Part shown: positions 1 to 48,381 of the stretch, one piece after another
How the letters are laid out: the number at the start of each line of letters is the position of its first letter
Position numbering within the stretch: the first letter of the stretch is position 1
Source of the DNA: a virus
DNA length: 48,381 nt
Virus record (IMG/VR): IMGVR_UViG_3300025769_000200
Location: 1 to 48,381 of that record
Direction: 5' to 3' (one strand)
Notes under the pieces: generated by a model
Told to the model about the DNA's origin: nothing
Databases searched by the model: none
Seen by the model: the letters and a program-made list of their open reading frames with translations, nothing else
Translations under genes and position numbers: made by a program

Positions 1-101
1 TACAAAGCCAGTTTAAAAGCATCAGCTCCATTATCGAAATCGTGATTGCCTTTTAAAAGCTCTACTTTAAAACTTGTTGTAAGTGTTGATGTAATTGCCA
101 T
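1..101 (-). CDS. Phage structural protein, 5' part only (runs off the left edge)
   Basis: Only the first 33 codons are in the window, from an ATG at 101-99. The visible N-terminus (MAITSTLTTSFK, then ELLKGNHDF and AFKLAL) resembles a conserved phage structural family whose members start MAI...TSFK.ELL.G.H.F and continue FK(I/L)ALY. The gene starts two bases after the stop of the 97-aa gene and is the last visible gene of the leftward neck cluster, so it probably encodes a tail or neck component. The C-terminus lies outside the window. The family link comes from recalled N-terminal similarity, and the function is inferred from position. Confidence 0.6.
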   Translation of the reverse strand, partial: MAITSTLTTSFKVELLKGNHDFDNGADAFKLAL

Positions 102-103
102 AA

Positions 104-397
104 TTATAGTTTCCTAATTAAATCAGAAGCTTGAGTTAAACCTTCTTTATCTAATTTATTATTAATTGTAATCCTATCAGATTTTATAGCATTTTGCATA
201 TATTGTTCAATAACTTTTGTAATGTTGTCTTTGTAAGTTTTAACTTGCTCTTGTATTTGTTCAGGAGCATCTTCGCTTGTTTGAATGATTCTATCAATAC
301 AAAGTTTTGCCCAAAACTCAGGCGGATGGCCGCCTTCGTTTGTTGTATGAACTTCTATAATTCCCAGCTCGGGTCCAGCTTTATAACTCATTACCAT
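104..397 (-). CDS. Hypothetical protein, 97 aa, in neck gene cluster
   Basis: I do not recognise a domain. The protein is soluble and mixed charged. It has a Gly/Pro/His-containing segment near residues 15-27 and a helical C-terminal half. The start at 397 has a GGAG sequence about ten bases upstream and overlaps the end of the 246-aa gene. A second ATG two codons later sits in a TAATG overlap and is an alternative start. It lies in an unbroken leftward run with the neck proteins, which suggests co-expression late in infection. A virion component or assembly factor is possible but not shown. Confidence 0.6.
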   Translation of the reverse strand: MVMSYKAGPELGIIEVHTTNEGGHPPEFWAKLCIDRIIQTSEDAPEQIQEQVKTYKDNITKVIEQYMQNAIKSDRITINNKLDKEGLTQASDLIRKL

Positions 398-1131
398 TTG
401 TTAGGTTCTCCTACTTTATTTTTTTTAAGGTGGCTGTCATGTTTATCAATTAAGACAGGCTCTTGATGCACTTTTTTTATATCTAAATCACTTAATTTTT
501 TTACTTGTACAGAATCTTCGTTTTGCAAAACAACCAGAGGATCTGCAAGCCTATGATAACCGTATAGTTTTTGCTCTGCGGGTACATCTGTATCTAATAA
601 ACCGCTACTAGCAGCTACTTCTACTTGTATGCCTTGAGATACACACTTTGATAACCAAAATTCGCAACAAGCTCTTCCTGCTTCTGCAAAATGCAAATTA
701 CCTTTGTAAGAAAAATCTATACCAAATAACTTTAAGTTAGCTACTTCATTCCAATAAGCAAAGGCTATTGCATAGGCAACCGTATTATTTAAGTAAAAAC
801 AACTTGTTTGTTCTACAATTTCTTTAATTGGATAGCTTTTAAGACCTGGACAACGCTCATCTAATTCACAAGTATAAATAGGGCCTTCATGTTCTGTTAG
901 TAGTTTAGACATACTATCGGTTTGACCGCCTGCATCATCAGTATCTAAGAATCTAGATGCTGGATCCATCATAAATACTCTATCATGATAAATTACAGAC
1001 GCTACTGCGTTAATAGCCCACACTTCATCAAAATGAGTACCATGAGATTTTGCCAAGTTGTAATCAAACCAACTTTTTCCCATACCCACAATAGCTACAG
1101 TTTTACCTTTAAGGCTTTTAATTTTTTTCAT
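391..1131 (-). CDS. Rossmann-like protein, possibly DUF115/MptE-like, 246 aa
   Basis: The N-terminus has a nucleotide-binding-like pattern (KGKTVAIVGMGKSWFDYN, residues 9-26) followed by EVWAINAVAS. Further on there is a FGIDFSY strand. This order resembles the DUF115/MptE-like Rossmann-fold proteins found in phages and in surface-modification loci. No catalytic residues can be assigned. A good Shine-Dalgarno (AAGGAGAG) precedes the ATG. The gene lies downstream of the adaptor genes and upstream of small tail-side genes, so it is transcribed with late genes. Function is unknown; a role in modifying a sugar or nucleotide is only a possibility. Confidence 0.6.
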   Translation of the reverse strand: MKKIKSLKGKTVAIVGMGKSWFDYNLAKSHGTHFDEVWAINAVASVIYHDRVFMMDPASRFLDTDDAGGQTDSMSKLLTEHEGPIYTCELDERCPGLKSYPIKEIVEQTSCFYLNNTVAYAIAFAYWNEVANLKLFGIDFSYKGNLHFAEAGRACCEFWLSKCVSQGIQVEVAASSGLLDTDVPAEQKLYGYHRLADPLVVLQNEDSVQVKKLSDLDIKKVHQEPVLIDKHDSHLKKNKVGEPNKW

Positions 1132-1145
1132 TTTCTCTCCTTTTT

Positions 1146-1820
1146 TTACGAAACAGAAGTTCGCAAAGAATCGTAACGATATTCGTCTCTTCTTCCTCTA
1201 GCCTCTGCTTGGTTCTTCAATCTTAAAATTTCTAAATTAAATCTTTTTTCATAAAGACTCATCATATCAGCATCACCCTTCATAAAAGTGTAGGCTTCAA
1301 CTAAACATCCATATAACAAAGCGTTTCTTGCATTTTGAGAAATCCACGTACCAGATGTTTGACTTGTTAAACTGCTAGGATCATACAGATAATGAAGCTC
1401 GACATTGTAATCTTGATCTGGAACAGGAGAAACAATAAGAGTAGATCCATTATCTGAACCTGTAGAAAGTTCTTTATCAAAGTCTGCATAGTACAAAGGC
1501 CTTCCTCTTTCTGAAGTAGCCGTTGGATCTGGAGTATATTCCCGCATAAAACTTGTATGTTTTTTATCTAAATAATGATAGTCTCCATTACCGTCAATTA
1601 CAGCTAAAGAAAAACTTAATTGAAAATCTGAAGGAGCTGTAAGATATGTATTGCCAGTAGTTAAATGCCCAGTTACATTTTTTCTAAAAAAATCAAATTG
1701 AACTAACTCAAAAATTCTTTCTTCAGTATTTACTATAAAATCATCTAAGGTTGCAACAAAAGTAGTCTCACTATTTTGTACATAGTTTTGTATTAGAGTT
1801 TTTAATTCAGCTAATGTCAT
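1146..1820 (-). CDS. Head-tail adaptor protein, SU10-adaptor/P22 gp4-like, 224 aa
   Basis: The protein starts with a helical segment (LAELKTLIQNYVQN) followed by FIVNTEERIFEL. A beta-rich centre with YLTAPSDF and a helical C-terminus (EAYTFMKGDADMMSLYEKRF) follow. This helix-sheet-helix plan and length are typical of the podovirus adaptor proteins that bind below the portal (SU10 adaptor, T7 gp11/P22 gp4 class). The start overlaps the stop of the preceding gene in an ATGA junction, implying coupling. A second protein of similar layout (223 aa) lies two genes upstream; such pairs are common in this phage group. The assignment rests on layout and motif recall. Confidence 0.65.
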   Translation of the reverse strand: MTLAELKTLIQNYVQNSETTFVATLDDFIVNTEERIFELVQFDFFRKNVTGHLTTGNTYLTAPSDFQLSFSLAVIDGNGDYHYLDKKHTSFMREYTPDPTATSERGRPLYYADFDKELSTGSDNGSTLIVSPVPDQDYNVELHYLYDPSSLTSQTSGTWISQNARNALLYGCLVEAYTFMKGDADMMSLYEKRFNLEILRLKNQAEARGRRDEYRYDSLRTSVS

Positions 1821-2158
1821 GATGTGATAATTGTAACGCTTCCTAATGATGATGTCATTTTAGAAATTACAAAGTTTGTTGGTAGCGTTGAAGGATTCAT
1901 AAAATCATCTTGATAAATACTAGAACTGGTAACTACCACAAAACCTTCTCCAGCTTCCGCGTCATTATTTGGTCTTGGTTTATACAAAGCTTCAGGATCT
2001 GAAACATGAGGCTCTGGTTCTAATTGAGGATGTTTTGGCTCATAACACTCAGGGCAAACTTTAAAGCCTGTCCATTCTTCCTTTAATTCACTAAGTTTAT
2101 ACTCAAAAGAACATCTATCGCATAGCGCTATTGCAAATTTGCCAAGTGCGTAAGCCAT
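1817..2158 (-). CDS. Zinc-ribbon-like phage structural protein, 113 aa
   Basis: Two CxxC pairs (C13/C16 and C35/C38; CDRC and CPEC) near the N-terminus form a probable zinc ribbon. It is followed by HPQLEPEPHVSDPEALYKPRP, whose pattern recurs in a conserved neck-region family of marine podovirus-like phages (recalled, not searched). The C-terminal half is beta-rich and hydrophobic. The gene sits between two adaptor-like genes and overlaps the next one by four bases. It is probably a small virion or neck component. The metal site is inferred from cysteine spacing. Confidence 0.65.
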   Translation of the reverse strand: MAYALGKFAIALCDRCSFEYKLSELKEEWTGFKVCPECYEPKHPQLEPEPHVSDPEALYKPRPNNDAEAGEGFVVVTSSSIYQDDFMNPSTLPTNFVISKMTSSLGSVTIITS

Positions 2159-2159
2159 T

Positions 2160-2831
2160 TTAATTCATCCTAATACTTGGTCGTATTTTAAAAGAAGCCC
2201 TATCTTCATCTTGATCGGCAGCTCTTCTAAATTCTTCTTCATACAAAGCTTTTAACTGAGGTGTTAATTGTGGTGCTTTTTTTAAAGATAGATAATAAGA
2301 TAAACCTGCGACAAAACAAGGGTAAAACCTAAAAGGCATATCCATAGTATTTGTTGCAGCGTCAGCATCATCCATTCTAATAATTTTGTTAAATACTAAA
2401 ATATCGGTAGAATTTTCTGGGGTTGGCCACACTTTTAAAACAGGAGAAATTGTTTTGTCTAAAAAGTATTGAGACGGTCTAGCTTGAGTTTCTTTGTTGG
2501 GTATATTTAAATATTCAGATCTTCCAATTCTACTAATAGAAATATCAGTTTGAACATTATTAACCGTTCTCCTAACTACAACATCTAAAATATCTATTAC
2601 ATTAGAATTTAAAGTATAGTTAGCTGTTCCCTGAGTAACCGTTTGGGTATCTTGTTCTATTGTCCATTGATTTAAACCTCTGTTAGCCCATTCTGCAAGC
2701 ATTAAATTAACACTTCTTATTGCGGTTTTTAAATCATATCCTGTTCTTAATTCAAGACCACAGCGCTCGTAAGCTTCTTCAATAAACTCTGTTACGTTTG
2801 GCTCAAAATTTGTACTGTTTGAAGTTGCCAT
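2160..2831 (-). CDS. Head-completion/packaged-DNA stabilisation protein, P22 gp4/T7 gp11-like, 223 aa
   Basis: The N-terminal helices contain FIEEAYERCGLELRTGYDL, then AIRSVNLMLAEWANRGLNQW. Next comes a beta domain with TANYTLNSNVIDILDVVVRR and a helical C-terminus with ALYEEEFRRAADQDEDR. This pattern is highly typical of the neck protein that attaches to the portal in P22/T7-like phages (P22 gp4, T7 gp11). The gene directly follows the 224-aa gene, with one base between stop and start. Its place among small neck genes supports the role. Confidence 0.75.
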   Translation of the reverse strand: MATSNSTNFEPNVTEFIEEAYERCGLELRTGYDLKTAIRSVNLMLAEWANRGLNQWTIEQDTQTVTQGTANYTLNSNVIDILDVVVRRTVNNVQTDISISRIGRSEYLNIPNKETQARPSQYFLDKTISPVLKVWPTPENSTDILVFNKIIRMDDADAATNTMDMPFRFYPCFVAGLSYYLSLKKAPQLTPQLKALYEEEFRRAADQDEDRASFKIRPSIRMN

Positions 2832-3506
2832 CTATTTCTCATATAAATTGTTAAATGTAATTGATGGATCTAAATAACTTTCATGACCTTCAGCAGAATG
2901 CGCCCATTGTGACGGCTTAAAATCTGGAGGTCCTTCACCTGTAACCCATAATGCAGGACTTGTTGCCCTTACTCTGTTATTTGGTAAAGCAATCAAGTTA
3001 CCTTTCCATTCACAATCCTCAGTTATATATAATACATGAGATTGTTTGTGTTGTGCAGGGTCATCTGCAATTTCATTATTGGTGTAATCAACCGTAAACA
3101 AATATTTAGCTGTATAAAATTCTGCTCCTATTTTTGCTAACCAAGGAGAAGAGCTTACCCTGTCCATTATTACAACCGAATGATCTCTTGATTCACAATC
3201 CCAAGGTTGAACTAAGTGATCTTCCATAGGTTTTGGAAAATCTTCCATAGGAATATCAGCAACTAATCCTTGAATAGGCATTCTGGCCCACATAGCGCCC
3301 CCATGGATGTTTCCCTCATCCCAATCATCACAATTAGCCTCTTCTCCAGTAAATACAACCTGGAAGCTTAGAGATCTATCTGGAATAGTGTTTACGGCTA
3401 TTGCAAGCGCATGTATGTACTCATCTTGGTACTTTTGATGATTGTGAGTAAACTCTCTCCTAACCCAGCATTTAAAATGTGGGATGTTACTTATAAGATG
3501 TGGCAC
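2832..3506 (-). CDS. Conserved phage hypothetical protein in neck cluster, 224 aa
   Basis: No domain is recognised. The protein is rich in Trp, His and acidic residues and looks like a compact soluble fold. Recognisable stretches are HFKCWVRREFTH near the start and CEWKGNLIALPNNRVRATSP near the end. The gene is tightly packed between the basic-protein cluster and the neck gene and is read in the same direction. I recall similar proteins at this position in uncultured marine phages. A virion role is inferred from position only. Confidence 0.6.
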   Translation of the reverse strand: MPHLISNIPHFKCWVRREFTHNHQKYQDEYIHALAIAVNTIPDRSLSFQVVFTGEEANCDDWDEGNIHGGAMWARMPIQGLVADIPMEDFPKPMEDHLVQPWDCESRDHSVVIMDRVSSSPWLAKIGAEFYTAKYLFTVDYTNNEIADDPAQHKQSHVLYITEDCEWKGNLIALPNNRVRATSPALWVTGEGPPDFKPSQWAHSAEGHESYLDPSITFNNLYEK

Positions 3507-3509
3507 TAA

Positions 3510-3659
3510 TTAGCTTTGATCAGCTCTTCTTCTGTTTGCATTTCCTGCTATTACAGATCCACCTTTAGATTTATACATCATGCTTCCACCTTTAGACTGC
3601 TTCATTACGCTTCTGCCTTTAGATTTTTTCATAATGCTGCTGTATTTTGTATTTTTCAT
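3510..3659 (-). CDS. Very small basic repeat protein, 49 aa
   Basis: The reading frame runs from an ATG at 3659-3657 to a TAA at 3512-3510. The product is rich in Lys, Ser and Met and contains three imperfect copies of K(S/Q)SKGG/RS (SKGRS, SKGGS, SKGGS), ending in RRRADQS. No known domain is seen. It is the last of five consecutive small basic proteins upstream of the neck genes. Such a peptide could bind DNA or be packaged, but nothing shows this directly. The uninterrupted frame and tight packing between genes support that it is real. Confidence 0.6.
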   Translation of the reverse strand: MKNTKYSSIMKKSKGRSVMKQSKGGSMMYKSKGGSVIAGNANRRRADQS

Positions 3660-3661
3660 TA

Positions 3662-3814
3662 TTATTTACCTTTTTTAATTGTTTTTTTCTTAGCAGGAGC
3701 TTTTTTCTTAGGCATATTTAAATAAATACGGTTATCAGAAACAGGCTCGTCTGGTCTAACTTTTGCATCAAGTCTTGCTTGAATTTTTGGATCTTTTTTT
3801 TCTTTTCCTGGCAT
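3662..3814 (-). CDS. Small basic protein, 50 aa, with lysine-rich tail
   Basis: The frame begins at an ATG at 3814-3812 and ends at a TAA at 3664-3662. The N-terminal half is mixed charged (MPGKEKKDPKIQARL), the middle is DEPVSDNRIYLN and the last 17 residues are almost all Lys, Ala and Pro (PKKKAPAKKKTIKKGK). The tail looks like a histone-H1-type nucleic-acid-binding tail. An internal ATG at 3715 would yield only the basic tail. The gene sits between two other basic small genes with almost no spacing. Confidence 0.6.
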   Translation of the reverse strand: MPGKEKKDPKIQARLDAKVRPDEPVSDNRIYLNMPKKKAPAKKKTIKKGK

Positions 3815-3822
3815 ATTTACTC

Positions 3823-4218
3823 CTAACTTATGGTTGTTACCTTTCTTTTATTATTCATCACTTTACCACATCCTTTAGCAATAAACCCACCATTAAATTT
3901 CTTGATTCTATTTTGCTTAGACATAGCTCTTTCTATAGCATCACCTCTTTTCTTTTCATAAGAAGTTTGAACACCATCATCCATACCAAATTTTTTACTC
4001 ATAGGTCCTCCTGTAAACTTTTTTTGCCAGCTAATTCTTTCTGGTCCTTTTTTCTTTCTTGCCGATGCATTGCATTGAGCCTTTGTTGGTCTACATGCAG
4101 GGTATGGTCTTTTAGATTTTGTAGCTGACTTTCTACCACATGGTTTGCCAGTTTTACAGTCTATCCAACCTTTACCTTTGTTGCGTGAAAACCACTTTTT
4201 TAAACCTTCTTCAGCCAT
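3823..4218 (-). CDS. Conserved basic Cys-containing phage protein, 131 aa
   Basis: The protein is strongly basic. It has an N-terminal conserved block with KKWFSRNKGKGWIDCKTGKP followed by CGRKSA, then RPYPACRPT and QCNASARKKK, and ends in a lysine-rich stretch. I recall the GW.(D/N)CKTGKPCGR...YPAC.PT pattern from small proteins of cyanophages and other marine viruses. Four conserved cysteines suggest metal or disulfide stabilisation. The start overlaps the stop of the 66-aa gene by one base. Function is unknown; DNA binding or capsid association fits the charge. Confidence 0.65.
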   Translation of the reverse strand: MAEEGLKKWFSRNKGKGWIDCKTGKPCGRKSATKSKRPYPACRPTKAQCNASARKKKGPERISWQKKFTGGPMSKKFGMDDGVQTSYEKKRGDAIERAMSKQNRIKKFNGGFIAKGCGKVMNNKRKVTTIS

Positions 4219-4418
4219 TATCGTTTTCTATTATTCATAATGCAACCTTGACCTCTAATGTCCCCACCAGCTGCTTTTTTAACTCTGCTTTTGTTTCCCC
4301 AATTTTTTGCGCCTACTTTACGGCATTTGACCAAAGCTCCGCTTGCATAAGCAGAAGGCCAAACTTTATATCTTGATTTTACTTTATTGTAACAAGCGTC
4401 TTTTGTTCCTTTTGCCAT
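4218..4418 (-). CDS. Conserved basic phage protein, 66 aa
   Basis: I use the ATG at 4418-4416 because it overlaps the upstream stop as TAATG; an ATG 12 bases further upstream exists but is less likely. The product contains KSRYKVWPSAYASGALVKC, a block I recall from a small protein family found in large algal viruses and marine phages (Y.V.PSAYASGA..KCRK). The rest is lysine- and glycine-rich. It is translated between two other basic proteins, probably by coupling. The role is unknown. Confidence 0.65.
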   Translation of the reverse strand: MAKGTKDACYNKVKSRYKVWPSAYASGALVKCRKVGAKNWGNKSRVKKAAGGDIRGQGCIMNNRKR

Positions 4419-4720
4419 TAGCACTTCCACCTTCGTCTTGCTTGACGTATTCTTGAATTAGGATCATTTCTAGTTTTAGCTGAACTTCTTTTAAGTTGCC
4501 CAAGTGATCTAGCGCAATAAGACTTGCGTCTTTTAGCTGCTGCACTTCCTTTTTTAACCTTTCCCGTTACTGCTGTTTTAAGTTTAGAGCCTGGATTAGC
4601 TTTACGATAAGCGGCTACACCTTTTTTGGTCATACCAGCGCCTTTTTTAGTAGGACGGTAATTAGCTCCCTTTCCTGTAGTGGTTCTTCGGATGGGTTTT
4701 GCTTTCGTTCGTGTTGCCAT
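4418..4720 (-). CDS. Conserved basic phage protein, DUF6321-like, 100 aa
   Basis: The C-terminal half has LKTAVTGKVKKGSAAAKRRK, then SYCARSLGQLK and RIRQARRRWKC. This pattern matches a small conserved family in cyanophages and giant algal viruses that I recall as DUF6321; the family name should be treated as approximate. The N-terminal half is Lys/Gly/Thr-rich. It is the first gene of the five-gene basic cluster and is followed by a TAATG overlap. Net charge suggests binding to DNA or to an acidic scaffold or capsid surface. A nuclease-type function is not indicated. Confidence 0.65.
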   Translation of the reverse strand: MATRTKAKPIRRTTTGKGANYRPTKKGAGMTKKGVAAYRKANPGSKLKTAVTGKVKKGSAAAKRRKSYCARSLGQLKRSSAKTRNDPNSRIRQARRRWKC

Positions 4721-4769
4721 ATTAATTAATATAGTAGCACCACAAGGATGCTACTACAAAGTTAAGATG

Positions 4770-5069
4770 TTAAGAATGAAAAACAGTTACTCTATCTATA
4801 TTACTTAATACGACATGAATACCATCTTGAAACAAAACACCTGAGTCTGGAATGTTTAAAGTTTCAGTATCGTTTGCATTACAAGGAGCAATTAAAAGAG
4901 TGGTACCAGTAACAGAACCGTCTCTAAAAGTTACTGTACCGTCAGAAGTTCCTCCAGCAATAACATAACCTCTTAATCTAGATCTGCCTGCTTGCAAAAC
5001 AGCTCCGCCTGTAGCGGCGCTAACGCTGGTAGCTGTTTTTACATCAGAACCTACAATTCTACCTGCCAT
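4770..5069 (-). CDS. Small beta-rich virion protein candidate, 99 aa
   Basis: The sequence is Gly/Ser/Thr/Val-rich with alternating polar and hydrophobic residues (RGYVIAGGTSDGTVTFRDG, then SGVLFQDGIHVVLSNIDRV), typical of a small beta-sandwich. Similar short proteins lie next to capsid or tail genes in many marine phages. It follows the 238-aa protein by nine bases. A capsid-decoration or tail role is plausible from fold and position. No catalytic or metal motifs are visible. Confidence 0.6.
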   Translation of the reverse strand: MAGRIVGSDVKTATSVSAATGGAVLQAGRSRLRGYVIAGGTSDGTVTFRDGSVTGTTLLIAPCNANDTETLNIPDSGVLFQDGIHVVLSNIDRVTVFHS

Positions 5070-5078
5070 TGTTTACTC

Positions 5079-5795
5079 CTATCTTTCTATCATTACATTA
5101 ATGTAATCAATAGTCATAGTTTTTGCTACTGCTTCACCATTTTGAATACCAAATGAAATAGTTAAGTCTTCATCATTTGGAAGGTTAGTATCTACAAGAA
5201 CTAAAGGCTCTGCATTATTAACAGAGTAATGTACATTTGAAGTATTTGGGTCAATAAACCAACTTAAAGTAATAAATGTATCATTTGCCATAGTAGCGAT
5301 ACTTGAAGCTGTAGTAGCGGTATTGTTTTTCTCAACAGAAAGATCAACTGTTGCTGCTCCATCTGCACTAATGAAATAAACACCGTCTGTTACATCAAGA
5401 GGAGAAGTATCAGTTATATGTAATCCCATAACGAAATCACTTTGAGTTGCGTCACTTACTTTAAATCTGCTTGAAAAGAATGCTCTTTTTCCAGCAGCAA
5501 GTGTAAATGCTTCGCCTTTTAACTGTAAGAAGTCTAGATCGTTATCTCCAGCTGCATTAGTAAGCAATAAAGCTCCACCAGCAGATGAGGTAACTGCTTC
5601 TGTTGCACTTCCTGTACCAGCTTCAGTTGTAGTGATTGTCCAATCACCAGAGTTGTACGTCATAAAGTCATTAAAATAACCGTAGTACGTTTGATCCGAT
5701 GGATATGGTTGAAACATCGGTAAGTCTTTTTTACTTTTACTAGCAACAGTATTACCTGCCCATAGTATTAGATTTTGAAAATGTGGATTAGCCAT
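5079..5795 (-). CDS. Putative virion protein with ConA-like/LamG-type beta fold, 238 aa
   Basis: After a short N-terminal arm (residues 1-35) the protein is a Thr/Ala/Asp-rich beta sequence. It contains DFMTYNSGDWTIT, a block with FTLAAGKRAFFSSRFKV and a final MTIDYINVMIER strand. This arrangement resembles concanavalin-like jelly-roll proteins of phage virions. A good Shine-Dalgarno (AAGGAG) precedes the start. The gene follows the DUF1289 gene and a short palindrome. It could be a decoration or fibre-like protein; the fold call is by eye only. Confidence 0.55.
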   Translation of the reverse strand: MANPHFQNLILWAGNTVASKSKKDLPMFQPYPSDQTYYGYFNDFMTYNSGDWTITTTEAGTGSATEAVTSSAGGALLLTNAAGDNDLDFLQLKGEAFTLAAGKRAFFSSRFKVSDATQSDFVMGLHITDTSPLDVTDGVYFISADGAATVDLSVEKNNTATTASSIATMANDTFITLSWFIDPNTSNVHYSVNNAEPLVLVDTNLPNDEDLTISFGIQNGEAVAKTMTIDYINVMIER

Positions 5796-5852
5796 TATGA
5801 ACTCCTTTTATTTGTATTAATGGAAACCTTTACGGTCCTCATCAAGCTAATT

Positions 5853-5866
5853 AACTGAATTCAGTT
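5853..5866. repeat. 14-bp perfect palindrome between genes
   Basis: AACTGAATTCAGTT is a perfect inverted repeat just after the stop of the DUF1289 gene and upstream of the 238-aa gene. It has no T-tract, so it is unlikely to be a terminator. It could be an operator or an mRNA-processing hairpin, or chance. Confidence 0.5.
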
Positions 5867-5868
5867 TA

Positions 5869-6285
5869 CTATGAGGCATCTTCTAAAGCAATAGGAAGTG
5901 AATCTTTTGCTTCCAATACTTTATTTCTTGCTTCTACTAATGATTCGTAGGTTTCTTTGATGATAGGGTCCTTACCAAAATGTTCTAACATATCTGCTCC
6001 CACCATCTCTATTAGTGCTTGAGCTGTAATTAATCTACCGTTTATATCTTGAATTTTTGAATTTACTGACATGTTGTTGTACTCCTTCTTTTGCCTTATG
6101 TCATATTTAACCGCTAGGTCTATATTTATTAGTTTCTTTTGTAGATCAGAATAACTATTCCAATCTCTAATTTCTTCTAAAGTTCTGCCACAACCAGCAC
6201 ATTGTTCGTCTGTTCCATACGTAGTTGAGCAAACACCTGTGCAGGGGTTTTGAGATAGGGACACAACATCACTAAGAATGTTCAT
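5869..6285 (-). CDS. DUF1289-domain protein, 138 aa, with possible internal start
   Basis: The N-terminal 45 residues match the DUF1289 pattern: PC.GVC (C15, C19) then QCAGCGRTLEEIRDW (C29, C32), four cysteines suited to binding a metal or Fe-S centre. The C-terminal half has no cysteine and looks like an independent helical module. An in-frame ATG at 6072-6070 is preceded by AGAAGGAGT at ideal spacing, so a 67-aa protein may also be made from the same frame. The gene lies downstream of the major capsid terminator. Its biochemical function in phages is unknown. Confidence 0.7.
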   Translation of the reverse strand: MNILSDVVSLSQNPCTGVCSTTYGTDEQCAGCGRTLEEIRDWNSYSDLQKKLINIDLAVKYDIRQKKEYNNMSVNSKIQDINGRLITAQALIEMVGADMLEHFGKDPIIKETYESLVEARNKVLEAKDSLPIALEDAS

Positions 6286-6328
6286 GCCTCAATTCTACAT
6301 ATTTTTATACGAATTGTAAATTTAGAGG

Positions 6329-6353
6329 AAAAAAAGGGGGCTGTTAAGCCCCC
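6329..6353 (-). terminator. Rho-independent terminator after the major capsid gene
   Basis: Read leftward, a 7-bp perfect stem (GGGGGCT/AGCCCCC) with a 4-base loop is followed by seven T. It lies about 45 bases beyond the capsid gene stop and would end or attenuate the head transcript before the DUF1289 gene. Confidence 0.85.
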
Positions 6354-6396
6354 AATAATTGTAGTTGAGTAAAAAACGCTACAATCAACCGTTCAA

Positions 6397-7299
6397 TTAA
6401 GCTCCTTGAGAACCGTAAACGGCTCTGAAGTTAGAATATCCGAATGAATATCTTTCTCTAGCTTTGTATCTCATGTTTCCAGTATCGAAATCACCTTCTA
6501 ATGCAGTTTGCATCGGAGATCTTTCAAAATACTTAAATCCATCAGGACAGTCTGTTTTCAAGAAGAAAGCATCTGTATCTGTTAGATAATGATTTACAAC
6601 ATAGCCATCAGGAATCATACCTTGATTTCTGATTGAGTTAATGTCGTTGTCAGAAGTACCAACTCGCCCAGGAGTTTGTAATAATCTGTCAGCAACAAAC
6701 TGCAACTGAGGTGGAACAATCAACTTCATTCCTTTTAGTGCAATATTAAGACCTTTATCATCCGTAAATGTAGAGATATTAATTAATGCATCTTCAAGTG
6801 AAGTTTCATTAAGATCCGCCATAGTGGTTGCTCTATTTGCTAAAGTACCGCCGCCCCCTAGAGGGTGAGCAGTATTGATTAATGATACACCATCACCACC
6901 AGCAGTAGAGAACGCATTGTTCAATACAGCCGCAGCTTTGATTTGTTTAGTATTAGCCATAGATCTAGCTAATGCTTTTGTGTATCTAGCACCAAGACGA
7001 TCATACAAATTATCTTCAACAGCTTCCTCTGTTAGCGCGAATGCTAAAGCAACTGTTTCGTGAGTATAACGAGAAGTATATCCTTCGTTAGCATTGTCAA
7101 ATCTGACTCCGCTTCCTTCAGCTTTTACTTCAGCATTACCAAACCCAACGATTAAAGTTTCTTCTTCAAACGCTCTATCAGAACTCTCTGTATCAAAGAT
7201 TTCTGTATGTTCTGCTTCATACCTAGCATATTCCATACCGAATAAGGCATTTAGGCCAGGCTCTAATTCTTTCGCTAATTGCGCTCTATTTATTGCCAT
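6397..7299 (-). CDS. Major capsid protein, HK97 fold, 300 aa
   Basis: The sequence has the hallmarks of an HK97/Mu gpT-like major capsid protein. An N-terminal segment is followed by VGFGNAEVKAEGSGVRFDNA and YTSRYTHETVALAFALTEEA. A helical spine carries ARYTKALARSMANTKQIKAA, then a DGVSLINTAHPL loop and a C-terminal RYKARERYSFGYSNFRAVYG strand. No N-terminal delta domain is obvious, which fits the separate scaffold gene upstream. The order scaffold, 157-aa protein, decoration-like protein, capsid is usual for such phages. A terminator directly downstream suggests strong dedicated expression. Confidence 0.9.
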   Translation of the reverse strand: MAINRAQLAKELEPGLNALFGMEYARYEAEHTEIFDTESSDRAFEEETLIVGFGNAEVKAEGSGVRFDNANEGYTSRYTHETVALAFALTEEAVEDNLYDRLGARYTKALARSMANTKQIKAAAVLNNAFSTAGGDGVSLINTAHPLGGGGTLANRATTMADLNETSLEDALINISTFTDDKGLNIALKGMKLIVPPQLQFVADRLLQTPGRVGTSDNDINSIRNQGMIPDGYVVNHYLTDTDAFFLKTDCPDGFKYFERSPMQTALEGDFDTGNMRYKARERYSFGYSNFRAVYGSQGA

Positions 7300-7301
7300 T
7301 A

Positions 7302-7862
7302 TTAAACTCCTGTAGGATCGACATAGAAATGCTCATTAAACTTAACTATAACGTTAACGTTAGCTGAACCTGTAGTACTGTTATCTGGATCAGAGCTAAA
7401 GCCCATAATTCTGAAAGTCGCAGTTGTTGCGGCTGTTGTTCCAGATAATTCTACCGCTGACATACCAGTTTTGGTTGAGCCAGTAGTATAAGAAATATCT
7501 GCATTTAAGCCAACATCAGTCTGCGCTGGAGAACCTGCGCTCTGAATTTCAAATACAGCATTAGGATCATCTACCACAAACGCTACAATATCGGACGATA
7601 CAGTTCCATCAGGGTAGTAAGAACTAAAAACAACGTCTCCGCTGCTATCAGTATACTGACAACCCCTAAAGACGCCTACTGATTCATCACCAGCTGCTGC
7701 TACTAAAATAGTACCAGTATTAAGCATCTTAACTAAATCGCCTGAAAAAATATTCCCAGAAGCGCCAGAAGCAATTTTATATTCCGTCATGCCGCCATTA
7801 GCAACACCAGAACCTAATTTACCTACTACTCTTGCTCCAAAGGGTGCATTTTTGTTAGACAT
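7302..7862 (-). CDS. Putative capsid decoration protein, 186 aa
   Basis: The protein is beta-rich, Gly/Ser/Thr/Ala/Val-dominated and ends just two bases before the capsid start. The N-terminus NAPFGARVVGKLGSG and the later DLVKMLNTGTILVAAAGDES resemble small head proteins that coat capsids in marine podovirus-like phages. The C-terminus (VIVKFNEHFY) resembles known head-protein ends. It lacks enzymatic motifs. Adjacent position and fold type make capsid decoration likely, though a structural role elsewhere in the virion is not excluded. Confidence 0.65.
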   Translation of the reverse strand: MSNKNAPFGARVVGKLGSGVANGGMTEYKIASGASGNIFSGDLVKMLNTGTILVAAAGDESVGVFRGCQYTDSSGDVVFSSYYPDGTVSSDIVAFVVDDPNAVFEIQSAGSPAQTDVGLNADISYTTGSTKTGMSAVELSGTTAATTATFRIMGFSSDPDNSTTGSANVNVIVKFNEHFYVDPTGV

Positions 7863-7903
7863 AATAAGTCACCTATATTATTTAAAATTAAAAAAAGTGA
7901 TGA

Positions 7904-8377
7904 TCAACTACGTTGACCACCGCCAAAAGTTACTTTGCTTGATCTCTCTGGTTTTAACATCGGAGAGCTTGGGTCAGATTCTCTTAATAAATCGTTATCT
8001 ACAGCATCTTGCTGAGTGTGCGCACGATCTGCGAAGTAGGAGTTTCTTTCTTCGCGTGTTTCGTTAGGAATCTTAGCCAGCAGCAAACCGCCAACTGAAA
8101 CTACTCCCGCATGTTTACCGTCATCTAAAGTAGGAAGCTCGAATCCATCTAACTCTTCGGCCCTGACAAGATCGAAACCTTCTCTCATCCTTGAAGTTAC
8201 ATTTTTTCTGTCTTCGCTACCTGCGATTTCAGCTCTGATCCACCTGTAGGTATAACCTTCAGGTGCGGGAGGAGTATCCAACATTGATGGTGGACTCCAG
8301 GGTTTGCGAGCAACTTTTTTAGCTCGAGTGTCGGCAGAACGTGGTGTTCTGTTTAAATCTTTTTTATCTTCTGTCAT
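7904..8377 (-). CDS. Conserved phage protein between scaffold and decoration genes, 157 aa
   Basis: I choose the ATG at 8377-8375, which follows an AAGGT sequence, over an ATG six codons upstream that would overlap the scaffold gene. The protein has a basic N-terminus (RSADTRAKKVARKPWSPPS), a central EGYTYRWIRAEIAG...RMREGFDLV stretch and a Ser/Pro-rich C-terminus ending FGGGQRS. I recall this YRW(I/V)R.E...N...R...G(F/W).(L/P)V pattern from conserved proteins next to capsid genes in marine phages. Function is unknown; a head-assembly role is inferred. Confidence 0.6.
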   Translation of the reverse strand: MTEDKKDLNRTPRSADTRAKKVARKPWSPPSMLDTPPAPEGYTYRWIRAEIAGSEDRKNVTSRMREGFDLVRAEELDGFELPTLDDGKHAGVVSVGGLLLAKIPNETREERNSYFADRAHTQQDAVDNDLLRESDPSSPMLKPERSSKVTFGGGQRS

Positions 8378-8381
8378 AGTT

Positions 8382-9326
8382 TTACCTTTTAACATATTTA
8401 GCGTACTCGCCCAGCGGTACGTTTAATCTTTTAGCCATTTGAACTTCAGATGGAGACAATTTTACTTGTCTTTTGTTAGAGCCTGGATTACCAGCAACTC
8501 TTCCAGCTGAAGCCACCTTTTGTTGAGGCTTAGATTTAACAGAAGATTCTGTAAACTTCTGCGGGAACTCTTTACGAATTCTCCTATCGACCTCAGTATA
8601 GTACTCTTCTGAACCAACGTCAAAGCCTTCAGCCTCTAACTGATTGTTGATTGCCATAGCACCCATGGTCATTACTTCATCTTGACCAAACCATTCGTTC
8701 TTTTCAACCCAAGCTTGCTCTCTTTCTCCTAGCTGAGGAACAGTGTTTTGTTGAGGTTGTTGAACATAATTTTGATAATTAGTTTGTTGCTCTTCTTGAA
8801 CATGTTGTTGATATTCTAGTTGAGATTTTGAAGTAGTTACTTTATTTTCTTCTACTGCTATTTTTGCTAAAACTTCTTGAGCTTTGGCAACCTTTTCATA
8901 ATCTGCAACTTCATGCGCATTTTTTAAAGCTGCTAAAGCTTGTGCTTTTTGAGATTTTAGCCTACTTCCTGCTTCTTGTAGATAAGATCTATCTAAGCTT
9001 GAAGATCTAGTTTTAAGCTGTTGATTTTCTTCTGCAATTCTTTTTGCATACTCATAAGCAGATTCTTGGCCTCTTTCAGCTTCTCTTAATTTTCTAGTAA
9101 GCTTGCTAATTCTTTTTTGAACTTTTTCAGAATAATCTTCTAATTCATTTGCTGCCTTTTCTTCTGGCTCTTCAGACACATCTTCAATAGCTTTTTCAGC
9201 AGCTTCATCATTTTCTTCTTGTGGCGCTAGATCTGCAATTTTACCGCTAGGTTTTTCCTCTGGTAAATCTACTTCAACAATTTCACCTTCATCAACTATT
9301 TCTTCTTTTTTTGCTTCTTCTGACAT
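8382..9326 (-). CDS. Capsid scaffold protein, 314 aa
   Basis: The first 70 residues are extremely acidic (runs of Glu and Asp), residues about 65-170 form a predicted coiled coil with basic patches (KRISKLTRKLREAERG), and residues 170-200 are Gln-rich. The C-terminus is basic and ends with SPSEVQMAKRLNVPLGEYAK, a motif common at the C-terminus of phage scaffold proteins. This composition and the position just upstream of the capsid genes identify a scaffold. No protease motif is seen in it or nearby, so how it leaves the head is unclear. Confidence 0.8.
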   Translation of the reverse strand: MSEEAKKEEIVDEGEIVEVDLPEEKPSGKIADLAPQEENDEAAEKAIEDVSEEPEEKAANELEDYSEKVQKRISKLTRKLREAERGQESAYEYAKRIAEENQQLKTRSSSLDRSYLQEAGSRLKSQKAQALAALKNAHEVADYEKVAKAQEVLAKIAVEENKVTTSKSQLEYQQHVQEEQQTNYQNYVQQPQQNTVPQLGEREQAWVEKNEWFGQDEVMTMGAMAINNQLEAEGFDVGSEEYYTEVDRRIRKEFPQKFTESSVKSKPQQKVASAGRVAGNPGSNKRQVKLSPSEVQMAKRLNVPLGEYAKYVKR

Positions 9327-9335
9327 ATTTGCTCC

Positions 9336-9839
9336 TTATACTGCAAGGATGTCGTCAGGATCTAAAATGGTAGCTATCACTTCGTCATCATTAATGATTC
9401 TACATTCAGATTCATCACCTAACTTAAAGCGAGCGCCAGCATATCTTCCTATCAACACCCATTGTTTTTCCTGACACCAAGCCTCAGCAAACTTGCTAGA
9501 GTCTTTGTAGCAATCAGGACCCATTTTAACAACATACCCTACAACCGTTGCTAGAGATTCTCTGTCAACCGTTGATTGTACTAAGTGGATTCCACCTTCT
9601 GTTACTGCCTTACCTTTGTATGGAAGAATAAGTATTCTCCATCCAGTCGGTTGAGGCATTCTTTCTAAAATTGATTTATCTAAAAGCGTAGGATCTAAAA
9701 CTCTTGCACTTTGTTCTACATAAGGAATTGATTCTTCAGCAGGGGAGGTTTCTTCTGCTTTCTTCTTGGCTTCGTTTTTGGTTTTGGTTTCTTCTTCTAT
9801 TGCTTGAGCAACATGGTCAGGTACGTGTATCTTCGGCAT
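9336..9839 (-). CDS. GroES/Cpn10-like co-chaperonin, 167 aa
   Basis: Residues 66-167 match the Cpn10 fold. GWRILILPYKGKAVTEGGIH covers the first strand and a mobile-loop region (EGGIHL resembles the GGI(V/M)L of GroES). LATVVGYVVKMGP and QWVLIGRYAGARFKLGD follow, with IINDDEVIATILDPDDI at the end. Residues 1-60 are a charged extension absent from bacterial GroES (about 97 aa). I use the ATG at 9839, since a longer frame would overlap the upstream gene extensively. The gene sits between portal and scaffold genes, so it probably helps the host GroEL fold the capsid protein. Confidence 0.85.
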   Translation of the reverse strand: MPKIHVPDHVAQAIEEETKTKNEAKKKAEETSPAEESIPYVEQSARVLDPTLLDKSILERMPQPTGWRILILPYKGKAVTEGGIHLVQSTVDRESLATVVGYVVKMGPDCYKDSSKFAEAWCQEKQWVLIGRYAGARFKLGDESECRIINDDEVIATILDPDDILAV

Positions 9840-10023
9840 CTTCTTGTATTTTTCCCAGCAGCTCCCTAAATGAATTTTCTGCGTCAACGAGAGAGCTGTA
9901 ACGTCCACACAGATACTGATATTGTGCAAAGTCTTTAGTCCCAGCTAAAATAACATCCCTTACACTTTCTTTTTGAGCCTCAATTTCTTTTAAAAATTTT
10001 TGGCCTATCCAAACTACTGACAC
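9817..10023 (-). CDS. Hypothetical helical protein, 68 aa
   Basis: No domain is recognised. The sequence (VVWIGQKFLKEIEAQKES, then AENSFRELLGKIQEDAEDTR) is predicted to be mainly alpha helical and soluble. It overlaps the GroES-like gene start by 23 bases, so the two are probably co-translated. Position between portal and co-chaperonin suggests a head-assembly or virion role, but nothing in the sequence shows it. Confidence 0.6.
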   Translation of the reverse strand: MSVVWIGQKFLKEIEAQKESVRDVILAGTKDFAQYQYLCGRYSSLVDAENSFRELLGKIQEDAEDTRT

Positions 10024-10230
10024 TTAATAAATGCCAGAAAACTTGCCACCATATTCGGCAGCGCCCATACCTCTAGCTTTACCTTTGCCCATTCCAGGTT
10101 TAGGTGTTGTATTGGCATCAAAAGTTCCTGCATCTGTTTTTAAAGGAGCAAGACCTTTATTACTGTACCTAGCTTTATTCTTGGTTACAGTTGGAGTTTT
10201 TTGTTGTGATATCTCAGTTCTTTTTATCAT
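10024..10230 (-). CDS. Small basic glycine-rich protein, 68 aa
   Basis: The start is placed at the ATG at 10230; a longer frame upstream overlaps the neighbouring gene region and is less likely. The protein is Lys/Thr-rich in the N-terminal half and ends in KPGMGKGKARGMGAAEYGGK, a Gly/Lys repeat-like tail. I recall similar (M)GKGKARGMGAA tails in short marine phage proteins near the portal. It is likely unstructured. A nucleic-acid-binding or capsid role is a guess from charge. Confidence 0.55.
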   Translation of the reverse strand: MIKRTEISQQKTPTVTKNKARYSNKGLAPLKTDAGTFDANTTPKPGMGKGKARGMGAAEYGGKFSGIY

Positions 10231-10270
10231 GTTGTTTATTATCTTGGTTAAATAAATTATTTGCAAGTTT

Positions 10271-10405
10271 TTATTTACCTTGCCCTCTATATTTTTTTCG
10301 CCGTTGATTTTTATTAGTTCCAGCGCCATCACTTAAACGACTGTTGCCGATAGAGGTTTTTTTCTTAATACGAGTAATTTTTTCTTTGACCCAACTTTTA
10401 GGCAT
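10271..10405 (-). CDS. Conserved 44-aa basic phage protein
   Basis: The frame runs from an ATG at 10405 to a TAA at 10273-10271. The product contains RIKKKTSIGNSRLS and ends RRKKYRGQGK. The KKTSIG.S...(N/K)...RR..KKYRGQG(K/R) pattern is one I recall from short proteins of cyanophages and pelagiphages. Its start overlaps the end of the 41-aa gene by eight bases. It is one of several very small basic proteins next to the portal gene. Function is unknown. Confidence 0.65.
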   Translation of the reverse strand: MPKSWVKEKITRIKKKTSIGNSRLSDGAGTNKNQRRKKYRGQGK

Positions 10406-10523
10406 TTTGTTTTTGTTTTTTTAACTCTCTTTCTTTGAGTAATAACATTAAGTCATGCCATCGGTACATACGTTTATTAACGTAATCCCAGTACCAACCT
10501 TTAATTGTTTTTGTTTCTGGCAT
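10398..10523 (-). CDS. Small aromatic-rich protein, 41 aa
   Basis: The frame runs from an ATG at 10523, inside the 3' end of the portal gene in another frame, to a TAA at 10400-10398. The product is MPETKTIKGWYWDYVNKRMY followed by a short helix ending in KKQKQNA. The overlap on both sides (portal end, next gene start) suggests translational coupling. No family is recognised. The dense packing and clean frame support a real gene. Confidence 0.55.
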   Translation of the reverse strand: MPETKTIKGWYWDYVNKRMYRWHDLMLLLKERELKKQKQNA

Positions 10524-12978
10524 CTAACAATTTAAATCTAGCTTGCTGTTCTAATCTTGCTCTAGCAGTTTCATCTCTAAGTTCTGCTATATCTTCTTGC
10601 GCATCAATTCTTTCTCTATCTACATTCATTCTTTGTTGTGCTTCTTGCATTTTTCTTTGCTCAGCTGCTAAGAATTGTTGCTGCTCTATAGATAGCTCTT
10701 GACCTTTTAGAGCAAGTTCTTGTTTTCTAATTGCAACTAATGGATCTTCATCTTGAGGAGAAGCGACTTTTTGATTGTACTCTGCTAACAACTCAGCAAG
10801 TATTGGAGCTGAGAATTGTGCCAATATATCGCCTGCTTGAATAGATAGGTTTTGTGCTTCTTCAGGTGATGCTTGTTGAGCCTGTTGTTGTAACTGTTGG
10901 AACTGTTGCATAACCTCTGGTGGCATTTGTTGTTCACCCAGAAGATCTGCTTTCATTTGTAAATGCTGCATAATATGAGAATGTATCAAAGCTTGAACCT
11001 GAGCATTCATTTGAACAGGTGGTGTATTTAACAAAGACATATGAATAGCAATATGTGCATCATGATTTTGTTGTGGGAATGCTTGAGCTTGCTGACCTAA
11101 TAACAGTTGATTATTTTCAAAACCAGCTTCAATAGGAAGTGGATCTGTCGGAGGTGGTGGTGTAAGTATTTGTTCTACGTTATCTACACCAATCGCTGCA
11201 TACATTCTTTTATAAGCTTCGTAAGTACCGTTAGGCCCATGAACTTGTGGGTTAGATTGTACTAACTGCATCATTTCTTGCGCCATAGCAATTCTTTGTG
11301 ACTGACTAAATATATCTGGGTTGGATATAGGAAAAATATCAACTCTTTCATCAAAGTCAGATAACTTAATTGTGGTTTCGTTATTTGCTACTGCATAAGG
11401 ATATTCTTGTGGCAAATATTCTTGAAACACTTGCGATAATATTCTAAATTCTTTCTTTTGAGAGTTATGCAATCTTTTATGAATAGCAGATAAAACTTTT
11501 GTAGATCTTTCTAATAAGGCTAATGTAGTGCCTACAGGAGCGTTTGGATTACCTTGTCCTGTATTTATTTCTGCAATAGATGCAAATTTTTGACCAGAAT
11601 TAACTAACATGTTTAACAACTGAAGCAAGGTTCCGCTTGGTTCTTTAAATGGTAACGGTTGTATTGAATCTCTAAGAGATCCTCCAGGAGCATCTACATC
11701 TCTAAACTCCCCTGGTTGAATAGGAGTGTCTTCATCTCTAATTCTTATGCCTCTGGTTTTAAAACCAGCAGGTAAGTTTGCTAAAGTTCCTGCATCAATT
11801 AACTGTCTCATGATTGAGGTAGATGCTTTGGATAAACCACCAATCATGTGAGTTAAACCAAATCCGTAAAAACCTAATCCAGGCAAGAATTTAAAGTGTA
11901 CAAAGTATTCTATTTTATTTTTAAGTTCGTCATCTTCTTTGTAGTTTCTTCTAACAGATAAAACTTCGTTTGAATTAGCATCTATCGTCACAATATAAGG
12001 AAGTTTTATTCCAGTCATTTCGCCTTCTTCGTCAACGTCTTCGTAACCGTCAAGCTCTAAATTGCAATGTACTTCATATAAAACAGATATCTCTCCATCA
12101 TCGTAAGATGGCTCCATACCAGAAAGCTTATCTATTTCTTCTTTAACACCAGAATAGTTTTCTGCGTTATCACCACTTTCTAAATCTATCTTTCTGTAAA
12201 AACCTAGTGCTTGTAATTTTCTAACTTCGTTTTCTGATATTTTTACAACATTAGTAATTCTAGGACAAGTTTCTAAATCAGTTGTAAAGTAAGGAACAAT
12301 TAAATCTTCAGGCGCAATAAACTTAGATACAGCTCTACCTAAACTTTCATCATAATAAACTTTTTTAAATGCAGATCCTGCTAGTGGTAAATAAAATAAT
12401 AGTTGGTCTAACTCTTGATCAAACTCTTCCATTACATGAGTAATTTGGTAGTTCATAAACTCTTTAACTCTTTGCGCTTGTTCTTCTACCAAAGAATCAT
12501 AAGCTCCTATGACTTGAGTTTTAACTGGACCACCTGACGGCAAAAGTTCTTTGTAAGCTTGAGCTTGGAAGGTTGTTACAGCTTCACCTAATAATGGATG
12601 TATCACACCAGATGCACCTGCAAAAGGTTCAGATCTTTCAGCATCAAACTTCATGCCTAAATATTTCAATCCATCAGTATAAGTTTTTTCCCAATCTTCT
12701 CTTGAGGCTTTATCTTTCTCAATACCAGACATTAACTCATTTGATATATTTGCTAGTTGTTGATCGTCTAAGATTTCAGCTAAGTTTTCGTCAAAACCTG
12801 TTTCTACTTCTTCGGTCATGGTTTCGCCTAAAATAGCGCTACCATCTTCTTGCATTTCAAAACCTTCGGTTCCTGATTCCATAATTGCTTCAATAGCAAC
12901 TTTCATGTTTTCTTGGCCAAGCGGCACTTGATTCTCTTCGTTTAAAACCGTTGGATTAATTTCTTTTTCTATTGCCAT
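10501..12978 (-). CDS. Portal protein, P22-like, 825 aa
   Basis: After an acidic N-terminus (residues 1-75) comes a portal core with SREDWEKTYTDGLKYLGMKF, then GVIHPLLGEAVTTFQAQAYK. KEFMNYQITHVMEEFDQELD and a long helical and stem region follow (FGLTHMIGGLSKASTSIMRQ, IDAGTLANLPAGF). Such blocks are typical of P22-like portal proteins of podoviruses. The last 180 residues are Gln/Ala-rich and coiled-coil-like, resembling the barrel extension of the P22 portal. The gene lies two genes downstream of TerL, as expected. It forms the dodecameric DNA entry channel of the capsid. Confidence 0.9.
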   Translation of the reverse strand: MAIEKEINPTVLNEENQVPLGQENMKVAIEAIMESGTEGFEMQEDGSAILGETMTEEVETGFDENLAEILDDQQLANISNELMSGIEKDKASREDWEKTYTDGLKYLGMKFDAERSEPFAGASGVIHPLLGEAVTTFQAQAYKELLPSGGPVKTQVIGAYDSLVEEQAQRVKEFMNYQITHVMEEFDQELDQLLFYLPLAGSAFKKVYYDESLGRAVSKFIAPEDLIVPYFTTDLETCPRITNVVKISENEVRKLQALGFYRKIDLESGDNAENYSGVKEEIDKLSGMEPSYDDGEISVLYEVHCNLELDGYEDVDEEGEMTGIKLPYIVTIDANSNEVLSVRRNYKEDDELKNKIEYFVHFKFLPGLGFYGFGLTHMIGGLSKASTSIMRQLIDAGTLANLPAGFKTRGIRIRDEDTPIQPGEFRDVDAPGGSLRDSIQPLPFKEPSGTLLQLLNMLVNSGQKFASIAEINTGQGNPNAPVGTTLALLERSTKVLSAIHKRLHNSQKKEFRILSQVFQEYLPQEYPYAVANNETTIKLSDFDERVDIFPISNPDIFSQSQRIAMAQEMMQLVQSNPQVHGPNGTYEAYKRMYAAIGVDNVEQILTPPPPTDPLPIEAGFENNQLLLGQQAQAFPQQNHDAHIAIHMSLLNTPPVQMNAQVQALIHSHIMQHLQMKADLLGEQQMPPEVMQQFQQLQQQAQQASPEEAQNLSIQAGDILAQFSAPILAELLAEYNQKVASPQDEDPLVAIRKQELALKGQELSIEQQQFLAAEQRKMQEAQQRMNVDRERIDAQEDIAELRDETARARLEQQARFKLLDARNKNN

Positions 12979-13166
12979 TAGTGTAGTACTCTTTTTTCTT
13001 CTTCCTCAATCATAGAACTTGGGAATGCGTCAACTAAAGTGCCAACAATTTTAAGATTAAAACGTGTTGCTTCTTTTTCTGCTTGATTCCAGCTTTCTGA
13101 AATAATACATGGGCCACTAAATGTTGTACCATCATCCTCATATTCTGTAAGAAATATTAATAACAT
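12978..13166 (-). CDS. Small hypothetical protein between TerL and portal, 62 aa
   Basis: The sequence begins with a hydrophobic strand (LLIFLTEYEDD), then GPCIISESWNQAEKEATRF and IVGTLVDAF, giving a beta-alpha-beta look. I recall short proteins with this layout at this position in marine phages. Start and stop both overlap or abut neighbours: one base lies between it and TerL, and its stop forms TAATG with the portal start. The function is unknown. Confidence 0.6.
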   Translation of the reverse strand: MLLIFLTEYEDDGTTFSGPCIISESWNQAEKEATRFNLKIVGTLVDAFPSSMIEEEEKRVLH

Positions 13167-13167
13167 C

Positions 13168-14628
13168 TTAATAGTATACCCTCTTTACTGGCGCTTTCTC
13201 TCTATCTTCGTAATCATCCCCAAGAGAAACCAAACCACCTTCTCTAAATCTCATTAAAGCTTGAGTCATAGTATCGCATAGGTCATCATTTTTACCAAAG
13301 GGAAATGAAGCACATTCCTCTATCATCTCTTCTGCAAACTTTCTTTCGGGCGCATAAACCAAACCAGACTCAAAGATAGGCGCAACTGAGTGCATTCTGG
13401 TAGATTTGTCATGTCCTCTGGTTGGAGAGTAATTAACGACAGGTATACCCAATCTTCTAAGTTCGTGAGTTAAAGGGGTACCCGAAGCTTTTGCCTCAAT
13501 CAATACCATATCAGGTTCCCAATATTGGTATTCTTCGTAAGCTACTCTTTTTAATTCTGGGAAATCCCAACGATCTTTCTGCGCATCTAATAATATAATG
13601 CAATCAGGAGAATCGGGTGTAGGTCTAAATACACCCCACGTTGAAATCGCTGAATAGTCTGCTGTTTCTTTTTTACTAAAAGCCGTATCGTAGCTTTGAA
13701 TAATATAACTTACTGGAGGCAAAGCTTCGCTTTCCCAAGCATTCCACCACTCTCTTTTTACAATAGAACCTTCTTCAGAGGTAGGTGTCTGCATCCATTG
13801 TGCGTTCCATTTCTGTACAGGTAAAGATGCTTTTACTTTTTTTAATTCTTCTATAGACCAAAACTCAGGCCATAAAGGATTGTTTGTTTCAGGAAAGATA
13901 GCTGGAAACTCTACAACTTCCCATTGATCAGCTGAAGATTCTTTTTGTGAGTCTAACAACTTAGCCGTTAGATCAATTGAACTCCAACGTGTCATCACAA
14001 GAATGATAGCTCCACCAGGCTGCAAACGCTGCCTAGGTCCAGAGGTGTACCATTCCCAACAGGCTTCCATAGCCGTAGGACTCAAAGCGTCTTGCTCTGA
14101 ATGAGGGTCATCAATAATAAGTAGATCCGCACCTCGCCCTGTAATAGCTCCTCCTACACCTGCGGCAAAGTATTCTCCGCCTTTGTCAGTTTCCCAACGA
14201 CCCGCTGATTTAGAGTCTGCTCGTAGTTCTACTTTAGGAAAGATCTGTTTGTATTCTTCAGCATCCATCATGTTACGAACTTTACGACCAAACCTTACAG
14301 CTAACTCACCTGTATGAGTTGTCTGCATAATTTTTCTTCTTGGCTGTTTACCCATAATCCAAGCTGGAAAATAAGTAGAACAAAATTCAGACTTGGTGTG
14401 ACGAGGAGGCATGTTAATAATAAGTCTGTTGCATTTACCATTAGCAACATCCTCTAACTTTTCTGCAAATATTTTATGATGACGGCCACAAATAAACTCA
14501 GGCCACATGTGATCAATAAACTCTAGAAATGTCTCTTGACAACCTTGTTGTTTTTTTAATAACTCAAGACGTTCTTTGAGTATAAGTGTTTCTTTGATCT
14601 CTTGATCAGAAAGATGTGCTAGATTCAT
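13168..14628 (-). CDS. terL: Terminase large subunit, 486 aa
   Basis: The N-terminal ATPase has Walker A at residues 73-80 (MPPRHTKS), Walker B at 169-175 (LLIIDDP) and a coupling motif MTRWS near 212. The C-terminal RNase H-like nuclease has D314 (SYDTA), E378 (LIEAK) and an Asp cluster near 448-452 (NDDLCD). Length and domain order are normal for large terminases that pump DNA into the prohead and cut it. The small subunit is not adjacent but 10.7 kb away at 25.3 kb. The start overlaps the end of the 959-aa gene by four bases. Confidence 0.93.
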   Translation of the reverse strand: MNLAHLSDQEIKETLILKERLELLKKQQGCQETFLEFIDHMWPEFICGRHHKIFAEKLEDVANGKCNRLIINMPPRHTKSEFCSTYFPAWIMGKQPRRKIMQTTHTGELAVRFGRKVRNMMDAEEYKQIFPKVELRADSKSAGRWETDKGGEYFAAGVGGAITGRGADLLIIDDPHSEQDALSPTAMEACWEWYTSGPRQRLQPGGAIILVMTRWSSIDLTAKLLDSQKESSADQWEVVEFPAIFPETNNPLWPEFWSIEELKKVKASLPVQKWNAQWMQTPTSEEGSIVKREWWNAWESEALPPVSYIIQSYDTAFSKKETADYSAISTWGVFRPTPDSPDCIILLDAQKDRWDFPELKRVAYEEYQYWEPDMVLIEAKASGTPLTHELRRLGIPVVNYSPTRGHDKSTRMHSVAPIFESGLVYAPERKFAEEMIEECASFPFGKNDDLCDTMTQALMRFREGGLVSLGDDYEDREKAPVKRVYY

Positions 14629-17504
14629 AAGGCAGCTAGCATATTATCTATACTAACAGGACCACCTGTATTGTAATTTTTCGGATCATACAATTCTGAA
14701 ACATATTTTATTCTATCTTCAGTCGATTTAATATCTCTGTTGTATCTATTCAATCTTTCAGCGTATTTATTAAGTTGAGTAGCACTATTGTTTTCAACAT
14801 AGTTTTGTTTTTCTTTGTGTAAGGACTTTAATTTTTTTACTAATGGAGCTGTTACTTTTCTTACTTCTTTGGCTCTTTGCAAAGGATTCATAGAGAGTGT
14901 TGCCATAGCTAACAGTATAGCTTGGCGTTCCAATCCCTCAGATCCAACTGGACTGGTGCCAACTTCTTTGATTAAAGTATCTAAATCATTTGGCTTTATA
15001 GATCCAACGTCAGGTGGGTTTGGCAATATCGTTTTATTTAATTCATTTAAGGATTCTTGTATACCTACAGGCCCTCCAAATCTAAATGCATCAATACCTT
15101 TTTCTTTAACCAGCTTCCTTATTTCGTCATCAATCTTAACGTAGGTGCCTGAATATTTTAAATCATCAGCTGCCGCGTCAACTTTACCAATATACTCTTT
15201 TGGATCTACTCCTAATTCTTTAAGCATTTTTTCAATTTCTCTTGGAGCATCTTGATCGTAAAGTTTCTCCAAAAACTGTCTATCTTGCCCACCTTCATCT
15301 CCTAGTCTTTTTGCAGCTGAGTCTAAAGAAAAGCCATCATAATTGTTTGATACAGCTTCTAAAAATCTTGATCTAATTGGAAGTTTGTAAGCTATAGTTT
15401 TATTATCTACGGCATAAGGATCCATTATAATGCCAGGTATATTATCAGTTTTTACCTTAGATGCTCTTTTAAGTATTTTAACTCCGTTGCCAATATCAAA
15501 AGTAGGAGATGGGTTGCTAACCAATTCATTAAAATATTTTAACGCTCTGTCTTCTGGTGTCCCTGGACCATACTTTTGTCTTACAGCAGGAGAACCAGGC
15601 TTAATCGCTTCTAATTCATAAAATATTTCATCAAGACTTTTATCAAGAGACTGACTAAAATCTTTTCCTGTTGCATCTTCCAAGTCTGACCTTTTTAAAG
15701 TAAATTCTGTAATATCTTCAAAATTGCTTGGCATTAATTTTAGTTTGCTTTGACCAAGCTTTTCTAAGTCTGCGTTTAAATCAGCAAGAGATGGAGAATC
15801 TAAACTTAAATCTGTTTCTTTTTGTATTTTTTTTATTTTATTCTGTAACTCTATTTCTTTTCCAGAAAGCTTATTAATTTTAGGTACAACCTTGTTGTAT
15901 GCATCTTTAGCTTTTTTTGCCTCAACTAATCTTTTTGTATCTTTATATGGAGATACTGAAAAGCTTTCTTTTACTTTTTTTGTAGCGTTTACAAAAGGTT
16001 CAAAAATATCTAAACCATTAAAATCTTTTATTGTTTCATCAATTTTATTTATAGAATTTTCTATAGATTTAGCAGTAGACTGACCTCCGCCTACTTTACC
16101 AAAAGCCATCAAATCTCCTACGTCTAAAAGAAACTCATCTTTTTGTAGAGGCTTTCCATCTTTGACTAAATTATTTATTCTTTGTTGATCTTTGATAAAA
16201 GCTTTTCTTAATTGTTCTGATGATTTTAAATCTCCAGTTTTTCTTGCTGCGCTTGCAATTGCTTTAAAAAAATTTTTATTAGTAGACAATAATTTATGAT
16301 CGCCTATTTTATCAATATCAACTTCATCACGAATTCTGTTTACAGTAATAGCAAAATTTTCATTTATTGCTTTTACAGTTGGTTTATCTAAAATTAAATT
16401 TATTTGGTTTATTTTATTTCCAGTAAAGGCTTCTCCTAATTCTTTTGAATAATCAGATTGAATCCTGCCTAAATTTAAAACTTTATCTCCTTTGTCAACT
16501 ATTGGTTTTGTTGGACCTGTAATTTTTGAACTAGAGGGCCTTACATAAGTAGGCATTTCTAAATCGGCAGCAGCGTCAAAGACATAATGAGCTTCATGAT
16601 CGGGATGCCCAGAGTAATGCCTGCCAAGATAAGACCCTCTTTCATATTTGTCTTTTGGTAAATGATAAGTAAATTCTGTTTCGTTGCTTAAATATCTTTC
16701 ATTTTGTGAAGTTAATCTGCGTGGTGCTTCTAATTCTCTGTCAGATACCATTCTTTTTTGTATGCCACCTTTGTCTATTGCTCTTTGGTTTTCTTTAATG
16801 TATCTAGCTAATCTTTGTCTAGTGATTTTATCTAAAGGATTTGAAGAATTTATCTCCTTTAAAAGTTTCTCATTCACATCACCAAATTCATCAATTAAAT
16901 TAAGTAATTTTAATTCTCCGTTTGATACACCACCTTTCTTTAAAGCATTAATGTAGGTAACAATACTGGTTTGATTGGGTAATTTTTTATTGGTATTGAT
17001 AAACTTAGCGGCTTTAGAAGTAAGTCCTTGGTATTTTCCTATGCCTGAACCTGAAATAGTTCCTGTAAAACTCATCTCATCTAAAGACAAGGGTTTAAAT
17101 TCTTCTACTTTAGGTACAGGTACATCTTTGACAGCCTCTTCTACAACTTCAGCTGTTTCTGTTTTTATGGGTACGACTGGAGTATCGACAATAGGGTCTA
17201 TTGCTTTTACAGCTTTAGCACCACGAAACAGTCTAAATAACGGTAATAAACTAATAGCACTAAGACCAGATAAACCGTAATTTCCTAGTGCGCCAAGAAA
17301 GTCTTTTTCAGCTACATTTTTTGCGCCTCTAGCACCAAACTCACCTACTTCATAAACTGCAAGTGCGTCTCCGATTCCAGGAGATACACTAATCGCTAAT
17401 TGATCTACAAATGGAAGTTCCTCAAAATCACGATAAGCCTCACGAATGTTACCTTCGGATGCTGCCTTTTTAAGGTTTTCTAGTACTTCTGCTCTGTTTG
17501 CCAT
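14625..17504 (-). CDS. Large putative internal virion protein, 959 aa
   Basis: Residues 30-100 contain hydrophobic, glycine-rich helices (SVSPGIGDALAVYEVGEFGA, then LGALGNYGLSGLSAISLLPL) that resemble membrane-interacting segments of phage internal or ejected proteins. The centre is long, mostly alpha helical and lysine-rich with coiled-coil stretches. Near the end are FRFGGPVGIQESL and a terminal NTGGPVSIDNMLAAL, a tail motif I recall from marine phage virion proteins. No catalytic motif is evident. It is translated just before TerL; its start overlaps the upstream frame's stop as TAATG. The role in DNA ejection is inferred. Confidence 0.6.
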   Translation of the reverse strand: MANRAEVLENLKKAASEGNIREAYRDFEELPFVDQLAISVSPGIGDALAVYEVGEFGARGAKNVAEKDFLGALGNYGLSGLSAISLLPLFRLFRGAKAVKAIDPIVDTPVVPIKTETAEVVEEAVKDVPVPKVEEFKPLSLDEMSFTGTISGSGIGKYQGLTSKAAKFINTNKKLPNQTSIVTYINALKKGGVSNGELKLLNLIDEFGDVNEKLLKEINSSNPLDKITRQRLARYIKENQRAIDKGGIQKRMVSDRELEAPRRLTSQNERYLSNETEFTYHLPKDKYERGSYLGRHYSGHPDHEAHYVFDAAADLEMPTYVRPSSSKITGPTKPIVDKGDKVLNLGRIQSDYSKELGEAFTGNKINQINLILDKPTVKAINENFAITVNRIRDEVDIDKIGDHKLLSTNKNFFKAIASAARKTGDLKSSEQLRKAFIKDQQRINNLVKDGKPLQKDEFLLDVGDLMAFGKVGGGQSTAKSIENSINKIDETIKDFNGLDIFEPFVNATKKVKESFSVSPYKDTKRLVEAKKAKDAYNKVVPKINKLSGKEIELQNKIKKIQKETDLSLDSPSLADLNADLEKLGQSKLKLMPSNFEDITEFTLKRSDLEDATGKDFSQSLDKSLDEIFYELEAIKPGSPAVRQKYGPGTPEDRALKYFNELVSNPSPTFDIGNGVKILKRASKVKTDNIPGIIMDPYAVDNKTIAYKLPIRSRFLEAVSNNYDGFSLDSAAKRLGDEGGQDRQFLEKLYDQDAPREIEKMLKELGVDPKEYIGKVDAAADDLKYSGTYVKIDDEIRKLVKEKGIDAFRFGGPVGIQESLNELNKTILPNPPDVGSIKPNDLDTLIKEVGTSPVGSEGLERQAILLAMATLSMNPLQRAKEVRKVTAPLVKKLKSLHKEKQNYVENNSATQLNKYAERLNRYNRDIKSTEDRIKYVSELYDPKNYNTGGPVSIDNMLAAL

Positions 17505-17845
17505 TAAAGTAATTCAGGTTGATAGCCTTCTAGCTGTTTTAATATTTTTTCTTCGTTAATGCTCAATTCTTTAAATGTATCGCTAGATTTTTTCATGAGT
17601 TTGCTGCCTCCAAGTTCTCCCACTCTATCTTCGGCTTGCCCTCTTTTAAAATCTACTTGAGCTTGACGTTTTCTTTGTCTAATTCTTTGTAAGGAATCAT
17701 ACAATCTTTTAGCTTTTTTTGCAGATAATCCTGTTTTAATAAAAGGACCTCCTGCTAAGGCTGCATAATCTACTGGGTCTGTTGGATCAAAAAAGATATC
17801 GGTAACATCTTTAACTGAGATGGATTCTTCTGGGGGGCTATCTAG
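17504..17845 (-). CDS. -1 frame continuation of the 368-aa gene (113 aa), probably made by frameshift
   Basis: This open frame begins directly at the A10 run that ends the 368-aa frame and has no ATG; the first usable codon for independent initiation is a TTG at 17704. Reading from 17845 gives LDSPPEESISVKDVTDIFFD, then a helical basic region with RIRQRKRQAQVDFKRGQAED, ending EGYQPELL. The unbroken, protein-like frame from the slippery run onward is best explained as the C-terminal part of a 481-aa fusion made by -1 slippage, or as one gene split by a homopolymer error. Its stop overlaps the 959-aa gene start as TAATG. Confidence 0.6.
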   Translation of the reverse strand, partial: LDSPPEESISVKDVTDIFFDPTDPVDYAALAGGPFIKTGLSAKKAKRLYDSLQRIRQRKRQAQVDFKRGQAEDRVGELGGSKLMKKSSDTFKELSINEEKILKQLEGYQPELL

Positions 17846-18948
17846 TTTTTTTTTTCGAGATCTGAAAGTATATCGTCAAGATAATCTCTATCCATATTAG
17901 ATATGGTTCTTCCTGATTCTCCAAGCATAGCTCTTATATCTCTTGGCTTTAGCCTTTCAAGATCTCTGTTAGATAGTGTTCTTCCTGATTCTCCAAGAAT
18001 CTCTCTATAAGATATTGGAGCTGGAATCGTTTCTGAAAGTATATCGTCAAGAGTTGGCTCGCCTACATAATCTCCATAATTTTGAGGACCAATACTTGTA
18101 ATAAATTCTTCAAAACCATCAAATTTAGGACCAACCATCTCAGGTCTTCCACTTGTCCTTAATGGGTTTATGCTGTTTTTAATATCAATTATTTGTGCAT
18201 CAGCATCATTAATTTGATCCACGATCATGTCGTATGATTGTCTATCGTTATTTGCTAATGCTTCTTGAAGTTTATTTTCTAATATCCCAATTTTTGTTTC
18301 TATACCAAATATTTGTTGTTGTGGGTCTGAATTAAGAAAGTCAACCATATTTGCATCTCTGCCTGCTGACATCATCATTCTTGGTTGACCTTGCATTTGG
18401 TTCATTACAGGAGGTGCCATTCTTTCCTCTGGCATAATAGGCATTCCAAGATCTAAATTAGGAATTATATCTGGAGCTACGGCTGGAGGTACATAATCAG
18501 GGTTTGGCCCAACTGGTTTTGGCATAGGAATAAATCTTTCTGTGCTACCAGACGCTAGATTAAACCTTGGTTGATACAAGTAATTTTCGTCTGCTAAATC
18601 TATTCCCTTATCTATTAATTGTTGAGCAAATCTATCACTCATGCCTTCAGGTTTAAAACTTGAAGCTGGCATCCTTTCTGGTATAGGCTGAGGCATTCGC
18701 ATTTGTTGATTTCTTAATTGTTTTTGCAATCTATCCTGCAATTGTGTGTTGAGTCTACGATACAGATCAGCCAATCCGCCGAGTTCGGGAGCTTTTTGAG
18801 GCGGACCAAATTTAACGCCACTACCTATATTTCGCCTGTTTGTATTTCGTAATCCAGTCAAAACAGATCGCCCTCTGTTAAATGGAGCTAGTTCTGGCGA
18901 TACAATTTTATTTCGTACCTTTTTTCTTAATTTATTAAAGAATCCCAT
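17842..18948 (-). CDS. Proline/glutamine-rich virion protein candidate, 368 aa, ends at A10 run
   Basis: The protein has a basic N-terminus (FFNKLRKKVRNKIVSPE), a long Pro/Met/Gln-rich middle and a C-terminus with two copies of (E/M)LGESGRT(L/I)SN. The same motif occurs in the 658-aa putative virion protein at 36.5 kb. Two DDILS segments are encoded by an identical 21-base repeat. The frame ends EKKN just after ten consecutive A on the coding strand; a -1 shift there opens a 113-codon continuation. It lies upstream of TerL, so head or ejection function is possible. No enzymatic domain is recognised. Confidence 0.6.
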   Translation of the reverse strand: MGFFNKLRKKVRNKIVSPELAPFNRGRSVLTGLRNTNRRNIGSGVKFGPPQKAPELGGLADLYRRLNTQLQDRLQKQLRNQQMRMPQPIPERMPASSFKPEGMSDRFAQQLIDKGIDLADENYLYQPRFNLASGSTERFIPMPKPVGPNPDYVPPAVAPDIIPNLDLGMPIMPEERMAPPVMNQMQGQPRMMMSAGRDANMVDFLNSDPQQQIFGIETKIGILENKLQEALANNDRQSYDMIVDQINDADAQIIDIKNSINPLRTSGRPEMVGPKFDGFEEFITSIGPQNYGDYVGEPTLDDILSETIPAPISYREILGESGRTLSNRDLERLKPRDIRAMLGESGRTISNMDRDYLDDILSDLEKKN

Positions 18949-18953
18949 AAAAA

Positions 18954-19307
18954 TTAACCACCAGTTCTAATCTTTCTTTTTATTTTTTGTTTTGCTGAAG
19001 AGGTTGGTCTTGTGATGCCTGCTCCACTTACTTTTGGTTTGTTAACTCCTTTGGCTAATTTCTTAGGCGCAGATTTTGAAATCTTAGCCATAGTACTACC
19101 CGCTGTTTTAGATCTTGTTCCTACTAGGGGTTTTGGTCTTTGTACAACTGGTTTTTTCTTAGCAATAGGTATTGCTTTACCAAATTGTTTTTTAGCTGGA
19201 GACATTTTATTTTTTGGCTTTGCAGGTAAACTTGAGGATTTTATTCTAGACGAACCTTGTTTTTTTATTGCAGTTCCGCCAGCAAACAATTTTTTTCTTC
19301 TTTTCAT
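18954..19307 (-). CDS. Lysine-rich histone-H1-like protein, 117 aa
   Basis: About a third of residues are Lys or Arg, with Ala, Pro, Ser and Gly making most of the rest and almost no acidic residues (KKLAKGVNKPKVSGAG, IKRKIRTGG). This composition resembles histone H1 tails and other DNA-condensing proteins and is probably unstructured. It starts with MKRRKKLFAGG. It is expressed from the same leftward unit as the packaging genes, so it could accompany DNA into the head or bind DNA in the cell. The nucleic-acid role is inferred from composition only. Confidence 0.6.
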   Translation of the reverse strand: MKRRKKLFAGGTAIKKQGSSRIKSSSLPAKPKNKMSPAKKQFGKAIPIAKKKPVVQRPKPLVGTRSKTAGSTMAKISKSAPKKLAKGVNKPKVSGAGITRPTSSAKQKIKRKIRTGG

Positions 19308-19339
19308 AATATTAACCTCTTTTTAAAATAATATATTAA

Positions 19340-19657
19340 TTATATGGTAAAACCAAGTGCGCCTTCGCCCATTCCAAACATTTCTTCTGCCATTTCTAAC
19401 TCTTCAAGAGTCATACCGATTTGCTGGAGGAATTGTTCTACTTGTTCTTCGGTAGCACCCTCAGCCATCATTTGTTCTACAATTTTCATAATTTGCATGA
19501 GGGCTTCCTTAGCCTCGGCTTTTTCTTGCTCACTCAAGCTATCAATTTGTTGTTGTAATTCGTTAGGTAAAGTTGGGCCTGCTGGAGTCCCTTGCATCAT
19601 TTGTTGGTCTGGCATCATTACAGGTGCAACGTCCATACCCATCATATCTTCATCCAT
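19340..19657 (-). CDS. Acidic methionine-rich helical protein, 105 aa
   Basis: The N-terminus is Met/Asp-rich (MDEDMMGMDVAPVMMPDQQM) and the rest is a long acidic helix (SLSEQEKAEAKEALMQIMKI), ending GEGALGFTI. No domain is recognised. It is the first gene of the leftward packaging/head unit, about 100 bases downstream of the promoter at 19756-19785, behind a 5' UTR inverted repeat. The acidic protein directly precedes a strongly basic one, so they might interact. Confidence 0.6.
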   Translation of the reverse strand: MDEDMMGMDVAPVMMPDQQMMQGTPAGPTLPNELQQQIDSLSEQEKAEAKEALMQIMKIVEQMMAEGATEEQVEQFLQQIGMTLEELEMAEEMFGMGEGALGFTI

Positions 19658-19680
19658 AATTCTATCCTTAGTGGGTGTCG

Positions 19681-19731
19681 GCAGATCTTATCCTTGGGGG
19701 AGATAAAGGAGATATAAATCTTTAGATCTGC
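19681..19731. repeat. Inverted repeat in 5' UTR of the leftward late unit
   Basis: GCAGATCT (19681-19688) is repeated inverted as AGATCTGC (19724-19731) with 35 bases between. It lies between the proposed promoter and the first gene of the packaging/head unit, so the leader mRNA could form an 8-bp stem there. It could stabilise the mRNA or bind a regulator. Confidence 0.5.
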
Positions 19732-19755
19732 CTAAACCGATTTTACAATAATTCG

Positions 19756-19785
19756 ATTGTACCACCTGTTTTGATGAAATGTAAA
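19756..19785 (-). promoter_or_regulatory. Candidate sigma70 promoter for the packaging/head unit
   Basis: On the leftward strand TTTACA, an 18-base spacer and TACAAT are followed by the inverted-repeat leader and the 105-aa gene. It is the only good promoter seen upstream of the long run of leftward genes from 19.7 kb to TerL. It lacks the GGWTACA heptamer of the neighbouring promoters. Confidence 0.5.
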
Positions 19786-19814
19786 AAAAATGAAATTTGT
19801 TTGAGAGAGATCTT

Positions 19815-19900
19815 GTCCTTGTGTGTGTCTCTACTGGTCTAGCCAATTTTTGTGTCCCCCCCATCCGCCTGACCCGATTCCCGATCCGATTTGCCTGACA
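19815..19900. repeat. GC-rich repeated intergenic module, copy A
   Basis: On the leftward strand it has ATCGGATCGGGAATCGGG, a run of seven G, and then GAGACACACACAAGGACAAG. These elements (TCGGG repeats followed by ACACACA) recur in the other intergenic gaps up to 22.9 kb in the same order. No coding frame with convincing content crosses it. Confidence 0.55.
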
Positions 19901-19913
19901 AATAGAGTCCCAT

Positions 19914-19936
19914 AAAAAAGGGGGCGTAATGCCCCC
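19914..19936 (-). terminator. Rho-independent terminator of the 71-aa gene
   Basis: The leftward strand has GGGGGC, a 5-base loop, GCCCCC and six T about 20 bases after the stop of the 71-aa gene. Confidence 0.85.
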
Positions 19937-19955
19937 TAATTCCTCCAAGGTTTTT

Positions 19956-20171
19956 TTAGTTGATGTTATCGGGATTGCCAAGCGGCGGCACTAAAGTCAT
20001 GCCGATCTGCTCAGCTGTTGGCTGACCCATTAACTCGCGCATCTCGGAGTTAATGCCACCATTTGAAATGATGTGCTGACCATTAATGATGAGACTGTTA
20101 CAAGCTGTCTCGATTGCTTTGCCAACAACCTGTTGACCTGTCTCATCATATAAGTTTATTTCTATCTTCAT
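19956..20171 (-). CDS. Hypothetical protein, 71 aa (accessory cassette)
   Basis: A beta-like N-terminus (KIEINLYDETGQQV) is followed by a short helical part and a Pro/Gly-rich end (VPPLGNPDNIN). No family is recognised. The gene has its own promoter (20208-20236), a strong AGGAGG-type Shine-Dalgarno and its own terminator, so it is an autonomous single-gene cassette. It belongs to a row of such cassettes separated by repeated GC-rich modules. It may be a host-interaction gene expressed early. Confidence 0.65.
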   Translation of the reverse strand: MKIEINLYDETGQQVVGKAIETACNSLIINGQHIISNGGINSEMRELMGQPTAEQIGMTLVPPLGNPDNIN

Positions 20172-20207
20172 ATTGACCTCCTAATAGTCATTTATTTAAT
20201 TAAGTTA

Positions 20208-20236
20208 ATTTAAACACTTTGGTTACATCTTGTCAA
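20208..20236 (-). promoter_or_regulatory. Promoter with GGTTACA operator-like heptamer for the 71-aa gene
   Basis: On the leftward strand TTGACA, a 17-base spacer and TTAAAT. The spacer holds TGTAACC (plus-strand GGTTACA at 20221-20227), which occurs at a similar place in four other promoters of this region. Confidence 0.7.
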
Positions 20237-20257
20237 CAACTATTTTCATTTATTTTT

Positions 20258-20400
20258 CAGACCTGCTTTGGCGAACCCTGGCTGCGAAACGCCAGATCTC
20301 CTGGGCTGCGTGAAGCCTCTTGTGTGTGTTAAGGTACCTGCCAGCTGAGCGGCCCGACCCGAAACTGATACTCAGCCCCGATCCCGACCGCCCATTAGGA
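20258..20400. repeat. GC-rich repeated intergenic module, copy B
   Basis: Leftward strand order: GGTCGGGATCGGGG, TTTCGGGTCGGGCC, then TTAACACACACAAGAGG, then CCCAGGAGATCTGGCG. A small hairpin (CTGGC 20278-20282 with GCCAG 20291-20295) lies at the promoter-proximal end. It fills the gap between the 105-aa gene stop and the 71-aa gene promoter. No gene is seen in it. Confidence 0.6.
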
Positions 20401-20424
20401 ACACCAGCAGGTAAATAAAAATGG

Positions 20425-20742
20425 TTAGCTCAAGCACTTATACATCTCTTCCCAGTAATCATCGATATATTCGTAATCCCAGATTGGAAAGCTGCACTTG
20501 TCCGAACCCCAAAAGCCCTGGATCTCTCCTTCAAATGTGTCAACCCAAACATTAGGACCGCCTCCCGCTATCATTAGCCTAGCGCCCAGGTATTCCCCGC
20601 TTCCGTCAATTATGTAACGAATGGCGTAGGCCTCATAACGACAGTTCTCGTCACCATCTGGGTAAAACATCATGCAACCGTTAGATGCATCTTCAGCATA
20701 TGTCTTGCACATGTGACGCAGTTGTTTTTCACAGTCACTCAT
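20425..20742 (-). CDS. Hypothetical acidic protein, 105 aa, coupled to the methyltransferase-like gene
   Basis: I place the start at the ATG at 20742, which overlaps the upstream stop as ATGA; a start five codons further upstream is less likely. The protein is acidic and rich in Trp, Tyr and Cys (DSNG-type turn regions, VWVDTFEGEIQGFWGSDKC). No domain is recognised. Base composition is richer in G+C than the phage average, as is that of its partner gene. The two probably form one transferred two-gene cassette. Confidence 0.6.
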   Translation of the reverse strand: MSDCEKQLRHMCKTYAEDASNGCMMFYPDGDENCRYEAYAIRYIIDGSGEYLGARLMIAGGGPNVWVDTFEGEIQGFWGSDKCSFPIWDYEYIDDYWEEMYKCLS

Positions 20743-21368
20743 GCTACTGCCCCCCACTGTTCAGCCATCGCTCGCGCTAACCCTTTATGAAACTTGCTTC
20801 TAAACTTCCAACGATCGGGACCAGGACTGGCAAGATGAATATCATGTCTTGCCGTTTCTCTAGTCAGCTCGCTTGTCTTCTGTAACAACGGTAGGTTCTT
20901 CAACCAAAGGCAGGTGCGTTTACTTACGTTGTCTTCAGCCTCAACCGAGTCAGCGAACTCGTAGGGTTGGACGCTTTGCGCAAACGGCTCAAAGTTCTCT
21001 ATTCTGGCCTTCGCATGCTTATGCATGATGGGGTTTTCAATTGCGATCCGCGGCACGTCTGCGTTCCAAAGATCCGAAAAGAGTGCTGCACCTTCATCCA
21101 GCTCCTCCCACATCTCTTCGACAGTTTTGCCAGGAGGTGCTTTGTGCAACCAACGCACACCAGAATTACAAAGCCTGGTGCAGGGTGGATGGGCCACCAT
21201 TAATAGATCCCAAGCTTCCATCTCTAGAACATTTCTGATGTCGTCCTGGATGTGACGGTTGGTCTGATCATCCGCTGGGAGTATGTCGCAGCTCCAAGCG
21301 TCATGACCGTTATCAATAAAAGCGTTTCTAACGATTCCGCTAGTCTCGCATCCAATTAGTATTTTCAT
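20739..21368 (-). CDS. SAM-dependent, cytosine-C5-methyltransferase-like protein, 209 aa
   Basis: The N-terminus MKILIGCETSGIVRNAF resembles the SAM-binding motif I of a phage DNA-methylase-like family. It continues with HDAWSCDILPAD and WDLLMVAHPPCTRLCNSG, where PPC (61-63) matches the catalytic Pro-Cys motif of C5-cytosine methyltransferases. IAIENPIMH (ENP near 111-113) matches the ENV motif, and RTCLWLKNLP follows. At 209 aa it is shorter than standard C5 enzymes and lacks a clear target-recognition domain. G+C is visibly higher than in neighbours, suggesting acquisition. The substrate (phage or host DNA) is not known. Confidence 0.75.
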   Translation of the reverse strand: MKILIGCETSGIVRNAFIDNGHDAWSCDILPADDQTNRHIQDDIRNVLEMEAWDLLMVAHPPCTRLCNSGVRWLHKAPPGKTVEEMWEELDEGAALFSDLWNADVPRIAIENPIMHKHAKARIENFEPFAQSVQPYEFADSVEAEDNVSKRTCLWLKNLPLLQKTSELTRETARHDIHLASPGPDRWKFRSKFHKGLARAMAEQWGAVA

Positions 21369-21399
21369 CTTCTTCTCCTAAATAAGTTAATGAGCCTTT

Positions 21400-21428
21400 A
21401 ATATAACTGACTGGTTACATCTTGTCAA
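21400..21428 (-). promoter_or_regulatory. Strong sigma70 promoter with GGTTACA heptamer for the methyltransferase cassette
   Basis: On the leftward strand a perfect TTGACA, 17 bases, TATATT. The spacer contains TGTAACC (plus-strand GGTTACA 21413-21419). A GGAGAAG Shine-Dalgarno follows before the ATG at 21368. Confidence 0.8.
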
Positions 21429-21450
21429 CTATTAATTTAAAGATCTTTGA

Positions 21451-21581
21451 ACCAGTACTGTCGTCCTGGCCAGAGCTGCTGCGGGCCTCACTTGTGTTTG
21501 TCTTGTGTGTTTCTTCCTGCTTCGCAGAGCTGATGGACGCATTTAGATCCCCGACTTAGATCCCCGACCATCCTGCTGGGC
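21451..21581. repeat. GC-rich repeated intergenic module, copy C
   Basis: Leftward strand order: a tandem pair of GTCGGGGATCTAA, CATCAGCTCTGCGAAGCAGG, AAACACACAAGACAAACACA, then GCTCTGGCCAGGACGAC. It sits between the terminator of the 80-aa gene and the promoter of the methyltransferase gene. No gene is seen in it. Confidence 0.6.
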
Positions 21582-21608
21582 AAAAAAAACCCCTCGAAAA
21601 AGAGGGGC
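21582..21608 (-). terminator. Rho-independent terminator of the 80-aa gene
   Basis: Leftward strand: CCCCTC, loop, GAGGGG followed by eight T, about 20 bases after the stop codon. Confidence 0.88.
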
Positions 21609-21628
21609 TTAGAATAGTTAGAGATCTA

Positions 21629-21871
21629 TTAATCTAACAACACCATATAGGCTTCTGGTTCATGCTCTATAAACCAATCAATACCTTTTCTAACAATCTC
21701 CCAATCGGGATTAGGCATGACTTGCATCCCCATAATGGTATCGTAAACAGCAACCGCATCTGGTGGGATTGTGCATGATGCGCCGCCAAATATATTCTTT
21801 ACCTCTTGCGGCTCTTTGTCTAAGATGTCGCACTTAAAAGGTAAGGTTCTTTCTTTCAATTCTTCTGTCAT
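21629..21871 (-). CDS. Conserved phage hypothetical protein, 80 aa (accessory cassette)
   Basis: The protein contains FGGASCTIPPDAVAVYDTIM and GIDWFIEHEPEAYMVLLD, blocks I recall from a small conserved phage family of unknown function. It is acidic and soluble. The gene has its own promoter (21903-21931) and terminator (21582-21608), forming a monocistronic cassette within the row of repeated modules. A host-takeover or metabolic function is possible; nothing proves it. Confidence 0.65.
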   Translation of the reverse strand: MTEELKERTLPFKCDILDKEPQEVKNIFGGASCTIPPDAVAVYDTIMGMQVMPNPDWEIVRKGIDWFIEHEPEAYMVLLD

Positions 21872-21902
21872 TATTTTCTCCTAAATTAATTAATGAAGTT
21901 CT

Positions 21903-21931
21903 AATATAACTAATTGGATACAAACTGTCAA
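21903..21931 (-). promoter_or_regulatory. Strong sigma70 promoter with GGATACA heptamer for the 80-aa gene
   Basis: On the leftward strand TTGACA, 17 bases, TATATT. The spacer holds TGTATCC (plus-strand GGATACA 21916-21922). A GGAG Shine-Dalgarno follows. Confidence 0.8.
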
Positions 21932-21949
21932 CTACTAATTATAGATCTA

Positions 21950-22064
21950 TTTCATCCTCTCCTGGACAGGGCTGCAACCCCCCTGGTGTGTTTGTGTTTG
22001 TGTGTATCTTATGTGTGTGTAATCTGCTTTGCCGAATCCAAAAGCCCGACCCCGATTCCCCGAC
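21950..22064. repeat. GC-rich repeated intergenic module, copy D
   Basis: Leftward strand order: GTCGGGGAATCGGGGTCGGG, GGCAAAGCAGATTACACACA, AACACAAACACACCAGG, GGGTTGCAGCCCTGTCC, then AGGAG. It sits between the terminator of the 133-aa gene and the promoter of the 80-aa gene. No gene is seen in it. Confidence 0.6.
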
Positions 22065-22089
22065 AAAAAAAACCCCGAGTAGATCGGGG
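22065..22089 (-). terminator. Rho-independent terminator of the 133-aa gene
   Basis: Leftward strand: CCCCGA, 5-base loop, TCGGGG followed by eight T, about 25 bases after the stop. Confidence 0.85.
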
Positions 22090-22113
22090 TCAGTTTGGAG
22101 TTAGTTAGTTAGT

Positions 22114-22515
22114 TCATAAACTTACCTCCTGTTCTAAAATTTTCATCATATCTTCGACAGTCTCTGCCCCCACTTGAGCAATCAAGATTGCATTACATAA
22201 AGAGTTTTGAACACTCCAAGAACTCTCTAAATTTAAACGATAATCTGAATTTTGATTATTGCGATAATCATAATGATCGCTTAACGAAAAATACTCAGAA
22301 GGATTGGTTTGATTAAAGTCATTAATCTCTTTAGAAATAGCCACATTTAGCTTTTCACTTTCTTTGAGTATTTTGTTTCTTTCTGCTTTTAACTTTGTCA
22401 GCTTTTTATAAGTAGCAGTCTTTTTAAAAGCCTCATTTTTGGTAATCATTTGAGATTCCATTCTTCTATAGAACTTGTTAGCTATCGCTTCTCGTTCTTG
22501 TTTATTGGTTTTCAT
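22114..22515 (-). CDS. Hypothetical coiled-coil protein, 133 aa (accessory cassette)
   Basis: The N-terminal 75 residues are strongly helical and charged (KKLTKLKAERNKILKESEKL), predicted coiled coil. The C-terminal part holds YFSLSDHYDYRNNQNSDYRL and ends in an acidic helix. No domain is recognised. The gene has its own promoter (22557-22586), a strong AGGAGG Shine-Dalgarno and its own terminator. It is the upstream-most leftward cassette, diverging from the rightward early operon. Confidence 0.65.
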   Translation of the reverse strand: MKTNKQEREAIANKFYRRMESQMITKNEAFKKTATYKKLTKLKAERNKILKESEKLNVAISKEINDFNQTNPSEYFSLSDHYDYRNNQNSDYRLNLESSWSVQNSLCNAILIAQVGAETVEDMMKILEQEVSL

Positions 22516-22556
22516 TTTATATACCTCCTAAAAGTATGTTGTTTAAATGAACCATA

Positions 22557-22586
22557 AGTATAACACGAGTGGATACATTCTGTCTA
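22557..22586 (-). promoter_or_regulatory. Promoter with GGATACA heptamer for the 133-aa gene
   Basis: On the leftward strand TAGACA, 18 bases, TATACT. The spacer holds TGTATCC (plus-strand GGATACA 22571-22577). Confidence 0.65.
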
Positions 22587-22610
22587 ACTATTTAGTAATC
22601 ATCTTTCTTC

Positions 22611-22744
22611 CACAAACGGCGTCCCAGCTCGGATCTGGAAGACGCCAGAGCTACGCAGATCCTCCTGTTGTGTTATCATGTGTTATGCCTTGCAGAAATC
22701 CCGAACCCCGACACCCGATTCAAATGCCCCGACCCGACCCGAAT
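22611..22744. repeat. GC-rich repeated intergenic module, copy E1
   Basis: Leftward strand order: TTCGGGTCGGGTCGGGGC, AATCGGGTGTCGGGGTTCGG, ATAACACATGATAACACAAC, AGGAGGATCTGCG, then a hairpin GGCGTC (22641-22646 complement) with GACGCC (22618-22623 complement). Six G-runs make it the densest guanine cluster in the window. The divergent gap 22516-23071 holds this copy, copy E2, a polypurine tract and promoters at both ends, but no gene. Confidence 0.6.
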
Positions 22745-22765
22745 GATTTATCAACCTTTCAAGAC

Positions 22766-22872
22766 CATCAACGGCGTCTCCTGGAAGGATCTGGAAGCTC
22801 TGTTGTGTTGTGTTATGTGTAGCAATACACCCCTCATTTAATATTCTTTAGCTTAACCCGACCCGACCCGAT
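22766..22872. repeat. GC-rich repeated intergenic module, copy E2
   Basis: Leftward strand order: ATCGGGTCGGGTCGGG, then a short AT spacer, ACACATAACACAACACAACA, then CTTCCAGATCCTTCCAGGAG and ACGCCGTTG. It shares ACGGCGTC and GGATCTGGAAG (plus strand) with copy E1, so the two are a degenerate direct duplication. Confidence 0.6.
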
Positions 22873-22891
22873 TTTTTCCTAGCTTTTTTGT

Positions 22892-22918
22892 GGGGGAGAG
22901 AGGGAAAGAGAGGGGGGA
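22892..22918 (+). other. 27-base uninterrupted polypurine tract
   Basis: All bases from 22892 to 22918 are A or G, next to a T-rich stretch and followed by a CGCATATGCG palindrome at 22941-22950. It lies at the divergence point between leftward cassettes and the rightward early operon. It could form triplex or unusual structures or mark a replication or transcription control site; no function is shown. Confidence 0.6.
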
Positions 22919-22995
22919 TGCGATTAACTTTCGAATTCCTCGCATATGCGTAAATATAACTATAAAAAATAATTACATTTTGTATAACAAAACAC

Positions 22996-23024
22996 TTGCA
23001 TATATTGGATACATTTAGTAGTAT
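22996..23024 (+). promoter_or_regulatory. Rightward early promoter with GGATACA heptamer
   Basis: TTGCAT, 17 bases, TAGTAT, with GGATACA at 23007-23013 in the spacer. It precedes the AGGAGAG Shine-Dalgarno of the 144-aa gene and probably drives the rightward operon to about 25.3 kb. Confidence 0.6.
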
Positions 23025-23071
23025 TAAAGAGTGATAAATATTTTAACCCTCAAACTTTTAGGAGAGTAATT

Positions 23072-23506
23072 ATGGGAACAAGAAGTAATATAGCGTATCA
23101 AAAACCAAATGGAAAAGTAGTCGTAATGTATTGTCATTATGACGGCTACCCAGAATACAACGGCAAGATACTTTATAACCACTACAACCACCACAAGAAA
23201 GCAATCGCTTTAGTAGACAACGGCTATCAGTCTGGTCTTAAAGAAACAATAATAGAATCAAACGAGGGTAGAGTTCATCAAGAACCACCTCAAACATTTC
23301 ATTCTATTCATGCTTTCTTAATGAATGTGCAGTTCGATATTGAATGGATTTACCTATTCAAAAACAACTCTTGGTATGTAGCTGAAACCAAGATGATTAA
23401 AATGCCTAATGGCAGATATGATCTTGCAACTTTACATGACAAAGACTTTACACCTCTTTGGGCGTACTTCACAAAACATAATATTGCCGTTGGTGATCAG
23501 TCATGA
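23072..23506 (+). CDS. Conserved phage early protein, 144 aa (MGTRSNIAY family)
   Basis: The N-terminus MGTRSNIAYQKPNGKVV followed by YCHYDGYPEYNGKIL matches a widespread phage protein family that starts M.TRS.IA and has YCHWDGYP.HNG. The later part holds EWIYLFKNNSWYV. Function of the family is unknown to me. It is the first gene of the rightward early operon and overlaps the next gene by four bases. Its Shine-Dalgarno (AGGAGAG) is strong. Confidence 0.75.
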   Translation: MGTRSNIAYQKPNGKVVVMYCHYDGYPEYNGKILYNHYNHHKKAIALVDNGYQSGLKETIIESNEGRVHQEPPQTFHSIHAFLMNVQFDIEWIYLFKNNSWYVAETKMIKMPNGRYDLATLHDKDFTPLWAYFTKHNIAVGDQS

Positions 23507-23913
23507 AGTATAAATTTAAAGAACGCAACAAGTTCAAACATATCAGAAGAAACATTTTTGATATACCTACTGGGGAGTTAGATACTCCCCTAACTAACGG
23601 ACATCAAGTCTTAGAGTTTCTCTTAAGTGTAGCCAATAAAGAACGCTACCAATTCAAAGCAAGGGGTAGAGGTAGCCGTAAGTTTTATGGTAATAGCCAA
23701 GACTTGCCACTAGACCACGCTGAAAAAATAGCACTTTATCACTCTACAAAAAATAATATTGCAGAGAAAGAACACCAAGAATACAGACGATCTAAGTCAG
23801 CTTGGGAGATAAGTTATAAACTCAGACAAATTAAAGATGCGATTGAAATGCATAACAATTGTTTTGACAACGACTTAGAAATTAATTTAGAGGTAAACGA
23901 AAATGAAGTATGA
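23503..23913 (+). CDS. Hypothetical protein, 136 aa
   Basis: The protein is basic and helical. Recognisable stretches are RRNIFDIPTGELDTPLTNGH near the start and a helical C-terminus ending ENEV. No domain is recognised. Its ATG overlaps the upstream stop as ATGA, and its end carries the GAGGTAAACGAAAATG start signal of the next gene. Expressed in the early operon; function unknown. Confidence 0.65.
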   Translation: MKYKFKERNKFKHIRRNIFDIPTGELDTPLTNGHQVLEFLLSVANKERYQFKARGRGSRKFYGNSQDLPLDHAEKIALYHSTKNNIAEKEHQEYRRSKSAWEISYKLRQIKDAIEMHNNCFDNDLEINLEVNENEV

Positions 23914-24133
23914 AGTTAAATTTGGTATGGCAAGAGCATACTACACACCAGAATTGCATGAAAATACTAGAACTAAAATATTTAACAATAAAAATAAAGC
24001 AGAAGATTATTTAAAAAGATTACAAAATTTTGGTTTTAAAGATTCTGTATTTTCTGAATTTAATCTTATAGCTTGGACAGAATTAAATAAGATTAATTTA
24101 AAGGAGAACGAAGATGAAAGAATTAGTAATTAA
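23903..24133 (+). CDS. Hypothetical protein, 76 aa
   Basis: The protein holds ARAYYTPELHENTRTKIFN and KAEDYLKRLQNFGFKDSVFS, giving an alpha/beta look, and ends LKENEDERISN. No family is recognised. Its last codons contain AAGGAGAACGAAGATG, the Shine-Dalgarno and start of the next gene. The same sequence ends two further genes of this operon. Function unknown. Confidence 0.65.
   Translation: MKYEVKFGMARAYYTPELHENTRTKIFNNKNKAEDYLKRLQNFGFKDSVFSEFNLIAWTELNKINLKENEDERISN
24101..24116 (+). repeat. Reused ribosome-binding-site/start sequence (copies also at 24264-24279, 24523-24538 and, diverged, 23890-23905)
   Basis: AAGGAGAACGAAGATG occurs at the junction of the 76-aa and 56-aa genes. It recurs almost unchanged at the next two junctions and in diverged form one junction upstream. 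In each copy the same reading frame encodes the upstream protein's C-terminal (K/M)ENE(D/N), while the ATG starts the next gene. Confidence 0.7.
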
Positions 24134-24284
24134 GCAGACTTGTTATTACAAAGTAAAGGTAAGTACTGATGATATTAAAAAAGATAGAGTATTAGAAAAT
24201 ATTAATACTCATCCTATAGCGCTTTGTGAAAATTCAGAATTACAAGATATTAATACCGAAGTTATGGAGAACGAAGATGAATAA
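24114..24284 (+). CDS. Hypothetical protein, 56 aa
   Basis: The frame runs from an ATG at 24114 to a TAA at 24282. The product starts MKELVIKQTCYYKVKVST and ends NTEVMENEDE. It is small, mixed charged, with a probable beta hairpin at the start. It overlaps the genes on both sides, and its start lies in the shared GGAGAACGAAGATG sequence. No function is suggested by the sequence. Confidence 0.6.
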   Translation: MKELVIKQTCYYKVKVSTDDIKKDRVLENINTHPIALCENSELQDINTEVMENEDE

Positions 24285-24543
24285 TTTAGATAATATTGGT
24301 GTAGATGAACTTGATTATGATATTCAAAATCATATGAAATTTTCTTGGTTTGATACTGATGCTTACGAATTTAACAAAGACGATAACAATGGTTATGTTT
24401 TTGGAATTGTGTCTTGGTATGGTCAATATGATTTAGATACTGTTGCTGATTGGTATAACTCTGATGGTTCAGATATATCTTGGGAATGGTTTGCTACCGA
24501 GCAAGAACGAGATCAAGCATTTAAGGAGAACGAAAATGCTTAA
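24277..24543 (+). CDS. Acidic aromatic-rich protein, 88 aa
   Basis: The start is placed at the ATG at 24277, directly behind GGAGAACGAAG; a longer frame upstream lacks such a signal. The protein is very acidic and rich in Tyr and Trp (FSWFDTDAYEFNKDDNNGYV, DWYNSDGSDISWEWF). Small acidic early phage proteins are often DNA mimics or inhibitors, which is only an idea here. It ends FKENENA with the start of the next gene inside its last codons. Confidence 0.65.
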   Translation: MNNLDNIGVDELDYDIQNHMKFSWFDTDAYEFNKDDNNGYVFGIVSWYGQYDLDTVADWYNSDGSDISWEWFATEQERDQAFKENENA

Positions 24544-24634
24544 CCTTTTAGAAATACTTTTTGAAATTACAACCCTTTTAGTGCTTGTAGCAATTTTATA
24601 TATAATAATAACTGAAGATAATAATAGGAGATAA
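24536..24634 (+). CDS. Single-span membrane microprotein, 32 aa
   Basis: The ATG at 24536 lies in AAGGAGAACGAAAATG. The product begins MLNLLEILFEITTLLVLVAI and ends in a short charged tail TEDNNRR, giving one transmembrane helix with a cytoplasmic-type charged end. It overlaps the previous gene by eight bases. It is one of three membrane microproteins in this operon. Function unknown; it could affect the host membrane early in infection. Confidence 0.6.
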   Translation: MLNLLEILFEITTLLVLVAILYIIITEDNNRR

Positions 24635-24635
24635 G

Positions 24636-24881
24636 ATGACCCAATATTCAGACCAAGTAGAAAAACGCAGGCAGGAAACCCTGGAAGAAAGAATGGATAC
24701 CACTCTTACTTGTTATTACTTTCAAAAGCATGAAAGTAATGAAGATATAGAGGATTACCGACAGCTTGATTATGCAAGTGGACGCAGAGTCATAACTAAT
24801 ATCAGTAAACCTGGCAGACCCAAGACAACCCAAACAGAACCTATGCGCAAATGGTTATATGAAACCTTCTTTGCTAAATGA
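24636..24881 (+). CDS. Hypothetical protein, 81 aa
   Basis: The protein is hydrophilic: a charged helix (DQVEKRRQETLEERMDTT), then YRQLDYASGRRV and a Pro/Thr linker before RKWLYETFFAK. The Shine-Dalgarno AGGAG lies in the end of the preceding gene. Its stop overlaps the next start as ATGA. No domain is recognised. Confidence 0.65.
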   Translation: MTQYSDQVEKRRQETLEERMDTTLTCYYFQKHESNEDIEDYRQLDYASGRRVITNISKPGRPKTTQTEPMRKWLYETFFAK

Positions 24882-24979
24882 TTGAGATAATTGGATATAT
24901 ATTCGGAGTAGGCTTTCTTATTTGGCTAACCGTTATTTTTGGTGTTTTTATCGCAGTTAAATACTTTGAGAACCTATGA
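24878..24979 (+). CDS. Single-span membrane microprotein, 33 aa
   Basis: The product starts MIEIIGYIFGVGFLIWLTVI and ends AVKYFENL, one long hydrophobic helix. Start and stop both form four-base ATGA overlaps with neighbours, so translation is probably coupled. The function is unknown. Its place in a chain of six coupled mini-genes suggests the chain acts as one unit. Confidence 0.6.
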   Translation: MIEIIGYIFGVGFLIWLTVIFGVFIAVKYFENL

Positions 24980-25143
24980 AAAGATACCGTTATGTTATTG
25001 TCAAACAAGATAAACCCAACACTTTGCTTCCATATGGCGTAGAAGTTTATCTAAACAAAGACAAAGAACCCATCCGATCTTATTGGTTTAAAACACCCCA
25101 AGACAGAATAGAGGGCCTCAAGATTGTTGCTAATTATGATTAA
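24976..25143 (+). CDS. Hypothetical protein, 55 aa
   Basis: A small beta-rich protein: MKRYRYVIVKQDKPNTLLPY, then GVEVYLNKDKEPIRSYWFKT and a short helix. It resembles small soluble phage early proteins but no family is recognised. It is linked to its neighbours by an ATGA overlap at the start and an eight-base overlap at the end. Confidence 0.6.
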   Translation: MKRYRYVIVKQDKPNTLLPYGVEVYLNKDKEPIRSYWFKTPQDRIEGLKIVANYD

Positions 25144-25240
25144 TCTCGATACAATCCGAAAGTGGTACTTGTTTGATTGGATTCAATATATCTTCTACTC
25201 TCCTAAAAGTATGTATCTTATGAGTGCCACACTCTCATGA
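25136..25240 (+). CDS. Hypothetical amphipathic microprotein, 34 aa
   Basis: The product begins MINLDTIRKWYLFDWIQYIF and ends LMSATLS. It is aromatic-rich and amphipathic, so membrane-surface association is possible. It overlaps both neighbours (eight bases upstream, four downstream). Little else can be said. Confidence 0.5.
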   Translation: MINLDTIRKWYLFDWIQYIFYSPKSMYLMSATLS

Positions 25241-25311
25241 GTTTCTTATTTTACCTAGCACTATTCTTATACATCCTTGTATTTATTCTGGATAGACCTA
25301 ACCAAAACTAA
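25237..25311 (+). CDS. Single-span membrane microprotein, 24 aa
   Basis: The product is MSFLFYLALFLYILVFILDR followed by PNQN, nearly all hydrophobic. It starts in an ATGA overlap and ends four bases inside the convergent TerS gene. The very short length lowers confidence, but the chain of coupled starts supports translation. Confidence 0.5.
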   Translation: MSFLFYLALFLYILVFILDRPNQN

Positions 25312-25937
25312 TCAAAACTTTCTTCTTCTTCTAAATCCGTAGCTTGATCTATTGCTTCCTGTTTTAGATCTTCCTGTTCCAACCTTTCCAAACTATCAGC
25401 TTCATCTTCCAGCTCGCCTGGATCCAGAAGACCGTCAGTTTTATTGGCTAAGACCACATTCCCCATCAGCTGCTCAAGTCGTTTCTCTACTTCTTCCCGA
25501 CTCATTTGATCTACCTTCCCGAACATAACCTCTTTTCTATCCACCACAAGACCCCCGACCTTTAACAAACTATTTTGTGCCGATATGGCAGCGTTAAAGG
25601 ACCCCGCTTCGAGGGCCTTGTCTCTAATATCATATAAATCCTGGACAGCTCTATCATAATTTAACTCATACTTCTTCTTAGCTTCATTCATCAGATAGTT
25701 ATATTCTTTGCGAATAGTAGGATGATTCATGAGCTTATTGGCAGATTGACGAGCATCTTTATACCCAGCCTTATGTGCGCATTCTACGAGAGATAAACGA
25801 GGATTATTGACAGCTTGCCAAATAAAGTTTCTTTGTCTGCGATTGAGTGAATTGTCTAGATTAGCGAATTCTATAGGAGCTTCTTCTTCTGGAGAAAGGA
25901 TAGGTTCATATTCTAATTTATTTTTTCTATAACCCAT
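25308..25937 (-). CDS. terS: Terminase small subunit, 209 aa
   Basis: The centre contains LNRRQRNFIWQAVNNPRLSL then CAHKAGYKDARQSANKLMNH and PTIRKEYNYLM, the helix-turn-helix pattern of small terminase subunits (Terminase_2-type: R Q..FI..., A...AGY....A...A..L...P.V...). A coiled-coil oligomerisation region and an acidic C-terminus (LEQEDLKQEAIDQATDLEEE) follow. It recognises phage DNA and loads the large subunit. It is 10.7 kb from TerL. Its end overlaps the convergent microprotein gene by four bases. Confidence 0.85.
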   Translation of the reverse strand: MGYRKNKLEYEPILSPEEEAPIEFANLDNSLNRRQRNFIWQAVNNPRLSLVECAHKAGYKDARQSANKLMNHPTIRKEYNYLMNEAKKKYELNYDRAVQDLYDIRDKALEAGSFNAAISAQNSLLKVGGLVVDRKEVMFGKVDQMSREEVEKRLEQLMGNVVLANKTDGLLDPGELEDEADSLERLEQEDLKQEAIDQATDLEEEESFD

Positions 25938-26007
25938 GTTGTTTTAAGCATATTAGAGTGAGATAGTTATTAATACCTACCCCCACTTTACCCTAAAGTG
26001 TATTGAG

Positions 26008-26037
26008 AGGATACCTTACAACAAATTACTTCGTCAA
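26008..26037 (-). promoter_or_regulatory. Candidate promoter for TerS
   Basis: On the leftward strand TTGACG, 18 bases, TATCCT. A related heptamer (plus-strand GGATACC at 26009-26015) overlaps the -10. The gap 25938-26173 otherwise shows only A+T-rich sequence with a short tandem GACAATAATA repeat near 26152. Confidence 0.5.
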
Positions 26038-26173
26038 GATATTTATGATTTATTTATCTATATTTCCTTCTTTCCTGTGACAAAAATGAAAAAAATAAAA
26101 TAATCGTCAAACCCGCATTCTTATCATGTTTTCTTGCGTCATACATTTATGACAATAATAAGACAATAATAGA

Positions 26174-26446
26174 TTAGTCATTATCTGGCGTAAATTCTAT
26201 GACAGTTTCACCCAGTTCTACATATTGATTGAGGATCTCATCTACTAAATGCAGCAGCTTATCATCATCCTCTTCTACAAGCTTTTGTAGACTCCACACA
26301 CAATAGCTCAATGAAGTTAAAACAACGCTTAACTTATCCTCGCCTCTTAGTGTGTAATTGTTAAAAAGATTCTCTAAACGCGAAACCACCTCAGCTAGAG
26401 TTGGCTTTTGCATCTTACTTTGGATTGGGACTACTTTGACTGTCAT
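26174..26446 (-). CDS. Hypothetical protein, 90 aa
   Basis: The protein is mainly helical and acidic: KPTLAEVVSRLENLFNNYTL, then a leucine-rich helix with LVEEDDDKLLHLVDEILNQY, ending EFTPDND. No domain is recognised. It lies just downstream of a 47-aa gene read in the same direction. Function unknown. Confidence 0.6.
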   Translation of the reverse strand: MTVKVVPIQSKMQKPTLAEVVSRLENLFNNYTLRGEDKLSVVLTSLSYCVWSLQKLVEEDDDKLLHLVDEILNQYVELGETVIEFTPDND

Positions 26447-26460
26447 TAATTAACTATAAC

Positions 26461-26604
26461 TTATTCAGTAAAATTATCTAGATCTTCTTGTTTAACCTCA
26501 TGTGCAACATGACGCATCAATATATCAATAAGTTCTAGCTTTTCAGACCTGGAAAGACTATGAAACTGGCTCACGATTGTTTGTATTAACTCTGTACTAC
26601 TCAT
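26461..26604 (-). CDS. Small helical protein, 47 aa
   Basis: The frame runs from an ATG at 26604 to a TAA at 26463-26461. The product contains VSQFHSLSRSEKLELIDILM, a two-helix pattern, and an acidic end. It precedes the 90-aa gene by 14 bases. No function is suggested. Confidence 0.55.
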   Translation of the reverse strand: MSSTELIQTIVSQFHSLSRSEKLELIDILMRHVAHEVKQEDLDNFTE

Positions 26605-26622
26605 ATTTTTATCCCTTATATA

Positions 26623-26654
26623 AAAGCGGGGGATTGTTTCGCCAAGCTCCCCCG
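26623..26654 (-). terminator. Probable terminator of the 67-aa gene
   Basis: Leftward strand: CGGGGGA, a 14-base loop, TCCCCCG, then CTTTTAT. The stem is strong but the T-tract is short. Confidence 0.6.
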
Positions 26655-26697
26655 ATACTTATGCAGACTATCCAGCTTAATTGCTGAATGACGCGAA

Positions 26698-26901
26698 CTA
26701 AACTATTTGAATGTTCTCAAACTCTTCGTTATGAAACATACGAACTTCTTCCTCTGGACAGGATGACTCGAAGTTTAAGTTTTCTTTGTGATATTTCTTG
26801 TAGGCCCCCACAAGATTATCTGTTTTCTTATCAGCCAGATCATTCTCAGCCTGGTCATAAGACAAACGCATTAACATGTACATATCGCTAGTTCTACCCA
26901 T
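26698..26901 (-). CDS. Hypothetical protein, 67 aa
   Basis: The start at 26901 follows a perfect AGGAGG at good spacing, so a longer frame upstream is rejected. The product starts MGRTSDMYMLMRLSYDQAEN and is helical with an acidic end (PEEEVRMFHNEEFENIQIV). No family is recognised. It is divergent from the 57-aa gene that begins the recombination operon. Confidence 0.65.
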   Translation of the reverse strand: MGRTSDMYMLMRLSYDQAENDLADKKTDNLVGAYKKYHKENLNFESSCPEEEVRMFHNEEFENIQIV

Positions 26902-26927
26902 TTGTAACCTCCTAAAGTTTCTATATG

Positions 26928-26960
26928 TAGACATTATAGACTTTTTCCTTTAAAATGCAA
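26928..26960. promoter_or_regulatory. Overlapping divergent promoters between the 67-aa and 57-aa genes
   Basis: Leftward: TTGCAT, 16 bases, TATAAT (26960-26933). Rightward: TAGACA, 17 bases, TAAAAT (26928-26956). The two occupy the same DNA, so RNA polymerase binding to one would exclude the other. Confidence 0.6.
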
Positions 26961-26987
26961 TGAAACACATTTACTTAGGAGAGTAAT

Positions 26988-27161
26988 ATGCAAACAACTA
27001 AAGAACAGATAGATGCAATCTTAAATGCATCAAACGAAAGAGAGATCACTAAAGATCGTCTTAACTACACTTTGTTTGAACTGAAGGCTAACATCTCAGA
27101 TCTAACAGAGATTGTTAATAAGCTTACAGATGCCGTTGATAGCATGAAGGAGGCGTCATGA
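26988..27161 (+). CDS. Small helical protein, 57 aa
   Basis: The frame starts at an ATG behind AGGAGAG and ends at a TGA overlapping the exonuclease start (TCATGA). The product is helical: QTTKEQIDAILNASNEREIT then LTEIVNKLTDAVDSMKEAS. It could be a partner or regulator of the exonuclease, or simply provide its ribosome-binding site. No domain is recognised. Confidence 0.6.
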   Translation: MQTTKEQIDAILNASNEREITKDRLNYTLFELKANISDLTEIVNKLTDAVDSMKEAS

Positions 27162-28030
27162 AAATAATGCCAGAAATCTTAGAGAACGAAGAACATATGG
27201 TCCTCGGGGATGCTGTCTATTTCCCAGATATGGAACATAACTTCTATCATTCAGTACCAGGGATCTCATCATCAAACATTAGAAGGTTTGGCCAGAGTCA
27301 GCTTCATGCATTTGAAGAGGAACATGAGACTACCCCAGCCATGAAGTTTGGAACTGCCGCTCACTCGCTTATTGTTGAGGGAGAGGAAGCTTTTGTGAAT
27401 GATGTGGTGTGCTTGAGTGGATCTCCATACACCAACGCTAACAAAGAGTTAAAGAAGGAGTATGAAGACAGAGGATTAACCGTTATTACTGCTAAAGATA
27501 AAGACACTCTTTACAGTATGAAGGAGGCTTTGATACCAGAGGGTATTAAACATCTATCAGCTGATGAGGGAGAATATCCAAGTGTGTTCAACTCTCCCTT
27601 TGAAAGAGCAATCTTTTGGTGGGAGAAAGATCTATTGCTTAAAGTTAAGTCAGATGTGCTTAGATACCCTGTCAGTATGCCTCATGAGTCTAACTCTATT
27701 ATTCTTGTTGATTATAAAACTACGACTGATTGCTCAGTTCGAGGCTTTACTTCATCTATCAAGAAGTATCAGTACGATCTTCAAGCCGCTTGGTATAAGC
27801 GTGGCTTTGAGAAAGCTGGCTTTCATGTGGCTGATTTTATCTTTGTTGCGCAAGAAAAGAAAAAACCTTTTGCAAGTAAGATTTTCAAAATGAATCATGA
27901 TGACATGACTGCTGGTTGGCTCAAGCTTGAACATTTGTTAGGCGAATACAACGCTGTATTAAACGGCAAAGAAGCTACGATCTATAACTCACCTAATATT
28001 GTGACTGTAGATCTTGGAGATAGGAAGTGA
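27158..28030 (+). CDS. RecE/exonuclease VIII-like PD-(D/E)XK nuclease, 290 aa
   Basis: The order of motifs fits the exonuclease VIII/PDDEXK family: MKFGTAAHSLI with H69, KVKSDVL with D166, LVDYKTTTD with D185-x-K187, and YDLQAAWY with Q209 and Y213. The length matches the stand-alone nuclease domain rather than full-length RecE. It would degrade one strand from double-strand ends for annealing-type recombination with the Sak4-like and DUF669 proteins encoded nearby on the other strand. It is coupled to the 57-aa gene upstream and the DUF3310 gene downstream. Confidence 0.85.
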   Translation: MKIMPEILENEEHMVLGDAVYFPDMEHNFYHSVPGISSSNIRRFGQSQLHAFEEEHETTPAMKFGTAAHSLIVEGEEAFVNDVVCLSGSPYTNANKELKKEYEDRGLTVITAKDKDTLYSMKEALIPEGIKHLSADEGEYPSVFNSPFERAIFWWEKDLLLKVKSDVLRYPVSMPHESNSIILVDYKTTTDCSVRGFTSSIKKYQYDLQAAWYKRGFEKAGFHVADFIFVAQEKKKPFASKIFKMNHDDMTAGWLKLEHLLGEYNAVLNGKEATIYNSPNIVTVDLGDRK

Positions 28031-28260
28031 GCAAAGTCAAAAATGATCCAGTAAACCAACCACCTCATTATTTGCAGGGGGGTCTTGAATGTTTAGATGT
28101 GCTTGAATCTATGCTTACGGCTGAAGAATTTAAAGGCTACTGCAAAGGTAATGCCGTTAAATATATTTGGAGAGAAGATCATAAAGGCGCAAACATTCAA
28201 GATTTAAAGAAAGCAGTTTTCTATTTAAACCGTATCATTAAAAAGTTGGAGAACATGTAA
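28027..28260 (+). CDS. DUF3310 protein, 77 aa
   Basis: The pattern VNQPPHYLQGGLECLDVLES, then GNAVKYIWRED and DLKKAVFYLNRII is the DUF3310 signature often called nucleotide kinase-like in phages. A GTG start in a GTGA overlap with the exonuclease stop is the best choice. The real activity of DUF3310 is not established. Its place in the recombination operon suggests a DNA-metabolism role. Confidence 0.85.
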   Translation: MSKVKNDPVNQPPHYLQGGLECLDVLESMLTAEEFKGYCKGNAVKYIWREDHKGANIQDLKKAVFYLNRIIKKLENM

Positions 28261-28334
28261 TGATTAATTATCCTTGTGGTTGGTTTGATGTAGAACAGTT
28301 GCCTGGTGGTTCTGGAGAAAAAGAGGATGACTGA
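28260..28334 (+). CDS. Possible bridging micro-ORF, 24 aa
   Basis: The ATG at 28260 overlaps the DUF3310 stop as TAATG, and the frame ends eight bases inside the next gene. The product begins MINYPCGWFDVEQLPGGSGE. It may be a real microprotein or serve only to carry ribosomes to the next start. Evidence is the overlapping junctions alone. Confidence 0.4.
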   Translation: MINYPCGWFDVEQLPGGSGEKEDD

Positions 28335-28605
28335 ACTAAAAAAAGAAAGAGAGGTCTTGGTTCAAGCAAAGTTTTATGTTGATGCTGTAGATCCAAACGC
28401 TGCAAACGTTCCAGATTTATTAAGAAAAAAGTTTGAAACTGAGGTAGATAAAAATAAAATATTCTTTTCCATTTGCATACCAGGTGATAATAGCAAAATA
28501 GATTTAGAAAAACTTGTCGAAGAAAACAACGATCTCTTACATAAGGTTAAATTTTGGCAAGAACTTTATCTAAAAGCTATAGATCCAAATACCGAAAAAA
28601 CGTGA
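28327..28605 (+). CDS. Hypothetical protein, 92 aa
   Basis: I choose the ATG at 28327 (GGAG about nine bases upstream) over an upstream GTG. The protein is lysine/glutamate-rich and helical with VLVQAKFYVDAVDPNAANVP and near the end KFWQELYLKAIDPNTEKT; the A.DPN pattern occurs twice. No domain is recognised. It is the last gene of the rightward recombination operon, before a terminator. Confidence 0.6.
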   Translation: MTELKKEREVLVQAKFYVDAVDPNAANVPDLLRKKFETEVDKNKIFFSICIPGDNSKIDLEKLVEENNDLLHKVKFWQELYLKAIDPNTEKT

Positions 28606-28652
28606 TAACTTCGTTAAGGGTAAACCCTAGGGTAAGGTAAGAAAACGTCACC

Positions 28653-28681
28653 AACGGCCTCTCAGAAGGTCGTTTTTTTTT
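28653..28681 (+). terminator. Rightward rho-independent terminator
   Basis: ACGGCCT, a 6-base loop, AGGTCGT (one G-T pair), then nine T. It ends the rightward recombination operon about 50 bases after the last stop. Confidence 0.8.
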
Positions 28682-28688
28682 AAAACAC

Positions 28689-28712
28689 AAAAAAAAGGGG
28701 CATATAGCCCCC
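28689..28712 (-). terminator. Leftward rho-independent terminator
   Basis: Leftward strand: GGGGC, ATATA-type loop, GCCCC, then eight T, just after the DUF669 gene stop. It lies back to back with the rightward terminator. Confidence 0.82.
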
Positions 28713-28727
28713 TTCTTTCTTTTACAC

Positions 28728-29186
28728 CTAGAATGGAGGTTTATCTCCAGGTGCAGCTGGTTTCATCTCTGAAGGTTCCATCTTAATGATTTTAGTCTTC
28801 AACGAAGTAACAGCTTGGCCGTCATTATTAGTCCAGTTGTCTTCATACTGTCTAATGCCAACTTTAAGTTGCTTACCAATAAAATCTTTTGCAAGATCTG
28901 GTAGCTTTTTAAATCCACAAACAAGAGCAAGCCGACTAAATATCTCGCTTGCTATTCTTTTTGAATCTTCGTTAGCAGACCATAAGTTATACCATTCATT
29001 ATGATCTCGGTAGTTACCGCCATCAATTTGAAAAGTTACCTTCTGCGTCCAATTACCGCTGTTAGATTTATATTTCTCAGCAGCAATAATCTTTGCCTCG
29101 TACTCACCAGTTGGAGCAACCTCTGGACCTTTCGATTCCATTTGCTCCGCATTCTCAAAAAAATCAACGCCATCAAAATCTGACAT
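28728..29186 (-). CDS. DUF669-like single-stranded DNA-binding protein, 152 aa
   Basis: The layout fits DUF669: PTGEYEAKIIAAEKYKSNSG, then KVTFQIDGGNYRDHNEWYNL and LVCGFKKLPDLAKDFIGKQL. It ends PGDKPPF, reminiscent of SSB C-terminal tips, although less acidic. Members of this family sit next to phage recombinases and are thought to bind ssDNA. Its start overlaps the Sak4-like stop, so the two are co-translated. It probably coats ssDNA for annealing. Confidence 0.75.
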   Translation of the reverse strand: MSDFDGVDFFENAEQMESKGPEVAPTGEYEAKIIAAEKYKSNSGNWTQKVTFQIDGGNYRDHNEWYNLWSANEDSKRIASEIFSRLALVCGFKKLPDLAKDFIGKQLKVGIRQYEDNWTNNDGQAVTSLKTKIIKMEPSEMKPAAPGDKPPF

Positions 29187-29902
29187 TACGCACTCTCCTT
29201 ATTTTCAATATTAATATTAAACCCTAATTTTGTAATTAGAGCAGTTAGATTTGGTTCCTCAAAGGCTTCTAGCTTACCGCTACGATCTTTGGCTGTGTAG
29301 CCTTGACCTATCCTTGTTTGTAACCACCTTGCAGCTACGGGATTACCGTCATCATCTTGATCTTCGATAACTCGTAGTGCCAAAACCTCGTCAAAGAAAT
29401 ACGTAATTGCATCCCCCAAAGGTTTACTTGCCATCTTAGGACCAAAGAAAAATACACCATCATTATTTTCTTTACCTTCTTTGCAAAGAAATAATACATG
29501 CATATCTAGATCCCTAAATGATCTCATTAGACTTGTAACAGCTTCACTTACGTTTTGATAAGCCATTCTTCCGTCTTTGTTTCTACCTTTCTCATGTACC
29601 AACAAGATCTCAGAAATCTCTGATACAGAGTCTAAACATACGCTATCGTAGACTAATTCACCAGATTTAAGAGCAGCATACACTTCTCTTAAATCGTCAT
29701 AATTAGATACTTCAATAGCAGATACGTTAGGCGCATCTTTAATGGAAAGCAAACCAGCTTCCGCACTAATAACTAAAACCTTACCTGGCATACTTTGTGT
29801 TGAAAAAGTTTTACCAGCTCCCGCTTGACCATATACAAGAAGCTTGGCCCCTTGTTGGTCCACCAATTTATCAGGTGTTTTTATCTTATCTTTTAAGCTC
29901 AT
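29186..29902 (-). CDS. Sak4-like RecA-fold ATPase (AAA_24), 238 aa
   Basis: Walker A is GQAGAGKT at residues 25-32 and a Walker B-like VCLDS is at 88-92. The overall order (KLLVYGQAGAGKTFST, VISAEAG, then FLCKEGKENNDGVFFFGP) fits the phage nucleotide-binding AAA_24/Sak4 family of single-strand annealing recombinases. It is followed by a DUF669 SSB-like gene, the usual partner. It probably promotes annealing with the RecE-like exonuclease. The promoter region is shared with the divergent HTH regulator. Confidence 0.82.
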   Translation of the reverse strand: MSLKDKIKTPDKLVDQQGAKLLVYGQAGAGKTFSTQSMPGKVLVISAEAGLLSIKDAPNVSAIEVSNYDDLREVYAALKSGELVYDSVCLDSVSEISEILLVHEKGRNKDGRMAYQNVSEAVTSLMRSFRDLDMHVLFLCKEGKENNDGVFFFGPKMASKPLGDAITYFFDEVLALRVIEDQDDDGNPVAARWLQTRIGQGYTAKDRSGKLEAFEEPNLTALITKLGFNINIENKESA

Positions 29903-29936
29903 GATCTACCCTCCTATAGTTTGTGTAAAAATGAAC

Positions 29937-29972
29937 TTGATTATTATAACCCAAGAAACTACAATATGTAAA
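29937..29972. promoter_or_regulatory. Overlapping divergent promoters between Sak4-like gene and HTH regulator
   Basis: Rightward: TTGATT, 17 bases, TACAAT (29937-29965). Leftward: TTTACA, 18 bases, TATAAT (29972-29943). The core carries TATAACCCAAG, a weak relative of the TGTAWCC heptamer. It is a likely site for autoregulation by the 113-aa regulator. Confidence 0.65.
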
Positions 29973-29994
29973 TCATATTATTTAGGAGAAGTAT

Positions 29995-30336
29995 ATGAGC
30001 AAACAAAACGATATAACTTGGCTAGCTAATTACTATTTTAGGTCCAAGGCTATTGCAACAAAAAAATTAAAGGAGTTAAGTACTATGGGCGTTCAACCAA
30101 AGCATAAAGAAAGAAAAGTAGATCAATACACATTATCTGGTTATATAAAGTTTTTAGGTCATAAAAAAGCAGCAGAAGATTTTAATTGTTCTGAAGCATC
30201 ATGCAAATCCTGGAGGTATGGATACAGGCAACCATCTATAGCGCAAGCTAAACAGATCATCCAAGCAACAGAGGGAAGATTAGACTTTGAATCTATTTAC
30301 GGTTCTATATCTGAAATTTTAGAAGAACAAAAATAG
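29995..30336 (+). CDS. Cro/CI-like helix-turn-helix regulator, 113 aa
   Basis: Residues 48-100 hold LSGYIKFLGHKKAAEDFNCS followed by EASCKSWRYGYRQPSIAQAK, a Cro/YdaS-type helix-turn-helix, and then IIQATEGRLDFESIYG. The N-terminal 40 residues are basic and may be an extra DNA-contact arm. It is divergent from the Sak4-like gene and directly upstream of the replication protein, two bases apart from it. It probably controls early transcription and might bind the shared GGWTACA heptamers, which is inference. Confidence 0.78.
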   Translation: MSKQNDITWLANYYFRSKAIATKKLKELSTMGVQPKHKERKVDQYTLSGYIKFLGHKKAAEDFNCSEASCKSWRYGYRQPSIAQAKQIIQATEGRLDFESIYGSISEILEEQK

Positions 30337-30337
30337 T

Positions 30338-32458
30338 ATGTTCCAACTCAATATTACCGAGGATGACTCGTCCTTGGATATTGCGCTGGCTTATTATGAT
30401 GATGGATATAATGTAGTACCTTTACAAAGATCTAACAAAAAACCTCCATCATTTTTAAAAGGCTGGGAACAATATAAGGAAACAAGACCCACTAGGGAAC
30501 TTGTAGAGTCTTGGTTTAAAGATAGAGACAATTTAGTTGTCGCATTAGTTTGTGGCAAGTTTGTTGTTGTTGATGCAGATTCACCAGAGGCTATGGATTG
30601 GGTAGAAAAGAATTTACCTGCTTGTCCATTTAAAGTCATAACTGGTAAGGGTATGCATTACTATTATAACAATCCAGAAAACTATACAACCTTTGCAACC
30701 AGAAGGACCAACGAAACACCTATTGAACGACTAATAGATATTAGGGGTGTGGGTGGTCTTATTATTGCTCCATATAACCGTCATGCTAATGGCCAAGTTT
30801 ATAAGCCTGTTATGTTTCCAGACTGGAAAATACATGACCATACAGATCTTCCAGACTTTACTGAAAAAGAATACTTACAGATTACAGGCGTTCCTAAGAT
30901 TGACAGCAGTAAACAAACGGCACCTTTCTCCTTGGATGGCGTGTTGGAAGGATCTAGGAATGATGGAGCTGCTAGGATTGCAGGCTATCTTATATCTAAA
31001 AATGTAAACTTAGAATTTGTTAGAGTCTTTTTACAAAATTGGAATAAGAATAATAACCCACCACTACCGCAACAAGAAGTTGATTCAGTTGTTGATAATG
31101 TTAAAAGAACACATGATCGTAAGAATCAGATAGCTCCACTATTTATACAGTCAACCGAAAGCATTACACCACCTAAAGATTTATTCTCGCCACCTGGACT
31201 GCTTAAAAGCATGTTTGACTTTTGTGAGGATATTGCTCAAGTTCCGCAACCAGAACTATCTCTTGTAGGGGCGTTAGCATTAGCAAGTGTTACTTGTGGA
31301 AGATTATATAGAACAAACATGAATAACTTTTCTAGTATGTATTTTATGGGTGTTGCTAAATCGGGGCAGGGAAAAGAAAACATCAAAACATTTATTGAAT
31401 CTGTACTAAATGCTTCAGATCAAGAAAAGTTAATTGTTGGTGATGGTTATACATCAAGTGGTGCTGTTCACTCTGTTCTTAAAATAAGACCAACACAAAT
31501 AACAATTATGGATGAGTTCGGTAAAAGACTTGAGGCTATAAGTAATGCTGGTAACACAAACAAAGAAGACGGCATACAAACACTTATGGAAGCTTGGGGG
31601 CGTTGCCATGGGACTCTACGACCAGACAACTATTCTCTTATGGCAGTACAAGAAGAGTACAAAGAAAAGATGATGAATAGAGTTACACATAAACCAGCTA
31701 TTACATTAGTTGGATTATCTGTACCCAAAAACTTTTACGGCGCACTTAACAGCGGAAGGATAGCAGATGGTTTTCTTAACAGGTTTGTAGTTGTTGAATC
31801 TAATGAACCAAGACGTGTTGGAGATCTAAAAAGATTTAAAGAGCCACCTACAAGTATAGTCAACTGGGTTAATTATGTTCGTAGAATGAAAGGTAATTTA
31901 TCTGATGCAGCAAGAGATAATGCAGAGTTAGATTTAAACCAAACTGTACTAGAGTTTGATAAACCATCAGAAGAACTGTTACAAGACTTTGCTAGGGAGA
32001 TTATTAAAAGACAAGACATATTAGAAAAAGATAACTTAGAACCTTTGCTCAGTAGATCCAGAGAGAAGGCTATGAGATTATCTTTGCTTTGTACTTTAGC
32101 TTCTAGTGCTGATGCAACAAAGATTACAGCTGATATAACTAAGTGGGCGATTGATTACATTAGATACTACGATCTTATGTTTATTGAGTCTTGTAGAGAC
32201 AAAGTAGCAAGTTCTGCAACAGAGTCTAAGATTAAACAAGTCTTATCATTTATTAGATCTAGAAATGGAGAAGGCATATCTAAAAGAGAAGTAGATAGGC
32301 ATGAACTATTTAGAAGCATGAAGTCATACGAAGTAAAAGAAATTATAGAACGATTAAAAAATGCTGGAGAAATCCAGGAAATTGAAATAAAAGTTGGGGG
32401 CAAAGGCAGACCAACCAAAAGGTTTGTTGCCGTAGATCCTAACTTCTTTGAGGAATAA
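30338..32458 (+). CDS. Prim-pol/primase-helicase replication protein, 706 aa
   Basis: Residues 1-170 match the bifunctional primase/polymerase N-domain: YNVVPLQRSNKKP, VVVDADS with D79 and D81, and ITGKGMHYYY. PriCT-like residues about 198-260 (GVLEGSRNDGAARIAGYLIS) follow. The helicase-like part has GVAKSGQGKE (338-347) as a Walker A variant and ITIMDEF (388-394) as Walker B, followed by VGLSVPKNFYGALNSGRIAD, as in DUF3987 proteins. The C-terminus looks like a winged helix (GISKREVDRHELF). It is probably the phage replicative primase-helicase; no separate DNA polymerase is seen in the window. Confidence 0.85.
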   Translation: MFQLNITEDDSSLDIALAYYDDGYNVVPLQRSNKKPPSFLKGWEQYKETRPTRELVESWFKDRDNLVVALVCGKFVVVDADSPEAMDWVEKNLPACPFKVITGKGMHYYYNNPENYTTFATRRTNETPIERLIDIRGVGGLIIAPYNRHANGQVYKPVMFPDWKIHDHTDLPDFTEKEYLQITGVPKIDSSKQTAPFSLDGVLEGSRNDGAARIAGYLISKNVNLEFVRVFLQNWNKNNNPPLPQQEVDSVVDNVKRTHDRKNQIAPLFIQSTESITPPKDLFSPPGLLKSMFDFCEDIAQVPQPELSLVGALALASVTCGRLYRTNMNNFSSMYFMGVAKSGQGKENIKTFIESVLNASDQEKLIVGDGYTSSGAVHSVLKIRPTQITIMDEFGKRLEAISNAGNTNKEDGIQTLMEAWGRCHGTLRPDNYSLMAVQEEYKEKMMNRVTHKPAITLVGLSVPKNFYGALNSGRIADGFLNRFVVVESNEPRRVGDLKRFKEPPTSIVNWVNYVRRMKGNLSDAARDNAELDLNQTVLEFDKPSEELLQDFAREIIKRQDILEKDNLEPLLSRSREKAMRLSLLCTLASSADATKITADITKWAIDYIRYYDLMFIESCRDKVASSATESKIKQVLSFIRSRNGEGISKREVDRHELFRSMKSYEVKEIIERLKNAGEIQEIEIKVGGKGRPTKRFVAVDPNFFEE

Positions 32459-32459
32459 T

Positions 32460-32921
32460 ATGAAGACACCATCATTAGAAAGCAGAGAAGATCAGAAAAG
32501 AGAAGAACGAGTCGCAGGATTCTTGGAGGGCCTTTGGGGAGTTAGTTGTCATAAGTTACCCACAAGTTATTCACTAGATTATTGGATAGAGTCGCAAGAA
32601 AAAAACTATTGGTGCGAAGTTAAATGTCGTACCTTTGCGTATGACAAGTATGACACTTTGATAATTTCTACGAATAAACTTAGAAAAGGATCTTCGTTTG
32701 CATTAGCAACAGGGGTACCGTTCATTATTGTTTATGCTATGACTGATGGTATTTATATGCATGAATGGAAGAAAGACTTTGTTTATGATGTCAGAATGAA
32801 TGTAAGTGATAATCCTACCTATGACGAAGACAACGAACCTTACATACATATACCGTTAGAAGAGTGGATCTGTTTATCAGATAAGCCTTTGGGTATGGAC
32901 CGTAATGAAATAGGTTTCTGA
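32460..32921 (+). CDS. PD-(D/E)XK endonuclease, 153 aa
   Basis: The start is at the ATG at 32460, which overlaps nothing and follows GAGGA. The core LPTSYSLDYWIESQEKNYWC continues with EVKCRT: D40 and E53-V-K55 form the PD-(D/E)XK site, and TNKLRKGSSFALATGVPFII gives the following helix and strand. Such small nucleases in phage replication operons act on branched DNA or host DNA. It sits directly after the primase-helicase gene. Exact substrate is unknown. Confidence 0.78.
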   Translation: MKTPSLESREDQKREERVAGFLEGLWGVSCHKLPTSYSLDYWIESQEKNYWCEVKCRTFAYDKYDTLIISTNKLRKGSSFALATGVPFIIVYAMTDGIYMHEWKKDFVYDVRMNVSDNPTYDEDNEPYIHIPLEEWICLSDKPLGMDRNEIGF

Positions 32922-33094
32922 TGAGAAAGAATGCACCAACAACCAAACTTACTAAAGAACAAGAAGCCTGGATGGAGAAACAAAAGTTATATGCAACTCA
33001 CCCTATCTATAATAATTCTTTAATAAGAAAGATTTGCAATGATTTTGATGGGAAAGTAATTGAAGTAAACGGTAGAAGTATTACCCAAGCCTAG
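32921..33094 (+). CDS. Small basic protein, 57 aa
   Basis: The ATG overlaps the nuclease stop as TGATG. The product holds KLTKEQEAWMEKQKLYATHP, then IRKICNDFDGKVIEVNGRSI. It is basic and compact. It ends 14 bases inside the convergent 1133-aa gene, with no terminator visible between. No family is recognised. Confidence 0.6.
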   Translation: MRKNAPTTKLTKEQEAWMEKQKLYATHPIYNNSLIRKICNDFDGKVIEVNGRSITQA

Positions 33095-36000
33095 AAGGTC
33101 TACCGAATAACTGTTCGTCTAGATCTAATCTTTCTTGTGATAAAGGATCTAGGTTAGGCATTTCAATTGATGAAATATCTGGTAGAGGTATGTTTTGAAC
33201 AACAGGTGCTTGAGTTGACCGTAAGTTTTGTCTTGTTTGTTGTTCTATATCCTCTACTCCAGTAACTACTTCTTGTGCTGCTTTTTTTGTATCGTTAATT
33301 ATTTCTTCAACTCCTGCTGCATCTATTACGCCATCCATAATATCACCAGCTAATGATCCTGCTTGCTCTGCTTCCATACCTAACTCTCTTACAAGAGTTT
33401 GTCTTATTGCTTGTTCGGTCATATCTACAGAAGTTATAACTGAACCTTTATCTGTTTTAGCAAATGCAGCTACTACTCTAGGAGAAGCAAAAAGTTTTCT
33501 TGCAACTGCTAATCCTAAAACCGTAGGTAATACAGCTATTGGGTTAAGGGCCAAACTAGCTCCAATACCAGCAGCAACCAATCCACCAGCTGCGCCTCCA
33601 CGACCAGCTTCTTGTTTAGTTAAAGTGTCTATTGTTCTTTGAAAGTTTTTTAAACCTTGGGTAAGCTCTTTGCCAAACATAGCATCTAAGGTTTCATCAC
33701 CATAAGAATCTAAAGCTGTTTTTAAATTACCAGGCTTAAATAAATCTGTAATTCTTCCTTTTCCATTTAAGTCTATAGACTTAGATAAAAGTTTTTGCAT
33801 GCTTGCTTGTTGTATGCTGGTAAACACCTCATCACTTACGGTATCTTTTAATATCTGTATATTTGCATTAGCGTTAGGCCTAAAAATTATATTAACCGTT
33901 TCATCTATTCCTTTTAACGGTAAATCAGATATTGCTCTGTTGGCCTCTAACTTTAATCTATCTTCAGAAGCTTTAGCTAATTGTTTTAATCCTTGTACAA
34001 AAGCCAAGCCTTGATCGCTCGCATTCAAACCAACTTGTCTGCTTGGATTTGTAAAGTCTGCTACTAAGTTTTTTATATCTTGAGGTTTTAATCTTGGGTT
34101 GATTTTATTAATTTGATCTATTGTAGTTCTTACAAGGTTGGCTGTATTTTTACCCGTAGCGCTATCAGTAAATAAAGAATCAAATTTTCCAGGATAATCT
34201 CTTTCAAATTTTTTAACTTCTTTTGCAAATTGAGTAAAGTTAATTGATTCATCTACAACATCCGTTGATGCTCTAAATGCATCATTAAATAATCTTTGTT
34301 TAATTTGAGCTTTTAATCTTTTTTCTGTATTACCAACCTTTCCTGCTTGGGTTAAGTATTTATCATACTGGTTAAGTGCTTTAAATATGTCATCTAACTC
34401 AGCTTTATCTCCATTTAAAATAACTTTTTTATAAATTTCATCTACATCAAATGCACCTTTCTGAGAATTAGAAATAATTTTTTTAATTTCCATTCTATCA
34501 AATGGAGCCATTCTTTCAGCAGCCGTTCTGTTTGCAATTCTAAGCTGTTCTATTGCATTATTCATATCAGATAGCACGTCACCTTTTACTTCAATTTCAT
34601 CTCCAAACGAATTAGGATTAAGCTCCTTGTTTCTTTTTATGGTTTTTGCTAATTGAACATTAAAGTTAGTCACACCCTCAACTTCTAATTGAGTTAGAAT
34701 ACTGTTAGGCCCTCCTTTTGGTACAAAATATTCCCCATTTTGATTTACTCTAGAATCATCTAACTTACGCATTACTTCAATAATTACTTTACGCTCTGGG
34801 CTTGCTTCAAGAGTATCTCTTGAAATGGTGTTTAATTTTGAGTAAGCATTTCTTATATGTGATAAAGATACTAGGTTTGGATTGCCAAATTCATCTATTG
34901 GGTTAGCAACATCTTGTCTTAATTTTGCAAGCGCTTTTTCTATTTGAGCAACTATGCCTCCATCTAACTCATCTTTATTATTTACACCCCAAAAATAATC
35001 TGCATCTTTATGTTGTTTAATTAATTTAAGTGATTCATCAACATTATCATATATAACATTACGAATAATTCTGTCAGTTGTTTGTGCTTTCGCAAGTTCT
35101 AATCCTGTTTTTCCTTCAGTAGAAACAAGGTCATTAAAAACCTCGTCTACACCCCTGTATTTTTTTCCTAAATCAATTGTTACCTCGCGTCTTGCTTTTG
35201 CTAAATTTTCTTTTAACTCATCACTTAACATTTTTCTAGTTGGAGCATCACCATAATTACCAACTTCAATTGCATCATCTACAACCTCATCCAACATTTT
35301 TTTAAGTTGTTGGGTAACACTTTTTTCTTTTAATCGTAATGCTTGCAAACTTGCTTGCACCTGTTCATCTAAAGATCCTTTGGTTGCATCTGAAATAGAT
35401 TTTTGTAGCAAAGCATTTTCTCCGCCTATTTCTTTTAAAAGGTTGTCTATTTCAAGTCTTAAAAAACCAGCAGTTTCTTTGTCTCTGGTATTACCAAGAA
35501 CCTGTTCAGCAATATCTTGTAATCTTCCAGGAAGTTTTCTACCTAAAGTTGCTTGGGATGCAATACCTTTAAAATCAAATTGTTTAACTCTGCCATCTCT
35601 AATTGCTTTTGCTATTTGTCTTTCACTTGCTTCTTTACCTAAACTTGCATCTAATTTCAATATGTCAGTTGCAGACCTTCCCTTGGCCATTTGCCTGTTA
35701 AGCCTTAAATCTTCTACTGGCGCATTTTTACCTAAAAATAATTTAAACCCCATTCCAATAAGTTCACCTACACCTTGACCAATAGACCCAAATAAAAATT
35801 CACCACCAAACAAATCTTTTAATTCATCTCTTTCTTGAAGCTGAAAACCTTCTTGGTAATCTAATGCTTCTTCCGCAGCTTTACCTACGGATGAGCCTGT
35901 TCCAGCAGCAACCATTCTTGCTATTCTGGATCTACCACCAAATAAAGCTGTCAAGCCTTTGATAATTTTTAATTGCGGAGACATAACAGCAATAGCTCCA

Positions 36001-36482
36001 GCAATCGGGCCAGCTATACCTGCAAAGTCTGCAAGATCTCCAGTCTTTAACCCAAAGTCATTTTCATCAATTATGGTATTTAACGGTATTCTTGAACCGT
36101 CAGTAAGTGTTCTGTATTGAATTGGTAGCCCTAGTTCTTCTAAGCCTGTAGGCTTTATTGCTACTTGTCCTTTAGTGTTTCTTGTAAAACCTGATGATCC
36201 TACAAAGTTAGATAATACTTGATCTTGTTCGGTTGGAGTTTCTGCTCTGGCTAACTGCGCTCTAAGATTTCTAAGTACGCCTTCTCTTTCAGTACCTTTA
36301 TCTATTTGTCTTTCAAACTTACCTTTAACTCCTGTTTCATAATCAAAGTTTAATTTGTCATAAAAAGGAGAAACAGCACCAGATGCTATAGTAGCTTTTA
36401 CTTTTTTCTTTGCTTCTTCTTCTGTATCAGCTTCTACAAATTCAAATACATCTTCAGAAATATTTACTTTATATCTAGGCAT
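33081..36482 (-). CDS. Giant internal virion/ejection protein, 1133 aa
   Basis: Residues 1-50 form a small domain (MPRYKVNISEDVFEFVEADT) common at the start of such proteins. Residues 150-260 are glycine-rich and hydrophobic (LADFAGIAGPIAGAIAVMSP; GTGSSVGKAAEEALDYQEGF), a pattern I recall from marine podovirus internal virion proteins. The long centre is alpha helical. A second Gly/Ala-rich hydrophobic region lies near residue 990 (AAGGLVAAGIGASLALNPIA). No lytic motif is visible. By position and composition it is probably injected with DNA and spans the cell envelope, like T7 gp16. Confidence 0.68.
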   Translation of the reverse strand: MPRYKVNISEDVFEFVEADTEEEAKKKVKATIASGAVSPFYDKLNFDYETGVKGKFERQIDKGTEREGVLRNLRAQLARAETPTEQDQVLSNFVGSSGFTRNTKGQVAIKPTGLEELGLPIQYRTLTDGSRIPLNTIIDENDFGLKTGDLADFAGIAGPIAGAIAVMSPQLKIIKGLTALFGGRSRIARMVAAGTGSSVGKAAEEALDYQEGFQLQERDELKDLFGGEFLFGSIGQGVGELIGMGFKLFLGKNAPVEDLRLNRQMAKGRSATDILKLDASLGKEASERQIAKAIRDGRVKQFDFKGIASQATLGRKLPGRLQDIAEQVLGNTRDKETAGFLRLEIDNLLKEIGGENALLQKSISDATKGSLDEQVQASLQALRLKEKSVTQQLKKMLDEVVDDAIEVGNYGDAPTRKMLSDELKENLAKARREVTIDLGKKYRGVDEVFNDLVSTEGKTGLELAKAQTTDRIIRNVIYDNVDESLKLIKQHKDADYFWGVNNKDELDGGIVAQIEKALAKLRQDVANPIDEFGNPNLVSLSHIRNAYSKLNTISRDTLEASPERKVIIEVMRKLDDSRVNQNGEYFVPKGGPNSILTQLEVEGVTNFNVQLAKTIKRNKELNPNSFGDEIEVKGDVLSDMNNAIEQLRIANRTAAERMAPFDRMEIKKIISNSQKGAFDVDEIYKKVILNGDKAELDDIFKALNQYDKYLTQAGKVGNTEKRLKAQIKQRLFNDAFRASTDVVDESINFTQFAKEVKKFERDYPGKFDSLFTDSATGKNTANLVRTTIDQINKINPRLKPQDIKNLVADFTNPSRQVGLNASDQGLAFVQGLKQLAKASEDRLKLEANRAISDLPLKGIDETVNIIFRPNANANIQILKDTVSDEVFTSIQQASMQKLLSKSIDLNGKGRITDLFKPGNLKTALDSYGDETLDAMFGKELTQGLKNFQRTIDTLTKQEAGRGGAAGGLVAAGIGASLALNPIAVLPTVLGLAVARKLFASPRVVAAFAKTDKGSVITSVDMTEQAIRQTLVRELGMEAEQAGSLAGDIMDGVIDAAGVEEIINDTKKAAQEVVTGVEDIEQQTRQNLRSTQAPVVQNIPLPDISSIEMPNLDPLSQERLDLDEQLFGRPSRLG

Positions 36483-38458
36483 TATAAAGTTGTCTCAATA
36501 TATCCAGAAGAATTATCGCCAAGTCTATAATTTTCTATATTATCAAAATCAAAGTTTAGGATTCTTTGTAATAAAGGAATATTGTTTTGCAAAACTCTTG
36601 AAGGATAACCAGCTTCCTGTAAAGCAGTAGCATTAGACGTAATTGTGTCTTGTTGAGTTCTCATGCTTTCTATTATTTGCGCTCTACTATCTGTAAGTTT
36701 CTTTTTAAGTTCTGCTGGTGTTGTAAACACGTTTACGCTACCAAAAATATCAGCAACAAGTTCTCTATCTAAGTTAGAAATAGTTTTACCAGATTCTCCT
36801 AAAATATCTCTAACAGATCTTTGTGTAACAGTCTTTAAAATAAGATCTGTTCTTTTGGCCGCTGATAGATTGTTCCAATCTGTTTCTCCATAACCAGCAG
36901 CAGCTCTTAAATCTTCACTTATTTTAGAAATAAAACCTCCTACACCAAAAGCCCCAGGTTCATTTATATCTTCATTAAGTATTTTATTTAGATCGCTTAC
37001 AATTCTTTCATCTTCATCAAAATCTTTTAATGCGCCTGTCAAATTTCCTTCAAATTCAACATAATTTTTAATTTGATTTTTATCGTATGGTTCTGCGTTT
37101 GCAGCGTCTAAAGCTGCTTCAGCTTTAGCTAACCTCAATTTCATTTGGTAATCTCTTTCTTCTTTGTCAGCCATTAGCTCTCTAGCTGCTCTTTCTTCGG
37201 CGGCTTTAGATGCTCCACCTGCAAGACCTGCACCCATCTGACCAGTTCTTGTAAGCTCGCCACCTACGTTTCTAATAAAGTTAAGGAATCTATCAGAGCC
37301 AAAGAATCCTGGCTGATCTAATTTTCTACTTATAGGATCATTTTGTTTTCTAAGTTCTTCTTGTTTCACGACATCTGTATCAGTTACAGGTCTTTCAATT
37401 TCTGGAAGCTTAGGCAAAGCTATTTCATCTAATGTAGATTTAAATTCATCTTCAGATAAGCCGCTAAACTTAGCTTCATTTTCTGCCAAAGTATCAGCTT
37501 CAGTTTTATCCACATCTACCTTTTGTTCTATCGGTTTAATTTCATCTAATAGAGTTGCAATCTCATCATCTTGTTCTAATCTTCCTTCAGGCAATAAATT
37601 TCCAAACTCATCTCTACCAATCATTTCTTTTTCATAAGCTAATCTTCTGGCTTCTAAAGAACCAGGACCACCTTCAATACTTAAAGTTTCACTTGTAGTA
37701 ATAGGCGTAGGGCCGCTAGGTCCGCTAACTTCTGTAACGGTAGCCGTATCTACAATATTTGGTTGATTTAATTCATCAAGATCTTTATCAATATCAAAAA
37801 TTGGATCTCTTCCAAGAATTTGAGAAATAATATTTGCAGCACCTTTTACTTTTGGAGGAAACGCATCTTGAAAACCTTGAGATAAATTTACATTTGGACT
37901 CATACTAGCTGCTGTAAATGTTCTGTCAGGATTAATATTTCTTTCGCCAGTAATTCTTTCTAATGCAGCTCTTGATCTTTCTTGATCAGTTGGAAAAATA
38001 GAATCCATTTCATCTCTTTTAAATCCAAATATTCCAGTCCTAACATCATCATCTGCTGTTTTTAAATAATCAGAACCAACAAACTCACCTATCCCAGCTA
38101 TACCTTTTTTTACATACGGCTCAAAAAATCGACCAGTAGCAATTCCTGCATCTATTAAACCTGTTCCAACATCTCTTGGCTGTAAATACCCAAAAGATCT
38201 TTTACTTAAATCAAACGGTTCATCTTGATCTCTAAATTTTTCTAAAGCAGAAGCAACATTTGAGCCTTTGATTAAAGTATCATCTTTAAGTATTGGATAT
38301 AAATTTCTACCTTTTAAAAATAAATCACTTACAAAATCTTTATCAAGGTTGTAAATTTTTCCTGAAACAGTATCGTATATTTGATTTGGTCCAAGAGGAC
38401 CGCTGGGTGTACTAGCGCCACCACCATTTGAAAACATCTTTCTATTAAGAAAGTTCAT
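36482..38458 (-). CDS. Putative virion protein with LGESGRTISN-type motif, 658 aa
   Basis: The N-terminus is Gly/Pro-rich (FSNGGGASTPSGPLGPNQIY) and the middle is acidic. Residues about 420-470 are Ala/Glu-rich helix, and the C-terminal region contains RDILGESGKTISNLDRELV. Two closely related copies of that motif occur in the 368-aa protein at 17.9 kb. The stop overlaps the next start as TAATG. Its place between two ejection-type proteins suggests the same complex. No enzymatic domain is recognised. Confidence 0.62.
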   Translation of the reverse strand: MNFLNRKMFSNGGGASTPSGPLGPNQIYDTVSGKIYNLDKDFVSDLFLKGRNLYPILKDDTLIKGSNVASALEKFRDQDEPFDLSKRSFGYLQPRDVGTGLIDAGIATGRFFEPYVKKGIAGIGEFVGSDYLKTADDDVRTGIFGFKRDEMDSIFPTDQERSRAALERITGERNINPDRTFTAASMSPNVNLSQGFQDAFPPKVKGAANIISQILGRDPIFDIDKDLDELNQPNIVDTATVTEVSGPSGPTPITTSETLSIEGGPGSLEARRLAYEKEMIGRDEFGNLLPEGRLEQDDEIATLLDEIKPIEQKVDVDKTEADTLAENEAKFSGLSEDEFKSTLDEIALPKLPEIERPVTDTDVVKQEELRKQNDPISRKLDQPGFFGSDRFLNFIRNVGGELTRTGQMGAGLAGGASKAAEERAARELMADKEERDYQMKLRLAKAEAALDAANAEPYDKNQIKNYVEFEGNLTGALKDFDEDERIVSDLNKILNEDINEPGAFGVGGFISKISEDLRAAAGYGETDWNNLSAAKRTDLILKTVTQRSVRDILGESGKTISNLDRELVADIFGSVNVFTTPAELKKKLTDSRAQIIESMRTQQDTITSNATALQEAGYPSRVLQNNIPLLQRILNFDFDNIENYRLGDNSSGYIETTL

Positions 38459-38459
38459 G

Positions 38460-39725
38460 TTAGTTTCCTCGGCCAGGTACTAAAGCTCCGTAAGCAGAGA
38501 AAGCTGCTCCAAGACCTTGAGCGCTTGGATCAGGAGCCATACCGTATGTAGAATCGATCTGGCTTCCTGCTTGTTTGTAGCCAGGTAGTAAAGAACCAAT
38601 ACCCTGCATAGTTTGTAACGGCCTCATTTGCTGTTGCAACTGTTGAGTAAATTGTCTTTGATTTTGTAGATCTGCAATATTTCTACCAGCAGCACCTAGA
38701 CCCATTAATTCAGATCTTTGACCTCTGTTTAATGCTTCTAAGTTTTGACCAATACCAGCAAGTTGACCGCCATATCCTGCTAATTGAGATCCTAATTGAG
38801 AAGCGCCAGCTCCTCTTTGTCCACCTATACCTAACAATCCACCAGCTAAGCCTGCTCTCGCAGCAGCCTCGCTTTGACCAAACTGTTGTAAGCCACTAGC
38901 TAAACCTTGCTCTGCTCCTAATCTTGATCCAGCAAATCCACCCAAGCCTTGAGCAGCAGCTCTTTCTGCTTGTCTTTGCCTTGCAAATTCACCCATACCT
39001 GTTTGTTGTGCTTGTGAAAAACCTCTTGCTCTTATGTTTGATAGTGCGTCACCTAGACCTCTACCAAGCGCTTCTCTTCTTTCTTCAGCACCCAGCCTAG
39101 CCCTAGATCCAAAAGCTGATTCGCCACCAGCTGAGATAGCTTGCGCTCTTGCCGCTATATCTTGCTGATCGCCAGCTTTCATTACATCATCAATAGTTTG
39201 TTGAACAACTCTATCTTCATAAGGATTGTAGAACTGTTCTGTCATACTAGGATCGTATGCACCTAAAGTACCTCTAAGAAGATTTTCTGATTCACCTAAG
39301 CGGTTGCCATATTGATCAACAGCTCCTGTTGCAATACCTCTTGCTTGGCCAATCCCAGAAAGAGCGCTGTCTAAACCTAAGCCATATTGCTCTTCTGCTC
39401 TAGAAAAATAAGGATCTTGTAGTTGTTCGGCTCTTCTAGATTGTTCTATAGCTTGATTAACTAAATCTTGTTGTTGAGTAAAGAACGGTTGGAATGCACC
39501 AAGGCCAGCTTGCGCTCTTTGTCTTGCTTGAGTTTCTAATGGATCTAAACCAGCTGTTTGTTGTAAAGGAACATCACTTCCTATTAAGTTAGCACCAGCT
39601 TGTTGTAATTGATTATAAAAACCAGGAGTGCCGTCAGTACCAAAATATAAAGCCCGTACAAGCGGGTCTGTTATTGTTTCGGCTGTTATCTGACTTTGAA
39701 GTACGGGATCTACTGTATTAGCCAT
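38460..39725 (-). CDS. Gly/Ala/Gln-rich putative ejection protein, 421 aa
   Basis: The protein is low-complexity helical: PLETQARQRAQAGLGAFQPF, YNPYEDRVVQQTIDDVMKAG, SAGGESAFGSRARLGAEERR, then many G-L-G/A repeats. I recall this YNPYE..VVQQ...D......(A)...A...GAFG.SR pattern from a frequent marine phage virion protein. It probably forms part of the injected core or DNA-ejection channel. Its start overlaps the stop of the 569-aa gene as TAATG. Confidence 0.68.
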   Translation of the reverse strand: MANTVDPVLQSQITAETITDPLVRALYFGTDGTPGFYNQLQQAGANLIGSDVPLQQTAGLDPLETQARQRAQAGLGAFQPFFTQQQDLVNQAIEQSRRAEQLQDPYFSRAEEQYGLGLDSALSGIGQARGIATGAVDQYGNRLGESENLLRGTLGAYDPSMTEQFYNPYEDRVVQQTIDDVMKAGDQQDIAARAQAISAGGESAFGSRARLGAEERREALGRGLGDALSNIRARGFSQAQQTGMGEFARQRQAERAAAQGLGGFAGSRLGAEQGLASGLQQFGQSEAAARAGLAGGLLGIGGQRGAGASQLGSQLAGYGGQLAGIGQNLEALNRGQRSELMGLGAAGRNIADLQNQRQFTQQLQQQMRPLQTMQGIGSLLPGYKQAGSQIDSTYGMAPDPSAQGLGAAFSAYGALVPGRGN

Positions 39726-41434
39726 TATGCCATACTCCCTGAAGCGTTATACTTTTCAAATGTGTCCATTAGTTTATTCATTACCTCTACACCTTTTTCT
39801 CTATCTGGTTTACTGGATGCTATCAACTCAATACCTTTTTTTGTTTTATTAAATTTAAAACCACCAGCGCCGTTGTTAGCAGCAGCCGTCATAACAAACT
39901 CACCATCACTAAGCATAGCTGGTATATCATCAGAGGTTCCTGTTCCAGGACCGACTGACTCACCACCATTTCGCATATCTAGTTCGCCTATTGCAGCCAA
40001 GCCACCTTTATTAAATTGTTGTCTGCCGTAACCTATTGGACCACCAAAGGCCGCAGCTTTTCTTACACCTAAATCAAAACCACCAAATACAGGAGCTGGA
40101 TTAAGATCTGGTCTTATTGATTGTCTAATATCGGTTAAACCACCTTCGGTTTTTTTTGTTGCATCTTTAACAGCTTTACCGTATAAAGCAGCCATTGCTA
40201 ATGCCGCTGCATTTAGCCCGCCTCCTCCAGATTGACTTGAAGAACTTTCAAGAAATCCTCCGCCTTCTCTTACTGGATCAGATTGCTTGCCCGTTATAAA
40301 ATCTTCTATTTTTCCAACAGCACTTTGTCCAGGAGTTTTTTGAAAGAAATTTCCAATATTACCAACGGCCCTTCCATCAATTCCAATTCTGCCAGAGCCT
40401 TCTGTACTAAAATCTGATTTTCTTCCTTTTAGAAAATCTTCAATTACACCCACATAACTTTGACCTTTTTTCTTTCCAGCACCAAAAAATCCAGGTTGTT
40501 GTTGTTGGTCATACATGTTTTGAGCTTCTGCTTGAGTATAATAATTTCCATCATTTGCTCTAATAGCTATTTCACCATTTTGATTAGTAATGCTATCGTT
40601 TATGTCAAAATTGCTGTTTAACCAAGTAGTTATGTCTCCTCCACCACCTTGATCAGATGCCATCATCATCTGCCCATCCATACCAGGTGTATATGCAGCG
40701 TTCATTATGTTGCCTACTGGATTTCCAGCAGAAGTAAATGTATCAAAAGCTTGGCCTCCCATAGTATCAGCTCCGCCTACATTACTAAATATTCCTCCAT
40801 ATCCTTTTCTTTGATCTTCTGCATATGTTTTACCTATCTCTTGACCATATCTTAGAGGATTAAATACAGTTTCTCCCTCAACTACATTTCCAAGACTATC
40901 TAATTTATCAACTTGACCAATATTTGAAAGTGCGCTTCCAAAGCCACCACCAATATTTTTAAAATCGCCAGAGGTTATAGATTGAAGTGCGCCATCTTTA
41001 CCAAATACTTTTTGACTTCCACCAGCCATTACGGTCATGATGTCACCAAGACCACCTTCACCTTTAGCAAGTTTAAGTGCAGCAGCCCCTTTTTGATAAG
41101 TAACGGCAAAAGGAGTCCAAGGACCAGGTATAACAGCTGCAACAGGTGCTATTTTCTTAACTACTTTTTTTACGCTTCTAGCAGTTTTTTTTAGAAATTT
41201 TCTTAAACCAAATTCAGGCATGCCTGTAATAGGATTGATAGACATACCTTCGCCAACAGTATATTCATTAGGATCAAGCCCTACTGCCACCATTTCATTT
41301 TCAATTATTTTTCTTGTAGCTGGAGAGATAACTGCTGGTACTACCATTTCTCCTGTCATGACGTGAGCGAGTTTTGTGTCTCCACCTCGTCCAAGGGCTG
41401 CTAAACCTTTATTTGAATTGTCTATTCTATTCAT
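39725..41434 (-). CDS. Glycine-rich virion protein with GLAALGRGGDT and SDGEFVM motifs, 569 aa
   Basis: Near the N-terminus is GLAALGRGGDTKLAHVMTGE, then MVVPAVISP; near the C-terminus GPGTGTSDDIPAMLSDGEFV then MTAAANNGAG. Both the GE(M/F)V(V/M) segments recur in a large phage virion family. Residues 75-125 are basic then hydrophobic (KKTARSVKKVVKKIAPVAAV). Two copies of FL(K/T)G(R/K)(K/Q)SD(F/P) lie in the middle. It is likely a tail-side or internal virion component and is followed by three other large virion proteins. Confidence 0.65.
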   Translation of the reverse strand: MNRIDNSNKGLAALGRGGDTKLAHVMTGEMVVPAVISPATRKIIENEMVAVGLDPNEYTVGEGMSINPITGMPEFGLRKFLKKTARSVKKVVKKIAPVAAVIPGPWTPFAVTYQKGAAALKLAKGEGGLGDIMTVMAGGSQKVFGKDGALQSITSGDFKNIGGGFGSALSNIGQVDKLDSLGNVVEGETVFNPLRYGQEIGKTYAEDQRKGYGGIFSNVGGADTMGGQAFDTFTSAGNPVGNIMNAAYTPGMDGQMMMASDQGGGGDITTWLNSNFDINDSITNQNGEIAIRANDGNYYTQAEAQNMYDQQQQPGFFGAGKKKGQSYVGVIEDFLKGRKSDFSTEGSGRIGIDGRAVGNIGNFFQKTPGQSAVGKIEDFITGKQSDPVREGGGFLESSSSQSGGGGLNAAALAMAALYGKAVKDATKKTEGGLTDIRQSIRPDLNPAPVFGGFDLGVRKAAAFGGPIGYGRQQFNKGGLAAIGELDMRNGGESVGPGTGTSDDIPAMLSDGEFVMTAAANNGAGGFKFNKTKKGIELIASSKPDREKGVEVMNKLMDTFEKYNASGSMA

Positions 41435-41448
41435 TTTTAAATTTTACC

Positions 41449-42156
41449 CTATTCTTCTATACATTTTAACCAAAATACAAGTAAGTATCTATTTCCTGAT
41501 TCTACCGATAGGCCTCTATGCATATGGGTAAAGCTCGGAAATATTAGAGCGTGGCCTGTAGGTAATGGTTCAACTGTACCACGATTTAAAAACTCAGTCC
41601 CGCCCCCCTTGTACTCACCTGTATTTAAGGGGACAACCATACTAATATCGGCACTAGCATCATGATGCCAAGCGCCTTGTTTTTTATCCTTTAAATTATA
41701 ATTAGCTATTTGAATGCCGCCACCATTTACGTGCCTATTCCAAATATTTAAAAATATAGGATTACCTATAGTATATATCGTTTGAAACAAAGATTGATAG
41801 ATTTCTGGACAATTATCTTGAAAAGTTATTTCTGGTATTTGTCTTAAAGTATCTTCTTCTGGATTGGGTTGAAAACCATAAAAACTTTCTAAGTTTTGTA
41901 TTTCATCTAACAATATAGAACAAAACTTTTTTGAAAAGAAAGGAACCGTATATACATCTTTCAACGGTTCTTTTATCACTTCATTTAACTTTGTTAGCTT
42001 GGGATTGTTGTTACCTTTATTGTTATAGAAATCTACTATAGTTGGTAAAGAGTCTTGGACTGCATCAAATGTTTCTTTTTCTATATACCAATCAGCAGGA
42101 TGCTCAAGCAATATATTTTTAGTTTTATATTCGTTTTTTATAGCTAACTCAACCAT
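41449..42156 (-). CDS. 2-oxoglutarate/Fe(II)-dependent oxygenase, prolyl-4-hydroxylase-like, 235 aa
   Basis: The C-terminal half has the double-stranded beta-helix signature: GAWHHDASADISMVVPLN with the iron ligands H164-x-D166, GGGTEFL, the distal histidine in FTHMHRG (H213) and the 2OG-binding Arg in GNRYLLVFW (R223). All key residues are present, so it is probably active. The N-terminal 100 residues look like the helical support domain. It overlaps the upstream fibre gene by eight bases, so it is expressed with tail genes. A hydroxylation target, protein or nucleic acid, is unknown. Confidence 0.85.
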   Translation of the reverse strand: MVELAIKNEYKTKNILLEHPADWYIEKETFDAVQDSLPTIVDFYNNKGNNNPKLTKLNEVIKEPLKDVYTVPFFSKKFCSILLDEIQNLESFYGFQPNPEEDTLRQIPEITFQDNCPEIYQSLFQTIYTIGNPIFLNIWNRHVNGGGIQIANYNLKDKKQGAWHHDASADISMVVPLNTGEYKGGGTEFLNRGTVEPLPTGHALIFPSFTHMHRGLSVESGNRYLLVFWLKCIEE

Positions 42157-42493
42157 TATTAAAGTTAGTGATGTTTATAGATATATCTCCACCTGTAATA
42201 ATATCTATCTTACCTAATGATAAAGTAGCTTCAAAACCAAAGTCATTTGCTCTTTCGCCTATATCAACCCACTTAGATCCTGTATAAACCTGCAAAACGC
42301 CTAAAGTAGTATTCCATATAATACTGCCTGGCAAAAAGTTAAATTTAAGTTTATCTGCATCATTAACTTGTTGAGTGCTGTTAACATCAACCGCACCTAA
42401 GTTAATTTCTAAAATTCTTGTAAGTCTGTTAAATATATCTGGGCTGACTGAACCTACAGCAATTGGAAGTTGCGTTTGTAGAATCTTGCTCAT
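42149..42493 (-). CDS. Small tail/fibre-associated protein, 114 aa
   Basis: The N-terminus is helical (PIAVGSVSPDIFNRLTRILE) and the C-terminal half is beta-rich: LKFNFLPGSIIWNTTLGVLQ then VYTGSKWVDIGE, as in short fibre or tail-tip proteins of marine phages. The start overlaps the nozzle gene stop as ATGA, and the end overlaps the oxygenase start. It is probably a structural tail component; the exact place is unknown. Confidence 0.6.
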   Translation of the reverse strand: MSKILQTQLPIAVGSVSPDIFNRLTRILEINLGAVDVNSTQQVNDADKLKFNFLPGSIIWNTTLGVLQVYTGSKWVDIGERANDFGFEATLSLGKIDIITGGDISINITNFNNG

Positions 42494-44361
42494 CTCTTGC
42501 CGTCAGTTCTTACATCAATCCTTGTAGCTCCTAATCTCCATCCAATTCCTAAATTACCGTCATTTGGCGCATCATCATCTGACTCAAATCTTAAAACCAT
42601 TTGTCTTGCTCTGCCCCTAACAAATGCCTGTTGAGTGTTTGCTTGTATAGAGCTTGTTGAGTTGACAGACAAAGAATCTCCTGGATAGTTTCTTGTTTTA
42701 ACTACAATATTTACAGATCCATCTTCGTTGCTGTTTTGAATAAATTTAAAATCTGGAATAATTTTTTGTATAAAAGTAAATTGTTCTCCATCACCTAAAT
42801 CAAAATCAGAACTTTCTATAAACACATTAGTCATAGGAGATCCATCATCATCAAAGCCTATTTCTTGTTGATACAGATAGCCATTACTAACAGCTCTAGG
42901 GTAGTTTTCTATACCAGCATCTAACCAAGCTGTTCTACTTAAAGATCCATAAAACCAAACATTTTCTGCGTAATTATAAATAACATACTTATCTATCTCA
43001 CTACTAGAAGAAGAACAATAAAACCAACCAACTTCATTTTTATCTGCAATAGTAAATGCATTAATTTTAAAAGATTGAGTTAAATTTATATCAGAAAAAA
43101 CATAATTCTGGACAGTACAAGGAACGGTTTGAACACTACCATTATAGATATAAAAATTATTGTAGCTCATCCAAAACACACCTTGAGGCGCTGTAATAGC
43201 TGCTTTAGGCCCTATTAATCCTATTCCTTCATTAATTAAATTAACTCCAAATGTAAAAGGCGGACCAATAAACTGCATGCTATATAAAGCAGTATCAGTC
43301 CAAACTAATATTTCTTGTCTAGACTTAACGGCACCAATAATAGAAGAGCCAGAAGATAATCGTAAAGATCCTGCTGTATTTGTTGTTTGAGGCTCAAACT
43401 CTAAAGCATTTTCTTGGTCACTAAATGCAATTAACATAGGATCAACAGCTCCAGTTCTAACGCCCCCCGATAAAGGATCTGCGCCTAATACAATTAAATG
43501 ACGATCTTTTTCTGAAGTAATAACTTGTAACCCTACTGTTGGTACTTGATTAGCTCCAGATGTTGTAGAAAGGTTAACAGCTCTAGTTGTAAGGCCGTTA
43601 TTTTCAACCCATCTATATATGCCTCCACCTCTTTGATTAATAATTAAATCTTCTCCAAAGTTGTCATGAGTCCATAATCTAAGTTGATTGGTAGAAGATA
43701 GTGCTGTTGCAGATCCAAAGGCTCCCTCTCCCCATCCATTTAAACCCCAACCAGTACCAGGCACATAAACATCCAGACCCACATTCAATTGATATGTGCC
43801 AACGGTTGATCCACCACCATTACCGCTATCGCTTGAATTAGCTGTTACTTCAGCTCCGCTAGTATCTTTAGCTTCAATTGTGTAAGAATTAGAATTTACG
43901 ATTGTAGCTATTTGATATTCTTGATTAAGTACTGTAGCAGTAATATTACCGCCTAAAGATGCTGCTCCTGAAAATGTTACAAAATCATTTTGTACTGCCC
44001 CATGAGCTGTATCTGTTACTGTAATGGTTGAATCTCCATCTACCGCAGCAAAAGTTACATCTCCCGCAGCTGTAGTAGATCTTATTGGGGTTATGTCATT
44101 AAAAGAAGTACCCTCTTCTATATAATATTTCCAAGTTGTTCCTAAACCTAAATATTTAGTTCCAGATAATGCTATCCAAGGATGCAAAGCCCTGCAAGTT
44201 CCTAAAAAAGTATTGTTACTATCTTTAGCCCAACCACCAAACTTTTCGGGTCTACCTTTTCTAAAACGAACAAGGTTGCAGTCAAACCAACCGCCCTCAT
44301 TATCATAATCAGTACCTTCTCTGTTGATACCTGGTTTAAATATTGCTTTCTGTAACGTCAT
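42490..44361 (-). CDS. Tail nozzle/hub protein, P22 gp10-like, 623 aa
   Basis: The N-terminus MTLQKAIFKPGINREGTDYD, then EGGWFDCNLVRFRKGRPEKF, is the standard start of the nozzle family of SU10-like and marine podoviruses. The rest is a beta-propeller-like Gly/Ser/Asn-rich sequence (DLIINQRGGGIYRWVENN, GAVDPMLIAFSDQENALEF) ending in RMVLRFESDD-type strands. It forms the tail nozzle below the adaptor. A Ser/Gly-rich insertion near residues 100-190 may be a small beta domain. Its start lies within the end of the upstream nuclease gene. Confidence 0.82.
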   Translation of the reverse strand: MTLQKAIFKPGINREGTDYDNEGGWFDCNLVRFRKGRPEKFGGWAKDSNNTFLGTCRALHPWIALSGTKYLGLGTTWKYYIEEGTSFNDITPIRSTTAAGDVTFAAVDGDSTITVTDTAHGAVQNDFVTFSGAASLGGNITATVLNQEYQIATIVNSNSYTIEAKDTSGAEVTANSSDSGNGGGSTVGTYQLNVGLDVYVPGTGWGLNGWGEGAFGSATALSSTNQLRLWTHDNFGEDLIINQRGGGIYRWVENNGLTTRAVNLSTTSGANQVPTVGLQVITSEKDRHLIVLGADPLSGGVRTGAVDPMLIAFSDQENALEFEPQTTNTAGSLRLSSGSSIIGAVKSRQEILVWTDTALYSMQFIGPPFTFGVNLINEGIGLIGPKAAITAPQGVFWMSYNNFYIYNGSVQTVPCTVQNYVFSDINLTQSFKINAFTIADKNEVGWFYCSSSSSEIDKYVIYNYAENVWFYGSLSRTAWLDAGIENYPRAVSNGYLYQQEIGFDDDGSPMTNVFIESSDFDLGDGEQFTFIQKIIPDFKFIQNSNEDGSVNIVVKTRNYPGDSLSVNSTSSIQANTQQAFVRGRARQMVLRFESDDDAPNDGNLGIGWRLGATRIDVRTDGKR

Positions 44362-44818
44362 TTAATGATTCTAGTTTTGGTGTTTTATTTACATATAACA
44401 AAGTTTCTAATAAAGATTCTTTAGAATCTATTTTATTTAAACTGCCTATAGTTTTTGCATACTCAGTTAAATTGTTCTTTTTATCAACAGGAACAAAAAT
44501 AACTTTATTTATCGGCAAAGCAACCAAACAGAAAAAGTCTATTTGACCGTCTCCATATCTTACCATTTTATTTTGTCTAGTGTTATTAGAAGTTCTTCGT
44601 CCAGATCTTATTTCCCAACGGTAATAATCTGCTTTTGATCTTTTGTAAATTTTGTTTGTTGTTTTAACTTGGACTCGGTAAAGTTTGCCTTGATGATCAA
44701 GTATTAAATCAGACCTATGATTTGATGGAGACATAATAACTGAGTCGCAATATCTAAGCATGTAAGATGCTGCTAGATATTCACCAGCCAAAGCAATTCT
44801 AGCTGTAGAATGAGGCAT
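44336..44818 (-). CDS. PD-(D/E)XK-like endonuclease, 160 aa
   Basis: The core GEYLAASYMLRYCDSVIMSP, then RSDLILDHQGKLYRVQVKTT, matches small PD-(D/E)XK nucleases related to group I intron endonucleases and Holliday-junction resolvases: E13, D37 and Q50-V-K52, with Gln replacing the usual Glu. That substitution occurs in active members of this group. It lies between lysozyme and nozzle genes, which is odd for a nuclease. It could resolve DNA before packaging or cut competitor DNA. Confidence 0.7.
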   Translation of the reverse strand: MPHSTARIALAGEYLAASYMLRYCDSVIMSPSNHRSDLILDHQGKLYRVQVKTTNKIYKRSKADYYRWEIRSGRRTSNNTRQNKMVRYGDGQIDFFCLVALPINKVIFVPVDKKNNLTEYAKTIGSLNKIDSKESLLETLLYVNKTPKLESLNDVTESNI

Positions 44819-44845
44819 AAGCCCTTCCTATAAATTTAACCGCTG

Positions 44846-45310
44846 TTAAACCTTACCCCATTCTTTGCCTTCAAACAATAAAGACTCAGCGTTTCTTCTT
44901 CTAACCAAACCTTCATTTACTTGTTTATTTACTTTATTCCATCTTCTCATTTGGTTAGGAACTTCTTCGTATTTACTCTCGTTTAAAACTTTTAACAAGG
45001 TAGAGCTTTTTAAATTAGCAGGCCCAAGGTTGTATACCCAAGACACCAAAGCATCAAACTGAGATTGATTTAAAGGCACTTTTACAAGAGAGTTTACATA
45101 ATGCTCGTACTCATCCTCTAATTCTTGCCAAAGCATAAATTCAGCTTTTTCTTTAGACCAAACATCACCTTCTTTAACATCTTTGGTATGGCCGTATCCT
45201 ATTGTCCAAACGCCTGCTGGACATTTATATGCAACTGCTTGACCTTCATCATTAACAGGCAAGCCTTCAAATTTTTTGATGATACAAAAACCTTCGTCTG
45301 AAGTATGCAT
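44846..45310 (-). CDS. GH24 lysozyme (endolysin), 154 aa
   Basis: CIIKKFEGLPVNDE with the catalytic Glu at E15, AYKCPAGVWTIGYGHT with Cys at the usual Asp position (C30) and T36, then QSQFDALVSWVYNLGPANL and RRRNAESLLFEG identify a T4/P22-type muramidase. A six-residue insertion follows FEGLP compared with common members. I start at the ATG at 45310, which overlaps the upstream stop as TAATG; a longer frame overlaps the upstream gene. No signal peptide is seen, so release depends on the holin. Confidence 0.88.
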   Translation of the reverse strand: MHTSDEGFCIIKKFEGLPVNDEGQAVAYKCPAGVWTIGYGHTKDVKEGDVWSKEKAEFMLWQELEDEYEHYVNSLVKVPLNQSQFDALVSWVYNLGPANLKSSTLLKVLNESKYEEVPNQMRRWNKVNKQVNEGLVRRRNAESLLFEGKEWGKV

Positions 45311-45525
45311 TAGGTTCCGAATACGATTGTTACGAAAGCAATTAATAAAGTTCCCATAAAACCGAAAGTCCCAAAAACTGCCATTCTTAGGGTTTTGTTT
45401 AAATCGTTCATTTCTGATTTTATTTCTGCTGTTTCTTTGAATATGCTTTTCCATCTTTCCTCACATTTTGCCTCATGCGATTTTAAGTCTGATGCAACAG
45501 ATTGAACTGTATTTCTACTCGCCAT
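45310..45525 (-). CDS. Small membrane protein of the lysis cassette, 71 aa
   Basis: The start is at the ATG at 45525. Residues 1-45 are charged and helical (SDLKSHEAKCEERWKSIFKE) and residues 46-71 form one transmembrane helix (AVFGTFGFMGTLLIAFVTIV). It lies between the 3TM holin and lysozyme genes and overlaps both. It may be an antiholin, pinholin or spanin-like partner. Confidence 0.65.
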   Translation of the reverse strand: MASRNTVQSVASDLKSHEAKCEERWKSIFKETAEIKSEMNDLNKTLRMAVFGTFGFMGTLLIAFVTIVFGT

Positions 45526-46003
45526 CTTTCTTATCACCCGTATTGGATGCTCCAAAGTAAAACGATATAACTGCTGACGCCAACCCACCTAAATATCCTA
45601 ACACTAAATTAATTAAAGCTTCAGAATTTTGTTCGGGTGGTTGTAAAGTTACTAAAAATATATAACCCATAAATCCACCAACAACAGCAATACCCATAAT
45701 TCTAGCAGTCCAATCTTTGCTAAAGTTTTTTCTAGCATCTTGTTTTTCTACTGTTTCTAACCTAAATATATCTACATCTAGCTCTTTCATTTGAACTTCA
45801 AACTGTTGTTCAGCTTTTTTAAGTTCTAGCATTTGTTCTGGAGTAGCTGCTTGAATGGCTTTGTTAATAGATTTGGGATCTGCTTGACAGCCAAGCACAC
45901 CAGCAATAACAGATGCTGCTTGACCACCTAACGGACCACCTAATGCGGATCCTAATGTTGGAGCAAGCGCTCCTACTACATTTTTAATTAAACCAAATTT
46001 CAT
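45515..46003 (-). CDS. Holin of three transmembrane segments (GTA_holin_3TM-like), 162 aa
   Basis: The N-terminal hydrophobic segment (ALAPTLGSALGGPLGGQAAS), a middle charged region with INKAIQAATPEQMLELKKAE and MKELDVDIFRLETVEKQDAR, and two C-terminal helices (IMGIAVVGGFMGYIFLVTLQ; LINLVLGYLGGLASAVISFY) ending FGASNTG match the 3TM holin family. It would permeabilise the inner membrane and release the GH24 lysozyme encoded next to it. Confidence 0.85.
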   Translation of the reverse strand: MKFGLIKNVVGALAPTLGSALGGPLGGQAASVIAGVLGCQADPKSINKAIQAATPEQMLELKKAEQQFEVQMKELDVDIFRLETVEKQDARKNFSKDWTARIMGIAVVGGFMGYIFLVTLQPPEQNSEALINLVLGYLGGLASAVISFYFGASNTGDKKDGE

Positions 46004-46005
46004 AA

Positions 46006-46350
46006 TTACCCCGCTAATGGATTTTTTTCTTCATTAATTTTAGATTCTATCTTTTGTACATCTTTTTGTAAGTTCATGTACTGTTCTTTTAAAATAGACC
46101 AATTGTTAGTGTTTTGATTAACAGCCCCTTCTAAAATATTTATTTGCTCTAACTTTTTTAATTTTTGTTCCATAACAGAAATTTGTGTTACAAGGCTGTT
46201 AATGTCTTCTTCGTAAGAAACAGATGTTTGTGCCTCTAAGTTTTCAATTCTATTAACATAGGTTGCTCCTTGATAGCCAAAGCCAGCAAGTGTTGTAACA
46301 ATACCAACAAGCGCTATAAGTTGCGTTGTTTTATTTTCAAACCAATTCAT
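46006..46350 (-). CDS. Membrane-anchored coiled-coil protein of the lysis cassette, 114 aa
   Basis: Residues 10-28 form a transmembrane helix (LIALVGIVTTLAGFGYQGA), followed by a long coiled coil (RIENLEAQTSV; QISVMEQKLKKLEQINILEG). This layout resembles an i-spanin or accessory holin factor. It starts behind AGGAGAC and precedes the holin. No lipoprotein o-spanin is recognised next to it. Confidence 0.65.
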   Translation of the reverse strand: MNWFENKTTQLIALVGIVTTLAGFGYQGATYVNRIENLEAQTSVSYEEDINSLVTQISVMEQKLKKLEQINILEGAVNQNTNNWSILKEQYMNLQKDVQKIESKINEEKNPLAG

Positions 46351-46359
46351 TTCAGTCTC

Positions 46360-48381
46360 CTATAATGCTGGCTGTAATTTTTTTAATTCAGTCAAAGTTT
46401 CTATACTTTGTCCTGCTAGCTCATAAAAAGCCGCAGTATTATCTGAAAGGTTGCTATTAGTATAAATGTTTTTTGACTCATACCAAAATTCTTTTTCAGG
46501 TATGTATACGGTTCTGTAATTATTAAATCCTGGCAAAAAGCCCATAACCGCTATAATAGCGTTTTCTGAGCCATACTCCCCAGTTTCTTCTTGTTTGGCC
46601 GCATTTTGTTCTTGAGCTGTTTGTAAGTTTTGAGCAATAATATTTTCAACGGTAGTTTCTGAATCAGCATCAACAGATGCAATAGACGTATCCATCTGAT
46701 CTTGCGTTGTTTCTGTTGTTACATTCGCAACTGTTACTTCAGTTGTTACCGTTTCTGTTTCAACAGTTGTTGAACTAAAAGAAGTATCCGCTACAGACAT
46801 GCTGCTCATATCTAAAACTTGATTGGTTTGAGCTGTAGATGATGCAAATTGATCTGACATGCTAGGCGAACTGCTGGTGCTAATACCAGCGTTAGATGAG
46901 TTACTTACAGCATTTCCAGCAGCAGCAGTATTTCCAGTAGCATGTATAGAATTACCAGCGTCAGTACCACTAACACTTTGATTTGCGGTTTTTATTGTAG
47001 ATGCAACCACTCTAAGAGCTACTTCTTTACTAATTGAGCTTTCACCTTTTGTATTTTCTCTTTCAGCAACTTGAAACTCTTCTTCAAATACATCTTCTTC
47101 TATAATTTCTTCTCTCTCTATTCTTTCTTCTTCTATTTCAGCTTCAGCCAGCCTTTCTTCTATTGCTTCAAAAACTTCTTCGACAACCTCTTCTTCAAAA
47201 ATTTCTTCTATAAACTCTTCTTCTGGGTCTTCTGATATTGCAATCTCCTCCTCTCTTCTAGTTTCTTCCTCAAACCATTCTTCCAACTGCTCTATAGTTT
47301 CAAGCTCAATAAATGTTTCAGGTTCTCTGTAATCTTCAACAAGAAAGGTTTCTTGAAAAATAAACTCTTCAATCATTAAATCTTCAACAGGTAAAAATGT
47401 TTCTTCTTCCTGCATAGGAAAGTCTTGCCCAACTTCAAATGAATCTCTGTATTCTTCATTAGGAAACATTTGCTCAAAAATTATTTCTTCCTCAAACATA
47501 AATTCTTGTTCTTCAAAGTTTTGTTCTTCAAACTCATAAACAAACTCTTCAAACATAGGCTCTTCTTCATAGCCAAACTGTTCTTCTTCTTCGTAACCGT
47601 AGTCAAATTGATCTTCTTGAAAGTAACCTATATCTTCTTGCTGCGTATAACCAGGGCAAAATGGCCCATACTGAGGATCTAAATCGCATTGCTGGTCATC
47701 ATATGCATCCCAATAATAGGGGCAAGACTCATCATAAAGAGAATTTATATTGCATTGTTGCGTTAATAAAGCATCTGCATAACCGCTACAACTAGAATCA
47801 TTTAAAGGATTGCTGCAATCAACCACCTCTCCCACAAAAATAGACCCACCATTTTCTAGGGTTTGATTTTCGCCTATATCATTCCAATCTTGATTAACAC
47901 AGGTTGTTGAGTTAATAATTCCTGTATTACATTCATCGTGAAAGTAATAAGTTTCTAGTTCTTTTTCGTTACCCTGTATGCCTATAAAAACATCGTGGTC
48001 TTTAATATCTAATTGTCCATAGATGGCTTCATAAGTGTTATTGGGGTACAACCAAAGCTCAAAAGTATTTTTAGAATCTCTGTAATACTCCCACATTTCA
48101 TACCAACCAAAAATAACTTTATCATCAAAACTTTTGGCTAACATCGAAGAGTTCTCACCCATAATAAGATCGGTCCAAAAAGGATACATTGTATAGTTAG
48201 TGTTGGGGGATGGGCTAGGGTTGTATTGCGTGCAGTTCTTTTCCCATGTGTCGGCTGTTGATAATGAGCCTAAAATTAAACAACCATTACTAGCCATGTA
48301 ACCTTGGTTAAAAGTTTCGCCAAAAAAATTAAAGTCAAAGCCAAAGTTAAACACTTGAGATGTGCCGTCATCACTGGCTGA
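46360..48381 (-). CDS. Adhesin-like protein with NIDO-like domain, Cys repeats and Glu-rich stalk, 3' part (runs off the right edge)
   Basis: The frame is open to the window end (codons from 48381 read SASDDGTSQVFNFGFDFN), so the true start lies outside. The first 170 residues form a beta domain with FNFFGETFNQGYMASNGCLI and YPFWTDLIM, like nidogen-type or tail-tip domains. Three 20-22 residue Cys repeats with C-x7/8-C-x2-Y spacing follow, then about 190 residues dominated by Glu and Phe, then a Ser/Thr/Val-rich coil region and a C-terminal domain with FLPGFNNYRTVYIPEKEFWY. It heads the lysis cassette. It is probably a host-binding virion protein. Confidence 0.65.
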   Translation of the reverse strand, partial: SASDDGTSQVFNFGFDFNFFGETFNQGYMASNGCLILGSLSTADTWEKNCTQYNPSPSPNTNYTMYPFWTDLIMGENSSMLAKSFDDKVIFGWYEMWEYYRDSKNTFELWLYPNNTYEAIYGQLDIKDHDVFIGIQGNEKELETYYFHDECNTGIINSTTCVNQDWNDIGENQTLENGGSIFVGEVVDCSNPLNDSSCSGYADALLTQQCNINSLYDESCPYYWDAYDDQQCDLDPQYGPFCPGYTQQEDIGYFQEDQFDYGYEEEEQFGYEEEPMFEEFVYEFEEQNFEEQEFMFEEEIIFEQMFPNEEYRDSFEVGQDFPMQEEETFLPVEDLMIEEFIFQETFLVEDYREPETFIELETIEQLEEWFEEETRREEEIAISEDPEEEFIEEIFEEEVVEEVFEAIEERLAEAEIEEERIEREEIIEEDVFEEEFQVAERENTKGESSISKEVALRVVASTIKTANQSVSGTDAGNSIHATGNTAAAGNAVSNSSNAGISTSSSPSMSDQFASSTAQTNQVLDMSSMSVADTSFSSTTVETETVTTEVTVANVTTETTQDQMDTSIASVDADSETTVENIIAQNLQTAQEQNAAKQEETGEYGSENAIIAVMGFLPGFNNYRTVYIPEKEFWYESKNIYTNSNLSDNTAAFYELAGQSIETLTELKKLQPAL

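Follow-up and report, generated by a model that had tools for sequence, protein, structure and literature searches.

In phages of the lambda/P22 type, the operators of Cro and cI are 17-bp imperfect dyads located over early promoters. Here, we analyzed the IMG/VR virus record IMGVR_UViG_3300025769_000200, a marine virus of bacteria, over its 48,381 bases (the window), and conclude that it contains a real, conserved set of putative operators. As in the lambda/P22-type systems, the candidate sites are ~17 bp long, probably form an imperfect dyad, and cover the −35 and spacer or the −10 of early promoters; moreover, the phage encodes a small putative HTH protein, and a probable site lies beside the gene for this regulator. 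In contrast to the clustered triplets of OR and OL, single candidate sites are located over at least five separate promoters and, unlike in lambda/P22-type phages, no integrase was recognized among the window proteins searched (a subset of the ORFs of a record that may be incomplete). Because a second repressor, i.e., the partner in a CI/Cro pair, was not recognized among the same proteins either, we rejected a lambda-type switch proper with a temperate phage, an integrase, and a CI/Cro pair; this does not bar a Cro-like repressor. To our knowledge, the operator sequence matches that of no studied phage. A Cro-like repressor with these operators would be a fresh example of a familiar type of phage control, and its layout over single-gene accessory units would be unusual.

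TerL of the window is 57-64% identical to TerL of the Pelagibacter phages HTVC023P and HTVC027P, phage DSL-LC04, and phage 023Pt_psg01. Genes for a portal protein, terminase, an exonuclease VIII-like protein, a Sak4-like protein, a DUF669 protein, and primase/helicase were recognized, and intergenic DNA makes up 9.2% of the window. Between TerS and TerL, HTVC027P likewise contains leftward genes whose promoters carry TTGACA; two of these, gp33 and gp34, are highly expressed from early to middle infection, and the infection transcriptome reports the function of all early genes as unknown (PMC12753301). We found no description of early-gene control in this phage family in the literature. The operators, the promoters, and the candidate regulator, a 113-aa HTH protein, would provide a testable regulon for a marine phage family known here mainly from metagenomes. 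No relatives of the 113-aa protein were found in GTDB genomes and, therefore, the host could not be named.

Putative operators in the island and early promoters

An earlier note on this DNA had proposed that five promoters share a GGWTACA heptamer between the −35 and −10. All five heptamers were found within these spacers, GGTTACA at 20221 and 21413 and GGATACA at 21916, 22571, and 23007. The promoters are sigma70-like; the leftward ones have the sequences TTGACA-N18-TAAATT, TTGACA-N17-TATATT (twice), and TAGACA-N18-TATACT, while the rightward promoter P5 has TTGCAT-N17-TAGTAT. The layout is fixed in all four leftward promoters, in which the −35 is followed by 3 nt and TGTAWCCA (reverse complement TGGWTACA). 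In P5, the element is in inverted orientation, its distance to the −35 differs, and the promoter has no further similarity to the leftward ones. Two additional candidate operators, 5 and 7, were absent from the earlier note and have the same geometry as the other sites (Table 1). The centers of candidate operator 5 and the P5 operator are 36 bp apart, a spacing that is kept in the relatives compared by eye, and candidate operator 7 is located ~20 bp upstream of the HTH start codon.

Table 1. Candidate operators and genes of the island and early region (positions in the window)
Feature	Positions	Strand	Sequence and context
Candidate operator 1	20221..20237	-	GTTGAC-AAGAT-GTAACC; promoter of 71-aa gene; −35 TTGACA 20236-20231
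Candidate operator 2	21413..21429	-	GTTGAC-AAGAT-GTAACC; methyltransferase promoter; −35 21428, −10 ends 21400
Candidate operator 3	21916..21932	-	GTTGAC-AGTTT-GTATCC; promoter of 80-aa gene; −35 21931, −10 ends 21903
Candidate operator 4	22571..22587	-	TTAGAC-AGAAT-GTATCC; promoter of 133-aa gene; −35 22586, −10 ends 22557
Candidate operator 5	22971..22987	-	TTATAC-AAAAT-GTAATT; over −35 (TATACA 22986) of leftward promoter facing P5
Candidate operator 6	23007..23023	+	GGATAC-ATTTA-GTAGTA; rightward early promoter P5; −35 TTGCAT 22996, −10 TAGTAT ends 23024
Candidate operator 7	29957..29973	-	ATTTAC-ATATT-GTAGTT; over −35 (TTTACA 29972) of leftward Sak4 promoter
71-aa island gene	19956..20171	-	
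110-aa ORF	20425-20757		Follows methyltransferase gene
209-aa DNA methyltransferase	20739..21368	-	phrog_757
80-aa island gene	21629..21871	-	
133-aa island gene	22114..22515	-	
Early operon	23072..24881	+	Small genes downstream of P5; first gene 144 aa, phrog_1987
Sak4-like ssDNA annealing protein	29186..29902	-	Divergent from HTH gene
113-aa Cro/YdaS-like HTH protein	29995..30336	+	Candidate binder

The bare heptamer is barely enriched: GGWTACA occurs 13 times in the window compared with 8.6 ± 2.9 times in shuffled sequences, with 9 of 100 shuffles reaching 13, and the eight occurrences outside the five promoters correspond to the background level. In contrast, the extended leftward consensus, an 18-mer that the earlier note had also described, is enriched, with four sites at three or fewer mismatches versus 0.59 expected and none of 100 shuffles reaching four. 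We also scanned the window with a position matrix, a check proposed earlier that we ran with a matrix built from the relatives' sites, with 17-mers present in the window excluded and 30 Markov sequences as the null. The four island sites occupied ranks 1-4, with scores of 17.3-22.5 compared with a best null score of 16.7; the sites at 22971-22987, at P5, and at 29957-29973 ranked 5, 7, and 10, respectively. Thus, only the four island sites beat every null maximum, and candidate operators 5-7, including the P5 site, are within the chance range on matrix score alone; these three rest on geometry and conservation.

Two further candidates were rejected. A GGATACC previously noticed at the −10 of TerS has the wrong geometry for an operator and did not rank among the top 30 matches when the window was scanned with the matrix. 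A BirA box (TTGTAACC-N15/16-GGTTACAA, i.e., inverted TGTAACC/GGTTACA 15-16 nt apart) was dismissed because none of the five sites has a GGWTACA on the opposite strand nearby.

While the heptamer had been taken as the unit, and its sequence is indeed conserved, the ortholog variants suggest an imperfect dyad of 17 bp, GGWTAC-N5-GTAWCC with the core TAC-N5-GTA, as the probable operator unit. Orthologs of the 133-aa gene promoter carry GTTTAC-AAACT-GTATAC, GTATAC-AAAGT-GTAACC, GATTAC-ACTTT-GTAACC, and GGTGAC-ACTTT-GTAACC, and orthologs of P5 carry GGATAC-ATTTA-GTAGTA, GTATAC-ATTCT-GTAGTA, GGATAC-ATTTG-GTAATC, and GGTGAC-ATATA-GTAACC, which suggests that either side can hold the strong half, facing an inverted AC/GT at a distance of five bases. 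The dyad center ranks first among 48 tested centers over the whole arms for sites that had been selected by an AC-N5-GT pattern; this rank is carried by the inner AC/GT pairs, of which the AC coincides with the −35 in the leftward promoters, while the outer pairs, taken by themselves, do not distinguish this center from the others. Our confidence in the imperfect-dyad reading is, therefore, moderate. In this arrangement, the second half-site would be built into the leftward −35 (TTGAC, TTTAC, TATAC, or GTGAC), with the site spanning from about −36 to −20, whereas the weak half of the P5 site would overlap the −10.

Conservation and family specificity of the element

Upstream regions of orthologs were collected from IMG/VR loci picked by the downstream protein. 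For the 71-aa gene, TGTAWCC is present in 13 of the 15 listed upstream regions. In the case of the methyltransferase, most close relatives (at least 84% identity) carry TGTAWCC or TGTATCT upstream, and farther methyltransferase contigs of other phages lack both. Among 27 non-redundant island promoters, which were picked based on the −35 and −10 only, ignoring the motif, and with families weighted equally, spacer positions 4-11 hold 0.44-1.56 bits, similar to the −35 itself, compared with 0.06-0.27 bits at positions 1-3 and 0.17-0.58 bits at positions 12-17; these values are rough, as one family has a single member. In 16 of these 27 promoters, TGTA begins exactly 3 nt after the −35 called by the blind −35/−10 caller; several of the remaining ones were evidently mis-called.

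A blind scan of IMG/VR with the pattern GTTGACA-N3-TGTAWCCA yielded, among the matches listed, 116 classifiable loci. Proteins in common with the window were found at 57 of these listed loci, among them every one of the 17 loci with two to three copies; the other 59 are unrelated viral loci, all with a single copy. In GTDB genomes, the same pattern matched only single-copy loci, none of which has proteins of this phage family. This distribution is that of a family-specific element over a background of single chance matches. Altogether, the sequences lend good support to the earlier proposal that the accessory island and the early operon share one operator: orthologous promoters preserve the element, it is specific to the phage family in the blind scan, and it lies over the −35 and the upstream spacer. 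The putative operator sequence is also a signature of accessory gene units in these phages, including the DNA methyltransferase.

The 113-aa HTH protein as candidate binder

The 113-aa protein appears to have an HTH of the lambda-repressor type, and its gene is located directly ahead of the primase gene. Matches to phrog_35 (phage repressor) profiles were weak (E 7e-4 to 2.3e-5), the score against Pfam Cro was 13.3 bits and thus below the cut-off of 32.7, and the YdaS family model was not among the Pfam matches up to E 10. An AlphaFold2 model has a moderate mean pLDDT of 73.5, with 80-88 over residues 51-100. Its best Foldseek match was YdaS of the E. coli prophage CP-933P (8co2 and 8c7k; probability 1.00, E 0.015), with no match at E ≤ 0.001, and a PDB sequence search with the HTH profile gave nothing meaningful. 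Compared with this Cro-like YdaS, the 113-aa protein is 24-27% identical over ~70 residues; it differs in having an extra N-terminal helix (residues 8-30 in the model) and in that the neighbor of its gene encodes primase rather than YdaT. Proteins of Aeromonas and Pseudomonas phages with weak similarity are too distant for an operator comparison.

The earlier note had named this protein as the obvious candidate binder, and it is still the best one. No other regulator was recognized among the early proteins searched. Among 37 records, the HTH is present in 10 of the 12 that bear the operator, the other two being fragments of 16-20 kb, and the operator is absent in 13 of the 15 records that lack the HTH. 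In line with this, SAR11 phages of the HTVC023P/HTVC027P type have no homolog of the 113-aa HTH at E ≤ 0.01, and no spacer operator was found in the stretches examined of HTVC027P and DSL-LC04; HTVC027P, therefore, lacks both the HTH at this threshold and, in the stretch examined, the operator. Finally, at the candidate site in the Sak4 promoter beside the HTH gene, the order of −35, 3 nt, and TGTA is kept in a second HTH clade with ~53% identity. Against this stands the record G001, in which the operators are paired with an HTH that is ~53% identical to the 113-aa protein.

Proposed repression of an early and accessory regulon and its alternatives

We favor, as reasonably likely, the reading that the heptamer is the strong half of a 17-bp dyad serving as a repressor operator and that the 113-aa Cro/YdaS-like protein binds this operator to shut off an early and accessory regulon. 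The protein would act as a dimer to repress the island genes, the early operon, and the promoter facing P5, with a weaker effect on the Sak4 promoter beside its own gene. Early and accessory transcription would then be shut off as replication begins, a timing that appears likely because the HTH gene precedes the primase gene and no integrase was found. Repression is favored over activation because the site covers near-consensus −35 and −10 hexamers with spacers of 16-18 bp. MerR-type regulators have sites in the promoter spacer, and the location of the element within the spacer would similarly fit a bound protein that activates by realigning or recruiting RNA polymerase between the −35 and −10; however, with such spacers and the near-consensus island hexamers, an activator should be unneeded, the site also overlaps promoter hexamers, and the HTH is Cro/YdaS-like rather than MerR-like, making activation improbable. 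It is even harder to maintain, and in our view highly improbable, that the heptamer is a by-product of duplication of island promoters or a core-promoter element for RNA polymerase. Promoters 2 and 3 are alike far outside the motif, which speaks for this reading; nevertheless, in orthologs the spacer sequence flanking the motif to either side has diverged, whereas the motif itself persists, a comparison that largely refutes a duplication artefact. Also, the P5 copy is inverted, has another distance to the −35, and has no other similarity to the leftward promoters, and this inverted placement speaks against recognition of the element by RNA polymerase.

The operators could also be real and bound by a host transcription factor or an unrecognized phage protein, in which case the phage would couple its accessory genes to a signal from the host or to a factor different from the 113-aa HTH. 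We regard this as rather unlikely, but it has evidence on its side: G001 keeps the operators with an HTH of a different clade, and many small early proteins match no family. On the other hand, multi-copy operators are, among the matches listed, confined to this phage family, with single copies in unrelated viral and cellular loci; related phages that lack the HTH have no such sites in the stretches examined, and a site of the same geometry adjoins the HTH gene. G001 itself is a mosaic of a clade-B replication half and a clade-A island and structural half, joined at about 12.6-13.5 kb, in which clade-A operators coexist with a clade-B HTH; it may be a recombinant, an assembly chimera, or a sign that the HTH is not the binder.

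Extending the reading in which the 113-aa protein is the repressor, we tentatively speculate that a phage apparently without an integrase uses a Cro/YdaS-like protein as a master switch for a plug-in accessory island. In this scenario, which we consider possible, the single-gene island units would each have a strong promoter with the operator fused into the −35, so that new genes would join the early-shut-off regulon on arrival, and the clade-B HTH would use a related operator of the form TCTAC-N5-GTAGA (core AC-N5-GTA with different flanks) at the early divergent promoter, with operator and regulator diverging together. The clade-B loci were discarded as a direct test of HTH specificity because phages with the clade-B HTH have no TGTAWCC promoters in the loci examined and G001 is a clade A/B mosaic. 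Four clade-B genomes carry a related element, YAC-AAANA-GTAGACA, in the homologous divergent region between the island and the early genes.

Conserved blocks upstream of the small terminase and exonuclease genes

In the noncoding block 5' of the small terminase gene, a block that is strongly conserved among relatives, CACTTTACCCTAAAGTG forms an inverted repeat of two perfectly matched 7-bp arms around a 3-nt centre; the repeat could be the operator of a different regulator or a packaging site. A rightward promoter precedes the genes for the 57-aa protein and the exonuclease, and its block GTAGACATTATA, also conserved in relatives, may belong to the GGWTAC-N5-GTAWCC operator system as an additional site of lower strength.

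Repeats in and next to the island

The gaps between the island genes repeatedly contain GC-rich stretches of the CCCGA(T/C)CCCGA type and runs of TGTGTGT, all apparently noncoding. In four relatives with the second HTH clade, clade B (L242, L243, L244 and L247), the island/early divergent region carries an inverted repeat related to the operator, with the sequence TCTAC-AAATA-GTAGACA or a variant of it, in which GTAGACA is the −35 element of the early promoter.

A mosaic relative

The related record G001 is a mosaic, produced either by recombination in nature or by chimeric assembly. Proteins of its replication half, which is of clade B, are 50-60% identical to those of the window; those of its island and structural half are mostly 90-100% identical.

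Positions of the features (window coordinates unless a record is named)
Feature	Position
Inverted repeat	25984-26000	
Rightward promoter	26916-26956	
GC-rich/TGTGTGT stretches	20360-20400, 21545-21575, 22045-22070, 22690-22745, 22855-22875
Mosaic junction, G001 (L149/L150)	IMGVR_UViG_3300005611_000114, about 12.6-13.5 kb
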